Source: a bacterium | Lineage (GTDB): Bacteria > Pseudomonadota > Alphaproteobacteria > Rickettsiales > RI-342 | Reading direction: 5' to 3' | DNA length: 56,538 bases | Assembly: GCA_016124905.1 (NCBI GenBank) | Contig: WGMV01000010.1 | Location: 1-56,538, forward strand | In this document: positions 1 to 56,538 of the stretch, one piece after another | Numbering within the stretch: position 1 is the stretch's first letter | How the letters are laid out: the number at the start of each line of letters is the position of its first letter | Position numbers and translations under genes: made by a program | Notes under the pieces: model-generated | The model's input: only the letters and a program-made list of their open reading frames with translations | Told to the model about the DNA's origin: nothing | Databases searched by the model: none

Positions 1-1
1 G

Positions 2-1390
2 GCCGACATCATGCTACGCACCATGCAGACGGCGGATGCCGAGCGCGCCGATAGCGGCCTGCCGCCCGCCAGCTTCCAGATGCACGGCATGGAGAGTGTG
101 TTCCATTATCTGCCGGAGAATGATCCGACCCGCCAGGCCATTCTGGCCTATGCCGAGCAGGGGCGTCTGATGTTCCAGGCGGAATATGCCGTTACGCCTC
201 CTTATGACATCAACGGCCATATTACCGGCAACGGGTTGTCGTGGGATCAGGCCGTGTTTCCGGGCGATATCGCGACCAAGCCGCTGGTGGATGCCTCGCT
301 GGATGCAGGTGTGCCGGTGAACATGCTGGTGCCGCCGCTCGAGTTTTATCAGGGCGCGAATGAAGAGGCTGCCTATGCGCAGTTTGCTGCCTATATGACG
401 CAAGTGGCGCAATATGGTCTTTCGCACACTCCTCCGGTGGCCACCATTCCGACGCTGAACCCGAATGATCCGACGATTGATCATTCCACTTATCCGCTCA
501 GCTATTTCCTGTTTGGCGACCAGATTGACAACGGCCTGACGGCTTCCGGTCGCGATGGCTGGTATGCCCGCTTCTGGCAGGAAAATGACGCCCTACGACA
601 GCAGATGCTGAACACGCTGCCGGAGGGCTCGCTGCTGCGTGGCGATCTGCCGGCCAGCTATGCTGCCTCGCTGGATCAAAAGGTACAGCTGGATGCGGCG
701 CTTGACCGTATGGGCATTCATCTGCGCGACCGCGTGTTCCTCGGCAATGATGGTATTTTTGCCCAAGTGGCAGACGGTCGCGTGGTGCCGACGACGGAAG
801 CTGTGACGGCCTATTTCCAGGATCTGGCAAACCGTGGTTTCATTTCCATGGATAGCGACGCGGTGAAGCTTGCCATTCAGCTGCTGCCGGTCAATCCTTC
901 GCTGGCTAGCGAATATACCGGCCGTGAAGCTGCGCCCGCAGCAGAGCCGGAAGTCGCTGCTGCCACGCTGGTGGCGCTGGATACAGATGCCAAACAGGCT
1001 GCGTTCAGTTGGCTTGCCTCCAATGTGAATTACATTCTTTCCGCCAGCGGCGTGAATGAGCGCTTGGCGCTGACCGCTGACGGCCAGGTGGATGTAACGG
1101 CGCTTGCCGCCATCTTGACGCATGACCCGATTGCCGGCCACAGCTATGCCCAGCAAATTGTGGACCATGTGAACGCCATTCAGCCGGGCTGGAGCTTGAC
1201 CGATGGGCGTATCACCGCACCGGTTCAGGCGGCCAGTTATGAGCATGACCTTACGGTTTCCGTGTTCGGCCATGACATCACCATTCCCACGGGTACGGCT
1301 CTTTACGACGTTGCCAGCAACGTCTTCCAGACCGTGCCGGTTGTGGCACAAGCGTTGAACGTACAAACGGACGATATCCAACGCGCATAA
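2..1390 (+). CDS. Unknown protein, 5' end outside the window
   Basis: The frame is open to the left edge and no ribosome-binding sequence precedes the first ATG at position 11, so the gene probably begins outside the window; about 463 codons are visible. I do not recognise the family. The visible part has no cysteine, no hydrophobic stretch long enough to cross a membrane, and many aromatic residues in its first half. A short Ala/Pro/Glu-rich linker near visible residue 305 separates an N-terminal part (about 1-300) from a C-terminal part (about 320-460), which suggests two globular units. It ends just before a strong terminator, so it is the last gene of its transcript. It faces the minus-strand rnhA block, so it is not co-transcribed with it. 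No function is proposed. Confidence 0.75.
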   Translation, partial: ADIMLRTMQTADAERADSGLPPASFQMHGMESVFHYLPENDPTRQAILAYAEQGRLMFQAEYAVTPPYDINGHITGNGLSWDQAVFPGDIATKPLVDASLDAGVPVNMLVPPLEFYQGANEEAAYAQFAAYMTQVAQYGLSHTPPVATIPTLNPNDPTIDHSTYPLSYFLFGDQIDNGLTASGRDGWYARFWQENDALRQQMLNTLPEGSLLRGDLPASYAASLDQKVQLDAALDRMGIHLRDRVFLGNDGIFAQVADGRVVPTTEAVTAYFQDLANRGFISMDSDAVKLAIQLLPVNPSLASEYTGREAAPAAEPEVAAATLVALDTDAKQAAFSWLASNVNYILSASGVNERLALTADGQVDVTALAAILTHDPIAGHSYAQQIVDHVNAIQPGWSLTDGRITAPVQAASYEHDLTVSVFGHDITIPTGTALYDVASNVFQTVPVVAQALNVQTDDIQRA

Positions 1391-1425
1391 CAGCCTCTTT
1401 AGAGGTAAAGCCCTCCAGGCTTTTG

Positions 1426-1453
1426 GGGCGGTGCTTCGGCACCGCCCTTTTTT
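1426..1453 (+). terminator. Rho-independent terminator of the first gene
   Basis: A 9-bp perfect GC-rich stem (GGGCGGTGC and its complement) closes on a TTCG tetraloop and is followed by six T residues. It sits 35 bases after the stop of the first gene. Its T run touches the stop codon of rnhA, which arrives from the other side. Confidence 0.9.
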
Positions 1454-1907
1454 ATTGGCTTTTTTTGCCGAAATCCTCGGCGGCGTTGGAGGCCAGCATG
1501 TCTGCCTCCTCGTTTTCTGGATGGCCGCTATGGCCTTTCACCCATTCCCAGGTGATGCGGTGACGTTTGGTTTCTTCCAGCAGTAATTGCCAGAGGTCGG
1601 CGTTTTTCACGGGTTTTTTGTCGGCGGTTCTCCAGCCGTTCTTCTGCCAGCCATGCACCCATTCGGTGATGCCCTTGCGTACGTACTGGCTGTCGGTCGT
1701 CAGGATGACAGTGCAGTCGCGTTTGAGGGCTTTCAAACCTTCGATGGCGGCCATGAGTTCCATGCGGTTGTTGGTGGTGTCCTTCTCGCCGCCACTCAGG
1801 GCTTTGCGATGCTCGCCAAAAACCAGCACAGCGCCCCAGCCGCCAGGGCCGGGATTGCCCTTGCAGGCGCCATCGGTGAAGATGTGGACGATGTCAGCGC
1901 TCTGCAT
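1452..1907 (-). CDS. rnhA: Ribonuclease HI
   Basis: This 151-residue protein is a standard-length ribonuclease HI, which cuts the RNA strand of RNA-DNA hybrids in the cytoplasm (primer and R-loop removal). The four acidic catalytic residues are all in place: D12 in [17 protein letters not shown]50 in [14 protein letters not shown]72 in [10 protein letters not shown] and D136 in EEADMLA, together with H126 in [15 protein letters not shown]. The basic loop with several Trp residues (about 83-100) matches the substrate-handle region of the E. coli type. The start overlaps the end of thrB by 14 bases, so the two are translated together; the thrB-rnhA pairing is common in alphaproteobacteria. Confidence 0.97.
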
Positions 1908-2841
1908 AGTGTTTCCATTTCAGCCAGTATTCGATGGGGTCTTTTTTGGTGACCAGCACGCCTGCGGGCGTGTGCAGCCAGTCATAGGCGCGGGTAAGGA
2001 GGAAGCGCAGGGCCGCGCCGCGGCAAATGGTGTTGAAATGTTGCCATTCGGTTTCCGGCAAGGGGCCAGCGGCGCGGTAGGCCTGCATCAGCGCATCACC
2101 GCGCGCGGGCATGTAGCGGTGGTTGCCATCGAAGCACCAGGCGTTGAAAACGATTGCCAGATCGTAGAGGCAGCTGTCGCGGCAGGCAAAGTACCAGTCG
2201 ATGATGCCGGAGATGCGGTTGCCCTGCCACAGGATGTTGTCGATGAACAGGTCGGCATGGATGATTGCGCTGGTGAGGTTTTGCGGCCAGTGCTGCTGCA
2301 GGAAAGAGAGTTCCAGCCGGAGCATGACGTTGAGGCCGGGGATGATGCTGTCGGCATGGGGTAGAAGGTTTTCGGCGAGTTGTTGCCAGCCGGAGAGGCT
2401 GAGGTCGTTCGCGCGGTTGAGTTGCGGGAGCTTCTGGCCTGCGAGGTGGAGCTTGGCGAGTGTGACGCCAAGCTCGGCCATGTGCGCGGGTGTAATATCG
2501 TCCAGGCTTTTGATATCGCTGCCTGGCAGGCAGTTGACGATGCAGGTGGCTTTGCCGTTGAGCTGATGGATGGGGGTGCCGTTGTCCGATTGTTCGGGGC
2601 GTGGCACCGGGAGGTTCTGGCCGGCGAAGCCCTGCATGACCTCCATGAAGAAGGGAAGTTCGGCGGGCTGGATGCGTTTCTCGAACAGGGTGAGGACGTA
2701 ACGGCCGGTATCGGTGGTGAGGTAGAAATTGGAATTCTCGATGCCCTGGGCGATGTCCTCGATCAATTGCAAGCTGCCGATGGTATAGTGTTTCAGCAGG
2801 TGTTGGGCTTCGGCTTTGCTGACAGGGGTGTAGACGGCCAT
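1894..2841 (-). CDS. thrB: Homoserine kinase, APH-type ThrB
   Basis: This 315-residue protein belongs to the aminoglycoside-phosphotransferase-like ThrB family of proteobacteria, not to the GHMP kinase type. It phosphorylates homoserine with ATP in threonine synthesis. The catalytic loop [10 protein letters not shown] holds H195, D197 and N202, and the metal-binding D215 follows in IIDWYFAC. The N-terminal part ([18 protein letters not shown], then GIENSNFYL) is typical of this subfamily. The ATG has a GGAGAG sequence about eight bases upstream. The gene is followed by rnhA with a 14-base overlap. Thr-pathway partners (hom, thrC) are not in the window. Confidence 0.95.
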
Positions 2842-2860
2842 GAGGTATTCTCTCCAGCCG

Positions 2861-3520
2861 TTATGCTAGCGCTTCCAGGAATTTGGGTACAGCGCTGGAT
2901 GGGTGGGGCAGGGTGTCCAGCCCGATGCCAGGGAAGGCGACTTGATGCAGGCCGGTGCCCAGGGGGCCGGGGTCGATGAGGGAGACTCGCAGCGGGTATT
3001 TCTCGGTTTCGGATGCATAGCTCATGGCCAGCGCTTCCAGGCCTTTTTTGCTGCTGGCGTAGGTGCCCCAGAAGGCATCGTCCCGCGCCAGGCTGCAGGT
3101 GACGAAGATGGCGCGGCCCGCTTCGGACTTGCGCAGAAGGGGATCAAGGCTGCGGATGAAGCGCATGTTGGCGGTGAGGTTGGTGTTCATCGTGCGTTCC
3201 CAATGCGCGGGCGGGATGTGGTGCGCAGGCGCCAAGGAGTGCATGCAGGCGGCGTTGGCGACGAAGCCGTCCAGCCTGCCGAAACGTTCAAACAACTGCG
3301 CGCCGAGCTGGTCGATCAGCGCGAACTGGGTGATGTCCATCGGCACCAGCGTGGCGGCTTCACCGCCTGCGGCCTGGATGGCATCGTCCAGTTTCTCCAG
3401 TTCCTTTTTGGTGCGGGCGATGGCCACTACATGCGCGCCCTGTTCGCCGCAGGCTTTGGCGATTTCAAAGCCCAGCCCACGCGAGGCGCCGGTGACGAGG
3501 ATGATGCGGCCTTTAAGCAC
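2861..3520 (-). CDS. Short-chain dehydrogenase/reductase (SDR) with GTG start
   Basis: This is a classical SDR oxidoreductase of 219 residues. The cofactor motif TGASRGLG lies at residues 10-17, a variant NAA motif near 89, and the catalytic S143, Y154 and K158 (YASSK) are present. I place the start at the GTG at 3520, which overlaps the purF stop (GTGCTTAA) and begins exactly at the usual SDR N-terminus; an upstream ATG at 3592 would add about 24 residues of poor quality that overlap purF. No clear ribosome-binding sequence precedes the GTG, so translational coupling with purF is likely. A SDR directly behind purF is a recurrent arrangement in alphaproteobacteria, but the substrate is not known. 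Confidence 0.88.
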   Translation of the reverse strand: MLKGRIILVTGASRGLGFEIAKACGEQGAHVVAIARTKKELEKLDDAIQAAGGEAATLVPMDITQFALIDQLGAQLFERFGRLDGFVANAACMHSLAPAHHIPPAHWERTMNTNLTANMRFIRSLDPLLRKSEAGRAIFVTCSLARDDAFWGTYASSKKGLEALAMSYASETEKYPLRVSLIDPGPLGTGLHQVAFPGIGLDTLPHPSSAVPKFLEALA

Positions 3521-5006
3521 GTTTGGCCGCGCTGCGTTTGGCGATGACCTCGGGGGAGTCGCCGCAATTATTGCCGGCCAGGCCTTTTTCAAAATCGGTC
3601 AGGCGGATGGCGTAATCACCGGTGAAGCAGGCGTCGCAATATTGCGGGCCATCATTGTTGCGCTTCGCTTCGCCCATGGCGCGGTAGAGGCCGTCGATGG
3701 AGAGGAAGGCGAGCGAGTCCACGCCGATCATCTGGCGCATCTGTTCCACGGTGTAATTGGCAGCCATCAGCTCCTCGCGCGTGGGGGTGTTGACGCCATA
3801 GAAGCACGGGTGCGTCGTCGGCGGGCTGGCGATGCGCATGTGCACTTCCTTCGCACCGGCCTCGCGCACCATGGCGACGATCTTTTTGCTGGTGGTGCCG
3901 CGCACGATGGAATCATCCACCAATATCACCCGCTTGCCTGCGATGCTGGCGGGGTTGGCATTGTGCTTGAGCTTGACGCCAAGGTTGCGCACCTGCTGCG
4001 TGGGTTCGATGAAGGTGCGGCCGACATAGTGGTTACGGATGATGCCGAGATCGAACGGGATGCCGGAGGCATCGGCATAGCCGATGGCGGCGGGCACGCC
4101 GGAATCCGGCACAGGGACGACCACATCGGCATCGACGGGGTTTTCACGCGCCAGTTCCGCGCCGATCATCTTGCGGGATGCATAGACGCTTTTATCGTCC
4201 ATCACCGAATCGGGGCGGGCGAAGTAGATGTATTCGAACACGCACTGGCGGGAGCCCACCTGCGTGAAAGGAAAGCTGGAATGCACGCCCTTGTCGTCGA
4301 TGACGACCAGCTCACCCGGTTTGACATCACGGATCTTGCGCGCGCCGATGATGTCCAAACCGCATGTTTCGGATGACAGGATATAGGCGCCGTCCAGTTG
4401 ACCGAGCACGAGGGGACGCACGCCGTGCGGGTCGCGCACGCCGATCATGGAGATGGGAGTGAGGCAGACGAGCGAATAAGCGCCTTCTACCTTGAGCAGG
4501 GTTTCGACCAGGCGGTCCTTCAGCGAGGTTTTCTTGCTGGTGGCAACCAGGTGAATGAGCACTTCGGAATCCATGGTGGACTGGAAGATGCTTCCCGTCT
4601 CAATCAATTGATTGCGCAGCAGGGTGCCGTTGGTAAGGTTGCCGTTATGGGCGATGGCAAAGCCGCCGAGGGCGAGTTCGGCATAGATGGGCTGCACGTT
4701 CCGGAGCACCGTTTCGCCGGTGGTGGAATAGCGCACATGGCCGATGGCGGCATCGCCGCGCAGCTGCGCCATCATGGATTCGTTAGTGAAATTATCGCCG
4801 ACCAGACCAAGGGCCTTCAGGTTGGTGAATTTGCCCTCACGCGTGCAGGCCACGATGCCGGCAGCTTCCTGCCCGCGATGTTGAAGCGCGTGCAGGCCCA
4901 GCGCGACATGGGCGCTGGCGTCGTCGTGACGAAACACGCCGTAGACGCCGCATTCATCGCGAAAAGCGTCGGTCTCGTGCTGGATGTCTGGTTCGGTTTG
5001 CATCAT
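3513..5006 (-). CDS. purF: Amidophosphoribosyltransferase, iron-sulfur type
   Basis: PurF makes 5-phosphoribosylamine from PRPP and glutamine, the first committed step of purine synthesis. The nucleophile is C19 in DECGVYGVF, so an 18-residue propeptide must be removed. The PRPP-binding loop VILVDDSIVRGTT covers residues 360-372. Four cysteines (C255 in QCVFEYIYFARPDS, C401 in HPCFYGV, C457 and C460 in CDAC) match the [4Fe-4S] ligands of the Bacillus-type enzyme, so this is the oxygen-labile processed form and not the cluster-free E. coli form. The ATG overlaps the cvpA stop in ATGA, which indicates coupling. An alternative ATG is one codon downstream. Confidence 0.97.
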   Translation of the reverse strand: MMQTEPDIQHETDAFRDECGVYGVFRHDDASAHVALGLHALQHRGQEAAGIVACTREGKFTNLKALGLVGDNFTNESMMAQLRGDAAIGHVRYSTTGETVLRNVQPIYAELALGGFAIAHNGNLTNGTLLRNQLIETGSIFQSTMDSEVLIHLVATSKKTSLKDRLVETLLKVEGAYSLVCLTPISMIGVRDPHGVRPLVLGQLDGAYILSSETCGLDIIGARKIRDVKPGELVVIDDKGVHSSFPFTQVGSRQCVFEYIYFARPDSVMDDKSVYASRKMIGAELARENPVDADVVVPVPDSGVPAAIGYADASGIPFDLGIIRNHYVGRTFIEPTQQVRNLGVKLKHNANPASIAGKRVILVDDSIVRGTTSKKIVAMVREAGAKEVHMRIASPPTTHPCFYGVNTPTREELMAANYTVEQMRQMIGVDSLAFLSIDGLYRAMGEAKRNNDGPQYCDACFTGDYAIRLTDFEKGLAGNNCGDSPEVIAKRSAAKRA

Positions 5007-6013
5007 TCGTTGGTGCCGGCAATGGGCGGAGGGGCGGAAACGGCAGGCGTTCCCTCGCTTGTCGCGGGCGATGTATGGCTGGTTTTGTTAAAAATGTAAA
5101 TCAACTTTTCTTCCAGCTGGTTCAGCTCCGGCTCATCGGGCAGGGTGGGTTCCGCCGGGGCGGGGTTGTTGGGGTCCGGCTTGGTGGTAAGTTTCTTGTA
5201 TTCCAGCTGCTTGTGCAGGCGTACGATGTTGATGAGGCGATTGGCGGCTTCCTGCGAGGGAAGGTTGGAAGGGCTGGTTTTATCGGTAACGGCGATGGGG
5301 GGCACATCGTCCATGATTTGACGCAGTTTCTTGCGGTCGGTATCGCTCAGGGCCGCGAAATCCGGCCGGATGAGAATGGCGGCGAGGAAATTCTGTTTAT
5401 CCGACTTTGCTTTTTCCTCGGGATTGGTGGCGGCTTCCGGCGCTGGTTCGCCTTTTTTGCCCATGACGTCTTCTTTGACCTTCTGGCCGAGCTGCTGCAT
5501 GTCCTCAGCAACGCTTGGGGCGCTGTCGGTCAGGATGCCTGCTGAGAGTTTCACCAGCCGTGCGGTGACGGCGTTTTTGATGGTATCGGGCTCATTGGCT
5601 TCCGACATGACGGTGGAAAACATCAGGTAAGCCAGGGCGACGAGGAACACGCCGCGAAAGGCGCCAAAGGCGACGCCCAGCGAGCGGTCCACCGAACCCA
5701 GATGCGTGGCGCGCACAAGGCGCACGATCAGCAGATTGAGAATGGAAAAGGAGATAAGGCTGACGATGAAGGTGCCGCCGATGGCCGCAGCCAGGGCCAC
5801 GTTTTCGCTTTCCACGTTGGGGCGGATGATCTGGGCGACTTCCTTGTAGCAATAGAAGGTGATGATGGTGGATCCGATCCACCCTACCAGTGACAGAACC
5901 TCACGCACAAAACCCCGCAGCAGGCCGATGAGGGTGGAAAGTACGACCACCGTGATGACGGCGAAGTCAAAACCTGTGAATTGCAGCGCGGCTTCGGTAG
6001 CGGCAGGTTCCAT
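5003..6013 (-). CDS. CvpA-family membrane protein with a long C-terminal extension
   Basis: The protein has 336 residues. The first 135 or so contain four hydrophobic helices, with the CvpA signature around GLLRGFVREVLSLVGW and a later AFGAFRGVFLV helix. CvpA is an inner-membrane protein named for colicin V production; its role is linked to envelope stress, and cvpA commonly precedes purF as here. The remaining 200 residues are hydrophilic, rich in Pro, Lys and Glu, and are absent from the 162-residue E. coli protein; extended CvpA proteins are usual in alphaproteobacteria. I choose the ATG at 6013 because GGAG lies seven bases before it; the longest frame begins at 6070 but adds an unlikely leader. 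Confidence 0.9.
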   Translation of the reverse strand: MEPAATEAALQFTGFDFAVITVVVLSTLIGLLRGFVREVLSLVGWIGSTIITFYCYKEVAQIIRPNVESENVALAAAIGGTFIVSLISFSILNLLIVRLVRATHLGSVDRSLGVAFGAFRGVFLVALAYLMFSTVMSEANEPDTIKNAVTARLVKLSAGILTDSAPSVAEDMQQLGQKVKEDVMGKKGEPAPEAATNPEEKAKSDKQNFLAAILIRPDFAALSDTDRKKLRQIMDDVPPIAVTDKTSPSNLPSQEAANRLINIVRLHKQLEYKKLTTKPDPNNPAPAEPTLPDEPELNQLEEKLIYIFNKTSHTSPATSEGTPAVSAPPPIAGTNE

Positions 6014-6077
6014 GGCGAGCTCCGTTAGGAATATGCCCCCCCTCATACCGCCATGCATGGCTTGCGGCAAGGTGGAG

Positions 6078-6638
6078 CTACAGATTCTTATAGTCGCAAT
6101 AGATGCAGTCTTCGCCGAAATGGTATTGTTTTATCATGTATTCCCGCAGGGTTTCCCTGGGCATGCCGTCTGCCCGGGCAAGGAGGAAGGCCAGGTGATC
6201 GGTGGGGTTAAAGCGGTTTTCGGTGGCGATTTGCTTCAAGATGCCGTCCATCCGGTCCATCATCACGCCGATATAGGCATAACGCGCGGGTGCGCCTGCC
6301 GGCTGGCTGGAAATGAAGAAACAGCAGGAGATTTCCTTGAGGTTGAGCTTGTCGGCGGCGGAGAGACTGTCGCGTTCCGCAAGGATGCGTTCATTGGTGT
6401 GGCGGTCGATGACCTCGTGCCGCTCCATGCGGGAATCATAGGGTTTGTTGACAATGGCGCCGTAGTTGGCCAGGGTTTTGCGGCAGGCGATCAGGCGTTC
6501 AAGATTTGAAACATAGATATGCGCAGACCCCAGCCGGACGAAATCAATGCCGACCATCGGGTAATCATGGCCCTGCTTGTATTCGTCCAGCTTGAAGGGT
6601 TCATGTTGGGATGGGTTGAGATTGTCCTGCCAAGCCAT
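6078..6638 (-). CDS. Unknown cytoplasmic protein, 186 residues
   Basis: I do not recognise this family. The protein is soluble, with no signal peptide and no membrane helix. It has two cysteine clusters: CCFF in the middle (about residue 105) and CIYC near the C-terminus (in FGEDCIYCDYKNL), the latter a CxxC that could bind a metal or act in redox. The start region has no convincing ribosome-binding sequence. It lies 34 bases downstream of another unknown gene on the same strand and 64 bases ahead of cvpA, so it may be the second gene of a short operon. The reading frame is supported by clean spacing with both neighbours. Confidence 0.7.
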   Translation of the reverse strand: MAWQDNLNPSQHEPFKLDEYKQGHDYPMVGIDFVRLGSAHIYVSNLERLIACRKTLANYGAIVNKPYDSRMERHEVIDRHTNERILAERDSLSAADKLNLKEISCCFFISSQPAGAPARYAYIGVMMDRMDGILKQIATENRFNPTDHLAFLLARADGMPRETLREYMIKQYHFGEDCIYCDYKNL

Positions 6639-6672
6639 GATAGGGTTTTAGGCGGATTTGCTTAACTATTGG

Positions 6673-7665
6673 TTAGGCAGCTTTTCCGAGACCCTTCTCC
6701 AGGTCTTTTGTCGCGCCTTTGATAATCTCCAGTTCCGGCATTTCCGGTGTGACCTTGGCTTCTTGGGGTTTGGCGTCTTCTGGCTTGTTTTGAGGTTTTT
6801 GTTTTTCTTCTTCCGGGGAAAGGATTTTCGCAACGGCAACGAATGTGCCCAATGCTGCGGTAAGCGCCGTCAGCCCCGCCGCCACGGCATGAAGTCCCTT
6901 GGCACCTTTTGCCTGTTCAAGTGCCGCTAACGCCTTGGTGGTGCCCTGCAGGCCCGTTTGAAGGGCGGAGACGCCGACAGAGAATCCTTCTATCAATTGC
7001 TTGCCGGTGATGCGCTGGCGTTCCTTTTTTTCACTGGTATCGTGGTCTGTGGCCGTGGCTTCCGCTTCTGCTTCCGGTTCGACATCCATATCCGCCAGCA
7101 GGCGTTGCAGTTTGGACGAGAGGGAAGGCGGTTTGGGCGGATGGTTTATGCGGTCTTCACGAAAGGGTTGCAACAGCGAGTCAAACTGCTCATTGGTTTG
7201 CGATGCCGTTTGGCAATCTTTTCCAAATTTTCTGGTGTAGGCCACCAGATCGTGAATGGGCTCGATGGATTGCCCGTCCTGGCTCACCAGATAGGCTTGG
7301 CCTTGATCCACCAGAACCGTTTCCATGTACTGGTTATTGCCAATCAGGAATTCCACGTTGGAAGTGTTACCGAGGAGAGAAAAAGCGATTTCCGGCGGCA
7401 TGCGGAAATTCATTTCCAGCTCCTGGCGGACCGAGGCATCCATGGGAGGTTGAGAACCCGGTTTATCCGCCCCGGTCTGCACCCATTGCATCAATGCGGG
7501 GATGGCCGTTACCAACCCACAGGGCTGGCCGGTGCCGGCGGCTTCGCCGATTGCTTCGAAAACAATGTTAAGGATTTGGCGCGATTGTTCCGTCGGGCAA
7601 TGGCTCAATACTTCCAGAAAGGCCGAGCTAAGTGTATCCGCAATCGGTGATGTATTATTTACCAT
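6673..7665 (-). CDS. Unknown protein with hydrophobic Ala/Gly-rich segment, 330 residues
   Basis: I do not recognise this family. Residues 1-170 look globular and contain a few cysteines. About 180-220 is a charged linker with EAEAEATATDHDTSEKKER. Residues from about 225 to 285 form an Ala/Gly/Leu-rich stretch ending in LTALTAALGTFVAVAKIL, which could be a membrane or amphipathic helix. The last 45 residues are Lys/Glu/Pro-rich. I use the ATG at 7665, because AGGG lies eight bases upstream; the longer frame from 7692 has no such site. The layout (globular part, charged linker, hydrophobic helix, polar tail) resembles the larger unknown protein at 50024, but I see no clear sequence match. Confidence 0.7.
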   Translation of the reverse strand: MVNNTSPIADTLSSAFLEVLSHCPTEQSRQILNIVFEAIGEAAGTGQPCGLVTAIPALMQWVQTGADKPGSQPPMDASVRQELEMNFRMPPEIAFSLLGNTSNVEFLIGNNQYMETVLVDQGQAYLVSQDGQSIEPIHDLVAYTRKFGKDCQTASQTNEQFDSLLQPFREDRINHPPKPPSLSSKLQRLLADMDVEPEAEAEATATDHDTSEKKERQRITGKQLIEGFSVGVSALQTGLQGTTKALAALEQAKGAKGLHAVAAGLTALTAALGTFVAVAKILSPEEEKQKPQNKPEDAKPQEAKVTPEMPELEIIKGATKDLEKGLGKAA

Positions 7666-7719
7666 AATATGCCCTGCAATTTGACAGAGCATAGTTTAAT
7701 TTATTAACTTTTCGGTTAA

Positions 7720-8205
7720 TTAACGGCCGCCGGTCGGGATGCTGGAGCTGGCGGAGGCGGCATCCTTACCATCCTTGTTAAAGCGGCCGAAATTGCCGAT
7801 GAGTTGCTCCATGGCGCTGAAGCGGTTGCCTTCGGACGGGGTTTCGCGTTTGACGACATCGATGTCGTTCATGTCGCTCAGGTTGCGTTTTTCGATTTTG
7901 CCGACCTTGCCCTCGCCGTCAAATTCCACGGTTACGACTTCGTGCTCTTCCACGGTTGGGTCCAACACGCTGACTTTGCGCGCTTTCTGGCCGATATAGT
8001 GCCAGCGCTCCACTTCAAAGTCCGAGCGAAGGGAGGGGCTGCCTAGAGTTTGCAGCACATCCGCCTGGGTGGATTCGCCCTGCTTGATTTTGCCGAGGGT
8101 GGCGTCATTGAAGATATAGCCGCGCTGGACCTCCTCGCCCGAGCAGGCGGCAAGGCACAGGCTGGCGATGAGGGCAATTCCGTATTTACGCATGGGCCAT
8201 GGCAT
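7720..8205 (-). CDS. BamE/SmpA-family outer-membrane lipoprotein
   Basis: The 161-residue protein begins with a short lipoprotein signal whose lipobox is LAAC (cysteine at residue 21 from the chosen start). The body contains the BamE/OmlA pattern: a G-x-T/S-x-x-D-V-L-x-x-L-G-x-P segment (IKQGESTQADVLQTLGSPS), then WHYIGQKARK and a VTVEFDGEGKV strand. BamE is an accessory subunit of the outer-membrane protein assembly complex. I prefer the ATG at 8205, because GGAG lies seven bases before it; the ATG at 8193 gives a more compact signal peptide but has poor spacing. The gene overlaps the end of the PanE-family gene. Confidence 0.85.
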   Translation of the reverse strand: MPWPMRKYGIALIASLCLAACSGEEVQRGYIFNDATLGKIKQGESTQADVLQTLGSPSLRSDFEVERWHYIGQKARKVSVLDPTVEEHEVVTVEFDGEGKVGKIEKRNLSDMNDIDVVKRETPSEGNRFSAMEQLIGNFGRFNKDGKDAASASSSIPTGGR

Positions 8206-9214
8206 GATCCTGCTCCTTCGCTTCCTGACGGATGTCGATTTTCTGGCGCATGAGACCGTATAGCATATCCAGGCGGGGGGTGGCCAGCCTGTGACGTTTG
8301 GCCAGCTCCACCACGGCGCCGAGAATGGTTTCCAGCTCAAGGGTGGCGTCCTTTTCCCAGTCCTGCAGCATGGAGGTTTTGTGCGCGCCGAGCTTTTCAG
8401 CCACGCTCAGGCGCTCTTCCAGGTTGGTGAGGGCTGTAATGCCCATGCTTTCGGCCACCAGGCGGATCTCTTCCATGATACCGATGATGATGGGGCGGGT
8501 ATTCGGGTCGGTCGCAATGCGGTTCATGGGGGCGCGGGTGATGACGCTGACGGGGTTGTAGGCGGCATTTCCCCACACTTTATGCCATACTTCGGCGCGA
8601 ATATCGGCTTTCGCCTGCGCATCGATACCGGCGGCGGTCATGGCGTTCACCAGGGTTTCCAGCCGTGCGGAGGTGGGGGCAGCTGGTTCGCCAAACCGGT
8701 ACCAGGACTCGAACCCCACATGGATGTGGCCGGGCCGTTCGATGCTGGAGGCAATGTTGGTCACGCAGCCGATGGCGCGTTCCGGCCCAAGTGTTTTCCA
8801 GATGCGCCCGCCTGGGTCCACGCTGTCCAGCCAGGGCTGGTTCCATGCGGGTTGCACACCGTAACCGTACCACCAAGGAATGCCGTTGACGATGCTGGAG
8901 ACGGCGGTATCGGGCTTGAAAAGCGGCAAAAGGGACGGTGCGATATCCGGAATCAGGTGAGATTTGACGCCAAGCAGCACATAATCCGCCTTGGGAAGCT
9001 CTTCGGCCCTGTCGCTGGCGGCATGAATGGGCGCCTGCACGGTTTTGCCGTTTGCAATGGTCAGTTCCAGTCCTTGCCGCTGCATGGCCTGCAAATGGGC
9101 GCCCCGGCGGCCAAGCACGCTGACACGGTGCCCGTTAAGCGCCATTTTAGCGGCGATATAGCCACCCACCGCACCCGCGCCAACCACGCATATGTCCAAA
9201 ATCCGTTCACTCAT
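8186..9214 (-). CDS. panE: Ketopantoate reductase (ApbA/PanE) family
   Basis: The 342-residue protein has the Rossmann motif VVGAGAVGG at residues 10-18 and the family's catalytic lysine K212 followed by NAAYNPVSV (N220, P221). Near the C-terminus KTSMLQDWEKDATLELE matches the substrate-side motif of the family. The reaction expected is NADPH-dependent reduction of 2-dehydropantoate to pantoate for coenzyme A, but this family also contains members with other 2-keto acid substrates, and no panB or panC gene is nearby, so the name is tentative. The start at 9214 is set by AGGG just upstream; the longer frame from 9331 runs into the tRNA gene. It is followed by, and overlaps, the BamE-like gene. 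Confidence 0.85.
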   Translation of the reverse strand: MSERILDICVVGAGAVGGYIAAKMALNGHRVSVLGRRGAHLQAMQRQGLELTIANGKTVQAPIHAASDRAEELPKADYVLLGVKSHLIPDIAPSLLPLFKPDTAVSSIVNGIPWWYGYGVQPAWNQPWLDSVDPGGRIWKTLGPERAIGCVTNIASSIERPGHIHVGFESWYRFGEPAAPTSARLETLVNAMTAAGIDAQAKADIRAEVWHKVWGNAAYNPVSVITRAPMNRIATDPNTRPIIIGIMEEIRLVAESMGITALTNLEERLSVAEKLGAHKTSMLQDWEKDATLELETILGAVVELAKRHRLATPRLDMLYGLMRQKIDIRQEAKEQDHAMAHA

Positions 9215-9303
9215 TCGCCCTACATAGTGCCAATGGCGGCCTTGGCCAAGGCTTTTTGCGCTTGCCTTTTTGGCAAACCATCGTAAATAAGACACCCCTG
9301 TGC

Positions 9304-9380
9304 GCACCCATAGCTCAACTGGATAGAGCATCTGACTACGGATCAGAAGGTTAGGAGTTCGAATCTCTTTGGGTGCGCCA
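9304..9380 (+). tRNA. tRNA-Arg (anticodon ACG)
   Basis: The 77-base gene folds as a complete cloverleaf. The seven acceptor pairs join GCACCCA at 9304 with TGGGTGC at 9370, followed by discriminator G and an encoded CCA. The anticodon stem TCTGA/TCAGA encloses the loop CTACGGA, which gives anticodon ACG. The T arm contains GTTCGAATC. The A at position 34 is normally deaminated to inosine by TadA so that CGU, CGC and CGA are read. Confidence 0.97.
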
Positions 9381-9387
9381 GCGTTTA

Positions 9388-9409
9388 GCCGGGCATGCCC
9401 GGCTTTTTT
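9388..9409 (+). terminator. Rho-independent terminator after tRNA-Arg
   Basis: A perfect 7-bp stem (GCCGGGC with GCCCGGC) and a very short loop are followed by six T residues, eight bases after the tRNA CCA end. Confidence 0.92.
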
Positions 9410-9423
9410 ATTGCCGGAGCAGA

Positions 9424-9437
9424 TTGACCAAGGTCAA
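9424..9437 (+). promoter_or_regulatory. FNR/FixK-type box upstream of hemN
   Basis: TTGACCAAGGTCAA is a perfect inverted repeat of TTGAC with a four-base centre, which matches the FNR/FixK consensus TTGAT-N4-ATCAA. Its centre lies 42.5 bases before the hemN ATG. The expected -10 at 9460-9465 (TAGCCT) is poor, so the transcription start is uncertain. hemN is a standard FNR/FixK target in alphaproteobacteria. Confidence 0.85.
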
Positions 9438-9472
9438 GGCCGACGGGGGCGATAAAGCTTAGCCTTTGCCTC

Positions 9473-10828
9473 ATGACACATAACGGATCATCCCTTTCAT
9501 TGCTGGCGCATGCCAGGCAGGTGCCGCGTTACACCAGCTACCCCACGGCGCCACATTTCGTGCCTATGGGTGCGCAAACCCATGCGGATTGGCTGGGCAG
9601 GCTCGGTCCCGATCCCGTATCGCTTTACGTGCATGTGCCTTATTGCAAACAGCTTTGCTGGTTTTGTGGCTGCAATACGAAAATCACGGAGCGCTATGCC
9701 CCGGTTGAAGATTATCTGCATGTGATGAAACGTGAGATGCGGCTGGTGGCGGATGCAATCGGCAGGCGGCAGCCTGTTTCTCATCTGCATTTCGGCGGTG
9801 GATCGCCCACCATGCTGACGCCGGATGATTTTGCCCGTTGCATGGGGTGGATAAGGGAATGTTTTGACCTGGTGCCAGCCGTGGAAATTGCGGTGGAGGC
9901 AGATCCGCGCGGTATGACGGAAGCCAAAATCGCGGCTTATGCCAAGGCCGGTGTCAACCGCATCAGCCTGGGCGTGCAGGACTTTGAGGTGGAGGTGCAG
10001 CAGGCGATCCATCGTGTGCAGTCCTTTTCCACCATTTATGATGCCGTGCGGCTTTGCCGTGATTACGGCATTGAGCATATCAGTTTCGATCTGATGTACG
10101 GCCTGCCCCGGCAAACACCCAACAGTATGCGCAGAAGCATTGAATTCGCTCTATTGTTGAATCCAAACCGGATATCGCTGTTCGGCTATGCGCATGTGCC
10201 ATGGAAGAAGAAAAACATGCGCCTGATCAAGGACGAGGAACTGCCCGATGAGGCGTTGCGCCTGGCATTATTTGAACAGTCGGCCCATCTGCTGGCGGAA
10301 GCAGGTTATGCGCAGATAGGGCTCGACCATTTTGCGCTGCCAGGGGACGAGATGGCGGCTGCGGTGAAGGCAAAAACACTTCGCCGGAATTTTCAAGGCT
10401 ACACGACCGATAAGGCCGATACGCTCATCGGCCTTGGTGCTTCCGCCATCAGCAGTTTTGAACTGGGCTATGTCCAGAATAATCCGCTGACGGATCAATA
10501 TGAAAAGGCGGTGATGCATGGCAGGTTTGCGACCGCCAAAGGCGTGACCCTCACCGATGATGATCGCCTGCGTCGACGAATCATTGAGCAGCTGATGTGC
10601 TATTTTGAAGCGGATGTGAATGGTTTATGCGCTGGGCTGCGTATGCCAGCGGCCATGTTTGATGAGGTATTTACGATGCTGAAGCCTTTGGAGGCGGATG
10701 GTTTTGTTTCTATCCAGAACGGCCATGTACGTGTTAATGCCGATTATCCGCAGGCCGTCAGGCTGGTGAGCGCGGCATTCGATAGATACTTCATACCGGA
10801 ACAGAAACTTTACAGCCGCGTGGCTTAA
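9473..10828 (+). CDS. hemN: Oxygen-independent coproporphyrinogen III dehydrogenase
   Basis: HemN is a radical-SAM enzyme that converts coproporphyrinogen III to protoporphyrinogen IX without oxygen, for heme synthesis in micro-oxic or anoxic cells. The 451-residue protein has the HemN-specific cluster motif CKQLCWFCGC with C58, C62 and C65 as [4Fe-4S] ligands and C67 next to them; the preceding YVHVPY and the later HFGGGSPT are typical. The length matches true HemN (about 450-460) and exceeds the shorter HemW group, which lacks the CGC extension. An FNR-type box precedes it, and heme is needed for the cbb3 oxidase encoded nearby. No ribosome-binding sequence is visible before the ATG. Confidence 0.96.
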   Translation: MTHNGSSLSLLAHARQVPRYTSYPTAPHFVPMGAQTHADWLGRLGPDPVSLYVHVPYCKQLCWFCGCNTKITERYAPVEDYLHVMKREMRLVADAIGRRQPVSHLHFGGGSPTMLTPDDFARCMGWIRECFDLVPAVEIAVEADPRGMTEAKIAAYAKAGVNRISLGVQDFEVEVQQAIHRVQSFSTIYDAVRLCRDYGIEHISFDLMYGLPRQTPNSMRRSIEFALLLNPNRISLFGYAHVPWKKKNMRLIKDEELPDEALRLALFEQSAHLLAEAGYAQIGLDHFALPGDEMAAAVKAKTLRRNFQGYTTDKADTLIGLGASAISSFELGYVQNNPLTDQYEKAVMHGRFATAKGVTLTDDDRLRRRIIEQLMCYFEADVNGLCAGLRMPAAMFDEVFTMLKPLEADGFVSIQNGHVRVNADYPQAVRLVSAAFDRYFIPEQKLYSRVA

Positions 10829-10865
10829 GTCGCTGGTATGCTGATATTTTATATGTTATGGCTAG

Positions 10866-10880
10866 CCCGTTTTAAACGGG
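10866..10880 (+). promoter_or_regulatory. Inverted repeat just before the Crp/Fnr start
   Basis: CCCGTTTTAAACGGG has perfect seven-base arms around one central base and ends seven bases before the start codon, immediately next to the GAGG ribosome-binding site. It could be an operator or an RNA hairpin that hides the ribosome site. It does not match the FNR box. Function is a guess from position. Confidence 0.35.
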
Positions 10881-10887
10881 TGAGGCC

Positions 10888-11619
10888 ATGGCATTAGCTA
10901 AACCGACCAGTACCAGTATTTTTGAGGAACATGCGCTTTTCAAAGGCCATCCCGGCGCATGGAAGCATATGGCGCCGCTCATGCGGACCCGTCATTTTCG
11001 TAAGGACGATGCCATTCTTTGTCATGGCGACAAGGCGGATAATCTGTGGGTTGTGGTCAGCGGCTGGCTCAAGCTTACACGGCAAACGCCGGATGGGAAG
11101 GAAACCATCATCGGGCTGTGCACCGACGGCGATATTCTTGGCGAGGCAGCGCTTTTCGCCCATGCGCAATATCCCTACCATGCGGAGGTGCTGGGAGCCG
11201 AAGCCACGGTGGTGGTGCTTCCGGCCGATGTGGTGCGCAATCTGGTGAAGGAGGACAGTTCCTTTTCCGCCAGCATCATGCACCTGCTGAATGAGCGGAT
11301 GTTTCAGGCGCAACTGAAGCTTGAACATATGAGCACCATGTCCGCCGCGCAACGGCTGGGCTGTTTTCTGCTGCGCCTGTGCCATAGCCAGGAACATGGC
11401 AGCCGTGAGCTTGATATACCCGTGGAAAAACATATTCTGGCGGCGTTTCTCGGCATGAAGCCGGAGACGCTTTCCCGCAGTCAGCAGCAGCTGAAAGAGG
11501 CGGGGGTGGTGGTTAAAGGCCAGCATATTGTTATCAATAACATCACGGCATTGCGGCAGTATGTCTGCAATAGCTGTTCAGAATCCGGCGCGTGCGATGC
11601 CGAAGCGGATGATGAATAA
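10888..11619 (+). CDS. Crp/Fnr-family transcription regulator with C-terminal cysteine cluster
   Basis: The 243-residue protein has a cyclic-nucleotide-type beta barrel (about 30-120, with GDILGEAALF), a long dimer helix (about 125-155) and a winged helix-turn-helix (about 180-205). The recognition helix contains ETLSR (E193, S196, R197), the same E-x-x-S-R contacts that let FNR read TTGA/TCAA half sites. It lacks the N-terminal cysteines that hold the oxygen-sensing cluster of FNR. Instead it ends with C227, C230 and C236 (YVCNSCSESGACD). It therefore could be FixK-like, or could sense redox through its tail. It follows hemN by 59 bases, and four matching boxes lie within 14 kb. GAGG precedes the ATG. 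Confidence 0.92.
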   Translation: MALAKPTSTSIFEEHALFKGHPGAWKHMAPLMRTRHFRKDDAILCHGDKADNLWVVVSGWLKLTRQTPDGKETIIGLCTDGDILGEAALFAHAQYPYHAEVLGAEATVVVLPADVVRNLVKEDSSFSASIMHLLNERMFQAQLKLEHMSTMSAAQRLGCFLLRLCHSQEHGSRELDIPVEKHILAAFLGMKPETLSRSQQQLKEAGVVVKGQHIVINNITALRQYVCNSCSESGACDAEADDE

Positions 11620-11622
11620 TTC

Positions 11623-12915
11623 CTAAGCCGCCGCGCCGAGGCTTTCGATGAAGCGGGTGATGTTGCTGTTTAGCGCGTTGGAAGCACCCGACAGGGTGGT
11701 GGAGGATGTGCTCACCAGTTGAGCGGCTTCCTTGGACTGGGCAGCCGATTTTGTTACCGCTTCCACGGATGCCGAGAACTGGCGCGCGGCATCGGTTGTG
11801 GCCTGAAGGTTGCTGGATATTTCCTGCGAGGTGGCCGTCTGTTCTTCCACGGCGGAGGCGATGACGCAGGATACCTGGCTCAAGCCGCCCAGGCGGTCCA
11901 GTATGTGCGATATGGTTTCGCTGGTCTGGGCGATCTGTTCCTGAATCTGGTTGGTGTATTGCTCCACTTCGGAGGTGGCCTGGGTGGTGCGGGTAGCAAG
12001 ATCTTTGACCTCGGAAGCCACCACGGCGAACCCTTTGCCGGCTTCGCCCGCATGCTGGGCTTCAATGGTGGCGTTCAATGCCAGCAGCGTTACCTGGGAA
12101 GCAATGCCGGTGATGAATTTGGTAATCTCCCCGATGCGGCTGGAACTGTTCATCAGGTTTTGAATGACGGCGCGCGTACGTTCGCCTTCCGCCACCACTT
12201 CGCGCGAGAGATCGTTGGCGTGATTTACCTGATAGCTGATTTCCCGAACGGCTGTTGCCATGGCATCCATGGCTGTGGCGATGTTGCCCATCTTCTCCAA
12301 TGTAATGGTGCTGGAATGGGAGAGCGATACGGCCTGCACGTCGTTTTGCCGTGCAACCTCACTCAGCGAATTCGAGGTGTTCATCAGTTGTGTAATCGAA
12401 TTATTGAGCATGGCGATGGTTTGCATCACGCTTTGTTCCAGCCTGGCGCCCGCATCTTTGGCGGTTGCGATGAGATTTTGCCGGACCTTGTGTGATGAAC
12501 TGTTCAATCCTTCCGACGCCTGTTTCCATGTGCCGCTCAAGCCGGTTGTCATGATGTTGCGGTAGAAAAGGCCGCGCGCCGCATGTTCAGCGCTTGCACC
12601 GGATTCACGGATGTAGGCATCCGCCACATCGATAAAACGATTGACTGCATAGACAAGCGAGCGCATTTCGCCTTGGGATGCAGGCAGTATGATGCGTTGT
12701 TCAAGGTTGCCTGTGGCGCATTGATTGGCAATGCGGGTGATCTGGCGGATTTCCCGCTGATGAAGCGATGAAAAATAGAGGGCTAGCGTAAGAAGCGCCA
12801 GAATAACGCCGTGTATGGCAAAGAGATAAGTATGCATTAAAAATGTAGAGAGCTCCAACCCTATGCTGAGGCTCGTGCAGAGCATGAATCTAGAGGGATA
12901 AGATAATTTCGTCAT
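11623..12915 (-). CDS. Methyl-accepting chemotaxis protein, probable partner of the PAS protein
   Basis: The 430-residue protein starts with two adjacent hydrophobic helices (about 10-30 and 33-50) with almost no periplasmic loop, followed by a HAMP-like region (about 50-105) and a long coiled coil. The conserved signalling hairpin lies at about 275-305 (LLALNATIEAQHAGEAGKGF and the following AVVASEVK). It therefore signals to CheA/CheW but has no periplasmic ligand domain. The membrane hairpin without sensor resembles E. coli Aer after removal of its PAS domain. It overlaps the PAS gene by 26 bases, so the two are probably one split aerotaxis receptor. It converges on the Crp/Fnr gene with three bases between stops. 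Confidence 0.93.
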   Translation of the reverse strand: MTKLSYPSRFMLCTSLSIGLELSTFLMHTYLFAIHGVILALLTLALYFSSLHQREIRQITRIANQCATGNLEQRIILPASQGEMRSLVYAVNRFIDVADAYIRESGASAEHAARGLFYRNIMTTGLSGTWKQASEGLNSSSHKVRQNLIATAKDAGARLEQSVMQTIAMLNNSITQLMNTSNSLSEVARQNDVQAVSLSHSSTITLEKMGNIATAMDAMATAVREISYQVNHANDLSREVVAEGERTRAVIQNLMNSSSRIGEITKFITGIASQVTLLALNATIEAQHAGEAGKGFAVVASEVKDLATRTTQATSEVEQYTNQIQEQIAQTSETISHILDRLGGLSQVSCVIASAVEEQTATSQEISSNLQATTDAARQFSASVEAVTKSAAQSKEAAQLVSTSSTTLSGASNALNSNITRFIESLGAAA

Positions 12916-13417
12916 AATTGCCGCCCTGTTCTTTTACCCATGTCTGCATCGCCTCATAGGATGCGTTCAGTCCCGCGGTTGTTGTGCCGTGCTGTTTTTC
13001 AATTTCCAGGAGTTGACCGTAGAGGGATTGAACTTTCGTTACAGTTTCCGGGTTTGGACGACGCCGATTGGAATGGTACCCCACGATATTACCCGCCGAG
13101 TCATAGCTTGGGGTAACATGCGCCATAACCCAATAATGATCGCCATTTTTGCAGCGGTTCACCACATATGCGAAAATTTCATTACCGGTTTTTATACGTT
13201 CCCACAAAAGACGGAAAACGCATTTTGGCATCCGTGGGTGTCGAATAAGATTGTGAGGCTTGCCCAGAACTTCTTCAAGTTCATAACCCGCAATGCGGAG
13301 GAACACATCGTTGGCATAGGTGATGATGCCACGGTTATCTGTTTTGCTGACAATGAACTCATCTTCGTCGAAATGTCGTTCTATGCCGGTTAGTTGAAAT
13401 GTGCGGTTGGTATTCAT
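12890..13417 (-). CDS. Aer-type PAS domain protein (redox/aerotaxis sensor)
   Basis: The 175-residue protein has one PAS domain (about 20-125) closely like that of the aerotaxis receptor Aer, which binds FAD and follows the redox state of the respiratory chain. Shared features are ITYANDVFLRIAGYELEEV, the LIRHPRMPK segment (R59, H60) in the FAD pocket, NGDHYWVMAHVTP and GYHSNRRRPNPE. It has no membrane helix or signalling domain of its own; those are in the overlapping MCP gene downstream. About 50 C-terminal residues may form a helix that docks on the MCP. A class-II FNR-type promoter ends at its start codon, so expression should rise when oxygen falls. Confidence 0.93.
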   Translation of the reverse strand: MNTNRTFQLTGIERHFDEDEFIVSKTDNRGIITYANDVFLRIAGYELEEVLGKPHNLIRHPRMPKCVFRLLWERIKTGNEIFAYVVNRCKNGDHYWVMAHVTPSYDSAGNIVGYHSNRRRPNPETVTKVQSLYGQLLEIEKQHGTTTAGLNASYEAMQTWVKEQGGNYDEIILSL

Positions 13418-13424
13418 GCTTCCT

Positions 13425-13465
13425 ATTGTAATTTAAAGAGGAAAGCGTGCTTTGATCTATGTCAA
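13425..13465 (-). promoter_or_regulatory. FNR/FixK-dependent promoter of the PAS-MCP pair
   Basis: On the minus strand TTGACATAGATCAA (13452-13465) matches the FNR consensus, and TACAAT at 13425-13430 matches five of six bases of a -10 box. The box centre is 41.5 bases from the A of the PAS start codon, and the -10 predicts a transcription start within one or two bases of that A. This is exact class-II spacing and implies a leaderless or nearly leaderless message. Confidence 0.75.
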
Positions 13466-13467
13466 AT

Positions 13468-13911
13468 TTATGACACTGAAAAAACGTGATTTAAGGCCTG
13501 GATCATCTGTTCCTGGCTGGTCGGCTGGTTGAACCAGGATGGCATAAGGGGGTATTGGATTTCCGCTATGATACGGCACGAGGCGTCGGGGGTGAGTATA
13601 GAATGCAGCCATGCCATGTCGCCGGGGCTGCCGATAAGCACCAGCCTGTCAAACTGCTGAAGGTGCATGGCGTCCTCCATTCTGTTTTGAAAATCAGCAA
13701 TGGTAGGGAAGACCATTGTGTTTTCTTTAACGGGTATGGGGACCAGGCCTGAGGATTTTTGATTGAACAAGGAAATGCGTCCTTCGCATGCGGCAATGAC
13801 CCATATACGCGAAGTGTTGGCGCACCCAGCCTCTGAACAGCATTCGGAGCAAGCTTTCTCAAGCTTGCTCCTCTTGCCTTTGTAGGAATGGATGTCCTGA
13901 CAGTTGGACAT
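13468..13911 (-). CDS. Host-attachment (eRF1-like) family protein, cysteine-rich N-terminus
   Basis: The 147-residue protein resembles the family annotated as required for attachment to host cells, a bacterial eRF1-like fold. The clues are IWVIAACEGRISLF near residues 36-49 and DRLVLIGSPGDMAWLHSIL (88-106), followed by CRIIAEIQYPLM. The function of the family is not settled. The N-terminus is unusual, with four cysteines in CSECCSEAGC (21-30), which suggests metal binding or disulfides. I choose the ATG at 13911, one base after the OmpW stop; the longer frame from 13965 overlaps ompW. It may be co-transcribed with ompW. Confidence 0.65.
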   Translation of the reverse strand: MSNCQDIHSYKGKRSKLEKACSECCSEAGCANTSRIWVIAACEGRISLFNQKSSGLVPIPVKENTMVFPTIADFQNRMEDAMHLQQFDRLVLIGSPGDMAWLHSILTPDASCRIIAEIQYPLMPSWFNQPTSQEQMIQALNHVFSVS

Positions 13912-13912
13912 A

Positions 13913-14521
13913 TCAGAACCGGTAGCCGATACCCACGCCGATGAGCCAGGGATCGATATCCACATCAGCCACTACGGCGCCGCCGTTGAATTTGGCGGTG
14001 GTGTCAATGAAGACCTTCTTCACGTCGACGTTGAAATACAGGTTGTTTTGAATCGGAATATCCACGCCGACCTGCAGCGCGCCGCCGAAGCTGTTATCGT
14101 AATCGACGGAAGAAAGGGTGCCTGGGTCTTCGTTATAAAACATGGTGTAGTTGATGCCGGCGCCAACATAGGGCTTGAAGCTCTCGAAATTGGTGAAGTG
14201 GTATTGCAGCGTCAGCGTGGGTGGAAGAAGCCAGGCGCTTCCGACATCGGTGCCGCTGGTGGTTTTGACATTGTGCTTGGTGGTGGCCAGGATGAGTTCG
14301 GCGGCAATATTAGGCGTGAAGAAATAGGAGAAGTCCACCTCGGGCACCACGCTGTTATCCACATCCACTTCGCCCCCGATGTTGAGGGTGCTGTTTTCAT
14401 CGGGTACCACGCCAAGTGCACGAGCGCGAATCATCCAATTGCCGTCATACTGGCCGGAAGCGGCCATCGCGCTGCCTGCGGAGAGGATGGTCAATAACGA
14501 AGCGGTCAGTAGTTTCCTCAT
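13913..14521 (-). CDS. ompW: OmpW-family outer-membrane protein
   Basis: The 202-residue precursor has a signal peptide (about 1-21, ending AMA) and an eight-stranded barrel pattern. It shows the OmpW hallmarks: WMIRARALGVVPD at the mature N-terminus, EVDFSYFFTPNIAAEL, the PPTLTLQYHF segment, FKPYVGAGINYT, and a terminal IGVGIGYRF ending in Phe for barrel assembly. OmpW is a small hydrophobic channel in the outer membrane that is induced under low oxygen in enterics through FNR. An FNR-type box lies in its promoter here too. AGGA is eight bases before the ATG at 14521; the longer frame from 14704 crosses the next gene. Confidence 0.93.
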   Translation of the reverse strand: MRKLLTASLLTILSAGSAMAASGQYDGNWMIRARALGVVPDENSTLNIGGEVDVDNSVVPEVDFSYFFTPNIAAELILATTKHNVKTTSGTDVGSAWLLPPTLTLQYHFTNFESFKPYVGAGINYTMFYNEDPGTLSSVDYDNSFGGALQVGVDIPIQNNLYFNVDVKKVFIDTTAKFNGGAVVADVDIDPWLIGVGIGYRF

Positions 14522-14553
14522 GGGTAGGTCCTTTATCAAAGAATGTTTCATCC

Positions 14554-14622
14554 TTTGTAATTCCAGGCGATGATGTGCATCTTGACCTGTATCAAGCTGA
14601 CATGGCGCCGGGCGGGTATCAT
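14554..14622. promoter_or_regulatory. Shared FNR/FixK box with divergent promoters (ompW and ydcH-like)
   Basis: TTGACCTGTATCAA at 14582-14595 matches the FNR consensus. On the minus strand TACAAA (14554-14559) and on the plus strand TATCAT (14617-14622) are -10-like hexamers. Both place the box centre about 41 bases before the predicted starts, so one site could activate both directions with class-II geometry. Confidence 0.7.
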
Positions 14623-14644
14623 GATGGAAGAAAAAGGAGGAACC

Positions 14645-14887
14645 ATGAGTCTGGATCAACATAGCCTTGTGCAGGAATTTCCCGAGTTTAAGGAACGTAT
14701 TCACCTGCTAAAGCAGAATGACGGCCATTTTTCCCGTCTTTTTGCGGATTATGACCGGGTGGAGCATACCATTCACCGCATTGAAGCTGAAAATGAAGCC
14801 GCGGGTGACGAGCGCATGGAACAGCTCAAGAAAGAGCGACTGCGCCTCAAGGACGAATTATATGCCATGCTGAAAGAAGCCGCCTAA
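14645..14887 (+). CDS. YdcH/DUF465 family small protein
   Basis: The 80-residue protein has the DUF465 pattern: EFPEFKERIHLLKQND, then HFSRLFADYDRVEHTIHRIE and a final KKERLRLKDELYAML helix. The family forms a helical hairpin or coiled coil; its role is unknown. The start at 14645 has a near-perfect AAGGAGG sequence before it. It is divergent from ompW and shares the FNR-type box with it, which suggests it is made at low oxygen. Confidence 0.92.
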   Translation: MSLDQHSLVQEFPEFKERIHLLKQNDGHFSRLFADYDRVEHTIHRIEAENEAAGDERMEQLKKERLRLKDELYAMLKEAA

Positions 14888-14904
14888 GCATACAGGGGAG
14901 GCGG

Positions 14905-14940
14905 GCCGCGTTCAGACTTTAGGCCCGGGCGCGGCTTTTT
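14905..14940 (+). terminator. Probable terminator of the ydcH-like gene
   Basis: GCCGCG (14905-14910) pairs with CGCGGC (14930-14935) and is followed by TTTTTC and another T run. It starts 17 bases after the ydcH-like stop and lies within the 3' end of ccoS on the other strand. The loop is long (19 bases), so strength is uncertain. Confidence 0.5.
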
Positions 14941-15085
14941 CTTTTTCCTCTTCATCCTGCAATATGCGGTATGCTGCGCCGTCCAGATCTTCAAACTGAC
15001 CGTTGCGCATGGCCCAGAAGAACCCGGCGAGCCCGGTCAGGCCAAGCCCGAATGCAATGGGAATGAGGTATATGAGGACATCCAT
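14912..15085 (-). CDS. ccoS: cbb3 oxidase assembly protein CcoS
   Basis: This 57-residue protein is easily missed. It has one membrane helix (LIYLIPIAFGLGLTGLAGF) followed by FWAMRNGQFEDLDGAAYRIL, the conserved CcoS segment, and a charged tail. CcoS is needed to insert heme and copper cofactors into the cbb3 oxidase. Its ATG directly follows the TAG of ccoI, with AAGGAGG a few bases upstream, so it is the last gene of the ccoNOQP-GHIS cluster. Confidence 0.95.
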   Translation of the reverse strand: MDVLIYLIPIAFGLGLTGLAGFFWAMRNGQFEDLDGAAYRILQDEEEKEKAAPGPKV

Positions 15086-17254
15086 CTAGACCTCCTTATG
15101 AAGATTCAGGCGCATGGCGTTGGCAATCACCAACAGAGACGAGCTGGACATGGCAATGGCCGCTACCAGCGGCGTTACCATGCCAGCCATGGCCAGCGGA
15201 ATGGCAATGATGTTGTAGAGCACGGCCAGGATGAAATTTTCCTTCACCAGCACCTGAGACAGGCGGGCGATGTTCCATGCCGTCAGCACCGGTTGCAGCT
15301 TATCCCCCTGAAAGACGATATCGGCGGCATTTTGGGTAATGTCCATGGCGGTGGAGGGGGACATGGACACATGCGCGGAAGCAAGGGAAGGGGCATCGTT
15401 CAATCCATCGCCGACCATGAGCGTGCGGGCGCCCTGCTGCTTCATTTCCTCCAGGAAACGGCATTTCTCCACGGGTGAGAGGGCTGCTTCCGCATGGGCA
15501 ATGCCAAGCTCGTCTGCAACCCGATGGACGATTTCCTCCCTGTCACCGGAAAGCAGGCTGGTGGCGATGCCCGCCTGATGGAGCCGTAGCACCACCGCTT
15601 TGGCATCGCTGCGCAGCCTGTCGTTAAAATGGAAGCATAGGGGCTTTTTCCCTTCCACGGAGAGCCATAATTGCATGGTCTGCGAGGTTTCGGCTTGCTT
15701 GACGCCACACCAGCTTTGTTTGCCGAGGCGCAGGGTTTTGCCTTTAGAGACGGCCTCCAACCCTGAACCGGGGACTTCCCGAACGGTCATGGCAAGCAGC
15801 GGGCCATCATAGGCCCGACAGACAGCGCGTGAGAGCGGATGCCTGCTGTGTGACGCAATAGAGGCGGCAAGCTGCAATGTTTTGGTGTCATACAGGTCCT
15901 CTTCCTGAAGTTCAGGATGGCCAACCGTGAGGGTGCCCGTTTTATCGAATACCACGTTGGTGATGCCGGCCAGGCGTTCCAGCGCGCTGCCGGATTTGAT
16001 AAGAATGCCACGTCGCATCAGAATACCGCTGGCGAGGACCTGTACGACAGGAACCGCCAAACCCAGTGCGCAGGGGCAGGTGATGATGAGTACCGTGGCG
16101 GCATACAGCAGCGCCTGCTGCCAGGCGATGTGGCCGAATAAAAACCAGCCGAGAAAGGTGGCGGCTGCAAGCGCATGCACGGCGGGTGTGTACCAGTGGG
16201 AGATTTTATCGGCGATCGCCACATAGCGGGACTGCGACTGCTCGGCATGTTCCATCAGCCGGATGATCTCGGCCAGCAGGGATTGGCTGTTGGGTTTGGT
16301 AATCTGAATTTTCAGCGGGGCGGAGATATTCAGCGTGCCCGCGAATACCTGGCTGTGCTTTTGGGCTTTTACCGGTAATGTCTCGCCGGTAATGAGGCTG
16401 GTGTCGAGTTCGGACACGCCCTCGGTCACGATACCATCGGCACCGATTTTTTCCCCTGTGGCTACCAGCAGGGTCATTCCTTCCTGTAGATCCGACAGCA
16501 ACATGGTGCGCGTTGTGCCATCGGCATTCAGGACGGTGGCGCGGCCAGCCATCATCTGCAGCAGGTCGCTGGCGGCGCTGCGCGCCTTGCCGCGGGCACG
16601 GGCATCGAGGTAACGCCCGATAAGCAGGAAGAAAAGAAGCATCACGCCGGAATCAAAATAGGCATGAAGGCCGTGCGTGACGGTTTCAAACAGGCTCATG
16701 GCGGTGGCAAGGATGACGGCAACCGAGATGGGCACATCCATGTTGGTGCGGCGGTCCTTCAGCGCGTTCCAGGCGGAGCGGTAAAAAGGAAGACCGGCAT
16801 AGGCGATGGCCGGAATGGCGATTAGTGCTTGGATCCATTGGAACATGGTACGGGTGGCAACGCCCATTTCCACGCCATCCGACGTCCAGAGGGGGATGGA
16901 GAAGAGCATGAGGTTTCCGCTGGTAAAACCGGCCACGGCCAGGCAACGCAGCAGGAATTTCTCTTCCTTCTGTGAGAAGGTTTCCGACGTTTGCGGGTCA
17001 AACGGCACTGCCTGATAACCCATTCCCTGAATGAGGGCTATCCACTTCTCCGCCAGTTCGGCGGGGCCCTTCCAGGCGAGGTTCAGGCGTTTGGTGGAAA
17101 GGTTGAGGCGCGCCTGGGTTATGGCGGATTGTTTTTTCAGCGCGCCTTCAATGGCCGCCACGCAGGAAGGGCAATGCATGCCATCCACCAGCAGATTCAA
17201 TGAATGGCCATGGTCGGCGGATGTTACGACAAAACGGCTGAGAGAGGGATTCAT
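15086..17254 (-). CDS. ccoI: Copper P-type ATPase of cbb3 oxidase assembly (CcoI/FixI)
   Basis: The 722-residue protein is a CPx-type heavy-metal ATPase that exports copper across the inner membrane for delivery to the CuB site of CcoN. Its N-terminal metal domain has MHCPSC (C28, C31). The membrane motif TCPCALG is at 392-398, the phosphorylated aspartate is D437 in DKTGT, the HP motif is in SRHPLSRAV near 471, and the hinge GDGLND is at 615-620. The ATG at 17254 overlaps the ccoH stop in ATGA; the longer frame from 17323 lies inside ccoH. It is followed without gap by ccoS. Confidence 0.95.
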   Translation of the reverse strand: MNPSLSRFVVTSADHGHSLNLLVDGMHCPSCVAAIEGALKKQSAITQARLNLSTKRLNLAWKGPAELAEKWIALIQGMGYQAVPFDPQTSETFSQKEEKFLLRCLAVAGFTSGNLMLFSIPLWTSDGVEMGVATRTMFQWIQALIAIPAIAYAGLPFYRSAWNALKDRRTNMDVPISVAVILATAMSLFETVTHGLHAYFDSGVMLLFFLLIGRYLDARARGKARSAASDLLQMMAGRATVLNADGTTRTMLLSDLQEGMTLLVATGEKIGADGIVTEGVSELDTSLITGETLPVKAQKHSQVFAGTLNISAPLKIQITKPNSQSLLAEIIRLMEHAEQSQSRYVAIADKISHWYTPAVHALAAATFLGWFLFGHIAWQQALLYAATVLIITCPCALGLAVPVVQVLASGILMRRGILIKSGSALERLAGITNVVFDKTGTLTVGHPELQEEDLYDTKTLQLAASIASHSRHPLSRAVCRAYDGPLLAMTVREVPGSGLEAVSKGKTLRLGKQSWCGVKQAETSQTMQLWLSVEGKKPLCFHFNDRLRSDAKAVVLRLHQAGIATSLLSGDREEIVHRVADELGIAHAEAALSPVEKCRFLEEMKQQGARTLMVGDGLNDAPSLASAHVSMSPSTAMDITQNAADIVFQGDKLQPVLTAWNIARLSQVLVKENFILAVLYNIIAIPLAMAGMVTPLVAAIAMSSSSLLVIANAMRLNLHKEV

Positions 17255-17745
17255 TCCACAACGAGCCTGATGGCGTGCTGGTAGGTTTCGTTGCCGCGAT
17301 CGGCATATGCACGTAATTCCCACAACCCTTTTGCCGGGAACGTTATTGCGGAACTATAGGTACCAGCCGATATTTCCTTAAGCTCCACGGAGAAATCCAT
17401 TCCATCCTGACTGGGGCGCATGATGGCAAGGTGGGTTCGCGCTTTGTCTATCGGCGAATCATTTCTGTCGGTAAGCCGTATGGTAACGGTTCCCTGAGAA
17501 CCGGCTTGGGCCTTCCATTGTATTGTGCTTTTCCAACCGAGCCTGGCCTGTGCATCCGCAGCGGCCACCACTTTGTTATAGGCAAGGCCTTTTTCATAGG
17601 GATGGTCCGTGACGGTTCCGGTCTGGCTGGTGACGGCAAGCGTTACCATGGTGCCGTCGATCAGGACGAGAGCGAGGAAAAAAAGAACAAAATACCAGGG
17701 GATAATACGGTCACGCAACGGGGCTGTGCTGGACGGGGATTTCAT
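17251..17745 (-). CDS. ccoH: cbb3 oxidase assembly protein CcoH/FixH
   Basis: The 164-residue protein has one N-terminal membrane helix (about 15-38) and a periplasmic FixH domain, with the characteristic DHPYEKGLAYN near residue 50 and GWKSTIQW after it. CcoH stays with the oxidase during its assembly and is required for stability of the complex. It lies three bases after ccoG and overlaps ccoI, as in rhizobial fixGHIS. Confidence 0.94.
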   Translation of the reverse strand: MKSPSSTAPLRDRIIPWYFVLFFLALVLIDGTMVTLAVTSQTGTVTDHPYEKGLAYNKVVAAADAQARLGWKSTIQWKAQAGSQGTVTIRLTDRNDSPIDKARTHLAIMRPSQDGMDFSVELKEISAGTYSSAITFPAKGLWELRAYADRGNETYQHAIRLVVE

Positions 17746-17748
17746 GCA

Positions 17749-19149
17749 TCACTCCCTTTCGCTGACAAAAATACTGCTGTCGCTTTCACGGATATTATTC
17801 TGGGTATCGGTGACGATAAATTCAATATGCTTTCGCGCTTCGGCTTGTTTGGGCGCGGTCAGGAAAACCCGAAAGTGGCCGACGCTGTCGGCAAACACAT
17901 TCAGCGCATCGGGCGATAGGTCCTGACTGGCCTGAACGCGAATGTTTCTGGTGTCGATGCCTTTGATCTCGAGCTTATATTGCCGGTCTGTGTGATCCTT
18001 GTTGATCAGGCTGATGTTGTAGCCGTTGCGGATATCGCCGTCGGAGAGGGTGACGAAGATGGGGTTGCGGTCGTGCAATACGGTGATTTCAAGCGGGGAT
18101 CGGGTCAGTAAACTATAGAGCATCAGGCTGCCGACTGCTGACATGATGCCGATGTACCAGAATGTACGCGGGCGGAAAAACCGGAAGGTGGAAGCTATGC
18201 CCTTGTCATGAGCTTCGGCCGTATCGTAACGGATAAGACCGTGGGGCAGGCCGATTTTGTCCATCACGTTGTTGCAGGCGTCCACGCACAGGCCGCAGGC
18301 GATGCATTCCATCTGCAGGCCGTTGCGGATGTCGATGCCCATCGGGCATACTACCACGCAGGAATCGCAATCAATGCAATGGCCACGGTTTTCCCAGCCG
18401 GTGCCCGCCTTGTGTTTTCCACGCGGTTCGCCGCGCCTTTCGTCGTAGGAGATGACGAGGGTGTCCTTATCAAACATGGCCGACTGGAAGCGTGCATACG
18501 GGCACATGTAGGTGCAGACCTGCTCACGTGCGAACCCGGCCATCACATAGGTGGAGAAGGTGAGGCCAAGGATCCAGCCGCCGACTGACCATGGCACGTC
18601 GGCATGGAGGATCTGGTCCATCAGTGTGGGGGCATCGTTGAAGTAAAAGACCCAGGCACCGCCCGTGCATAAACCAATGAGCAGCCATATAAGATGCGTC
18701 AGGGTTTTTTTGCGGATTTTTTCAAAATTCCAGGGTGATTCATCCAGCTTTTTACGGGCATTGCGGTCGCCCTGCACAATGCGTTCCACCCAGATGAAAA
18801 GATCCGTCCAGACGGTTTGAGGGCATGCATAGCCACACCAGACACGTCCTAGCAGGCTGGTGACGAAAAACAGCCCCACCGCCGCCAGAATCAGTATGCC
18901 GGTGATATAATAGACTTCCTGTGGCCAGATTTCGATGCCGAAGAAATAAGCCCGCCGATGTGGCATATCGATCAGAATGGCCTGGGATGGCATGTATTCG
19001 CCCCGGTCCCAGCGAATCCAGGGCGTCAGATAATAGATGCCCAGCAGGACAACCATCGCTACCCATTTCAGCTTACGGTATTTTCCCCATACGCGACGCG
19101 GATAAATGGTGCGTTGTTTGGCGAAAAGCTGGATGGGCTGTTCTGGCAT
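17749..19149 (-). CDS. ccoG: cbb3 oxidase accessory protein CcoG (FixG), 2x[4Fe-4S] ferredoxin-type
   Basis: The 466-residue inner-membrane protein has about five membrane helices, conserved CGYACPQTVWTD near 105-116, and two ferredoxin-type clusters with C258, C261, C264, C268 and C282, C285, C288, C292. CcoG is a cupric reductase in the copper supply to cbb3 oxidase. The C-terminal 120 residues form an Ig-like periplasmic domain. The start codon follows ccoP by seven bases. Confidence 0.95.
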   Translation of the reverse strand: MPEQPIQLFAKQRTIYPRRVWGKYRKLKWVAMVVLLGIYYLTPWIRWDRGEYMPSQAILIDMPHRRAYFFGIEIWPQEVYYITGILILAAVGLFFVTSLLGRVWCGYACPQTVWTDLFIWVERIVQGDRNARKKLDESPWNFEKIRKKTLTHLIWLLIGLCTGGAWVFYFNDAPTLMDQILHADVPWSVGGWILGLTFSTYVMAGFAREQVCTYMCPYARFQSAMFDKDTLVISYDERRGEPRGKHKAGTGWENRGHCIDCDSCVVVCPMGIDIRNGLQMECIACGLCVDACNNVMDKIGLPHGLIRYDTAEAHDKGIASTFRFFRPRTFWYIGIMSAVGSLMLYSLLTRSPLEITVLHDRNPIFVTLSDGDIRNGYNISLINKDHTDRQYKLEIKGIDTRNIRVQASQDLSPDALNVFADSVGHFRVFLTAPKQAEARKHIEFIVTDTQNNIRESDSSIFVSERE

Positions 19150-19156
19150 ATTTTAC

Positions 19157-20095
19157 CTATCGGCCAGCCGGTTCCTTGGCGGAGGGCTGTGTTGGAGCGG
19201 CGGCTGGCATGATAGCGGGCGCTGCTTCACCGCCACCCAGCGAATGTACATAGATGGCCAGCTGCTTGATGGTGGTATCAGGCAGGCGGGCTTCCCAGGT
19301 GGGCATAACGCCATGGCGCGGGCTGTTGACCTGCCGCACGATGCTTGCCTTGTCACCGCCATAGAGCCAGATGGCATCGGCCAGGTTCGGCGCGCCGAAA
19401 TCACGGCCGCCCTTGCCATCGTTGCCATGGCAGGAGGCGCAGTTGGTCGCAAAGAGGGTTGCGCCTTCCTCCGTGCCGCCCTGGTGGGTGGAGAGGCTCA
19501 GCACATAATCCGCCACGCTGGATATCTCGGCCGCTTTGAGAATGCCGTCCTTTCCGAAGGCGGGCATTGCGGAATCACGCGTTTCGGCATGGGTGGAGCG
19601 TATGCCGTGTTTGATGGTGGTATAGATGGCATCCAGATCGCCGCCCCAGAGCCAGTCATCATCGTTCAGATTCGGATAGCCGGGGCGTCCTTCGGCGCCG
19701 GTGCCGTGGCAGGCGGCGCAGTTTTCCTTGAACATGGTTTTACCGCCGGCGATGGCGAAGGCATAGAGCTCGGGATCGCTCTGGATGTCCTGCAATGAGG
19801 CAGTTTTGATCTTTTCGATATAAACGCCTCGCCTTGCGGTGATTTCGGATTGTTCATCGGCAAGCTTTTTATATTGCGTCCAGTGTTTGCTGCCTTGCGT
19901 ATTGCCGTTAAGCGTCGGCCAGGCAGGATAGACCAACCAGTAACCTACGGCCCAGATGCAGCATAGAAAGAACACCCACAGCCACCAGCGCGGGGCGGGG
20001 TTATTCAGTTCCTTCAGTCCGTCCCATTCATGGCCGGTGGTTTCCACACCGGTGACGGTATCTTTTTCTTTAGGGGTATTAGGGTCGGCCATCAT
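19157..20095 (-). CDS. ccoP: cbb3 oxidase diheme cytochrome c subunit CcoP
   Basis: CcoP brings electrons to the cbb3 oxidase. The 312-residue protein has one membrane helix (about 37-57) and two periplasmic cytochrome c domains with heme motifs CAACH (126-130) and CASCH (219-223). The later methionine ligands are plausible in SAMPAF and GVMPTW. The tail is Ala/Pro-rich. GAGG lies six bases before the first of two ATG codons, so I use 20095. It overlaps ccoQ by 17 bases. Confidence 0.96.
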   Translation of the reverse strand: MMADPNTPKEKDTVTGVETTGHEWDGLKELNNPAPRWWLWVFFLCCIWAVGYWLVYPAWPTLNGNTQGSKHWTQYKKLADEQSEITARRGVYIEKIKTASLQDIQSDPELYAFAIAGGKTMFKENCAACHGTGAEGRPGYPNLNDDDWLWGGDLDAIYTTIKHGIRSTHAETRDSAMPAFGKDGILKAAEISSVADYVLSLSTHQGGTEEGATLFATNCASCHGNDGKGGRDFGAPNLADAIWLYGGDKASIVRQVNSPRHGVMPTWEARLPDTTIKQLAIYVHSLGGGEAAPAIMPAAAPTQPSAKEPAGR

Positions 20096-20240
20096 GGCGA
20101 TCCTCCAGTGGGATATAGGCTAAGGCTTGCAGGTTCTGTTTGGCGCCGGGGCGTAATACCCACACCAGAATTCCAAGGAATACCGCCATGAAAAACAGCA
20201 TTCCGATGGTGGGCGCGTGCTGAAGCAGGAACTCAATCAT
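20079..20240 (-). CDS. ccoQ: cbb3 oxidase small subunit CcoQ
   Basis: The 53-residue protein has one membrane helix ([18 protein letters not shown]) followed by RPGAKQ and a short polar tail, the usual CcoQ layout. CcoQ protects the assembled complex from oxygen and helps its stability. It overlaps both ccoO (8 bases) and ccoP (17 bases), and its place between them is the standard order. Confidence 0.93.
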
Positions 20241-20964
20241 GTTGTTGCTCCGCGGGTTTGTAATCCTTGATATTGGCCAATGTGCCGAGCATCTGCAGAT
20301 AGGCCACCAGGGCATCCATCTCAGAGACCATTTGCGGCTGACCATCAAAATCACGCTGGTTGATTTTTTCGCCGTAGCGTTCCTTCAGGCCGGTGGCGTC
20401 CGTTTCCGGATGCGCCTGGGCCATGGCATCGTTATAGGCATGTTCGATCATGGCATCGGTGTAAGGCACGCCCACGGTGCGTAGGGTTTTCATGTGCTTG
20501 TCGATATCGTCGATCGCGGCGCCGTTATGCAGCAGGAAGGCATAGGGAGGCATTATGGATTCAGGCACCACGTCCTTGGGGCGCTTGAGGTGCATGGTGT
20601 GCCATTCGTCCGAATATTTGCCGCCCACACGCGCCAGGTCGGGGCCGGTGCGTTTGGAGCCCCAGAGGAACGGATGATCGTACATGCTTTCGGCGGCGAG
20701 GGAGTAGGGGCCGTAGCGCTCGACCTCATCGCGCAGCGGCCGAATCTGCTGGCTGTGGCAGTTGGCGCAGCCTTCGCGGATGTAAATGTTCTGGCCGGCC
20801 AGCTCCAGCGGGGTGAGCGGACGCATGCCGCTGACTTTTTCGATGGTGGTCTCGATGCGGAAAAGCGGGACGATCTCAATCAGGCCGCCGATGGAAATGG
20901 CGATGATGATGCCGATCAGCAGCCAGATGGAGTTTTTTTCCAGTTTGCCATGATGCTTAAGCAT
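20233..20964 (-). CDS. ccoO: cbb3 oxidase monoheme cytochrome c subunit CcoO
   Basis: The 243-residue protein has one N-terminal membrane helix (about 12-34) and one heme motif CANCH (66-70), preceded by GQNIYIREG and followed by [15 protein letters not shown], the CcoO signature. The axial methionine is likely in SIMPPYAFL. The gene overlaps ccoN by eight bases. Confidence 0.96.
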
Positions 20965-22393
20965 GAGCGGACTCCAGATTGCGCGTTGCCTGGCTGGATT
21001 CTGCGCCGCAGATGGTTTTCCAGCAGTTATAGATCATGATGACCATGCCGCTGAGGTAGAGCAGGCCGCCCAGCGCGCGGATGATGTAGTAGGGGTGCAT
21101 GGCGGCGACGGTTTCCACGAAGGAATATTCCAGGAAGCCCATGCTGTCATAGGCACGCCACATCAAACCCTGCATGATGCCCGCCACCCACATGGCCGTG
21201 ATGTAAAGCACGATGCCGATGGTGGCGACCCAGAGATGGGTGTTCACGAGGCGCATAGAGTAGAGCTCCCTGCGCTTCCAGAGTATTGGCACAAGGTGAT
21301 AGATGGCGCCGAAGCTGATGAAAGCCACCCAGCCGAGCGCGCCGGAATGCACGTGGCCGATGGTCCAGTCCGTATAGTGCGAGAGTGAATTCACCGCCTT
21401 GATGGACATGAGCGGACCTTCGAAGGTGCTCATGCCATAGAAGGCCAGGGCGATGATCATGAAGCGGAGCACCGGGTCATCACGCAGTTTGTTCCATGCG
21501 CCCGAGAGGGTCATGATGCCGTTGATCATGCCGCCCCAGCTGGGCATCCAGAGCATGATGGAGAAGGTCATGCCGAGCGTTTGCGCCCAGTCAGGCAGGG
21601 CAGTGTAATGCAGGTGGTGCGGACCGGCCCAGATGTAGATAAAGATCAGCGACCAGAAGTGCAGGATGGACAGGCGGTAAGAATAAACCGGGCGATTGGC
21701 GCGTTTGGGAATGAAGTAATACATGATGCCGAGGAAACCGGCGGTGAGGAAAAAGCCCACGGCATTATGGCCATACCACCACTGAATGAGCGCACTCTGC
21801 ACGCCACCCCACACCGGATAGCTTTTTGTGCCGAGCAGGGAAACCGGGACCGATACGCCATTGACCAGGTGAAGCACGGCCACGGTGGCGATAAAGGCGA
21901 GGTAGAACCAGTTGGCCACGTAGATATGCGGTTCTTCGCGGTTTTTCAGCGTCATCAGAAAAATGGCGAGGTAGGCGACCCAGACAACCGTCAGCCAAAG
22001 GTCGGCATACCATTCCGGCTCGGCATATTCCTTGCCCTGGGTCACGCCGGTAACATAGCCAAGCGCGGCCATGACGATGAAAATCTGGTAACCCCAGAAG
22101 GTGAAAAGGGAGAGACCGTCGTTCCACAGGCGCGTGCGGCAGGTGCGCTGCACGACGAAGTAGCTGGTGGCGAAAAGCACGTTGCCGCCGAAAGCGAAAA
22201 TCACCGCGGATGTGTGCAGCGGGCGAAGCCTGCCGAAATTGAGATATTCACCGAAATTGAGTTCCGGAAACGCCATTTGTAGCGCAATGAACAGCCCCAC
22301 AGCCATGCCCACCACACCCCAGAATAATGAGGCGATGGTGAAGAGCTTGACGATGTCGTCGTTGTAAGCCGGGAGTGGTCGGGCGGTTTGCAT
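20957..22393 (-). CDS. ccoN: cbb3-type cytochrome c oxidase catalytic subunit CcoN
   Basis: The 478-residue, twelve-helix subunit I of the cbb3 oxidase reduces oxygen with very high affinity. Heme and copper ligands can be assigned: H60 in RPLHTSAV (low-spin heme b), H209 in WWYGHN and H259-H260 in [14 protein letters not shown] (CuB), and the H347/H349 pair in [12 protein letters not shown] for the two hemes. Y253 in the helix IFIYIWAG is at the place of the cross-linked tyrosine. It starts three bases after the upstream membrane protein gene, in an uninterrupted nine-gene operon down to ccoS. Confidence 0.97.
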
Positions 22394-22396
22394 GAT

Positions 22397-23065
22397 TTAC
22401 CTCGCTACTAATCTTTCGGCCATCACAAGGAGTGCGACGCCGTTGAATGCCATGACCGCGCGGCCGAGCTTCTGCATGAAAAACTGCCATTTGCGCGAAA
22501 GAAGTTCGGTGCCGATGCTGGCAATGAACAGGGCGGGAAGCGTGCCCGCAAAGAAGAAGAACATGGCCAGCATGGCCTTAAGCGGATTGGCCATGGTGGC
22601 TGCCATCATCAAGGCGGCATAAAGCAGGCCGCATGGCATAAAACCCAGAAAAAGGCCGCGAAGGTAGGTCAGCCGGCCCGTGGAGAAAAAACCGATATGC
22701 CGGAAAAACGGCAGGCCGCTTGCCAGAAACATGAACCCCGCCAGCATCAGCATGGCCGCTGAAACCCATGGCCAGTAAGGCGAGGCCGCAATCTGGCTGG
22801 AAAGAACAGCCGCCGCACCGCCCAGCAGCATGTAGGTGGTGGCGCGGCCGAGATGGTAATTAACGCCAAGACTGCGAGCAATGGTGCGGCCGGTGCCGCA
22901 GCTGCCGCAGCGGCTGCAGGCGGCGGTTTCGGCGCCAACCAGTGGGCCGCACATGGGCATGCAGTGGGTAAAACCGCCCGTAAGGCCGCCCAGAAAAAAT
23001 ACCAGGTAGAACGGCAGATTGCCGGAAGCGAACAGACCCGTGCAGTGCGTGATTAGTGCATTCAT
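22397..23065 (-). CDS. DsbD_2/TauE-like membrane protein, first gene of the cco operon
   Basis: The 222-residue protein has about six membrane helices with GGLTGGFTHCMPMCGP near residues 26-41 and GLFLGFMPCGLLYAALM near 136-152, the signature of the cytochrome-biogenesis-type membrane domain often annotated as sulfite exporter TauE/SafE. Members are frequently found beside ccoGHIS and are suspected of a role in copper or thiol handling for the oxidase. Extra cysteines lie in CSRCGSCG near 50-57. GAGG precedes the ATG. It is the first gene after the FNR-type promoter, while such a gene more often follows ccoS. Confidence 0.85.
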   Translation of the reverse strand: MNALITHCTGLFASGNLPFYLVFFLGGLTGGFTHCMPMCGPLVGAETAACSRCGSCGTGRTIARSLGVNYHLGRATTYMLLGGAAAVLSSQIAASPYWPWVSAAMLMLAGFMFLASGLPFFRHIGFFSTGRLTYLRGLFLGFMPCGLLYAALMMAATMANPLKAMLAMFFFFAGTLPALFIASIGTELLSRKWQFFMQKLGRAVMAFNGVALLVMAERLVAR

Positions 23066-23082
23066 TGATTACCTCAATATGC

Positions 23083-23124
23083 ACTAAATGATTTTTCGCG
23101 GTGTCGGGCATTGATTTAGGTCAA
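23083..23124 (-). promoter_or_regulatory. FNR/FixK-dependent promoter of the cco operon
   Basis: On the minus strand TTGACCTAAATCAA (23111-23124) matches the FNR consensus. TTTAGT at 23083-23088 matches four of six -10 bases, and puts the box centre 41.5 bases before a predicted start at about 23076, leaving an 11-base leader that contains the GAGG ribosome site. The box lies 13 bases after the stop of the cation efflux gene. Confidence 0.75.
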
Positions 23125-23136
23125 GCGGTGAAGGAC

Positions 23137-24057
23137 TTAGTGGCGGTGCTTGACGGAGCCCGCGCAATTGTTGCTATGGTTACAGCCGCTTAGTTCAAAC
23201 TGGAAATTGGTGTGGTGAATATTGTGCTGTTCGGCAACGTGCTGCGCCTTTTCCAGCAAATGATTGTCGGTAGGGAGTTGCTTGACGACCAGGTGCGCGG
23301 TCAGGCTGTTCTGGCCGCTGGTAATGGCCCAGACATGCAGTTCATGCACATCCTCCACGCCGGGCAGGGTTTTCAGATCATCCATGAGGGATTGCATTTC
23401 CATGCCGGAAGGGACGCCGTCCAGCAGGATATGGACGGATTCGCTAAGGAGCGCCCATGTGCGCGGCAGCACCCACAGGCCAATGAGCACGGCCATGACG
23501 GGGTCCACCTGCTGCCAGCCGGTGAGCTTAATGATGATGGCGGCCAGGATGACTGCCGCCGAACCAAGCATATCGGCCATGACCTCGGCATAGGCGGCCT
23601 TGAGGTTGAGGTTATCGTGCCCGCCCTGCAGCACTTTCATGCTGATGAGGTTGACCACGAGACCGAGTACGGCAATGACGAGCATGCCGGTGGAGGCGAT
23701 TTCCGCCGGATGAAAGAAGCGCTGCCAGGCTTCATACAGGATGTAGAAGGCAACAATGAAGAGGGCGGAAGCATTCAGCGCGGCGGCCAGAATCTCGAAC
23801 CGGCGATAACCGAAGGTGCGTTTGAAATCCGCCGGGCGTTCGCCGATTTTGGTGGCAACCAGCGCAATCACCAAGCCCATGACATCGGTCATCATGTGGG
23901 CTGCATCCGACAGCAGGGCAAGGCTGTCGGTGATGAGGCTGCCCACGACTTCCGCCACCAGATAGCCACCCGTGAGCATTAGTGCGATGGTCAGGCGTCT
24001 GGCGTTTGTAGAACCGGTGTGGTGATGGTGAACGTGGTGGTGATTCTGCCCGGCCAT
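23137..24057 (-). CDS. Cation diffusion facilitator family transporter
   Basis: The 306-residue protein has six membrane helices and a cytoplasmic C-terminal domain, the layout of CzcD/ZitB exporters that exchange Zn or other divalent metals for protons. H54 and D58 in HMMTDVMG form the first metal site; the second site reads E-x-x-x-D (EVMADMLGS) rather than H-x-x-x-D, so the metal is not certain. The N-terminus (NHHHVHHHHTG) and C-terminus (VKHRH) are His-rich. It starts two bases after the stop of the small secreted protein gene, so it probably shares its transcript. Confidence 0.92.
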   Translation of the reverse strand: MAGQNHHHVHHHHTGSTNARRLTIALMLTGGYLVAEVVGSLITDSLALLSDAAHMMTDVMGLVIALVATKIGERPADFKRTFGYRRFEILAAALNASALFIVAFYILYEAWQRFFHPAEIASTGMLVIAVLGLVVNLISMKVLQGGHDNLNLKAAYAEVMADMLGSAAVILAAIIIKLTGWQQVDPVMAVLIGLWVLPRTWALLSESVHILLDGVPSGMEMQSLMDDLKTLPGVEDVHELHVWAITSGQNSLTAHLVVKQLPTDNHLLEKAQHVAEQHNIHHTNFQFELSGCNHSNNCAGSVKHRH

Positions 24058-24059
24058 GC

Positions 24060-24347
24060 TTATTGCTGCCGTTCGCTCGCCGGTTCAAGCCATTCCTGCT
24101 TGCCGGGAATGACGAATTGAAGGAAAGACTGCTGGCCTTTCAGGCACTGGTTGTAGAGGATCTTGTTGTCCCAGTAACGGCGCATGCAGTCGTCATGCAC
24201 GGTGGTGCCGTTGGGCGTGTCTTTCAGCAGGCGCTGCATGGGCAGGGTGCGTTGCTGATCTTCGGTGTTCATCTGATGTTCGGCAGCCTGCGCGATAAGG
24301 GCAACGGATGCCAGGAGGGTGGAGATGAGTAGTGCGCGGGTAAGCAT
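24060..24347 (-). CDS. Small secreted protein, paralogue of the next gene upstream
   Basis: The 95-residue precursor has a signal peptide (about 1-21, ending AQA) and a mature region of unknown family. It shares the pattern NGTT-x-H-D-x-C-x-R-x-YWDNK-x-x-Y-x-QCL with the protein encoded at 24370, with two cysteines spaced 17 residues apart in both. The C-terminus beyond that motif is longer here. I use the ATG at 24347 because GAGG is eight bases upstream. Its role is unknown; periplasmic location and paired cysteines suggest a disulfide or metal site. Confidence 0.8.
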   Translation of the reverse strand: MLTRALLISTLLASVALIAQAAEHQMNTEDQQRTLPMQRLLKDTPNGTTVHDDCMRRYWDNKILYNQCLKGQQSFLQFVIPGKQEWLEPASERQQ

Positions 24348-24369
24348 GATGGGCCTCTTTTGCTGAAGG

Positions 24370-24594
24370 TTATTTCTTGTCTTCATTCAGGCATTGGTAA
24401 TAGGCGAATTTATTGTCCCAGTATTTGCGGATGCATTCATCGTGCTTGGTGGTGCCGTTTTGGGTGCCTTTGGCTTCTTCATGCACGGGGTTGGGTTTCG
24501 GCTGGTCCACCGGGGTGGGCTGGGTGTCCTCGGCATAGGCGTTAACATAAGCCAGTGTACATAAGAGAGCGGCGAAGGTGGCGAGGCGTTTCAT
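24370..24594 (-). CDS. Small secreted protein, paralogue of the next gene downstream
   Basis: The 74-residue precursor has a signal peptide (about 1-21, ending AYA), a Pro-rich linker and a C-terminal motif NGTTKHDECIRKYWDNK followed by FAYYQCL. The same motif is in the gene at 24060. The family is unknown to me. The ATG at 24594 has AGGAGG five bases upstream, which fixes the start. It follows the HIT gene by 16 bases. Confidence 0.8.
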   Translation of the reverse strand: MKRLATFAALLCTLAYVNAYAEDTQPTPVDQPKPNPVHEEAKGTQNGTTKHDECIRKYWDNKFAYYQCLNEDKK

Positions 24595-24610
24595 TGCATC
24601 CTCCTGGGGG

Positions 24611-24982
24611 TTAACGTGTGTGTGCATCGCCCGGCAGCAGACCGCCGAGCGGCTTGCCGGCCAGGATGTGCATGTGGAAATGCGGCACGGATTGCGAGGC
24701 GTCCGGGCCATGGTTGGCAATCAGACGGTATCCTCCCTGCACCAGGCCGAGCTGGGCGGCGATTTTCTGAATCGTGGCGAAGTAGCGCGCCACAGTCGCC
24801 GCGTCCGCTTTCTGCACAAAATCATCGAACGAGACATATTCGCCTTTCGGCACTACCAACACATGCACCGGGGCGGCGGGGGTGATGTCGTGAAAGGCGA
24901 GCACATGCTCGTCCTCGTGCACGGTTTTGTTGGGTATTTCCCCACGCAGGATACGGGCGAAGATATTGTTGCTGTCGTACAT
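24611..24982 (-). CDS. HIT-family nucleotide hydrolase (HinT-like)
   Basis: The 123-residue protein is a histidine-triad protein with HFHMHIL near residue 101 (the H-x-H-x-H triad), and the typical beginning NIFARILRGEIP followed by DITPAAPVHVLVVPK. HinT-type members hydrolyse purine nucleotide phosphoramidates. It sits three bases after hisE at the end of the his operon; hisE-hinT adjacency is frequent in alphaproteobacteria. Confidence 0.94.
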   Translation of the reverse strand: MYDSNNIFARILRGEIPNKTVHEDEHVLAFHDITPAAPVHVLVVPKGEYVSFDDFVQKADAATVARYFATIQKIAAQLGLVQGGYRLIANHGPDASQSVPHFHMHILAGKPLGGLLPGDAHTR

Positions 24983-24985
24983 GCG

Positions 24986-25303
24986 TTATCCTTTGCGGCT
25001 CGCTTTTTCCTCAATGCCGGACTGGCCGGTGCGGCGCGCCAGTTCGGCCTCCACCTCCTGAAGCGAAATGCCCGAGGCTTCCAGCGCCACCAGCAGGTGA
25101 TAGATCACGTCGGCGGCTTCGGCGATGGTGTGCCGGTCATCTTCCTGAATGGCGGCAATGGCGAATTCGAAAGCCTCCTCGCCGAATTTTTTGACGCAGG
25201 CTTCCGGCCCCCTGGCGAGAAGGCTGGCGGTGTAGGATTGCTTGGTGTCCGCCAGTTTTCGGTCGGCGATGGTGGCGGCCAGTTGGTGGATGATGGAATT
25301 CAT
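24986..25303 (-). CDS. hisE: Phosphoribosyl-ATP pyrophosphatase
   Basis: HisE removes pyrophosphate from phosphoribosyl-ATP in histidine synthesis. The 105-residue protein is an all-helical MazG-like fold with the acidic metal-binding pattern GEEAFEFAIAA (about 40-50) and EAADVIYHLLVALE (60-73). It is separate from hisI, which is not in this window. It follows hisF by 20 bases. Confidence 0.95.
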   Translation of the reverse strand: MNSIIHQLAATIADRKLADTKQSYTASLLARGPEACVKKFGEEAFEFAIAAIQEDDRHTIAEAADVIYHLLVALEASGISLQEVEAELARRTGQSGIEEKASRKG

Positions 25304-25323
25304 ACAGACCTTCGCTAACGTGC

Positions 25324-26082
25324 CTAGAGCCTGACGGGAATGCCCGCCTGTTGCATCGCCTGTTTTACCTCGCCGATGCGGTAAGTTCCATAGTGAAAGA
25401 CGGATGCGGCCAGAACGGCGCTGGCATGGCCTTTCTGCACGCCGTCGATGAAATGCCGCATCTCTCCTACGCCGCCGGAGGCGATGACGGGAATATCCAC
25501 CGCATCGGCCACGGCGGCGGTGAGCGGCAAGTTGTAGCCTTGTTTGGTGCCGTCACGGTCCATGGAGGTGAGCAGGATCTCGCCCGCGCCGAGAGATTGC
25601 ATTTTTTTGGCATATTCCACGGCATTCAGGCCGGTAGGATTGCGCCCGCCGTGCGTGAAAAGCTCGTAAGTTCCGGGTGCGGTCTCTTTTGCATCGAGTG
25701 CGACGACGACACATTGGGCACCGAATTTCTCGGCGGCCTGTTTCACCAGATCGGGGTTGGTGATGGCGGCGGTGTTGATGGCGACCTTGTCTGCCCCTGC
25801 CAATAACAGGCGGCGGAAATCCTCCACCTCACGCACGCCGCCGCCGACAGTGAGCGGCATGAAACAAGCTTCCGCCACCTGGCGGACGACATCCAGCATG
25901 GTGCTGCGGCCTTCATGCGAGGCGGAGATGTCCAGGAAGCAAAGTTCGTCGGCGCCTTCGGCATCATAGAGGCGGGCCTGTTCGACCGGGTCGCCGGCAT
26001 CGGTGAGGCCAACGAAATTCACGCCTTTCACCACGCGGCCGTCTTTAACGTCAAGGCAGGGAATGATGCGTGTTTTCAGCAT
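25324..26082 (-). CDS. hisF: Imidazole glycerol phosphate synthase cyclase subunit
   Basis: HisF is the (beta/alpha)8 barrel that uses ammonia from HisH to form imidazole glycerol phosphate and AICAR. The 252-residue protein begins [20 protein letters not shown] with the catalytic D11, and has the usual [10 protein letters not shown] and [10 protein letters not shown] phosphate loops. The start at 26082 is two bases from the hisA stop; a longer open frame reaching 26481 lies inside hisA and is not real. Confidence 0.97.
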
Positions 26083-26083
26083 A

Positions 26084-26815
26084 TCAGGCGGCTTTGGCGC
26101 GGCTGAAGCGCCCGATGGCGGTGGCCAGGTCCACCGCGCCGTCGTAAAGCGCGCGGCCGACGATGACGCCGTGAATGGAGGGATGGCCCGCCAGTGCTTC
26201 CAGGTGGCCCATATTGCCGACGCCGCCTGAGGCGATGACCGGAATGGCGGTGTGGTCGGCCAGGGCGACGGTTTCCTCGATATTGGGGCCTTGCAGGGTG
26301 CCGTCGCGGCCGATATCGGTGTAAATAATGGCGGCGACGCCCGCGTCTTCAAAACGGCTGGCGAGCTCCAGCGCGCTGAGGTCGGAGGTTTCCGCCCAGC
26401 CTTCGGTGGCCACCATGCCGCCGCGGGCGTCGATGCCGACGGCGATCCTGCCGGGGAATGCCTTGCAGGCTTCCTTGACAAGCGATGGGTTCTTAACCGC
26501 CACGGTGCCGAGAATAACGCGGCTGATGCCCGCTTTCAGCCAGGATTCGATATGGGCCATCTCGCGGATGCCGCCACCCAGCTGCACCGGCATGCGGATG
26601 CGCTGCAAAATGGCTTCCACCGCCACACGGTTGACCGACTGGCCCGCAAACGCGCCGTTGAGATCCACCACATGCAGCCATTCGCTGCCTGCTTCGGCAA
26701 ACGTCTCGGCCTGATCGGCCGGGTGGCTGGAAAAGACGGTCGCCTTGTTCATGTCACCTTGGTAGAGGCGCACGCATTGGCCGTCTTTCAGGTCGATGGC
26801 GGGAAAGATGATCAT
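26084..26815 (-). CDS. hisA: ProFAR isomerase (HisA)
   Basis: HisA opens the ribose of ProFAR by Amadori rearrangement in histidine synthesis. The 243-residue barrel has the catalytic D8 in [14 protein letters not shown], and the second aspartate in [13 protein letters not shown]. The GGGIREM loop and the SGGVGNM loop bind phosphate. The ATG overlaps the stop of the GNAT gene in ATGA. Confidence 0.97.
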
Positions 26816-27327
26816 GTGAGGTTTTTGAAAAAGAAGTGGCCGGCGATGTAGGCGCCGCCGATACGCTCATGCCGGGGGAGAATGCCCCAGCATTCGTACC
26901 CTTGGGTTTCATACAGATGGATGGCGGCCTTCTGCGTGGCGCGCACGGAAAGGCGGATCTGCTCGTAGCTTTGCTGCTCGCCGGAGGTTTCGGCCGCCTG
27001 CAGCAGCGATTTTGCAAGGCCGTAGCCGCGTGCCCAGGGTGCGACGAAATGCTCCATGATGGTGGCGGCAAAAGAGGAGGTTTCCTGCCGTTTGCTGGGT
27101 TTCACCAGTTGCACGGCGCCTGCGATCTGCCCATCCAGACGGGCGAGGAACAGCTCGCGCTCGGGAATGACGAGGACGCCGTTCCAGTATTGTTCAAGCA
27201 CTTCGCGGCCGGGAGGGTTGGCCCAGTTGAAGCCGATACCGTCGCGCACCGCTTCCTCGGTGGCTTCGCATAATTGCTCAAGCTCGCTGATTTTCAGTTT
27301 GTGGCAGCGTTCGATGACAAAGGGCAT
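26812..27327 (-). CDS. GNAT-family N-acetyltransferase within the his operon
   Basis: The 171-residue protein has the GNAT core: a strand [16 protein letters not shown], then the acetyl-CoA pyrophosphate loop in [13 protein letters not shown], and a late [14 protein letters not shown] segment. The substrate is unknown. It lies between hisH (13 bases) and hisA (4-base overlap), so it is translated as part of the his operon. Acetyltransferases at this position occur in several alphaproteobacteria, but no histidine step needs one. Confidence 0.88.
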
Positions 27328-27340
27328 GGCGGCGTTCCCG

Positions 27341-27982
27341 TTAAGGCTTCCAGCGAAGGAAGTTTTCCAGCAGCTTAAGCCCCGTGGCCTGGCTTTTTTC
27401 AGGGTGAAACTGCGTACCCAGCCAGTTATCCCGCCCGACGATGGCCGTCAAGTTTTTGCCATGCTGCACCGTGGCAAGGCAGTGGGGGGGCAAGGCGCCA
27501 TTGCTGCCTGTCATGTGGTAGCTATGCACAAAATAGGCATGGTCGCCGGTATGAATGCCTGCCAACAGGGGGTGAGGGAGTTGGATATTGAGGTTGTTCC
27601 AGCCCATGTGGGGAATTTTGATGCCGGGGGCGGGCGGTATTGGTTCCACTATCGCGTCAATCCATCCTAATCCTTGGTGAATGCCATGTTCATGGCCTTC
27701 TTTTGCCAGGAGCTGCATGCCCACGCAGATGCCGAGGAATGGTTTTGCCTCTTTTTTTACTGCGTTGTTCAACGATGCTTCCATATCCGGGATGGCTTTA
27801 AGCCCCGCTATGCAATCCCCGAATGCGCCGACGCCGGGAAGGACAATATAATCGGCTTTCTGAACGGTGTTCACATCGCTGCTGATGGCGATTTGCATAC
27901 CTGCCGGAGCCACGCGTTCGCAGGCTTTCTGAGCGGAGCGGAGGTTGCCCGATCCATAATCGATAATAACGGCCTTCATCAT
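27341..27982 (-). CDS. hisH: Imidazole glycerol phosphate synthase glutaminase subunit
   Basis: HisH hydrolyses glutamine and passes ammonia to HisF. The 213-residue class-I amidotransferase has C86 in FLGICVGMQLL and the His/Glu pair in TQFHPEKSQ as the catalytic triad, and begins with IIDYGSGNLRS. Two ATG codons in a row stand at the start; I use the first, which shares one base with the stop of the DUF2628 gene. Confidence 0.96.
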   Translation of the reverse strand: MMKAVIIDYGSGNLRSAQKACERVAPAGMQIAISSDVNTVQKADYIVLPGVGAFGDCIAGLKAIPDMEASLNNAVKKEAKPFLGICVGMQLLAKEGHEHGIHQGLGWIDAIVEPIPPAPGIKIPHMGWNNLNIQLPHPLLAGIHTGDHAYFVHSYHMTGSNGALPPHCLATVQHGKNLTAIVGRDNWLGTQFHPEKSQATGLKLLENFLRWKP

Positions 27983-28404
27983 CAGACCAGCACGCCCTGG
28001 TTGGGATGATAGACGGACTGGTCGTGGAACCAGCGGTCAAGAAAACGGCGTTCGGCTTCCATATGGCCTTTGCCGGTGACGACATCGGCAAGGGTGTAGC
28101 CGCGGGACTGAAGATAGGCTTCGCGCCAGTCGTTGGCGCTGATGCCGATATAGACATCCCAGCAGAGTTTGAGTGCCATGATGAGGCTGGGATCCGCCAG
28201 TTTGTGCTGCATGGCCCACCAGGTTCCGGTTTCCACCAGCACCAGCAGGGCGGTGATGAACCACAGGCGGTGATAAAGTGACCAGAGAATGGGGAAAATG
28301 AGCGCCGCCCAGTTGAAACCCTGCGGCACATACTGCATTTCCTCCAGCGGTTTATTGCTGCGGGTGGGACGGTAGACGGAATAGAGGTTCAGACGGCCGA
28401 ACAT
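27982..28404 (-). CDS. DUF2628 small membrane protein
   Basis: The 140-residue protein has the DUF2628 pattern with FVPQGFNW-like sequence (YVPQGFNWAALIFPILWSL) and two hydrophobic helices (about 31-47 and 49-66), followed by a polar region ending GYTLADVVTGKG. It is an inner-membrane protein of unknown role. It lies between hisB (one-base overlap, TGATG) and hisH, a position found in other alphaproteobacterial his operons. Confidence 0.9.
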   Translation of the reverse strand: MFGRLNLYSVYRPTRSNKPLEEMQYVPQGFNWAALIFPILWSLYHRLWFITALLVLVETGTWWAMQHKLADPSLIMALKLCWDVYIGISANDWREAYLQSRGYTLADVVTGKGHMEAERRFLDRWFHDQSVYHPNQGVLV

Positions 28405-28991
28405 CAGAGTACCCCTTTGGTGGAGGGGATGCTGTCGGCCTTGCGCGGATCAATCTCGATAGCCTGGCGCAGCGCACGGGCAAGGCCCTTGAAGCAGGAT
28501 TCGATGATGTGATGGTTGTTGACGCCGTAGAGGTTCTCCACATGCAGGTTCATGCCAACCGCATGCGCGAAGGCATAGAACCACTCCCGGAACAGTTCGG
28601 TATCCATCTCACCGAGTTTGGCCTGGCTGAATTTCACGTTCCACACCACATAGGGGCGGTCGACCAGGTCGATCACCACGCGGGAGAGGGTCTCATCCAT
28701 CGGGATATAGGCATGGCCGTAGCGGGTGATGCCCTTGCGCTCGTCCAGCGCCTTGCGCACGGCTTGACCGATGGTGATGGCGGAATCCTCCGTGGTGTGG
28801 TGGCCGTCGATGTGAAGATCGCCCTTGGCGGCGAGGGTGATGTCGATCAGGCTGTGGCGGGAGAGCTGCTCAAGCATGTGATTGAGAAAGCCAATGCCGG
28901 TATCCACCTTATAAACGCCGCTTCCGTCCAGGTTGACGGTGGCGGCGATGCTGGTTTCGCTGGTCTTGCGTTCGACGGTAGCTTTGCGCAT
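28404..28991 (-). CDS. hisB: Imidazoleglycerol-phosphate dehydratase
   Basis: HisB dehydrates imidazole glycerol phosphate. The 195-residue monofunctional enzyme has the two manganese-binding repeats: [11 protein letters not shown] and [11 protein letters not shown]. It lacks the N-terminal phosphatase domain found in the enteric bifunctional form. The ATG at 28991 has AAGGA about ten bases upstream; the frame extends to 29126 but overlaps hslV on the other strand. It is the first gene of the his operon, and the promoter must lie in the 98 bases shared with hslV. Confidence 0.96.
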
Positions 28992-29089
28992 GGCACGTAT
29001 CCTTGAATTTGCCGTTTTTATAGCATGGCTGCCTTTAAACGCATTAACTTTACCACTATATCCAGCCTGAACACGGAAAGGACGCCCCC

Positions 29090-29656
29090 ATGAGCGAGGA
29101 ATATAAAGCGGATAACGGCCTGCCAAGCTGGCATGGAACCACGATTTTATGCGTCCGCAAGGGCGATAAGGTGGTGATGGCGGGGGACGGGCAGGTGTCG
29201 CTCGGGTCCACGGTGGTGAAGGGCACGGCCAAAAAAGTGCGCCGTCTGGGTGCCGGGGGCCATATCATCGCCGGGTTTGCGGGGGCGACGGCGGATGCGT
29301 TTACCCTGTTCGAGCGGCTGGAAGCCAAGCTGGAGAAGCATCCCGGCCAGTTGACGCGTGCCTGCGTGGAGCTGGCGAAGGACTGGCGGACGGACCGTTA
29401 CTTGCGCCGTCTGGAGGCCATGATGGCGGTGGCGGACAAAAATGCCGCGCTGATTCTGACCGGGAATGGCGATGTGCTGGAGCCGGAGGACGGAATCATC
29501 GGTATTGGATCGGGCGGGACCTATGCGCTTTCCGCCGCGCGAGCGCTTGCACGTAATACGGATCTGGATGCCCGTACCATTGCGGAGAAGGCGATGGCGG
29601 TGGCGGCTGAGATTTGCGTGTATACCAATGGCAATTTGACGATTGAAGAAATATAG
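29090..29656 (+). CDS. hslV: ATP-dependent protease peptidase subunit HslV
   Basis: HslV forms the two six-membered rings of the HslVU (ClpYQ) protease. The 188-residue precursor has catalytic threonine T17 at [11 protein letters not shown], so 16 residues should be cleaved. [16 protein letters not shown] and [10 protein letters not shown] at the C-terminus are conserved. AAAGGA precedes the ATG. It is divergent from hisB and followed by hslU after 11 bases. Confidence 0.97.
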
Positions 29657-29667
29657 AAAGAAAAATC

Positions 29668-30981
29668 ATGTCTGAATTATCCCCCCGTGAGATTGTTTCC
29701 GAGCTCGACCGCTTCATCGTCGGCCAGAAGGATGCGAAGAAGGCCGTGGCGATTGCGCTGCGCAACCGCTGGCGGCGTCAGCAGCTGGAAAGCCCGCTGA
29801 AAGAGGAAGTAGTGCCAAAGAATATTCTGATGATCGGGCCGACGGGCTGCGGGAAGACGGAGATATCCCGCCGTCTGGCCAAGCTGGCCAAGGCGCCGTT
29901 CATCAAGGTGGAGGCGACCAAGTTCACGGAAGTGGGCTATGTGGGGCGCGATGTGGAATCCATCATTCGCGATCTGATGGAAGTGGCGCTGCACCTGACG
30001 CGTGAGCGCATGCATGAGGACGTGCGCGCCAAAGCCGAAACCGCCGCCGAGGAACGTTTGCTGGATGCGCTGGTGGGACAAAATAGCGGGGCAGAGACGC
30101 GGCAGAAATTCCGTCAGAAGATTCAGAAGGGCGAGCTGGATGCTACCGATGTGACACTCGACCTGGCTGATGGCGGCAACAGTTTCATGAATGCCTTTGA
30201 CATTCCCGGCATGCCGGGAGGGCAGATGGGCGTGCTGAACATGAGCGACATGCTCTCCAAAGCCATGGGTGGCGCGCGCACCAAAAGCCGCACGCTGAAG
30301 GTAAAGCAGGCCCTGCCGCTGCTAATTTCAGAAGAGAGCGACAAGCTGGTGGACCAGGAAGCGATCATTCGCGAGTCTATTCAGGCGGTGGAAAATCACG
30401 GCATTGTGTTTATCGACGAGATCGACAAGATCGCCTCGCGCAGCGAATATCGCGGTGCGGAGGTGAGCCGCGAAGGGGTGCAGCGTGATTTGCTGCCGTT
30501 GATCGAAGGTACTACGGTGATGACCAAGCACGGCCCGGTGAAGACAGACCATGTGCTGTTCATTGCTTCCGGTGCATTCCATATGGCTAAGCCTTCGGAT
30601 CTGCTGCCGGAACTGCAGGGGCGTTTGCCTATCCGCGTGGAGCTTCAGCCGCTCAGCGAAGAGGATATGGTACGCATCCTAAAAGAGCCGGAGGCTTCGC
30701 TTATTCGCCAGTATGTAGCCTTGATGGCAACGGAAGGCCTGGTGCTGGATTTCAAGGACGAGGCGATCAAGGCCATTGCCGATATCGCTACACGGGTGAA
30801 CCGCGAGGTGGAGAATATCGGCGCGCGCAGGCTGCATACCATTATGGAGAAGCTGGTGGAGGAGATAGCCTTTACCGCTGCCGACCGCAATGGAGAGACC
30901 ATCGTCATTGATGCGGATTACGTGAGCGGCAAGCTGGAAGATGTGGCTTCCAACATGGATCTGTCCAAGTTCATTCTGTAG
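29668..30981 (+). CDS. hslU: ATP-dependent protease ATPase subunit HslU
   Basis: HslU is the AAA+ unfoldase that feeds HslV. The 437-residue protein has Walker [10 protein letters not shown] (57-65), the [14 protein letters not shown] pore region, Walker [10 protein letters not shown] near 250 and a sensor-2 region with [10 protein letters not shown]. The C-terminal SKFIL is the tail that docks into HslV. It is shorter than 443-residue E. coli HslU only in the variable I-domain. Confidence 0.97.
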
Positions 30982-30992
30982 AATGGCCGCAA

Positions 30993-31025
30993 TAAAAAAC
31001 GCCCGCTGCATGCGCAGCGGGCGTT
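30993..31025. terminator. Bidirectional terminator between hslU and the permease
   Basis: An 11-bp perfect stem (ACGCCCGCTGC, 30999-31009, with its complement at 31014-31024) closes on a four-base loop. The minus strand has six T residues right after the stem, so it ends the permease message best; on the plus strand the T tract is broken, but it can still end hslU. Confidence 0.85.
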
Positions 31026-31046
31026 GTCGTTTAAACCGTCAGAGGG

Positions 31047-32921
31047 TTACTTCTTTTTCGGTTTGGCTTTGGCAGCCGGTTTTTTAACGGGAGCCTTTTT
31101 TGCCGGAGCTTTTTTGACAGCAGCTTTTTTAACCGGAACTTTTGCTGCGGGCTTTTTAGCGGCGGGAGCCGGTTTTTTTGCCGGAGTCACTTTCTTCACC
31201 GTTGCCCGTTTGGCCGGTTTGCCTTTCGCGGCGGGTGCTACAGGTTTTGCCGGGGCAGCCGGCGCAGGTTTCTTTTCAGCGACAGGCGCTGGTGCGGCAG
31301 GCTTCGGTGCTTCCACCGGCTTGGAAACGACCACGGCCGTGGCTGCGGCGCCTGCCGGGGCTACCGGCGGCTGCGTCACAGGCTTATAGGGCGCTGCGGG
31401 AGTTGGGTTGTAGGGAGCAGGCGTATGCGGGCGCGGCATGGTGTGCTGCGGCAATGCGGGAGCTACCTTGGGCGCTGCCGCGGCAGTGCCTTTGGCCACT
31501 TTGCTGTTTTTATAGCCATAGAAGAAGTAGAAAACCATGCCAATGGCCAGCCAGGTGCCCATGAGCTTGTAGATCTCCGTCGGCAGGCCGTACACCAGGT
31601 ACAGGCAGAATACGATACCGAGAATCGGCACCAGCGGGTAGCCGGGTGTGCGGAAGGGGCGGACCAGGTTTGGCTCTTTCTTGCGCAGGTACATGACGCT
31701 GAAGCACACAACGGCGAAGGCCATCAGCGTGCCCATGCTTACCAAGTGACCCAGCGTGCTGATGGGGGTCAGACCGGCGGCGGTGCCGATGAGAAAGCCA
31801 ACCAGCAGGGTGTTAATGTGCGGTGTTTTGAAGGTGGGATGAATGCGGGAGAAGATGCTCGGCAGCAGCCCATCGCTCGACATGATGTAGAAGATGCGCG
31901 TCTGGCCATACATCACCACCAGGATTACCGAGCTGAGGCCGGTAATGGCGCCGATTTTTACCAGGAAAGAGAGCCAGGGCAGGTTCATGGCATCCACGCC
32001 GATGGCCATGGGATCGGGCACGTTCAGCTTGCTGTAATGCACGATGCCGGTGAGGACTGCGGACACAATGATGTAAAGGATGGTGCAGATGACCAGCGAG
32101 CCGAGGATGCCGATCGGCATATCACGCTGCGGGTTCTTAGCTTCCTGAGCAGCGGTAGAGACAGCCTCGAAACCAATATAGGCAAAGAAGATCATGCCAG
32201 CCGCGGCGAGGATGCCTGAATAACCGAATTTACCCTCGGAGATTTCCGGCGGGATGAAGGGGGTCCAGTTTGCCGTGTCTATATGAAAGACGCCGAAGCC
32301 AACGAAGAGCAGGATCACGGCCAGTTTGATGGCTACGATGATGTTGTTGACGTTGGCGGATTCCTTTACGCCGATGGTGAGCAGGATGGCCACCAGCATG
32401 GCAATGCAGAAGGCAGGCAGGTTGAAGATGGGCTCAACGGTGCTGCCATCGGCCAGGGTAACCGCGCCGCCATAGGTCGCATGTGCCCATTCCGGGGGTA
32501 TCATGATGTGCATGCTTTCCATAAGGCTGACGAAATAGCCGCTCCAGCCTACCGCCACCGTGGAAGCCGAAAGGCCGTATTCAAGCAGCAGTAATAACCC
32601 CATGAACCAGGCCATCAACTCCCCGAGCGTGGCATAGGCATAGGTGTAGGCGCTGCCGGAAACGGGCAGCACGGAGGAAAGCTCCGCATAGCAGAGGCCG
32701 GTAAAGGCGCAGGCGATGCCCGCAAGGATGAAGGCAAGCACGATGGCGGGGCCTGCATGCTCAGCCGCGGCGGTGCCGGTGATGACGAAGATACCTGCGC
32801 CGATGATGGCGCCGATGCCGAGAGAGATGAGGTTGAATGGGCCTAATGAACGCTTGAGGTGGTTGCTCTTGCCTTCCGCCTGGATGGCAGCAACGGATTT
32901 TTTCACCAACAATCGTGACAT
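31047..32921 (-). CDS. APC-family amino acid permease with histone-H1-like C-terminal tail
   Basis: The first 470 residues form a twelve-helix APC permease of the cationic amino acid transporter group (YfnA-like), with SLGIGAIIGAGIFVITG near residue 40 and a conserved FAYIGFEAVSTAAQE. The last 153 residues are very different: first Pro/Ala-rich, then Lys-Ala-Pro-rich with repeats such as VKKAAVKKAPAKK, like histone H1 or AlgP tails. The tail should lie in the cytoplasm. I use the ATG at 32921, because AGGGG is seven bases before it. The full length of 624 exceeds the usual 470-490. Confidence 0.93.
   Translation of the reverse strand: MSRLLVKKSVAAIQAEGKSNHLKRSLGPFNLISLGIGAIIGAGIFVITGTAAAEHAGPAIVLAFILAGIACAFTGLCYAELSSVLPVSGSAYTYAYATLGELMAWFMGLLLLLEYGLSASTVAVGWSGYFVSLMESMHIMIPPEWAHATYGGAVTLADGSTVEPIFNLPAFCIAMLVAILLTIGVKESANVNNIIVAIKLAVILLFVGFGVFHIDTANWTPFIPPEISEGKFGYSGILAAAGMIFFAYIGFEAVSTAAQEAKNPQRDMPIGILGSLVICTILYIIVSAVLTGIVHYSKLNVPDPMAIGVDAMNLPWLSFLVKIGAITGLSSVILVVMYGQTRIFYIMSSDGLLPSIFSRIHPTFKTPHINTLLVGFLIGTAAGLTPISTLGHLVSMGTLMAFAVVCFSVMYLRKKEPNLVRPFRTPGYPLVPILGIVFCLYLVYGLPTEIYKLMGTWLAIGMVFYFFYGYKNSKVAKGTAAAAPKVAPALPQHTMPRPHTPAPYNPTPAAPYKPVTQPPVAPAGAAATAVVVSKPVEAPKPAAPAPVAEKKPAPAAPAKPVAPAAKGKPAKRATVKKVTPAKKPAPAAKKPAAKVPVKKAAVKKAPAKKAPVKKPAAKAKPKKK
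31050..31505 (-). repeat. Low-complexity Lys/Ala/Pro-coding repeat region
   Basis: This is the part of the permease gene that codes for the tail. It consists of irregular repeats of Ala, Lys, Pro and Val codons. The region nearest the stop (about 31050-31230) is the most lysine-rich, with the plus strand showing repeated blocks of T-rich sequence. Such sequence slips easily and length may vary among strains. Confidence 0.75.
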
Positions 32922-33032
32922 GTGAAGCCCCTGAATTTTTTGCAATCCGCAAACTGCTAGCACAGCCGCTTGCTGTTTGGCAATCTTGTTCTTCCTCTAC
33001 CCATTTGAGGGGGAGTAGGTTATGGTCGCCGC

Positions 33033-34127
33033 ATGATCTGGAATTACCTGCTCAAACGTGTGCTGCTGATGATACCCACTTTGCTGGGCATCATGCTGCT
33101 GAACTTCGCGGTGGTGCAGGCCGTGCCGGGCGGGCCGGTGGACCAGATGATCTCGCAGATCAAGAAGGGGGGCTTCGGCCACGGAAACGGCGTACTGGAG
33201 CGTGTGACTTCCGGCGGGGCCGATATGCCCGTGCAGGGCGGGCAGGATGCCAACCGCGGCGCGCAGGGGCTCGACCCTGAGCTGCTGGCGCAGATACGAA
33301 AGCTCTATGGTTTTGATAAGCCCGCGCCGGAGCGGTTTCTCCAGATGCTCAAGCAGTATGCAATGTTTGATTTCGGCGAGAGTTTTTTTCGTTCCGCCCG
33401 CGTGAGCGAACTGATCGTTCAGCGTCTGCCCGTGTCCATCTCTCTCGGGTTATGGTCCACTCTGCTGATCTACCTGATTGCCGTGCCGCTTGGCATTGCC
33501 AAGGCCGTGCGTGACGGTTCGCGGTTTGATGTGGCCACCAGCGTGATGCTCACCGTCTGTTACGCGGTGCCTTCCTTCCTGTTTGCCGTGGCGCTGGTGG
33601 TGCTGTTCGCCGGCGGCAGCTATCTGGACTGGTTTCCCTTGCGCGGGCTGGTATCGGAAAACTGGCACGACCTTGCCTGGCCTGCGCGCATACTGGATTA
33701 TTTCTGGCATATCGCCCTGCCGGTGCTGGCGATGGTGATGGGCGGGTTTGCCAGCCTTGCCATGCTGACCAAAAACAGCTTTCTGGACGAGGTTCGCAAG
33801 CAATATGTGCTTACCGCGCGCGCCAAAGGTTTAAGCGAAGGGCGGGTGCTGTGGGGGCATGTGTTCCGCAACGCCATGCTGCTGGTGATATCGGGGTTGC
33901 CCGCCGCATTTCTGGGCGCGCTGTTTACCGGCGCTTTGCTGATCGAGGTGATCTTCTCGCTCGATGGATTGGGCCTGCTCGGGTTTGAGGCGGCGATGCA
34001 GCGGGATTATCCGGTGATGTTCGGCACCTTGTATATTTTCACGTTTCTTGGGTTGATTGTTGGGCTTATCGGTGACCTGACCTATCGATGGGTTGACCCG
34101 CGCATTGATTTCGAAAGGCGAGGGTAG
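33033..34127 (+). CDS. yejB: ABC transporter permease YejB (peptide/microcin C type)
   Basis: This 364-residue inner-membrane protein is one of two permeases of a YejABEF-type oligopeptide importer. It begins [20 protein letters not shown], has a soluble loop with many glycines at about 45-95, and the coupling segment [22 protein letters not shown] long insertion between the first and second helices is typical of YejB. It is followed two bases later by yejE. Confidence 0.94.
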
Positions 34128-34129
34128 GC

Positions 34130-35155
34130 ATGTTATCCGCCGTGACACGCCGACGTTTTTTCCAGTTTCGCGCTAACAGGCGCGGGTGGTACAGCCTATG
34201 GATTTTTCTGATTTTGTTTCTGTTCACGCTGTTTGCGGATATCGTCGCCAATGACAGGCCGATTGTTGCGTATAGCCATGGGCATTTTTATATGCCGATT
34301 CTATGGGATTATCCGGAAACGGATTTCGGCGGCGTGTTCGAGACGCCCGCCGATTACCGCGACCCGGCGGTGCAGAAGCTGATCAAGGATGAGGGCTGGA
34401 TGATCTGGCCGCCCATTCACTACCGTTATGACAGCATCAACTGGAACCTCGGCGCGCCTGCGCCCACGCCGCCTTCGTGGGAGAACTGGCTGGGCACGGA
34501 CGACCAGGGGCGTGATGTACTGGCGCGGCTGCTGTACGGGCTGAGGGTGTCCATCCTGTTCGGTCTCGCCTTGACGGCGGCAACGCTGGTGATCGGCATT
34601 TTCCTCGGCGCGGTGCAAGGATTTTTCGGCGGATGGGTGGACCTGGTCGCGCAGCGGTTGATTGAGATATGGTCAGGCATGCCGATCCTCTACCTGCTGT
34701 TGATTCTGGCGAGCCTGGTGCAGCCCACGGTGAGCTGGCTTCTGCTGCTGATGCTGCTGTTCAGCTGGATGGGCATTGCCGGGTTGGTGCGTGCGGAGGT
34801 GCTGCGCGCGCGCAATTTCGATTATGTGCGCGCGGCGCGGGCGCTTGGCGTGCGCGAGCGCACCATCATGTTCCGCCATGTGCTGCCGAATGCGCTGGTG
34901 GCCACGGTCACCATGCTGCCCTTCATGCTGTGCGGGGCCATCACCACGTTAACGGCGCTGGATTTCCTCGGTTTCGGTCTGCCGCCGGGCTCGGCATCGC
35001 TGGGTGAATTGCTGGCGCAGGGCAAAAATAATCTTCAGGCCTCATGGCTGGGGCTGACCGGTTTTATCGTCATGGCCGTGTTGCTGAGCCTGCTGGTGTT
35101 CATCGGCGAGGCGTTGCGTGACGCGCTGGATCCTCACCGCAAGCGGGGTGCATAG
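34130..35155 (+). CDS. yejE: ABC transporter permease YejE
   Basis: The 341-residue permease starts with a membrane helix after RRRFFQFRANRRGWYSLW, has a periplasmic region with WPPIHYRYDSINWN and GTDDQGRDVLARLLYG, the family's signature, and the ATPase contact region RAARALGVRERTIMFRHVLP. It forms the second half of the channel with YejB. It lies two bases from both neighbours. Confidence 0.94.
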   Translation: MLSAVTRRRFFQFRANRRGWYSLWIFLILFLFTLFADIVANDRPIVAYSHGHFYMPILWDYPETDFGGVFETPADYRDPAVQKLIKDEGWMIWPPIHYRYDSINWNLGAPAPTPPSWENWLGTDDQGRDVLARLLYGLRVSILFGLALTAATLVIGIFLGAVQGFFGGWVDLVAQRLIEIWSGMPILYLLLILASLVQPTVSWLLLLMLLFSWMGIAGLVRAEVLRARNFDYVRAARALGVRERTIMFRHVLPNALVATVTMLPFMLCGAITTLTALDFLGFGLPPGSASLGELLAQGKNNLQASWLGLTGFIVMAVLLSLLVFIGEALRDALDPHRKRGA

Positions 35156-35157
35156 CC

Positions 35158-36753
35158 ATGCCGCTGCTGGAGATAAAAGACCTCACCCTTCGCTATGGAA
35201 GCCAGGAGCTGATCACATCGGCCAGCCTCAGCATCAAGAAGGGCAGCACGCTGGCGTTGGTGGGTGAAAGCGGATCAGGCAAGAGCCTGACCGCGCTCAG
35301 CATCATGGGGCTGCAGCCTGCATCGATGCAGATAGATGCGGAAAGCAGCATTCGCTTTGACGGGCATGAGCTGGTGGGCATGCCGGAAGGTGAAAAACGG
35401 CTGATGCGCGGCAAACAGATGGCCATGATTTTCCAGGAGCCGATGACGGCGCTTAACCCGCTGCACAGCATCGGCAGGCAGATCGGCGAAGCGCTGCTCG
35501 TTCACCACCGTTACACACGAGAGCAGGTGAAGCGCGAGGTCATCAACCTGTTGAAGGAAGTCGGGCTGGATGCATTAACGGAGCGGCTGGGGGCTTATCC
35601 TTATGAATTGTCCGGCGGGCAGCGCCAGCGGGTGATGATTGCCATGGCCATTGCCAACCGCCCGCAATTGCTGATTGCCGACGAGCCGACCACGGCGCTG
35701 GATGTGACGGTGCAGGCGCAGATACTGGCATTGCTCAAGGAGCTTCAGCAGAAATACGGCATGGCGCTGATGCTGATCACGCACGATCTGGGGCTGGTGC
35801 GGCGTTACGCGGATGACGTGGCCGTGATGAAGGATGGCGAGGTGGTGGAACGCGCAAGCGTGGCGACCCTGTTTGCCAAGCCCAAGCATGCCTACACGAA
35901 ACTGCTGCTGGCGGCGGCGCCCAAGGGCGAGAACTTCAACATCGTGGATGAGAGCGGTGCGCCACTGCTGATGGCCGGGCCGATTGAGGTGAAATTTTCG
36001 CGCCGCAAGAACCTGTGGGGTAAAACCATCGATGAGCTGATTGCCGTGGATGGCGCGCGGGTTTCCATCCAGCCGGGCGAGGCGCTTGGGCTGGTGGGGG
36101 AGAGCGGTTCGGGCAAAAGCATGCTGGCGATGGCTTTGCTGCGCCTGGTGCCTTCCAGCGGGCCGGTGAGTTTCATCGGGCGCCGGCTGGATAACCTGCC
36201 TGCCGGGGAGTTGCGGGCCATGCGCCGCCAGCTACAGCTGGTGTTTCAGGACCCCTATGGCAGCATGAACCCCCGCATGACGGTGGGGGATATTATCCTG
36301 GAAGGAGCCAGGCTGCACGGCATTGGGGCAGATGATGCCCAGCGGCAGGAAATGGCGGCCGCGCTGCTGAAGGAAGTGGGATTGAACGGCGATATACTCG
36401 AGCGGCACCCGCATGAGTTTTCCGGCGGGCAGCGGCAGCGCATCGCGCTGGTGCGGGCGCTTATCCTCAAACCCAAGCTGCTGGTGCTGGATGAGCCGAC
36501 CTCCGCGCTGGATGCCGCCACGCAGATGCAGATGGTGGACCTGTTTCGCAGGCTTCAGGGCAAATATGGCCTTTCCTATCTGTTTATCAGCCATGATCTT
36601 CGCGTCATCAAGGCGCTTTGCCACCGGGTGATGGTGATGAAAGACGGCAAGGTGGTGGAGGATGCGCCGATGGGCAAACTTTTTGCCAAGCCGAAATATG
36701 TTTATACCAAGGCGTTGATTGACGCCGCTTTTCCAGAGCCGATGGACGCATAA
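35158..36753 (+). CDS. yejF: ABC transporter dual ATPase YejF
   Basis: The 531-residue protein contains two ATP-binding cassettes in one chain, as in YejF. The first has GESGSGKS near residue 38, LSGGQRQRV and [12 protein letters not shown]; the second has GESGSGKS near residue 315, FSGGQRQRI and [12 protein letters not shown]. It powers the YejBE channel for peptide uptake (in E. coli also microcin C). The substrate-binding protein YejA is not adjacent in this window. A weak AT-rich hairpin (36759-36773) follows the stop and may end the message. Confidence 0.95.
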
Positions 36754-36802
36754 GCGTCAAAATGTCACATTTTTTCCTTAAGGTTCCTCCCCGGAGGAAG
36801 CC

Positions 36803-37570
36803 ATGAGTCTTTTATCGCAGGATGTCTGGGAACATCACTTCAAACCCATGTTCAACACCTGGCGCGAGTTCGTGCCGATGGTGGGCGCGGTTCCCTGTTC
36901 CGTGCTGCCGATCAAGGAGGTAACCAAAACCATTGCCGATATGCAGGGGCTTTTTCATCTGGAGGGTGTTCCGCAATCTCTGAATGAGGCGCTGGAAACG
37001 GCGAGCGGGTTTTCAGAGGATCGTTTAAAACAGGCGATTGCCTCGCTTGCCGCGCAATGGGACTATTATTTTCATGCCGCATGTGAAAACCTGCGTGATA
37101 CATGGCTTCAGACCGGGCTTGGCGGGGACATGCCCGAACAGATTACGGAAAGAGCGCAGCGCTTCATTGAGGGTGCTTACGGCGAACCGCTGGTATTCCT
37201 GTTCCTTGGCGCTTTTGCTGAGGCCTGCGGCATTTATCCGGAAGATATTGATGTGGGCGGACTGAGCCTCGCGGATTATATCGCAGAGGAACATGCACGT
37301 TTTGATGATTTCGCCAGTGTATATCATGACGCCCATTTTATTTTTGATACGGATAATCCGGAGCCTTCCCGCATGCAGGCGCGTCGGCGATTTGAACGAA
37401 CGGCAGGTACTTTTACGGAGTTTGAATCCCTGCGAACCGAACGTGACGATATTCTTTTGAGTACATTCGGCGAGGCGGCTTTGAGAAGCCCCGAGCAGAT
37501 ATCCTGCCGCATTACCATCCCTATGGCGCTGGAGCAGGCGCGGGCGGAAGCCCAGCAAAGGTTTGCCTGA
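36803..37570 (+). CDS. Unknown protein, 255 residues
   Basis: I do not recognise this family. The protein is soluble, probably mostly helical, and acidic in its C-terminal half (HFIFDTDNPEPSR, SLRTERDDILL). It has a GGAGGAAGCC-type ribosome site before the ATG at 36803, so translation is credible. A short hydrophobic stretch PLVFLFLGAFAEACGIY is near residue 135 but is too polar at its edges for a membrane helix. It lies between yejF and ssb and has no obvious link with either. Confidence 0.75.
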   Translation: MSLLSQDVWEHHFKPMFNTWREFVPMVGAVPCSVLPIKEVTKTIADMQGLFHLEGVPQSLNEALETASGFSEDRLKQAIASLAAQWDYYFHAACENLRDTWLQTGLGGDMPEQITERAQRFIEGAYGEPLVFLFLGAFAEACGIYPEDIDVGGLSLADYIAEEHARFDDFASVYHDAHFIFDTDNPEPSRMQARRRFERTAGTFTEFESLRTERDDILLSTFGEAALRSPEQISCRITIPMALEQARAEAQQRFA

Positions 37571-37656
37571 GCCGTTAAAATCCCCTTTGCCTTTCCATGG
37601 CAGTCCGCTAAATTAACACAAAGTTTACCGTTAAGCCGATTAGCATGGAGTGAGTG

Positions 37657-38133
37657 ATGGCAGGCAGCGTAAATAAAGTGATTCTGGTCGGCAATCTCGG
37701 GCGTGACCCGGAAATTCGTTCCACACAGGACGGCAAGGAAATCGCCAATCTGGCCATTGCCACGTCCGAATCCTGGAAGGACCGCAACTCGGGCGAGCGT
37801 AAGGAACGTACCGAGTGGCACCGCGTGGTGATCTTCAACGATGCACTGGTGAATATCGCCAAAAACTACCTGCGCAAGGGCGCGAAAGTGTATATCGAAG
37901 GCGCGCTGCAAACGCGCAAATGGACCGACCAGGGCGGAATGGAACGTTATTCCACCGAGGTGGTACTGCAGGGCTTCAACGCCACGCTGACGATGCTGGA
38001 TTCCCGCCGTGGCGAAGGCGAGCGCGACAATGATTACGGCAGCGGCTCCTCTTACAGCGCACCGTCCTCCGCGCCCAGCCGCCAGCCGCAGCCTGCCATG
38101 GCCGAAGCGCTGGACGACGATATTCCGTTCTAG
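37657..38133 (+). CDS. ssb: Single-stranded DNA-binding protein
   Basis: SSB coats single-stranded DNA during replication and repair. The 158-residue protein has the OB fold at 1-110 with VNKVILVGNLGRDPEIR and VYIEGALQTRKW, a Gly/Ser/Gln-rich linker, and the acidic tip DDDIPF that recruits partner enzymes. The ATG at 37657 has GGAG six bases upstream; a GTG one codon earlier is less likely. Confidence 0.97.
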   Translation: MAGSVNKVILVGNLGRDPEIRSTQDGKEIANLAIATSESWKDRNSGERKERTEWHRVVIFNDALVNIAKNYLRKGAKVYIEGALQTRKWTDQGGMERYSTEVVLQGFNATLTMLDSRRGEGERDNDYGSGSSYSAPSSAPSRQPQPAMAEALDDDIPF

Positions 38134-38152
38134 GGCTTGGGGTAAAGATGAA

Positions 38153-38187
38153 AGCGGGTTTACCGGACGGTAAATCCGCTTTTTTTA
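38153..38187 (+). terminator. Rho-independent terminator of ssb
   Basis: A 12-bp stem with one G-T pair (AGCGGGTTTACC with GGTAAATCCGCT) and a four-base loop is followed by eight T residues, 20 bases after the ssb stop. Confidence 0.92.
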
Positions 38188-38217
38188 TATCCGAGCAAAC
38201 CATTACCGGGGAATGCC

Positions 38218-38550
38218 ATGCTGCGCCTTATCTATGCCACGTTTCCAACCATGGAGGATGCCAAACGCATGGCGCGCATGCTGGTGGAGCGCAAGCTGGC
38301 CGCCTGCGTCAACCTATTGCCGGGGGCTGCGTCCATCTATCGCTGGGAAGGGAAGATGGAAGAGGAGCAGGAGGTGATCATGGTCACCAAAAGCACCGCG
38401 GCCAAGTGGTCGGAGATCGAGACCCTATTTGAGGAGGACCATCCGCATGATGTGCCTGCGCTGGTGTGCGTGTCCACCTATGCGGCCTTGCCGGTGTTTG
38501 CGGATTGGGTGATGCGGGAAACGGAGAGTTTTCCGTCGGATTCGGAGTGA
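38218..38550 (+). CDS. cutA: Divalent-cation tolerance protein CutA
   Basis: CutA is a trimeric ferredoxin-like protein linked to copper and other metal tolerance; its precise role is unclear. The 110-residue protein has the conserved LVERKLAACVNLLPG, SIYRWEGKMEEEQE and HPHDVPALV segments. It has its own space after the ssb terminator and meets the SecA-like gene end to end, with adjacent stops. Confidence 0.94.
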   Translation: MLRLIYATFPTMEDAKRMARMLVERKLAACVNLLPGAASIYRWEGKMEEEQEVIMVTKSTAAKWSEIETLFEEDHPHDVPALVCVSTYAALPVFADWVMRETESFPSDSE

Positions 38551-41145
38551 TTATTTTCCCGTGCTATGCTGCTGGCCATTGGCCTGGCCAGATATGCGCT
38601 GGATGAAATTATCCAGCCCCTCGCCGAAGGCGTGTTCGGCGGCGCGCACAAGCTGGTTGTCATGCTGTTTCAGCTCATCCAGCGACAAGGGCTTTTCCAG
38701 GTGCACGCTCAATACTTCTTCCAAGGGCAGGGGTTGCAGGCCGACCTTGACGGCGATGTCGTTCATGCCGGCCAGCATGCGTTCGCGCCGTTCCAGCCAG
38801 AGGGGTTCCACCTCATGGCCGATATTGCCTTTCAGGTGGTTCAGCACCTCACGGTAGTTGCCCTGTTTATGCTGGGCGATGGTTTCCTGGAAGTGGTGAT
38901 CCATCACGCGGCGGGCTTTGTCGTCAAACTGGTCCCATTCCGCCGTGGCGGCATTGGCGAAGGCGTAAAAGATTTTATAGCCACGTTCGATCTGTTTGCT
39001 TTTTTCCTCAGCATTGCCACGCACCCGCTGGAACACGCCGAGAGATGCCTGCAACAATGGCAGGCCGACTTTTTCAAAAATATCCACGATCAGCCGTTCG
39101 CGATTGAAGGCGAGCGAAGCCAGAAAGCCCGGCGCGCCGCTGAGGGCATCCCTGGCCAGCCCCTTGAATTCGACATTTTTATTGAGGATGTCGATGTTGT
39201 TTTTAAGCCGTTCATACACCAGGCTTTGGAAGGCCTGCACGAAAGTGAGGAATTCCTGCTGGTAACGCTGCATGACATCGGCTTCGAAATCCTGCTTGAA
39301 GCGCTGGAGCGAGTCGCTCTCGATGCGGTGGTTCTGATAGCCTTCGATGAGCTGATCGGCGATATCGGGCGTGGGGGTGGAGGAAAGGCCCAGCCTGTCG
39401 CCATTGACGATCATCTGCGAGGAGCCCGGCGCGCCTTGCCTTCCTGCACGGCCGCGCAGCTGCCATTGCACGCGCCCGGAAGCGGGCAGCAGGGCGGGTA
39501 TGACATGGAGGCCGCCCGCGTCCAGCACCTCCCTGGTCGGTTTGATGTCGATGCCACGACCGCCAAGGATGGTGGTAAGGGTGATGGCGCCGGGTTTGCC
39601 TGCCTCGGCAATAACCGAGCTTTCCTGCTCAGGCGTGAGGCCGTCGAGCCGTTTCACATGGTCCATGCCCTGCTGGGCGAGATGGGCTGTAAAGCGGTTG
39701 ACATCGTCGATCGATTCCAGCGCCACCAGCGAGGGGCGGCCCTGACGGGCCATTTCCACCAGCTGATCGGTGAGGGTGGAGAAGAAGCCTGTTTCACCGC
39801 CCTGGGTGATGAGGGTCGGCAGGTCTTGCCGTTTGCTGATGTTGTGCGGGGGAATGAACACCGGGGCGAGGTGAAAACGCGCGTGCATTTCCTCCAACTC
39901 CACCCGGTTGCCGGCGGTGCCGGTCATGCTGTTGAAATCCGCATATTGCCGCACGAACTGGGCCAGCGTCATGGAGGGAGCGGCGGTGCCTTCCTCCTCC
40001 ACCGGGAAGCCAAGCCGCGCATGCAGGAACTGGTGAACGCCCTGCGACCAGCGAGAGGATTGTTTCAACTCGCCGCTTTTATCCTTGTCCACCACCACAG
40101 CCTGATAGGCGGGGCGGCCGGGCTTGCTGAAGGCCGGGCTGGGCTGCACCACATAGTCGCGGTCTTCTTCCAGCTGGCCGGCGCGATGGGCGGAGTTCAG
40201 CCATTCCATCAGCAGGGAATCATCCCAGCCCGCAATGGTTTCCCGCTGCTCGGGGGATTCGTTCAGCAGCCATTGGCGGGCTTTCTGGGCCCATGCCTCG
40301 TTCGCTTCTGCCGAGGCGGGGAAGCGTTCGATGAAATGATTGAGGCTGTAATAGACCCAGGCGATGTCGCTTTCCCGGGCGCTGCTGGTGGAGATGCGGT
40401 AGCTGCTCAGGCTGTCCATCAGAGCGTAATCGGCCTCGTCCAGCAATAATGAATCGTATGGACGAAAGCCACGTGAGGGCTGGCCGTAATATTGTTCCAG
40501 CAGGCTGTCGAACACGCCACGGTCGATCGGGGCGTAGATCACATCGCCCGCATAGCCCGCACGGCGGCGGTTCTGGTCATGTTCATCGTCGCCGGGCGGG
40601 ATGCTGGCCCGCAGCCCCAGATCGTTGAACATGCTGTTGAAGAACTGCGCGCCTTCCTCGGAGAGGTAATGGCTGGTGGTCATGACATCCACCTTATGAC
40701 CGCCTGCCGCTTTTAACCCAGCGAGCAGGGCGAAGATAAGGGTCTTGCCTTCGCCGGTTTTGACCTCGGCCAGCACGCCTTCCTTGCTCTGGATGTGCCA
40801 GAGGGCGGTGAGCATCTGTTCGGCATTGGCATAGATGGGGCGAGGGCGGTCGGCTGTTTTGCGGAAAATCCATTCACGCGAGATGGCGAGCCAGGCGATC
40901 TGCAGGCCTTCCTGTCCGGGATCGGCCCGCATTTTCGTCATGATTTCCCCGGCGGAGCGTTTCAGCTCGGCATCGCTGGCCTTGGCGCAGAATTGCTCCA
41001 TGTTGGACAGGGTGTTCCAGCCGGTTGCCAGTTTCGTGTAGGCTTGTTCCGGCAGCATCTCCCGACCGGGGCCCGCGCGCAGGCGGCCGATGCGCTCGGC
41101 AATCGGCATGTCGTCTGGCGGTGGGGTCGGGCGTTTGGTGCTCAT
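38551..41145 (-). CDS. Divergent SecA-like ATPase
   Basis: The 864-residue protein keeps the SecA helicase motifs in order: Walker A KTGEGKT (129-135), DEAD at 236-239 (SecA usually has DEVD), MTGTAGN (407-413), GGRGIDIK (528-535) and QLRGRAGRQGAPGSS (562-576). The last 280 residues do not show the SecA C-terminal zinc motif or an obvious scaffold domain match; they are mainly helical. It is therefore not the housekeeping SecA but a paralogue of unknown job, perhaps translocating or unfolding a special substrate. No signal or membrane segment is seen. It lies alone between cutA (end to end) and miaA (60 bases). The start has no good ribosome site. Confidence 0.9.
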   Translation of the reverse strand: MSTKRPTPPPDDMPIAERIGRLRAGPGREMLPEQAYTKLATGWNTLSNMEQFCAKASDAELKRSAGEIMTKMRADPGQEGLQIAWLAISREWIFRKTADRPRPIYANAEQMLTALWHIQSKEGVLAEVKTGEGKTLIFALLAGLKAAGGHKVDVMTTSHYLSEEGAQFFNSMFNDLGLRASIPPGDDEHDQNRRRAGYAGDVIYAPIDRGVFDSLLEQYYGQPSRGFRPYDSLLLDEADYALMDSLSSYRISTSSARESDIAWVYYSLNHFIERFPASAEANEAWAQKARQWLLNESPEQRETIAGWDDSLLMEWLNSAHRAGQLEEDRDYVVQPSPAFSKPGRPAYQAVVVDKDKSGELKQSSRWSQGVHQFLHARLGFPVEEEGTAAPSMTLAQFVRQYADFNSMTGTAGNRVELEEMHARFHLAPVFIPPHNISKRQDLPTLITQGGETGFFSTLTDQLVEMARQGRPSLVALESIDDVNRFTAHLAQQGMDHVKRLDGLTPEQESSVIAEAGKPGAITLTTILGGRGIDIKPTREVLDAGGLHVIPALLPASGRVQWQLRGRAGRQGAPGSSQMIVNGDRLGLSSTPTPDIADQLIEGYQNHRIESDSLQRFKQDFEADVMQRYQQEFLTFVQAFQSLVYERLKNNIDILNKNVEFKGLARDALSGAPGFLASLAFNRERLIVDIFEKVGLPLLQASLGVFQRVRGNAEEKSKQIERGYKIFYAFANAATAEWDQFDDKARRVMDHHFQETIAQHKQGNYREVLNHLKGNIGHEVEPLWLERRERMLAGMNDIAVKVGLQPLPLEEVLSVHLEKPLSLDELKQHDNQLVRAAEHAFGEGLDNFIQRISGQANGQQHSTGK

Positions 41146-41205
41146 GAACCGCGTTGGCTAGAATTTCAAGAGGATACAAAATAGCAGAGAAGCATGGCAA
41201 ATTTA

Positions 41206-42129
41206 TTAATTTTTTAATGACTCCGCGCCTTCACGCACGGTTTCCCAGGCGATTTCGGGCGAAAGCCAGGTGATTTCCTCAATCTGGTTGCGCAGCCAGG
41301 TCAATTGGCGCTTGGCGTAACGCCGGGTGTTGGTCTGGGTGTCGGTAATGGCGGCCTCCAGGGGCAGCTCCCCGGCCAGATGGGCGGTAAATTCCCTCAC
41401 GCCCTGGCCTTTCATCACCGGCAGATGGCCGGAAAGGCCACGTTTCATCAGGTGTTTCACCTCTTCCAGGGCGCCGTCGCGCACCATGTCATGCACCCGG
41501 TCATCGATGCTTTTGTACAGTTTCGGCCGAAGCGGCATGAGGGCATAGGCCAGGATTGTGGCCTCCGGAAAGGGAAGGGCCGTGTTTTTTTGCCATATGC
41601 GGATGGACTGGCCGGTCAGTTCCAGCATTTCCCACGCGCGCATGAGGCGCTGAGGGTTCTGGGTGTCGATGGTGCCTTCCAGCAGCGGGTCCCGTTTGAG
41701 CAGGGTTTCGGCAAAGGCGGGCAGCCCTATCCGTTCCAGCAGGGCATAGCCCTTTTGGCGGAGTTCCATTGGCGCGGCGGGCATTTCGGCCATGCCATGC
41801 ATCAGGGCCTTGATGTAAAGCCCCGTGCCGCCGGTGACGATGGGCAGCACGCCCTGTGCCCAGCAGGCTTCCAGCACATGGGTGAGTTCGCGCAGCCAGT
41901 CGCCGGTGGAGTAATTGGCAGCGCCGTCGATATGGCCGTAGAGGTGGTGGGGTACGAGGGCGGTGTCGCGTTCCGGCGGGCGGGCGGAAAGCACGCGCAG
42001 ATCCTTGTAGACCTGCTGGCTGTCGGCATTAATGACCGCACCGCGATACCCCCCCGCCACGGCCAGCGCGAGGGCGGATTTTCCGCTCGCGGTCGGGCCG
42101 GTGAGGATGAGGATGGGGTTTTTGGCCAT
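41206..42129 (-). CDS. miaA: tRNA dimethylallyltransferase
   Basis: MiaA adds a dimethylallyl group to A37 of tRNAs that read codons starting with U. The 307-residue protein has the P-loop GPTASGKS near residue 11, NADSQQVYKDL, a YSTGDWLREL region and QLTWLRNQ near the C-terminus. I use the ATG at 42129, which starts MAKNPILILTGPTASGKS; the longer frame from 42177 runs up to the start of serB and has no support. Confidence 0.95.
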   Translation of the reverse strand: MAKNPILILTGPTASGKSALALAVAGGYRGAVINADSQQVYKDLRVLSARPPERDTALVPHHLYGHIDGAANYSTGDWLRELTHVLEACWAQGVLPIVTGGTGLYIKALMHGMAEMPAAPMELRQKGYALLERIGLPAFAETLLKRDPLLEGTIDTQNPQRLMRAWEMLELTGQSIRIWQKNTALPFPEATILAYALMPLRPKLYKSIDDRVHDMVRDGALEEVKHLMKRGLSGHLPVMKGQGVREFTAHLAGELPLEAAITDTQTNTRRYAKRQLTWLRNQIEEITWLSPEIAWETVREGAESLKN

Positions 42130-42179
42130 TGCCGGAAGGATGCCGATATGGTTAATCACCCTATCCCATAGGATCACTC

Positions 42180-43091
42180 ATGCCTGCAAGCAATCACGAA
42201 GATCGCTACGCCCTGGTTCTGGCCTTTACGCAAGCGCCCGAACCCGCCATTCATGATGCATTGAACCTGTGCCGTGACGAGCAGGCCGTGTTGCACGGGC
42301 AGCGCTGGCTGGAAGAACCACAGGCCTATGAGCTGGACCTGAGCGTGAGGGATGCCGCTGCGTTGCGTGCCAGGCTGGCCGCATTATCAGAGAAACATGC
42401 ATGCGACGCGCTGCTGGTGCCGCAGAAAGGCCGTTTGAAGAAGCTGTTGGTGAGCGACATGGATTCCACCATGATCATGCAGGAATGCATCGATGAAATG
42501 GCGGATATGCTGCATATCAAACCACAGATATCGGCCATCACCGAACGCGCCATGCGCGGGGAGCTGAATTTTGAGGCGGCCCTTAAGGAGCGTGTGGGGC
42601 TGTTGAAAGGGCTGCCGCTTGAGAAGCTGGAAGCTGTATGGGCGGAACGCATCACCGCCATGGCCGGTGCATCGGAACTGATTGACGCCATGAACGACAT
42701 GAAGGTGCCGAGCGTGCTAGTGTCCGGAGGGTTCACCTTTTTTACCGAACGTGTGGCTAAACTTCTAGGGTTTCAGGCGCATTTCAGCAATGTGCTGGAG
42801 ATAGAGAATGGCGCGCTCACCGGCAGGGTGAAGGAACCCATATTGGGAGCGGATGCCAAGCTGCAAACAATGCTGGAATGGTGCGAAAAGCTTGGCATTG
42901 GGCCCGAAGACGTGATGGCGCTCGGCGACGGCGCCAACGATCTGCCGATGTTGAAGGCCGCGGGGATGGGAATTGCCTACCATGCAAAGCCGCATGTGCT
43001 GGCCGAGACGGATTATCACATCATCCGTACCACATTGAAAACGGCGCTTTGGGCACAAGGTATTGCAACGGGTGAACGTGTTCCCGCTTAG
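42180..43091 (+). CDS. serB: Phosphoserine phosphatase
   Basis: SerB dephosphorylates phosphoserine, the last step of serine synthesis. The 303-residue HAD-superfamily protein has the nucleophile D in SDMDSTMIMQECIDEMAD near residue 93, the substrate loop SGGFTFFTE, and GDGANDLPML as the metal motif. The first 85 residues form an ACT-like N-terminal domain. It starts 50 bases from miaA on the opposite strand and its stop overlaps the next gene by four bases. Confidence 0.96.
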   Translation: MPASNHEDRYALVLAFTQAPEPAIHDALNLCRDEQAVLHGQRWLEEPQAYELDLSVRDAAALRARLAALSEKHACDALLVPQKGRLKKLLVSDMDSTMIMQECIDEMADMLHIKPQISAITERAMRGELNFEAALKERVGLLKGLPLEKLEAVWAERITAMAGASELIDAMNDMKVPSVLVSGGFTFFTERVAKLLGFQAHFSNVLEIENGALTGRVKEPILGADAKLQTMLEWCEKLGIGPEDVMALGDGANDLPMLKAAGMGIAYHAKPHVLAETDYHIIRTTLKTALWAQGIATGERVPA

Positions 43092-44308
43092 TTTACCACC
43101 TTGCTGTCGGGGTTGATCAGCGTATCCAGATAACGCCCCTGGAACAGGCTGATGCCCATGGACTGACCGTGTTCCACGGCTTCGCGCGTGTCGCAGCGGC
43201 AGAGGATGAGGCGCGTGGGGCCGCAGCGTTCCACCGCTGTGCGCAGGATGCGCTCGCGCTCCTCCTTGGGCATGCCGGTTTTGATGGCGCTGTTCCATTG
43301 GAGTTTGGCAAGGTCGAAACCGAGGGCGGCGCGGTCCAGCTGGGTGAAGCTGAGATCGGTCAGGCCATCGAGGCACACGCGATAACCTTTTTTCTGTACC
43401 ATTTCCTTGGCGAAAATGAAGCCCTGCATGTCGGCGAATACATCCGACACCTGAATTTCGATGACGACGGAGACGCGCAGCTGCGGTTTCATGGCGGCGT
43501 CGAAGGCGCTGAATTTATCCGACAGAAGACTGCTGACATTGAGGTTGAGGCTGAGCGGCGTATCGAAATAGGCGGCGGGCTGTTTGCGCAGCATGTCGAG
43601 CATCTTGCCGTCGAGAATCTGTGTGAGGTAGGCGAACAGATTGCGGTTGGCCGTGAGGTCCACATTGCTCATGATGAGCTTCCGCAGGTGCGGAATGTTG
43701 ATGTAGAATTCATCGAACACGCGGCGCACCGGTTTGCCGGGAACCAGCGCGCAAATGGGCTGGCGGCGCATGACGCGGCTGAGATCGGCCGCGAGGATGT
43801 CGGATTCGATGGAGGAAAGGCGCGAGGGCGTGAGCGGGCGGATATCCTCCTCACCCGGCTTGGTGACGGTTTTCGCCGGTACGGCCGGATTGGTGTTGGC
43901 CGCAGCATTCTTTTTGCGCCGGGCAATTTCCACCAGAGCATCGTCGCCAAGGGAGAGGTCGTGAATGGAACTGAAATTCGGGTTCTCGGAACCTTCGGTA
44001 TCGTAGGCCAGGGGGTCGTCCGTGTAGAGATAGCGCAGGCGGAAAATCATTTTCTCCAGCTGGGATTTGGTGATGCCCTTGCAAAGCAGCACGATGTCCC
44101 GGTCCTTCAGAATGAAAATGGAGCCTTCGCCATCTTTGACATAATCCTGAACGACATTGATGGCGATTTTGGTCTGGTAATCGTTGCGGTGATGCTCCAG
44201 CAACTCGGAAAAACGAAGATGGACGGAGCGCCAGCTGGCGAGATCGCCCGCGATGGAATTAAGGAATTCCACCAGTTTGATTTCACTGTCTTTCGTGACG
44301 AGCTTCAT
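43088..44308 (-). CDS. Degenerate EAL-like domain protein
   Basis: The 406-residue protein ends in a region like an EAL (cyclic-di-GMP phosphodiesterase) barrel: RVSVVIEIQVSDV, then AKEMVQKKGYRVCLDGLT, FDLAKLQWN and a final EHGQSMGISLFQGRYLD, which matches the usual A-x-x-x-G-x-x-x-x-QG-x-x segment. The EAL triplet and the metal-binding residues are not seen, so it is probably inactive in catalysis, and may bind ligand or protein. The N-terminal 110 residues resemble a reduced GGDEF-like alpha/beta unit, followed by a charged linker. AAAGG lies seven bases before the ATG. Confidence 0.7.
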   Translation of the reverse strand: MKLVTKDSEIKLVEFLNSIAGDLASWRSVHLRFSELLEHHRNDYQTKIAINVVQDYVKDGEGSIFILKDRDIVLLCKGITKSQLEKMIFRLRYLYTDDPLAYDTEGSENPNFSSIHDLSLGDDALVEIARRKKNAAANTNPAVPAKTVTKPGEEDIRPLTPSRLSSIESDILAADLSRVMRRQPICALVPGKPVRRVFDEFYINIPHLRKLIMSNVDLTANRNLFAYLTQILDGKMLDMLRKQPAAYFDTPLSLNLNVSSLLSDKFSAFDAAMKPQLRVSVVIEIQVSDVFADMQGFIFAKEMVQKKGYRVCLDGLTDLSFTQLDRAALGFDLAKLQWNSAIKTGMPKEERERILRTAVERCGPTRLILCRCDTREAVEHGQSMGISLFQGRYLDTLINPDSKVVN

Positions 44309-44453
44309 TCAAAACCTTTGCGCTACAGGTCTTTATGCACAGTAATGGTGGTTTTGGCCTCGTGCAACCACAAGTGATGGCGATTTGAACTGGAACCAAC
44401 CTATTCAACCCGGCTATATTAACCACCGTGTTTCAATAGACTTGGATGATGCC

Positions 44454-45203
44454 ATGAAGCTGCTGGTGCCGGTCAAACGGGTGATAGATTACAATGTGCG
44501 TGTGCGGGTGAAGGCCGACCAGAGCGGCGTGGACCTGGCCAACACGAAAATGGCCATGAACCCCTTTGACGAGATTGCCGTGGAAGAAGCGGTGCGCCTG
44601 AAGGAGAAGGGCGTGGCCACCGAAGTGGTGGTGGTGAGCATGGGTGTGGCGGCCAGCCAGGAAACCATCCGCACCGCAATGGCGCTGGGTGCGGATCGCG
44701 GCATCCTGGTGCAGACGGATATCGAACTGCAGCCGCTGGCTGTGGCCAAGATGCTGGCCAAGCTGGTGGCGCAGGAGGCGCCGCAACTCGTGATCATGGG
44801 CAAGCAGGCGATCGATGATGACTGCAACCAGACGGGCCAGATGCTGGCCGCGCTGCTGGGTTGGCCGCAGGCGACATTCGCCTCCGCCGTTGCATTGGAA
44901 GGCGGCGAGGCCGTGGTGACGCGTGAAGTGGATGGCGGACTGGAGACCATCGGTGTGAAGCTGCCCGCGGTGATCACTACCGACTTGCGTTTGAACGAGC
45001 CGCGCTATGCGGCGCTGCCCAACATCATGAAAGCGCGCGCCAAGCCGATGGCCACCATCACGCCGGAGAGCCTGGGCGTGGATGTGGCCCCGCGCATTGC
45101 CACGCTGAAGGTGGAGGAGCCCGCCAAGCGCAAGGGTGGCGTGAAGGTGGCCAGCGTGGAAGAGCTGGTCGCCAAGCTGCGCAACGAAGCCAAGGTTATC
45201 TAG
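44454..45203 (+). CDS. etfB: Electron transfer flavoprotein beta subunit
   Basis: EtfB, with EtfA, passes electrons from acyl-CoA and other dehydrogenases to ETF-quinone oxidoreductase. The 249-residue protein begins [19 protein letters not shown] and has [38 protein letters not shown] and the [11 protein letters not shown] loop. I choose the ATG at 44454 from its alignment with the family; the open frame extends upstream to 44385. It is followed eight bases later by etfA. Confidence 0.95.
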
Positions 45204-45211
45204 GAGAGATT

Positions 45212-46144
45212 ATGGGCGATATTCTGATTCTGGCCGAACATGACGGCAAGCAGCTTTCCCCGGCTACGGCGCATGCGGTCAGCGCGGCGTCCGAGCTGAA
45301 GCAGAAGGCGCATGTGCTGGTGGTGGGCAGCGGCGTGGATGCCGTGGCCAAGCAAGCCGGCAGCCTGAATGGCGTCACCAAAGTGCTGCTTGCGGATGCG
45401 CCGCATCTGGCCGCGCAGGGCGCGGAAGATGTGACCGGCGTCATTATGGGCATTGCTGCGAATTACGGCTATGTGCTGGCAACGGCCACGAGCTTCGGCA
45501 AGAATATCCTGCCGCGCGTGGCGGCGCTTTTGGATGTGGCGATGATCTCCGATGCGATTGCCGTGATTGACGGCACCACCTTCAAGCGGCCCATTTATGC
45601 GGGCAATGCGATTGCCACGGTCCAGACGAAAGATAAGGTGGTGGTGATGTCTGTGCGCAAGACGGCATTTGAGGCGGCAAAGCCTGCTGCCGCGCCTGCG
45701 CCGGTGGAAGCGGTGACGGCGCCTGCCGCAACGGGCCTGTCACGCTTCATCAAGCTGGAAGCAACCAAATCCGAACGGCCGGAGTTGACCAATGCCGGCC
45801 GGGTGGTATCCGGCGGGCGGGCGATGGGAAGCCGCGAGAATTTTGCGCTGATTGAGGCATTAGCCGATAAGCTGGGGGCGGCCATCGGCGCCTCGCGCGC
45901 GGCGGTGGATGCGGGCTATGCGCCCAATGACTGGCAGGTGGGGCAAACGGGCAAGGTGGTTGCGCCCGAGCTTTATGTAGCGGTAGGTATTTCCGGTGCC
46001 ATTCAGCATCTGGCCGGGATGAAGGACAGCAAGGTGATCGTGGCCATCAACAAGGATGAGAATGCGCCGATTTTTGAAGTGGCGGATTACGGGCTGGTGG
46101 CGGATCTGTTCGATGCGGTGCCTAAATTGACGCAGTCCATATAG
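45212..46144 (+). CDS. etfA: Electron transfer flavoprotein alpha subunit
   Basis: EtfA holds the FAD of the heterodimer. The 310-residue protein has the FAD-binding C-terminal signature: VVSGGRAMGSRENF, GASRAAVDAGYAPNDWQVGQ and the SGAIQHLAGMKDSKVIVAIN segment, then PIFEVADYGLVADLF. GGAG-type sequence lies before the ATG. Confidence 0.96.
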   Translation: MGDILILAEHDGKQLSPATAHAVSAASELKQKAHVLVVGSGVDAVAKQAGSLNGVTKVLLADAPHLAAQGAEDVTGVIMGIAANYGYVLATATSFGKNILPRVAALLDVAMISDAIAVIDGTTFKRPIYAGNAIATVQTKDKVVVMSVRKTAFEAAKPAAAPAPVEAVTAPAATGLSRFIKLEATKSERPELTNAGRVVSGGRAMGSRENFALIEALADKLGAAIGASRAAVDAGYAPNDWQVGQTGKVVAPELYVAVGISGAIQHLAGMKDSKVIVAINKDENAPIFEVADYGLVADLFDAVPKLTQSI

Positions 46145-46185
46145 GTATTTGTCTGATTGCGTCTCTTGCGGAAGTCACTAAATAA

Positions 46186-46220
46186 AAAAGGCCGCCCCGA
46201 GGGGCGGCCTTTCCTTTTTC
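46186..46220. terminator. Bidirectional terminator between etfA and ompA-like gene
   Basis: A 10-bp GC-rich stem (AAGGCCGCCC with GGGCGGCCTT) closes on CGAG. The plus side is followed by TTTCCTTTTT, the minus side by TTTTTTATT, so it can end both converging genes. Confidence 0.9.
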
Positions 46221-46233
46221 CAATCGGTTCAGG

Positions 46234-46851
46234 TTACTGAACGTATTGGATTTCGATTTCCACGCGGCGATCCGGTGCTTTGCACTCGATCAGCTCTTTG
46301 CGTTTCTTGATGCCATCGCAGTTGGCAACCGGGTTTTGCGGGCCGAAGGCACGGACTTCCGGGGTGGTTTCGCCCAGGTAGCCCCGCTTGTGGATGTAAT
46401 CTTCCACCACTTTGGCGCGTTTCTCGGAGAGTTTCTGGTTGTAGCTGTCCTTGCCGATGGAATCGGTGTAGCCAACAATTTTTGCGCCTTTTACCGTCAC
46501 GTCCTGTTTCAGCAGGTCGGCCAGGCGGTCGAGCTTGCCGGTGGATTCGCCGGTCAGGTTGGATTTATCGAAATCAAAGTACACCGTCAGGTCGCCCTTG
46601 CGCAGTTCCTTGGTCGGGGCTTCCACAACCACTTTTTTCTGCACGGTTTCCACTTTCTCGATTTTAGGAGCCGTGGCGCCGCACACATCGTTGGGGTTGT
46701 CCCATTTGGTGCGTACGCAGTTGCCGCGCGCGTCAATCACGCGTCCGCCAAATGCATCCGACACGGCATCGTTAGTGCTGCCTGCATGGGCAGCGATGGG
46801 CAGGGCCAATGTCGCAGCAAGCGCGAGCATGGAAATCGTTTGGCGAAGCAT
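46234..46851 (-). CDS. OmpA-family protein, copy 1
   Basis: The 205-residue precursor has a signal peptide (about 1-22, ending AHA), a short N-terminal region with NCVRTKWDNPNDVC, and an OmpA C-terminal domain that binds peptidoglycan (VYFDFDKSNLTGES, YTDSIGKDSYNQKLSEKRA, KAPDRRVEIEI). It lacks a membrane barrel, so it is a periplasmic or outer-membrane-linked anchor. Cys pairs flank both ends of the mature protein. AAGGA lies upstream of the ATG at 46851. A paralogue is at 52593. Confidence 0.93.
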   Translation of the reverse strand: MLRQTISMLALAATLALPIAAHAGSTNDAVSDAFGGRVIDARGNCVRTKWDNPNDVCGATAPKIEKVETVQKKVVVEAPTKELRKGDLTVYFDFDKSNLTGESTGKLDRLADLLKQDVTVKGAKIVGYTDSIGKDSYNQKLSEKRAKVVEDYIHKRGYLGETTPEVRAFGPQNPVANCDGIKKRKELIECKAPDRRVEIEIQYVQ

Positions 46852-46983
46852 GGTTTCTTCCTTTGCTTGATTGAACGTAAGGAGCGGCATACTAAGTTAA
46901 GCGGCCAGTCTCATCAATCTTTTCTCGCCGCTGGGGGATAGTTTTTCGATTATTCCATGGCGCTTTTACATTAAAAATCCGTA

Positions 46984-48645
46984 ATGAAACAAACGCTTTC
47001 CATTGCTCTTATTCAGCGCAACCCATATGTGGGCAGGCTTGCGGCCAACCGGGCGATGCTGGTGGCTGCTTATGAACAGGCATTAACCGCCGGAGCGGAC
47101 CTGGCGGTGACCAGTGAAATGGCGCTGACCGGCTACCCGCTGGAAGATCTTGTGCTGCGTGGGGCATTTCAGCAAAGCGCGGTGATGGAGTCGGCCGCAC
47201 TGGCCAGACATGTGAAAGGCACACCCCTGCTGACGGGCGGGCTATGGATGGCGGGGGCGAAACGCTATAACAGCGCGCTATGGATGGAAAAGGGAAGCAT
47301 CACCCGTCATTTTCATAAGCACGCGCTGCCGAATTTTGGTGTGTTTGATGAAATGCGCCATTTTGAACCAGGGCCGAAGCCCGAGATAATGGAATTTCAA
47401 GGCCTGCGCGCAGGCGTGCTGGTGTGCCAGGATGTGTGGGACGAGGCAACGGTGCGCCATGTGGCACGGCAAAAACCGCACTTGCTGATCGTCATTAACG
47501 GATCTCCGTTCGATTTGCCCAAACATGCGGAAAGGCTGGATGTCGCGCGGCGGGCGGTGAAGCTGACCGGTGTGCCCATGGTGTATGTAAACCAAGTGGG
47601 CGGGCAGGATGACCTGGTGTTTGACGGGCGCTCCTTCGTTATGAATGCGGACGGAGAGGTAGTGATGCAGCTGCCTGCATTCGAGGAAGCGCAGGAGAGG
47701 GTGCATTTCGACCTGCGGGATGAGCGACTGATTCCTAGTAAAGGGACCATGGCCCCTGAGCTGGAAGATGCGGAGGCGATCTACCGCGCCCTGGTCACGG
47801 GGTTACGCGATTATGTGCGGAAAACCGGGTTTTCCAACGTGGTGCTGGGGCTTTCCGGCGGAGTGGATTCCGCCCTGGTGGCTGCGATCGCCACGGATGC
47901 TCTGGGAGCGCAGAGGGTGAGCGGGGTAATGCTGCCTTCGCGCTATACATCCGATGAAAGCAAGGAGGATGCCACCACCTGCGCCAGGGCGCTGGGCATT
48001 GGGCTTGAAACGATTCCCATCATTCCGGCGGTGGAGGCCTTCTCCGGCATGCTGCATATGCCGTTCAAGGGGTTGGCAGCGGATGTGACGGAAGAAAATA
48101 TCCAGTCGCGTATTCGGGGTGTTACGCTGATGGCGCTTTCCAACAAGCGGGGTAGTCTGCTGCTTTCCACGGGGAACAAGTCGGAAATGGCCACCGGCTA
48201 TGCCACGTTGTATGGCGATATGAACGGGGCGTTCAATCCGCTCAAGGATATCTACAAGATGATGGTTTATGCGCTGTGCCGGTGGCGGAACGCGCATATT
48301 GCGCCTGGTTTTGCCGGGCCGAAGGGGCCGGTGATACCGGATGCCATCCTCACCAAGGCGCCGACGGCGGAACTCCGGCCCGGGCAGAAGGACCAGGACA
48401 GTCTGCCGCCCTATGAGGTGCTGGACGGCATCCTGGAGCGGCTGATTGAGCGGCAGGAGAGTGCGGAAACCATTGTTGCGGCAGGGTTGCCGGGCATGGA
48501 TGCGGCAACGGTGAAGCGGGTGGAACGAATGCTTTATTTGTCCGAATACAAGCGCCGCCAAGCCGCGCCCGGGACAAAGATCACCCGCATGGCCTTCGGG
48601 CGGGACCGGCGCTATCCCATTGCCAATGGGTATCTCCTAGGTTAG
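46984..48645 (+). CDS. nadE: Glutamine-dependent NAD+ synthetase
   Basis: The 553-residue protein converts deamido-NAD to NAD using glutamine. The N-terminal nitrilase-like glutaminase (about 1-260) has the Glu in SEMALTGYPLEDL, the Lys in HFHKHALPNFGVFDE and the Cys in VLVCQDVWDE; the C-terminal synthetase has SGGVDSALVAAIA. The tunnel allows ammonia transfer. No clear ribosome site precedes the ATG at 46984. It precedes gltX by 31 bases on the same strand. Confidence 0.96.
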   Translation: MKQTLSIALIQRNPYVGRLAANRAMLVAAYEQALTAGADLAVTSEMALTGYPLEDLVLRGAFQQSAVMESAALARHVKGTPLLTGGLWMAGAKRYNSALWMEKGSITRHFHKHALPNFGVFDEMRHFEPGPKPEIMEFQGLRAGVLVCQDVWDEATVRHVARQKPHLLIVINGSPFDLPKHAERLDVARRAVKLTGVPMVYVNQVGGQDDLVFDGRSFVMNADGEVVMQLPAFEEAQERVHFDLRDERLIPSKGTMAPELEDAEAIYRALVTGLRDYVRKTGFSNVVLGLSGGVDSALVAAIATDALGAQRVSGVMLPSRYTSDESKEDATTCARALGIGLETIPIIPAVEAFSGMLHMPFKGLAADVTEENIQSRIRGVTLMALSNKRGSLLLSTGNKSEMATGYATLYGDMNGAFNPLKDIYKMMVYALCRWRNAHIAPGFAGPKGPVIPDAILTKAPTAELRPGQKDQDSLPPYEVLDGILERLIERQESAETIVAAGLPGMDAATVKRVERMLYLSEYKRRQAAPGTKITRMAFGRDRRYPIANGYLLG

Positions 48646-48676
48646 ACACGGTTTTACCTAATTTTCCGGACGTTTT

Positions 48677-50011
48677 ATGACCAAAGTACGTTTTGCCCCC
48701 AGCCCGACCGGCTATCTGCATATCGGCAATGTGCGCACCGCGCTGGTGAACTGGCTGTTTACCAAAAAACTGGGTGGTGAGTTTTTGCTGCGTTCGGACG
48801 ATACGGACGAGGAACGATCGACCAAGGAATATGAGGAAGCCATTTTCGAGGATATGAAATGGCTCGGCCTCACCTGGGACAGTTTCGCCCGCCAGAGCGA
48901 CCGCTACGAAAATTATGAGAAGGCCAAGCAGCATCTGATTGCCACGAGCCGTCTTTACCCCTGCTACGAGACGCAGGAAGAACTGGAGACCAAGCGCAAA
49001 TTCCAGCTCAGCAGCGGCAAGCCGCCGATTTATGACCGTGCCGCGCTGAAGCTGAGCGATGCCGACCGGGCAAAGCTGGAAGCCGAAGGTCGCGTGCCGC
49101 ACTGGCGCTTCAAGCTGGTGCCGGGCAAAATCACCTGGGATGATCTTGTGCGCGGCAGCAGCAGCTTCGATGCCGACCATCTGGGCGATCCCATTCTGCT
49201 GCGCGCCGACGGCAAGCCGACCTACACCATGTCATCCGTGGTGGATGATGCCGAACTGAGCATCACGCATATCATCCGCGGTGAAGACCATGTGACCAAC
49301 AGTGCAGCGCAGATTCAGCTGTTTGAAGCGCTGGGCGCTAAGCCGCCACAGATGGCCCACCTGGCGCTGATCAAGACGGCCGAGGGCGGCATGTCCAAAC
49401 GCGATGGCGGGTTTGACGTGCGCGGGTTGAAGGCCAAGGGCATTGAGGCCATGTCCATCTGTAGCCTGCTGGCGCGTCTGGGCACGTCCGCACCGGTGGA
49501 GCCGCGCATGACGCTGGCCGAGCTGGTGGAGCATTTCGACATCAAGCATTTTGGCCGCGCACCCGCGAATTACGATGAAAAGGAATTGTGGCGCCTGAAT
49601 GGCAAAATCGTGTCGCATTTCTCCTATGCCGAGGTGAAGCCGCGCCTGGGTGAGCTTGGGCTTGCCGAGGTGGATGAGGCCTTCTGGCTGACCGTACGCA
49701 CAAACATCCAGACAGTGGCGGAAGTGGCGGAATGGTGGCAGGTGTGCCGCCAGCCGCTGAAGCCGGTGATTGCCGATGCGGGCTTCACCGCCCAAGCCGC
49801 CGAGCTGCTGCCCGCCAATGACTGGAACCAGCAGACCTGGAAGGAATGGACGCAGAGCCTCTCCCAAAGCACGGGCCGTAAGGGCAAGGAGTTGTTCATG
49901 CCGCTGCGTCTGGCGCTGACGGGCCGTGAGCACGGGCCGGAGCTGGGCAACATGCTGCCGATGATCGGGCGGGAGAAGGTGGTGCGCCGGTTGAAGGGCG
50001 AGGCGGCTTAA
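48677..50011 (+). CDS. gltX: Glutamyl-tRNA synthetase
   Basis: The 444-residue class-I enzyme has the HIGH-type motif YLHIGNVRTALVNW at residues 14-27 and a KMSKS-type motif GGMSKRDGG near 239-247. Many alphaproteobacteria have two GltX proteins and make Gln-tRNA through the GatCAB amidotransferase; the shorter KMSKS variant (SKRDG) agrees with one of these forms, but the other copy is outside the window. It shares its transcript with nadE. Confidence 0.95.
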   Translation: MTKVRFAPSPTGYLHIGNVRTALVNWLFTKKLGGEFLLRSDDTDEERSTKEYEEAIFEDMKWLGLTWDSFARQSDRYENYEKAKQHLIATSRLYPCYETQEELETKRKFQLSSGKPPIYDRAALKLSDADRAKLEAEGRVPHWRFKLVPGKITWDDLVRGSSSFDADHLGDPILLRADGKPTYTMSSVVDDAELSITHIIRGEDHVTNSAAQIQLFEALGAKPPQMAHLALIKTAEGGMSKRDGGFDVRGLKAKGIEAMSICSLLARLGTSAPVEPRMTLAELVEHFDIKHFGRAPANYDEKELWRLNGKIVSHFSYAEVKPRLGELGLAEVDEAFWLTVRTNIQTVAEVAEWWQVCRQPLKPVIADAGFTAQAAELLPANDWNQQTWKEWTQSLSQSTGRKGKELFMPLRLALTGREHGPELGNMLPMIGREKVVRRLKGEAA

Positions 50012-50023
50012 GCAGCGTAGCTA

Positions 50024-52012
50024 TCAGGTAAAGGGATTTCCATCGTTCCTGGCGCTGGTGAGCGCGGCCATGTTGGCCTTAGTGGCCGCATTTTCATTCT
50101 TTTTCTGCATGGCTTCAGGGGTGGTCGGGGCGCCTGCTTTTACCGTGACGCTATTCATGTTAACATCTTCAAGCAGAGAACCTTCCGGAGCTTGTTCCTG
50201 CTGGCCGAATTTGGCGAAGAGCTGGCCAGCCAGGCTGTTATCCTCCGGTGTGACGGCAATGGCGTCGCCCGGGCCGAGTAGTCCGGCCACTTGCGGCATG
50301 CCCGAGCCAAGTTGCGGCGCGTTGGCGCCTTGCCCGGCGGGAAGCAATTTGGCTTCCATGGCGGCTTCCTGGGCATCGGCCTTCAGGTCAGCCGCGACCA
50401 TGGCGGCGCCATGCCCGGCGGCCATGCTGGTTTGTTTTTTCTTGTTCTCTTCTTTCTGAAGAAGCTGGGCACTCTCGTCTTTTTCCTCTTTCCCTTCCTT
50501 TTTCTGGCCGCCTAACAGGCCAAAGGGGTTGGAGAGGAAATCCGCCGCACTGGTCACGGTGTTTTGAAGGGTATTGGCGACATTCTTGACGGCATTGACC
50601 GTGTTGCCCACGGGATCCTGCAGGAATTTGGCGGCGCTATCCAGGCTTTTGGTGAAGCCCAGCACCTTGTCGGCTGCTTTGAAAAGGCCGCCGACGATGG
50701 GGAGTTCCTGGGCAAGTTTGGCCCCGCTTTCGGCGGTTTGAATCACATCGCCCGCCAGCTGGTCGACCCGCAGATCGGTTACATCTGCTGCAATGTTGGC
50801 AAGCCCCGTGCTGGCGTCTACTAAGTTCCCATTAACCTTCATTTTTTTCAAGGTTGCTCCGACACCAGCCGTTGCGCCATGAACAATATCTCCATGTGCG
50901 ATGGCGGATTGGGCGGCTTCACCGGCTATTTCCACGCCGTCGCCTGCCACCTGTGCCACTTGTTCGGTTGTTTTGTCGCCCGTTGCGGCGGCGGATTTTT
51001 TGAGGATGCTGCTGATGCCTTTGGCGGATTGCTTCAAATCGTTGACGTTGGCCGCAAGGTTCAGGCCTTCGGCCACCAGCCCCGATGCCTGATTGATGGT
51101 TTGCACCGTTTTTTTGGTATCGGCGGTGTTTCCGCCAAAGGTCGTGACAAGGCCGGATGTCAGGTTGCCGATGTTTTTGGATAATTTGGCCGAGGCGCGC
51201 ATGGTGGCGGAGGCTTCATGGTCGGTTTTCGCAGCGGGTTTGGGCGCCGCATCGGGGGCATCGCCGGTTTCGGCGGTTTTTCCTGCCGGTTTTTTGCCGT
51301 GTTTTTCCGCATGGCGGTCGTTCAATTGCCGGGTGACGGCTTCGCCCAGGCCATTGAAGCCGCCATCCGCTCCAAACGCCTTGTCGGCGATATCCTGCAC
51401 AAAACTACCCAGGATAGCATGTCTGTCCTGAGGTTTTTTGCTGTTTTTGTCCAGCGTATCGATGATGCCGCCCAGGCCATCATGGGCGGTGGCTGCGCCT
51501 TGTTTGATGCCCTGGAACATCCGGTCCAGCCCGTTGAGCGCGCCGTGCATGAAGCCGCCCATGCCGAAGTCGCGGTCGCCGGTGGTGGCATCCTGCTCTA
51601 CATCCGGGCTGAAGGGAGGCATGGACGGGCTGTTATCCTGTTGCATGGAGGGATCCATGCCCGGTGTGCCCAGGCCGGTGCCCTGGCCCTGGCCGATTCC
51701 GCCGGGGAGGGAAGGGGCTGTCAATTCGCCATAGGCCAGGTTTACCTGCGCCATGGTTTCCTGGGACTCGGGGGAGTTGCCATTGGCATCGGGGTGAACA
51801 AGGCGGGCAAGCTGACGGTAGGCCTGTTTGGCCGTATCCATGAAGTCGGGATTGTTGGCGGGAGATGTTTCATCGGCCGAGAATCCGCGCAGGTTCTGGG
51901 CAAGGCTGGAAAGCCTGTCCGTCACGGCCTGTTTATCCGGCATGGCGCCGTAGGCGTCCACGGCCTTGTCCATTTCGGTCAGCATGGTGGTCAGGGCATC
52001 ATGTGGCGACAT
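50024..52012 (-). CDS. Large Ala/Gly-rich protein with N-terminal J-like domain
   Basis: The 662-residue protein has a J-like segment at about 55-98: YRQLARLVHPDANGNS with HPD at 73-75, then AQVNLAYGEL. J-domains stimulate Hsp70 ATPase. After a Gly/Pro/Met-rich linker (about 100-165) come long Ala/Gly/Leu-rich helical stretches (about 170-530), with hydrophobic parts such as LPIVGGLFKAADKVLGFTK, and a polar tail. There is no signal peptide or cysteine-rich zinc domain. I use the ATG at 52012 with AGGA eight bases upstream; it overlaps the end of the partner gene by 14 bases. The composition resembles a secreted effector or a membrane-perturbing protein, but the function is unknown. Confidence 0.8.
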   Translation of the reverse strand: MSPHDALTTMLTEMDKAVDAYGAMPDKQAVTDRLSSLAQNLRGFSADETSPANNPDFMDTAKQAYRQLARLVHPDANGNSPESQETMAQVNLAYGELTAPSLPGGIGQGQGTGLGTPGMDPSMQQDNSPSMPPFSPDVEQDATTGDRDFGMGGFMHGALNGLDRMFQGIKQGAATAHDGLGGIIDTLDKNSKKPQDRHAILGSFVQDIADKAFGADGGFNGLGEAVTRQLNDRHAEKHGKKPAGKTAETGDAPDAAPKPAAKTDHEASATMRASAKLSKNIGNLTSGLVTTFGGNTADTKKTVQTINQASGLVAEGLNLAANVNDLKQSAKGISSILKKSAAATGDKTTEQVAQVAGDGVEIAGEAAQSAIAHGDIVHGATAGVGATLKKMKVNGNLVDASTGLANIAADVTDLRVDQLAGDVIQTAESGAKLAQELPIVGGLFKAADKVLGFTKSLDSAAKFLQDPVGNTVNAVKNVANTLQNTVTSAADFLSNPFGLLGGQKKEGKEEKDESAQLLQKEENKKKQTSMAAGHGAAMVAADLKADAQEAAMEAKLLPAGQGANAPQLGSGMPQVAGLLGPGDAIAVTPEDNSLAGQLFAKFGQQEQAPEGSLLEDVNMNSVTVKAGAPTTPEAMQKKNENAATKANMAALTSARNDGNPFT

Positions 52013-52469
52013 GGGCGTTTCCTTTGCCGCTGTCGGCATTCAGCATATTTACCTTGCGCAACATGGCGAAAAAAATGATGGGCTGCGGGTTTTCAAAAAA
52101 TTCCACGTAAAGCTTCTCAGGCGAGACATAGACAAAGGCATCCTGACCGGCGGACTGGGAGAAGTCGCCTTCCGGAAACATGGTGGAGGCCAGATGAAAG
52201 GCCGCCCTGCAATGAGTCTTATCAAAAAACCCATAGGCTTCCATGGCTTTTACGAACTGATCAAACCCTGCCTGGTTATCCTTGAAATCCGCATAGCAGG
52301 ATTTGCCGCCACCTTCGGAAAAGAGCATGCATTCGCCAAAACTCTCGTAAGGGCGGCGCAATCCGTCGTAATTTTCTTTGTTCATGAGCATGGGGGCAAT
52401 GTTATCCAGCCCCCAGTGAGCGCTGGTTTGCGATGTACGGCCGTTGCTGCTCAGGAAATTATCAAGCAT
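51999..52469 (-). CDS. Unknown small protein, probable partner of the J-domain protein
   Basis: The 156-residue protein is of unknown family, soluble and slightly acidic, with three cysteines, and an aromatic-rich C-terminal half (FVYVSPEKLYVEFFENPQ). Its stop overlaps the start of the J-domain gene by 14 bases, and GGGAG precedes its own ATG by six bases, so it is the first gene of a two-gene operon. A small acidic gene overlapping a large low-complexity one is also seen in chaperone-effector pairs, but there is no direct evidence for this. Confidence 0.75.
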   Translation of the reverse strand: MLDNFLSSNGRTSQTSAHWGLDNIAPMLMNKENYDGLRRPYESFGECMLFSEGGGKSCYADFKDNQAGFDQFVKAMEAYGFFDKTHCRAAFHLASTMFPEGDFSQSAGQDAFVYVSPEKLYVEFFENPQPIIFFAMLRKVNMLNADSGKGNAHVAT

Positions 52470-52542
52470 GCCATTCTCCCATTGTCATTGTAACCCAGGC
52501 GCATTGCCAATTTGTTACCATGCCGCCCTGGCTGCGTAAGCA

Positions 52543-52570
52543 TAAAAAAAGGGCGCCCCGAAGGGCGCCC
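52543..52570 (-). terminator. Terminator of the second ompA-like gene
   Basis: A perfect 8-bp stem GGGCGCCC/GGGCGCCC with a CGAA loop is followed on the minus strand by seven T residues, 22 bases after the stop of the OmpA-family gene. Confidence 0.92.
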
Positions 52571-52592
52571 TCGCATTCGAGCTGAGTTACAA

Positions 52593-53153
52593 CTATTTGC
52601 TGTAAACCAGTTCCACTTCCACGCGGCGATCGGGTGCCAGGCACGCGATGCGCTCTTTGCGCTTCAGGTTTTTCGGGCAGGTAGCGCGGGCGCTTTTCTC
52701 ACCGAGGGCGCGAACATCGGCCACACTGGTGTTGATAACGCCTTTGGAAGCCAGGTAGTAAGCCACGGCTTCAGCGCGACGCTTGGACAGCATCAGGTTG
52801 TATTTGGCATCGCCGATCGGGTCAGCATAGCCAACGATGCGAGCGCCGAGAACGCTGCGGCTACCGGTGATTTGGCCGGAAAGGCGGTCCAGTTTCGCTT
52901 TGCCTACGGCATCCACCTTAGCGGAGTCGAAAGCAAAATAAATGGTGCGCTGTTCCAGGGAGAGGGAGTCGGCGCAGCTAGCATCGCCACCTTCCCACTT
53001 GGTGCGGACGCAGCCGCCGTTGGTGTCGTAAACGGGGAGACCGTCTTTGGTGCGAACCACGTCCTGCGTGATGAGCTGGGCGTTGGCTGCGGATGCTGCA
53101 ATAGTGCTGCACAGGGCAGCAGCCATCAGCGTATTCAATAGGTTACGTTGCAT
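52593..53153 (-). CDS. OmpA-family protein, copy 2
   Basis: The 186-residue precursor has a signal peptide (about 1-25, ending ANA) and an OmpA C-terminal domain: IYFAFDSAKVDAVGKAKL, GYADPIGDAKYNLMLSKRRA and CLAPDRRVEVELVY. Near the N-terminus is CVRTKW, shared with the copy at 46234, and the same four-cysteine layout. It is probably a peptidoglycan-binding anchor. GAGG precedes the ATG. It is divergent from murE. Confidence 0.93.
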   Translation of the reverse strand: MQRNLLNTLMAAALCSTIAASAANAQLITQDVVRTKDGLPVYDTNGGCVRTKWEGGDASCADSLSLEQRTIYFAFDSAKVDAVGKAKLDRLSGQITGSRSVLGARIVGYADPIGDAKYNLMLSKRRAEAVAYYLASKGVINTSVADVRALGEKSARATCPKNLKRKERIACLAPDRRVEVELVYSK

Positions 53154-53277
53154 TGGTTACCTCATATCATGGTTATGGCATGACCATGGCCGCAATCTGT
53201 CCTTCTGGAGTTAAAAAACCATAAAAAAATGGGATTTACTCATGGAAGCGGCTACAATCTCCCTGCTCGTGGCATAA

Positions 53278-53292
53278 ATGCAACAGTTGCAT
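53278..53292. promoter_or_regulatory. Inverted repeat in the ompA-murE intergenic region
   Basis: ATGCAACAGTTGCAT has perfect six-base arms around CAG. It sits in the 220-base space between the divergent OmpA-family gene and murE and may be an operator. No known regulator site is recognised. Elsewhere in this space I see only a TATATATAGGG stretch shortly before murE, which could be part of its promoter. Confidence 0.3.
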
Positions 53293-53373
53293 GGCAGGGG
53301 TGTCATTAATTTTTGCTTGCGCGCGGCGCTGGCTGGGGCATAAGTGAATCATGCTATATATAGGGTTTAAGGC

Positions 53374-54891
53374 ATGTTATTGCCACAATTAGTAGAGGGG
53401 ATCGCCATTGATGTAGCGCGTCCAGGCTCCGCAACCTCAGATATAGCTTGGCTGACCGATGATTCACGCCAGGTAAGGCCTGGTTCCCTGTTTGCCGCCA
53501 TGACAGGCAGTACACATAAAGGCCAGGATTATGTCCGGGATGCCGTTCGCTATGGGGCCGTGGCTATTCTTGCGCACCGGGACGTTATCGAGGATATCAT
53601 TCCGCTGGTGCCGGACGGGGTAACCCTGCTGGCCGCCGATGAGCCACGGATGGCGCTGGCTCAGTTGGCCGCGCGTTTCTATGCTCCGCAGCCGGATTAT
53701 GTTGCGGCGGTGACGGGAACCGACGGCAAGACATCGGTTGCGCATTTTACCAGCAGCCTGTGGGAATGGCAGGGTAAAAAAGCGGCATCCTTCGGTACCG
53801 TTGGGGTTCGGGGGGGGAATCTGCCCGTTGAGCTGACGGATATGGCCATTGCCAACACCACACCGGGCAGCGTGGCATTGCACCAGCTCCTGCAGGCGTT
53901 AGCGCGGCATGGGGTGCAGCATGTAGCGATGGAGGCTTCCAGCCATGGGCTGCATCAGTACCGTCTTGACGGGGTGAGGCTATTTTCGGCAGCATTCACC
54001 AACCTGACGCAGGATCATCTGGATTATCACGGTACGCTGGAGGCTTATTTTGAGGCCAAAGCCAGGTTGTTCAAAGAATTGCTGCCGAAGGACGGCACGG
54101 CGGTGATCAACCTGGAGGATGCCCTGGGCGAGGCGCTGATAGCCGCGTGCCGTGAGCGGGGTATACGCCACTGGGGGTATGGGCATATTAAAGGAGCCGA
54201 GCTGGAGCTGGTGGAGTGGCGGCCGCATGTCAAAGGGGCCGAGGTGGTGCTAAACCTGTTCGGCACGGTTTATACCACCGACGTGCCGTTGCTTGGCCGG
54301 TTTCAGGTGATGAACCTCCTGGCGGCGCTCGGCATGGTGGCTGCAAGCGGGGAGCCGGTTGATTCCCTGATTGGCTACCTCCCAAAGGCAGAAGGCGTGC
54401 CGGGGCGGATGCAGCGCGCGGTGGTGACGCCGCAAGGGGCGGTGGTTCTGGTGGATTATGCGCATACGCCCGGTGCGCTGGAGCAGGTGTTGAAGGCTGT
54501 AAGGCTGCATGCCGAAAACGCCCGGGTGATTGCCGTGTTCGGCTGCGGCGGGGACCGGGACCCGATCAAGCGGCCCTTGATGGGCGAGATTGCCGGGCGG
54601 CTTGCGGATGTGGCCATCCTGACGGACGATAATCCGCGCACGGAGGACGCCGCCAGCATTCGCGCCGCAGTCAAGGCGGGAATGGGGCACGCTGTGGCTG
54701 AAGTGCATGATATTGGCGGAAGGGCAGAAGCCATCCAGGCCGCCGTGCGCATGGCCCGCGCGGGGGATGTGGTGCTGATTGCCGGGAAGGGGCATGAGAA
54801 AGAACAGATTATCGGCACGGTGAAGCATCCGTTTGACGATGTGCAGGTGGCGCGGGATGCGGCAAACGCAAAGGAGGCCGCACTTGGCTAA
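53374..54891 (+). CDS. murE: UDP-MurNAc-tripeptide synthetase (MurE)
   Basis: MurE adds the third amino acid, normally meso-diaminopimelate in Gram-negative bacteria, to UDP-MurNAc-L-Ala-D-Glu. The 505-residue protein has the P-loop TGTDGKTSVAHF near residue 112, conserved DHLDYHGTLEAYFEAKA, and the diaminopimelate-recognition motif DNPRTED near residue 425. It is the first gene in this cell-wall cluster here, rather than following ftsI. Confidence 0.96.
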   Translation: MLLPQLVEGIAIDVARPGSATSDIAWLTDDSRQVRPGSLFAAMTGSTHKGQDYVRDAVRYGAVAILAHRDVIEDIIPLVPDGVTLLAADEPRMALAQLAARFYAPQPDYVAAVTGTDGKTSVAHFTSSLWEWQGKKAASFGTVGVRGGNLPVELTDMAIANTTPGSVALHQLLQALARHGVQHVAMEASSHGLHQYRLDGVRLFSAAFTNLTQDHLDYHGTLEAYFEAKARLFKELLPKDGTAVINLEDALGEALIAACRERGIRHWGYGHIKGAELELVEWRPHVKGAEVVLNLFGTVYTTDVPLLGRFQVMNLLAALGMVAASGEPVDSLIGYLPKAEGVPGRMQRAVVTPQGAVVLVDYAHTPGALEQVLKAVRLHAENARVIAVFGCGGDRDPIKRPLMGEIAGRLADVAILTDDNPRTEDAASIRAAVKAGMGHAVAEVHDIGGRAEAIQAAVRMARAGDVVLIAGKGHEKEQIIGTVKHPFDDVQVARDAANAKEAALG

Positions 54892-56293
54892 GGTGCTTTG
54901 GACAGCGGAGGAAGCGGCAGCGGCCACGGGCGGCACCTGCGCCGATAACTGGCAGGCAAGCGGCGTGTCGATCGATTCGCGCAGCATGGGTAAAGGCGAT
55001 CTCTTCATTGCCTTAAAGGGCGAGCATCTGGATGGGCATGCTTATGTGGCCGCCGCTTTTGAGAAAGGCGCCGCCGCGGCCATGGTGCAGCAGGCGCTGG
55101 AGGCGAAGAGGCCGCAATTGCTGGTGGCGGACAGTATGAAAGGTATGGAGGCGCTCGGCAAGGCGGCGCGCGCGCGCATGAATGGAAAGGTGATCGGCAT
55201 TACCGGCAGCGTGGGTAAAACCTCCACCCGCGCCATGATGGCGGCGGCGCTCGGCGCCTATGGCAGCATGCATGCCACGCATGGTAACTATAATAACCAT
55301 TACGGTGTGCCGCTAACGCTGGCGCGCATGCCGCGCGAGACGGACTATGGCGTGATTGAAATGGGCATGAACCATGCGGGCGAAATTGCCACGCTTACGG
55401 TTCAGGCACGGCCGCATGTGGCGGTGATCACGGCGGTGGAGGCCGTGCATCTGGAGCATTTTGCCTCGGTAGAAGGGATCGCCGATGCGAAAGCGGAAAT
55501 CATGCAAGGGCTGGAGCCTGGTGGGGTGGCGGTGCTGCCGCGTGATAATCTTCATTTCGAGCGGCTGAAGAAACAGGCGGATAAGCGCGGGGCAATGGTA
55601 GTGTCGTTCGGGACGGATGCCAAAGCCGATGTGAGGCTGCTGGATGCCTATGCGCATGGATGGCATCTGCACGCGCGGGCGCATGTGATGGGTGAGGAGG
55701 TGGATTTTACATTGCCGCACCCGGGAAAGCATTTTGCGCTCAATGCCCTGACGGTGCTGGCGGCGATGAAGGCATTGGGCCTAGAGCTTGCCCCCGGCAT
55801 TGCCGCGCTGGCGCGCGTGAAGCTGGAGGAAGGGCGCGGGTTGCCGACGGAACTGTTTGACGGTTCGCGCCATATCATGCTGATGGATGACAGTTACAAT
55901 GCCAGCCCGGCTTCTATGAAGGCGGCGTTTGAGGTGCTGGCCGGACTGGAAGGCGTGGGGCGGCGTATCGCCGTGCTGGGGGACATGCTGGAACTGGGCG
56001 AGCATGAGCTGGCAATGCACAAGGACCTGGCACCCTATCTGATGAATGCCGGTGTCGATAAGGTCTATACGGCAGGCATCCGCATGGAGGCGCTGTACAA
56101 GACACTGCCGTTCGAGATGCGGGGCAGGCACGTGAATTCGGCGATGGAGCTTCTGCCCATTCTGATGGAAGAATTACAACATGGCGATTTTGTGCTAACC
56201 AAAGGATCGCACGGGAGCCATATGTACAAAATGGCCGGGGCGCTGCGCGATGCGTGGAACACCGTACCCGGCGCAAACCTGTTAAGAAAGTGA
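54884..56293 (+). CDS. murF: UDP-MurNAc-pentapeptide synthetase (MurF), TTG start
   Basis: MurF adds D-Ala-D-Ala to the UDP-MurNAc-tripeptide. The protein has [14 protein letters not shown] near residue 105, [14 protein letters not shown] and [19 protein letters not shown] place the start at the TTG at 54884, with AAAGGAGG at exact spacing upstream, which gives 469 residues starting (M)[14 protein letters not shown]. An ATG at 54833 would need 17 unlikely residues inside murE. It overlaps the murE stop by eight bases. Confidence 0.94.
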
Positions 56294-56297
56294 CCGC

Positions 56298-56537
56298 GTG
56301 CTTTATTATCTGCTTTTTCCGCTGGCCAAGGAATTCACGTTTTTCAACCTGTTTCAGTATCTGACGTTTCGAAGCGGCGGCGCCCTGGTGACTTCGTTGA
56401 TGATCTGTTTCCTGCTTGGGCCGCGGTTCATTTTCTGGCTCAAGAAGAAGCAGGGCAAGGGGCAGCCCATCCGCGAGGACGGGCCAGAGAAGCATTTGCT
56501 GACTAAAAAAGGCACGCCGACCATGGGCGGGCTGATG
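56298..56537 (+). CDS. mraY: Phospho-MurNAc-pentapeptide transferase, N-terminal part
   Basis: MraY transfers phospho-MurNAc-pentapeptide to undecaprenyl phosphate to form lipid I at the inner membrane. Eighty codons are visible from a GTG start at 56298, four bases after murF, before the right edge. The sequence reads [20 protein letters not shown], a membrane helix ending [20 protein letters not shown], then [10 protein letters not shown], the first conserved MraY segment. Confidence 0.93.
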
Positions 56538-56538
56538 A

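What the first reader, a model, noticed from the sequence alone, without database searches (positions are those of the whole stretch)
38551..41145. A second, divergent SecA-like ATPase of unknown function
All helicase motifs of SecA are kept in order (KTGEGKT, DEAD, MTGTA, GGRGIDIK, QLRGRAGRQGAPGSS), but the usual C-terminal zinc-binding tail is absent and the second half shows no clear SecA scaffold. The gene is isolated between cutA and miaA, without translocon partners. It is probably a paralogue with a special substrate or a different job, such as unfolding or extraction from membranes. This is the best candidate in the window for an undescribed system.
Basis: partly seen in the sequence, partly recalled or inferred. 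Interest (0 to 1): 0.72.

Follow-up and report, generated by a model that had tools for sequence, protein, structure and literature searches.

The report
Stand-alone orphan SecA-like motor protein
Beside its normal protein-export motor SecA, this bacterium carries a second, very divergent SecA-like ATPase that kept the motor but lost the parts that dock on the export channel; its nearest kin are motor domains buried in giant, function-unknown proteins of host-associated bacteria such as Rickettsiales.

Summary
Window 38551-41145 (-) encodes an intact 864-aa protein with all SecA motor motifs, no zinc tail and no detectable SecA scaffold or wing. The genome has a separate canonical secA (924-codon frame, Cys-rich tail), so this is a real paralogue. 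It is not a canonical SecA, a SecA2, or the SecA-like ATPase found beside PqqD/M50-HlyD genes: it fails every curated cut-off, and trees place it outside all of these. A leave-out profile test (301 bits against 196) and shared derived motifs tie it to the 'SecA-like domain' family inside giant proteins of Rickettsiales, Megaera and Legionella. It is the only intact stand-alone version in 263 order genomes and branches at the base of that family, on a long branch. A T4SS with duplicated virB4 and several virB6 indicates Rickettsiales; genome size and G+C suggest a basal, perhaps free-living lineage. I think it is an ATP-driven polypeptide motor uncoupled from SecYEG. Whether it works inside the cell or is secreted is open; no function is known to me for any family member. 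Verdict: a new, unusual variant of a known but unexplained kind, one gene and not a system.

The parts
38551..41145 (-). Stand-alone SecA-like ATPase, 864 aa
   Evidence: ORF; Pfam SecA_DEAD and P-loop_SecA above cut-offs
40924..41034 (-). N-terminal helices (aa 38-74) that align with the SecA N-terminus (INxxE...LSDxELKxxTxEF)
   Evidence: alignment A1; aa 33-74 helical, block mean pLDDT 74-95
39907..41040 (-). NBD1 with Walker A TGEGKT (aa 130-135), DEAD (236-239) and MTGTA (407-411), interrupted by a segment at the PPXD position (about aa 246-350) of canonical length but unlike sequence
   Evidence: SecA_DEAD match at these coordinates; motif table and DEAD-to-GxHQ spacing of 133 against 124-153 in translocases
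39427..39792 (-). NBD2 (about aa 452-573) with GGRGIDIK and QLRGRAGRQG
   Evidence: P-loop_SecA match; alignment A1; VIA-align to SecA up to aa 607
38554..39432 (-). C-terminal region (aa 572-864), predicted all-helical, no detectable SecA scaffold, wing or zinc domain
   Evidence: hhalign no better than shuffles; AF2 of aa 586-864 alone, mean pLDDT 62, helical; best structural match Z 9.0, not significant for a helical bundle
41206..42177 (-). miaA, same strand, 60 bp upstream
   Evidence: ORF; MiaA homologues found in 24 of 28 genomes searched
38218..38550 (+). cutA, convergent; its stop codon abuts the stop codon of the SecA-like gene

Best explanation
It is an orphan SecA-family ATPase that is no longer a Sec translocase subunit. 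It is the stand-alone, deepest-branching relative found here of the SecA-like domains embedded in giant proteins of Rickettsiales and other host-associated bacteria. It most likely uses the two-lobed SecA motor, with a helical insert at the position of the preprotein clamp, to grip and thread or unfold a polypeptide with ATP. Its own helical C-terminal region would choose the partner or site of action instead of SecYEG. Shown here: intact motor motifs; loss of detectable scaffold, wing and zinc regions; a canonical SecA elsewhere in the genome; affinity to the SecA-like domain family. Inferred: ATPase activity, a polypeptide substrate, and independence from SecYEG. Open: whether it works in the bacterial cytosol or is delivered by the T4SS that the genome encodes.
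For: Motor motifs intact and AF2 core mostly at pLDDT 70-95 with VIA Z 37 to SecA structures. The profile of 22 SecA-like giant domains, built without the window, scores it 301 bits against 196 for the canonical profile; all 22 leave-one-out members show the same sign, and all SecA2, PqqD/M50-HlyD, plasmid and canonical SecAs show the opposite. Features shared with the giant domains against the translocases: extra residue in VDxxx[ST]G with loss of the TGR arginine, HQFL for HQAL, loss of EARTPLIISG, TGTxG with a longer loop, [FL]Px[SN]xRV for ERHESRRID, each with some exceptions. Trees: all translocases form a 100/100 clade that excludes it; grouping with canonical SecA rejected, p 0.001. No HSD/HWD similarity while SecA2 controls score 97-99.9%. 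Canonical SecA present. T4SS with two VirB4 and several VirB6.
Against: Overall identity is only 19-30% to everything, and the window is the longest or one of the longest branches in every tree. It sits at the base of the giant-domain group, on the path towards the translocases, so long-branch effects are not excluded. By raw pairwise identity it is as close to E. coli SecA (28-30%). No orthologue was found, so conservation of function cannot be tested. The AF2 alignment is mostly canonical SecA, which biases the model. No activity or substrate of any member of the family was found in the papers read.
Confidence: 0.55

Rival explanations
1. T4SS effector: the protein is delivered through the genome's type IV secretion system into rival bacteria or a eukaryotic host, as suspected for its giant relatives, and works as an ATPase there.
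For: One relative sits in a giant protein with ankyrin and TPR repeats, one Megaera relative has a weak, sub-threshold match to a RickCE-like catalytic domain, and SecA domains occur in the eukaryotic association module of phage WO (PMC5062602). The genome encodes VirB4 twice and at least four VirB6. Basal Rickettsiales are proposed to use this T4SS against other microbes (PMC9352585, PMC11077975).
Against: No fused repeat or toxin domain, no recognisable signal, unremarkable C-terminus, native G+C and codon-position pattern, and a place beside housekeeping genes.
Confidence: 0.2
2. Accessory SecA (SecA2-like): it still drives SecYEG but for a special set of substrates.
For: Motor and N-terminal helices of SecA kept; a clamp-position insert of canonical length. 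NCBIfam SecA2 models hit at 147-201 bits.
Against: All SecA2 cut-offs missed by a factor of four to seven; no scaffold or wing detectable, whereas true SecA2 proteins keep them; no secY2/asp or substrate genes next to it; trees separate it from SecA2.
Confidence: 0.12
3. Decaying duplicate of SecA without a function.
For: No orthologue found in any of the genomes sampled; very long branch.
Against: 864 codons open, every ATPase motif intact, G+C at codon positions like the neighbours. A drifting copy would hardly share derived motifs with the giant-protein family.
Confidence: 0.07
4. Nucleic-acid helicase rather than a protein motor.
For: The motor fold also resembles DEAD-box helicases (Z about 22); weak PADLOC match to DpdF (17.6 bits).
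Against: SecA structures match far better (Z 37 against 23) and the best sequence profiles are SecA-specific.
Confidence: 0.05

Closest known systems
SecA-like domain of giant proteins of Rickettsiales and other host-associated bacteria (Megaera WPX99843, wBol1_1091/1092 and phage WO EAM SecA, Amoebophilus Aasi_1144/1610, Legionella adelaidensis WP_058461170)
   Same: SecA motor without canonical scaffold, wing or zinc parts; shared derived motifs; same profile preference. The Wolbachia wBol1 and Amoebophilus members are taken from the papers and were not compared here.
   Different: Those compared here are domains inside large proteins, up to 5225 aa; this one is a stand-alone 864-aa protein with its own helical C-terminus, and it branches outside them.
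Canonical SecA (preprotein translocase ATPase)
   Same: NBD1, NBD2, clamp-position insert, N-terminal helices, all ATPase motifs
   Different: No detectable HSD/two-helix finger, HWD or zinc CTL; 191 and 209 bits against cut-offs of 800 and 814; the genome has another, canonical SecA
SecA2 (accessory Sec ATPase of Gram-positives)
   Same: Second SecA in the genome, no zinc tail
   Different: SecA2 keeps scaffold and wing and groups with the translocases; here no accessory Sec partners
SecA-like ATPase next to PqqD/M50 peptidase and HlyD genes (Methylosinus, Rhodobacteraceae; also Rhizobium)
   Same: Shortened SecA with motor, lacking most of the C-terminal half
   Different: Those group with the translocases; the window has no such partners; joining them is rejected (AU p 0.008)

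Membership tests
Canonical SecA (TIGR00963 / NF009538) | score above the curated equivalog cut-off | tested here: not met
   191 of 800 and 209 of 814 bits; the genome's own SecA scores 1143 and 1307
Canonical SecA (TIGR00963 / NF009538) | ATPase motifs I to VI of NBD1/NBD2 | tested here: met
   TGEGKT, DEAD, MTGTA, GGRGIDIK, QLRGRAGRQG
Canonical SecA (TIGR00963 / NF009538) | helical scaffold/two-helix finger and wing | tested here: not met
   hhalign probability 0.6%, same as shuffles; SecA2 controls 97-99.9%
Canonical SecA (TIGR00963 / NF009538) | docking on SecYEG | not testable with these tools
   needs binding or complementation experiments
SecA2 | score above the SecA2 cut-offs | tested here: not met
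   201 of 930, 183 of 1085, 172 of 725, 147 of 1100 bits
SecA2 | accessory Sec partners or substrate genes beside it | tested here: not met
   neighbours read as cutA, ssb, miaA and serB
PqqD/M50-HlyD-associated SecA-like ATPase | clade membership and HlyD, PqqD/M50 neighbours | tested here: not met
   AU p 0.008; no such genes near the window gene; examples
SecA-like domain family of giant proteins | prefers the family profile over the SecA profile | tested here: met
   301 against 196 bits, window left out of the profile
SecA-like domain family of giant proteins | shared derived motifs (VDxxx[ST]G, HQFL, TGTxG, [FL]Px[SN]xRV, lost EARTPL) | tested here: met
   motif table
SecA-like domain family of giant proteins | common branch apart from the translocases | tested here: inconclusive
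   window plus giants split from the translocases with support 99-100 in three trees, but the window is basal and long-branched
SecA-like domain family of giant proteins | embedded in a giant multidomain protein (usual, not defining for the domain) | tested here: not met
   stand-alone 864 aa; other hits of near full length in the order lie in frames of 1026-4441 aa
SecA-like domain family of giant proteins | delivery into another cell | not testable with these tools
   no member has been tested experimentally, as far as the papers read here show

The most novel reading that the evidence does not exclude
The protein represents a so far unnamed, stand-alone SecA-derived motor of early Rickettsiales, working without SecYEG, from which the SecA-like domains of giant host-directed proteins arose; it would be the form of the family before, or outside, giant-protein fusion.
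Probability: 0.25. Interest if true: 0.7.

Novelty: new variant of a known kind. Interest (0 to 1): 0.45.

Why it matters
SecA-like domains recur in giant proteins of Wolbachia phages, Rickettsiales, Legionella and Amoebophilus, and I found no known activity for any of them. Giants of thousands of residues are hard to purify. A 97-kDa stand-alone relative with an intact motor would be a practical protein for asking what this motor family moves, and whether a protein-export motor can work away from its channel. If its basal place holds, it also bears on how Rickettsiales turned an export motor into parts of host-interaction proteins.

Tried and rejected
Orthologue searches: C-terminal 269 aa in 263 order genomes, full length at E below 1e-44 in 385 class genomes and 398 phylum genomes, genome contigs and viral contigs: none; the two contig scans need exact 8-mers and miss distant relatives. 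Third SecA_DEAD hit of the genome (G000:C30): below cut-off and read as RecG from its sequence and its place beside an Mfd-like frame, by eye. Phage-collection hits: low-identity matches to SecA in records that mostly look like chromosomal pieces. Defence or phage gene: PADLOC 17.6 bits only, PHROG of unknown function. C-terminal fold: best matches bacterial dynamin and BAR-type bundles, Z 9.0 at most, below the level trusted for helical bundles, so no claim. A conserved partner gene: the serB-miaA pair is conserved in five relatives, but nothing SecA-like lies beside it. G606 in the class search proved to be a canonical SecA. 16S search found none in the assembly. The TLC search found none, but its control was silent, so absence is not shown. 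A scan for named relatives with the genome's own SecA gave mixed proteobacteria, mostly alphaproteobacteria, at 54-65% and no close name.

Full report
What is there. The minus strand of 38551-41145 encodes an intact 864-aa protein. Pfam finds SecA_DEAD (117.8 bits) and P-loop_SecA (80.8 bits), both well over their cut-offs, and the best solved relatives are SecA structures (E 2.5e-49). The NCBIfam SecA and SecA2 models all hit, at 147 to 226 bits, against cut-offs of 725 to 1493. G+C and its spread over codon positions match the neighbouring genes, so it does not look recently acquired.

Not the only SecA. The genome (2.36 Mb, 47 contigs) has a canonical SecA at G000:C8 that scores 1307 bits against an equivalog cut-off of 814 and ends in the CxC...CH zinc tail. 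The third weak hit, at C30, looks like RecG.

Anatomy. The N-terminal helices align with those of SecA; Walker A, DEAD, TGTA and motifs V and VI are intact, and the distance from DEAD to GxHQ is 133 residues, within the translocase range of 124-153, so a clamp-sized insert is present though its sequence is not conserved. AlphaFold2, fed with a 20-row alignment of mostly canonical SecA (a bias), gives a motor mostly at pLDDT 70-95 up to about residue 607, with weaker stretches around the clamp-position insert, and VIA-align places it on SecA structures with Z up to 37. The rest (aa 572-864) shows no similarity to the SecA scaffold and wing: hhalign 0.6%, equal to shuffles, with SecA2 controls at 97 and 99.9%. 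Folded alone, aa 586-864 give a helical bundle of low to middling confidence with no trusted structural match. There is a single cysteine in the protein.

Relationship. Searching relatives turned up, besides canonical SecAs, a second class: SecA-like domains inside very long proteins. A Megaera plasmid carries one annotated 'SecA-like domain protein' of 5225 aa, and a Legionella adelaidensis replicon another of 2513 aa. In one relative (G032, 3781-codon frame) the domain lies between ankyrin and TPR arrays. A profile of the class separates from canonical SecA in the order: 26 of 263 genomes carry it at 318 bits or more, while canonical SecAs reach 295 at most (the window and six others were in that profile). 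Outside the order, 2 of about 380 alphaproteobacterial genomes have it, both small (1.4 and 1.7 Mb). With the window left out of the profile it scores 301 bits against 196 for the canonical profile; every giant domain shows the same sign, every SecA2, PqqD/M50-HlyD, plasmid or canonical SecA the opposite. A set of derived motifs goes the same way. In three trees the translocases form one group that excludes the window (support 99-100), and joining it to canonical SecA is rejected (p 0.001). The window sits at the base of the giant-domain group on a long branch, so its exact place is uncertain.

Host genome. Two VirB4 proteins, with three VirB6 in a row behind one of them and one more VirB6 beside the other, are typical of the Rickettsiales rvh T4SS (duplication described in PMC9352585). 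Size and a window G+C near 58% resemble the basal, possibly free-living families described there. Eight ankyrin matches were found; no ATP/ADP translocase was found, but that search had no working control.

Neighbourhood. The gene follows miaA by 60 bp on the same strand and ends against cutA, convergent. In five relatives the serB-miaA pair is kept, with nothing SecA-like beside it. There is thus no sign of a multi-gene system.

What it does. Inferred: an ATP-driven polypeptide motor that no longer docks on SecYEG. The literature read here reports such domains (PMC3639933, PMC5062602, PMC3482391) but gives no activity; wBol1_1092 is under purifying selection (PMC3639933), so at least some members are likely functional. 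Delivery by the T4SS is possible and untested. Novelty: a new, stand-alone, deep variant of a known but unexplained kind.

Noticed in passing
G000:C46 (L068:9575-16550) and G000:C8 (L069:3513-7861): T4SS with two VirB4, three tandem VirB6 behind one of them and a further VirB6 beside the other, as in the rvh system of Rickettsiales.
   Followed up: partly
L051 (Candidatus Megaera polyxenophila plasmid CP113870): Two neighbouring giant SecA-like domain proteins; the 5225-aa one has a weak, sub-threshold match to a RickCE-like catalytic domain near its C-terminus.
   Followed up: partly
L056, L058, L065, L053 (plasmids of Methylosinus, Rhodobacteraceae, Rhizobium): Recurrent neighbourhood of HlyD-type adaptor, PqqD/M50 protein and a short SecA-like ATPase (with a TolC gene in Methylosinus), annotated inconsistently (even 'prepilin peptidase'); might be a SecA-driven peptide exporter.
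   Followed up: no
L057 (P. amygdali pMPPla107) and L059 (Variovorax plasmid): Plasmid-borne extra SecA proteins outside the canonical clade; the Pseudomonas one lies a few genes from a type IV coupling-protein gene.
   Followed up: no
G220:C1 (L127): Three equal-scoring copies of a truncated 467-aa SecA-like frame in one genome, perhaps carried by a repeated mobile element.
   Followed up: no
window 36803-37570: 255-aa protein next to the oligopeptide ABC transporter genes with no NCBIfam match.
   Followed up: no
phage records OR846918, OR848568 and others: Records named Listeria phage carry what looks like bacterial secA, so they are probably chromosomal contamination.
   Followed up: no
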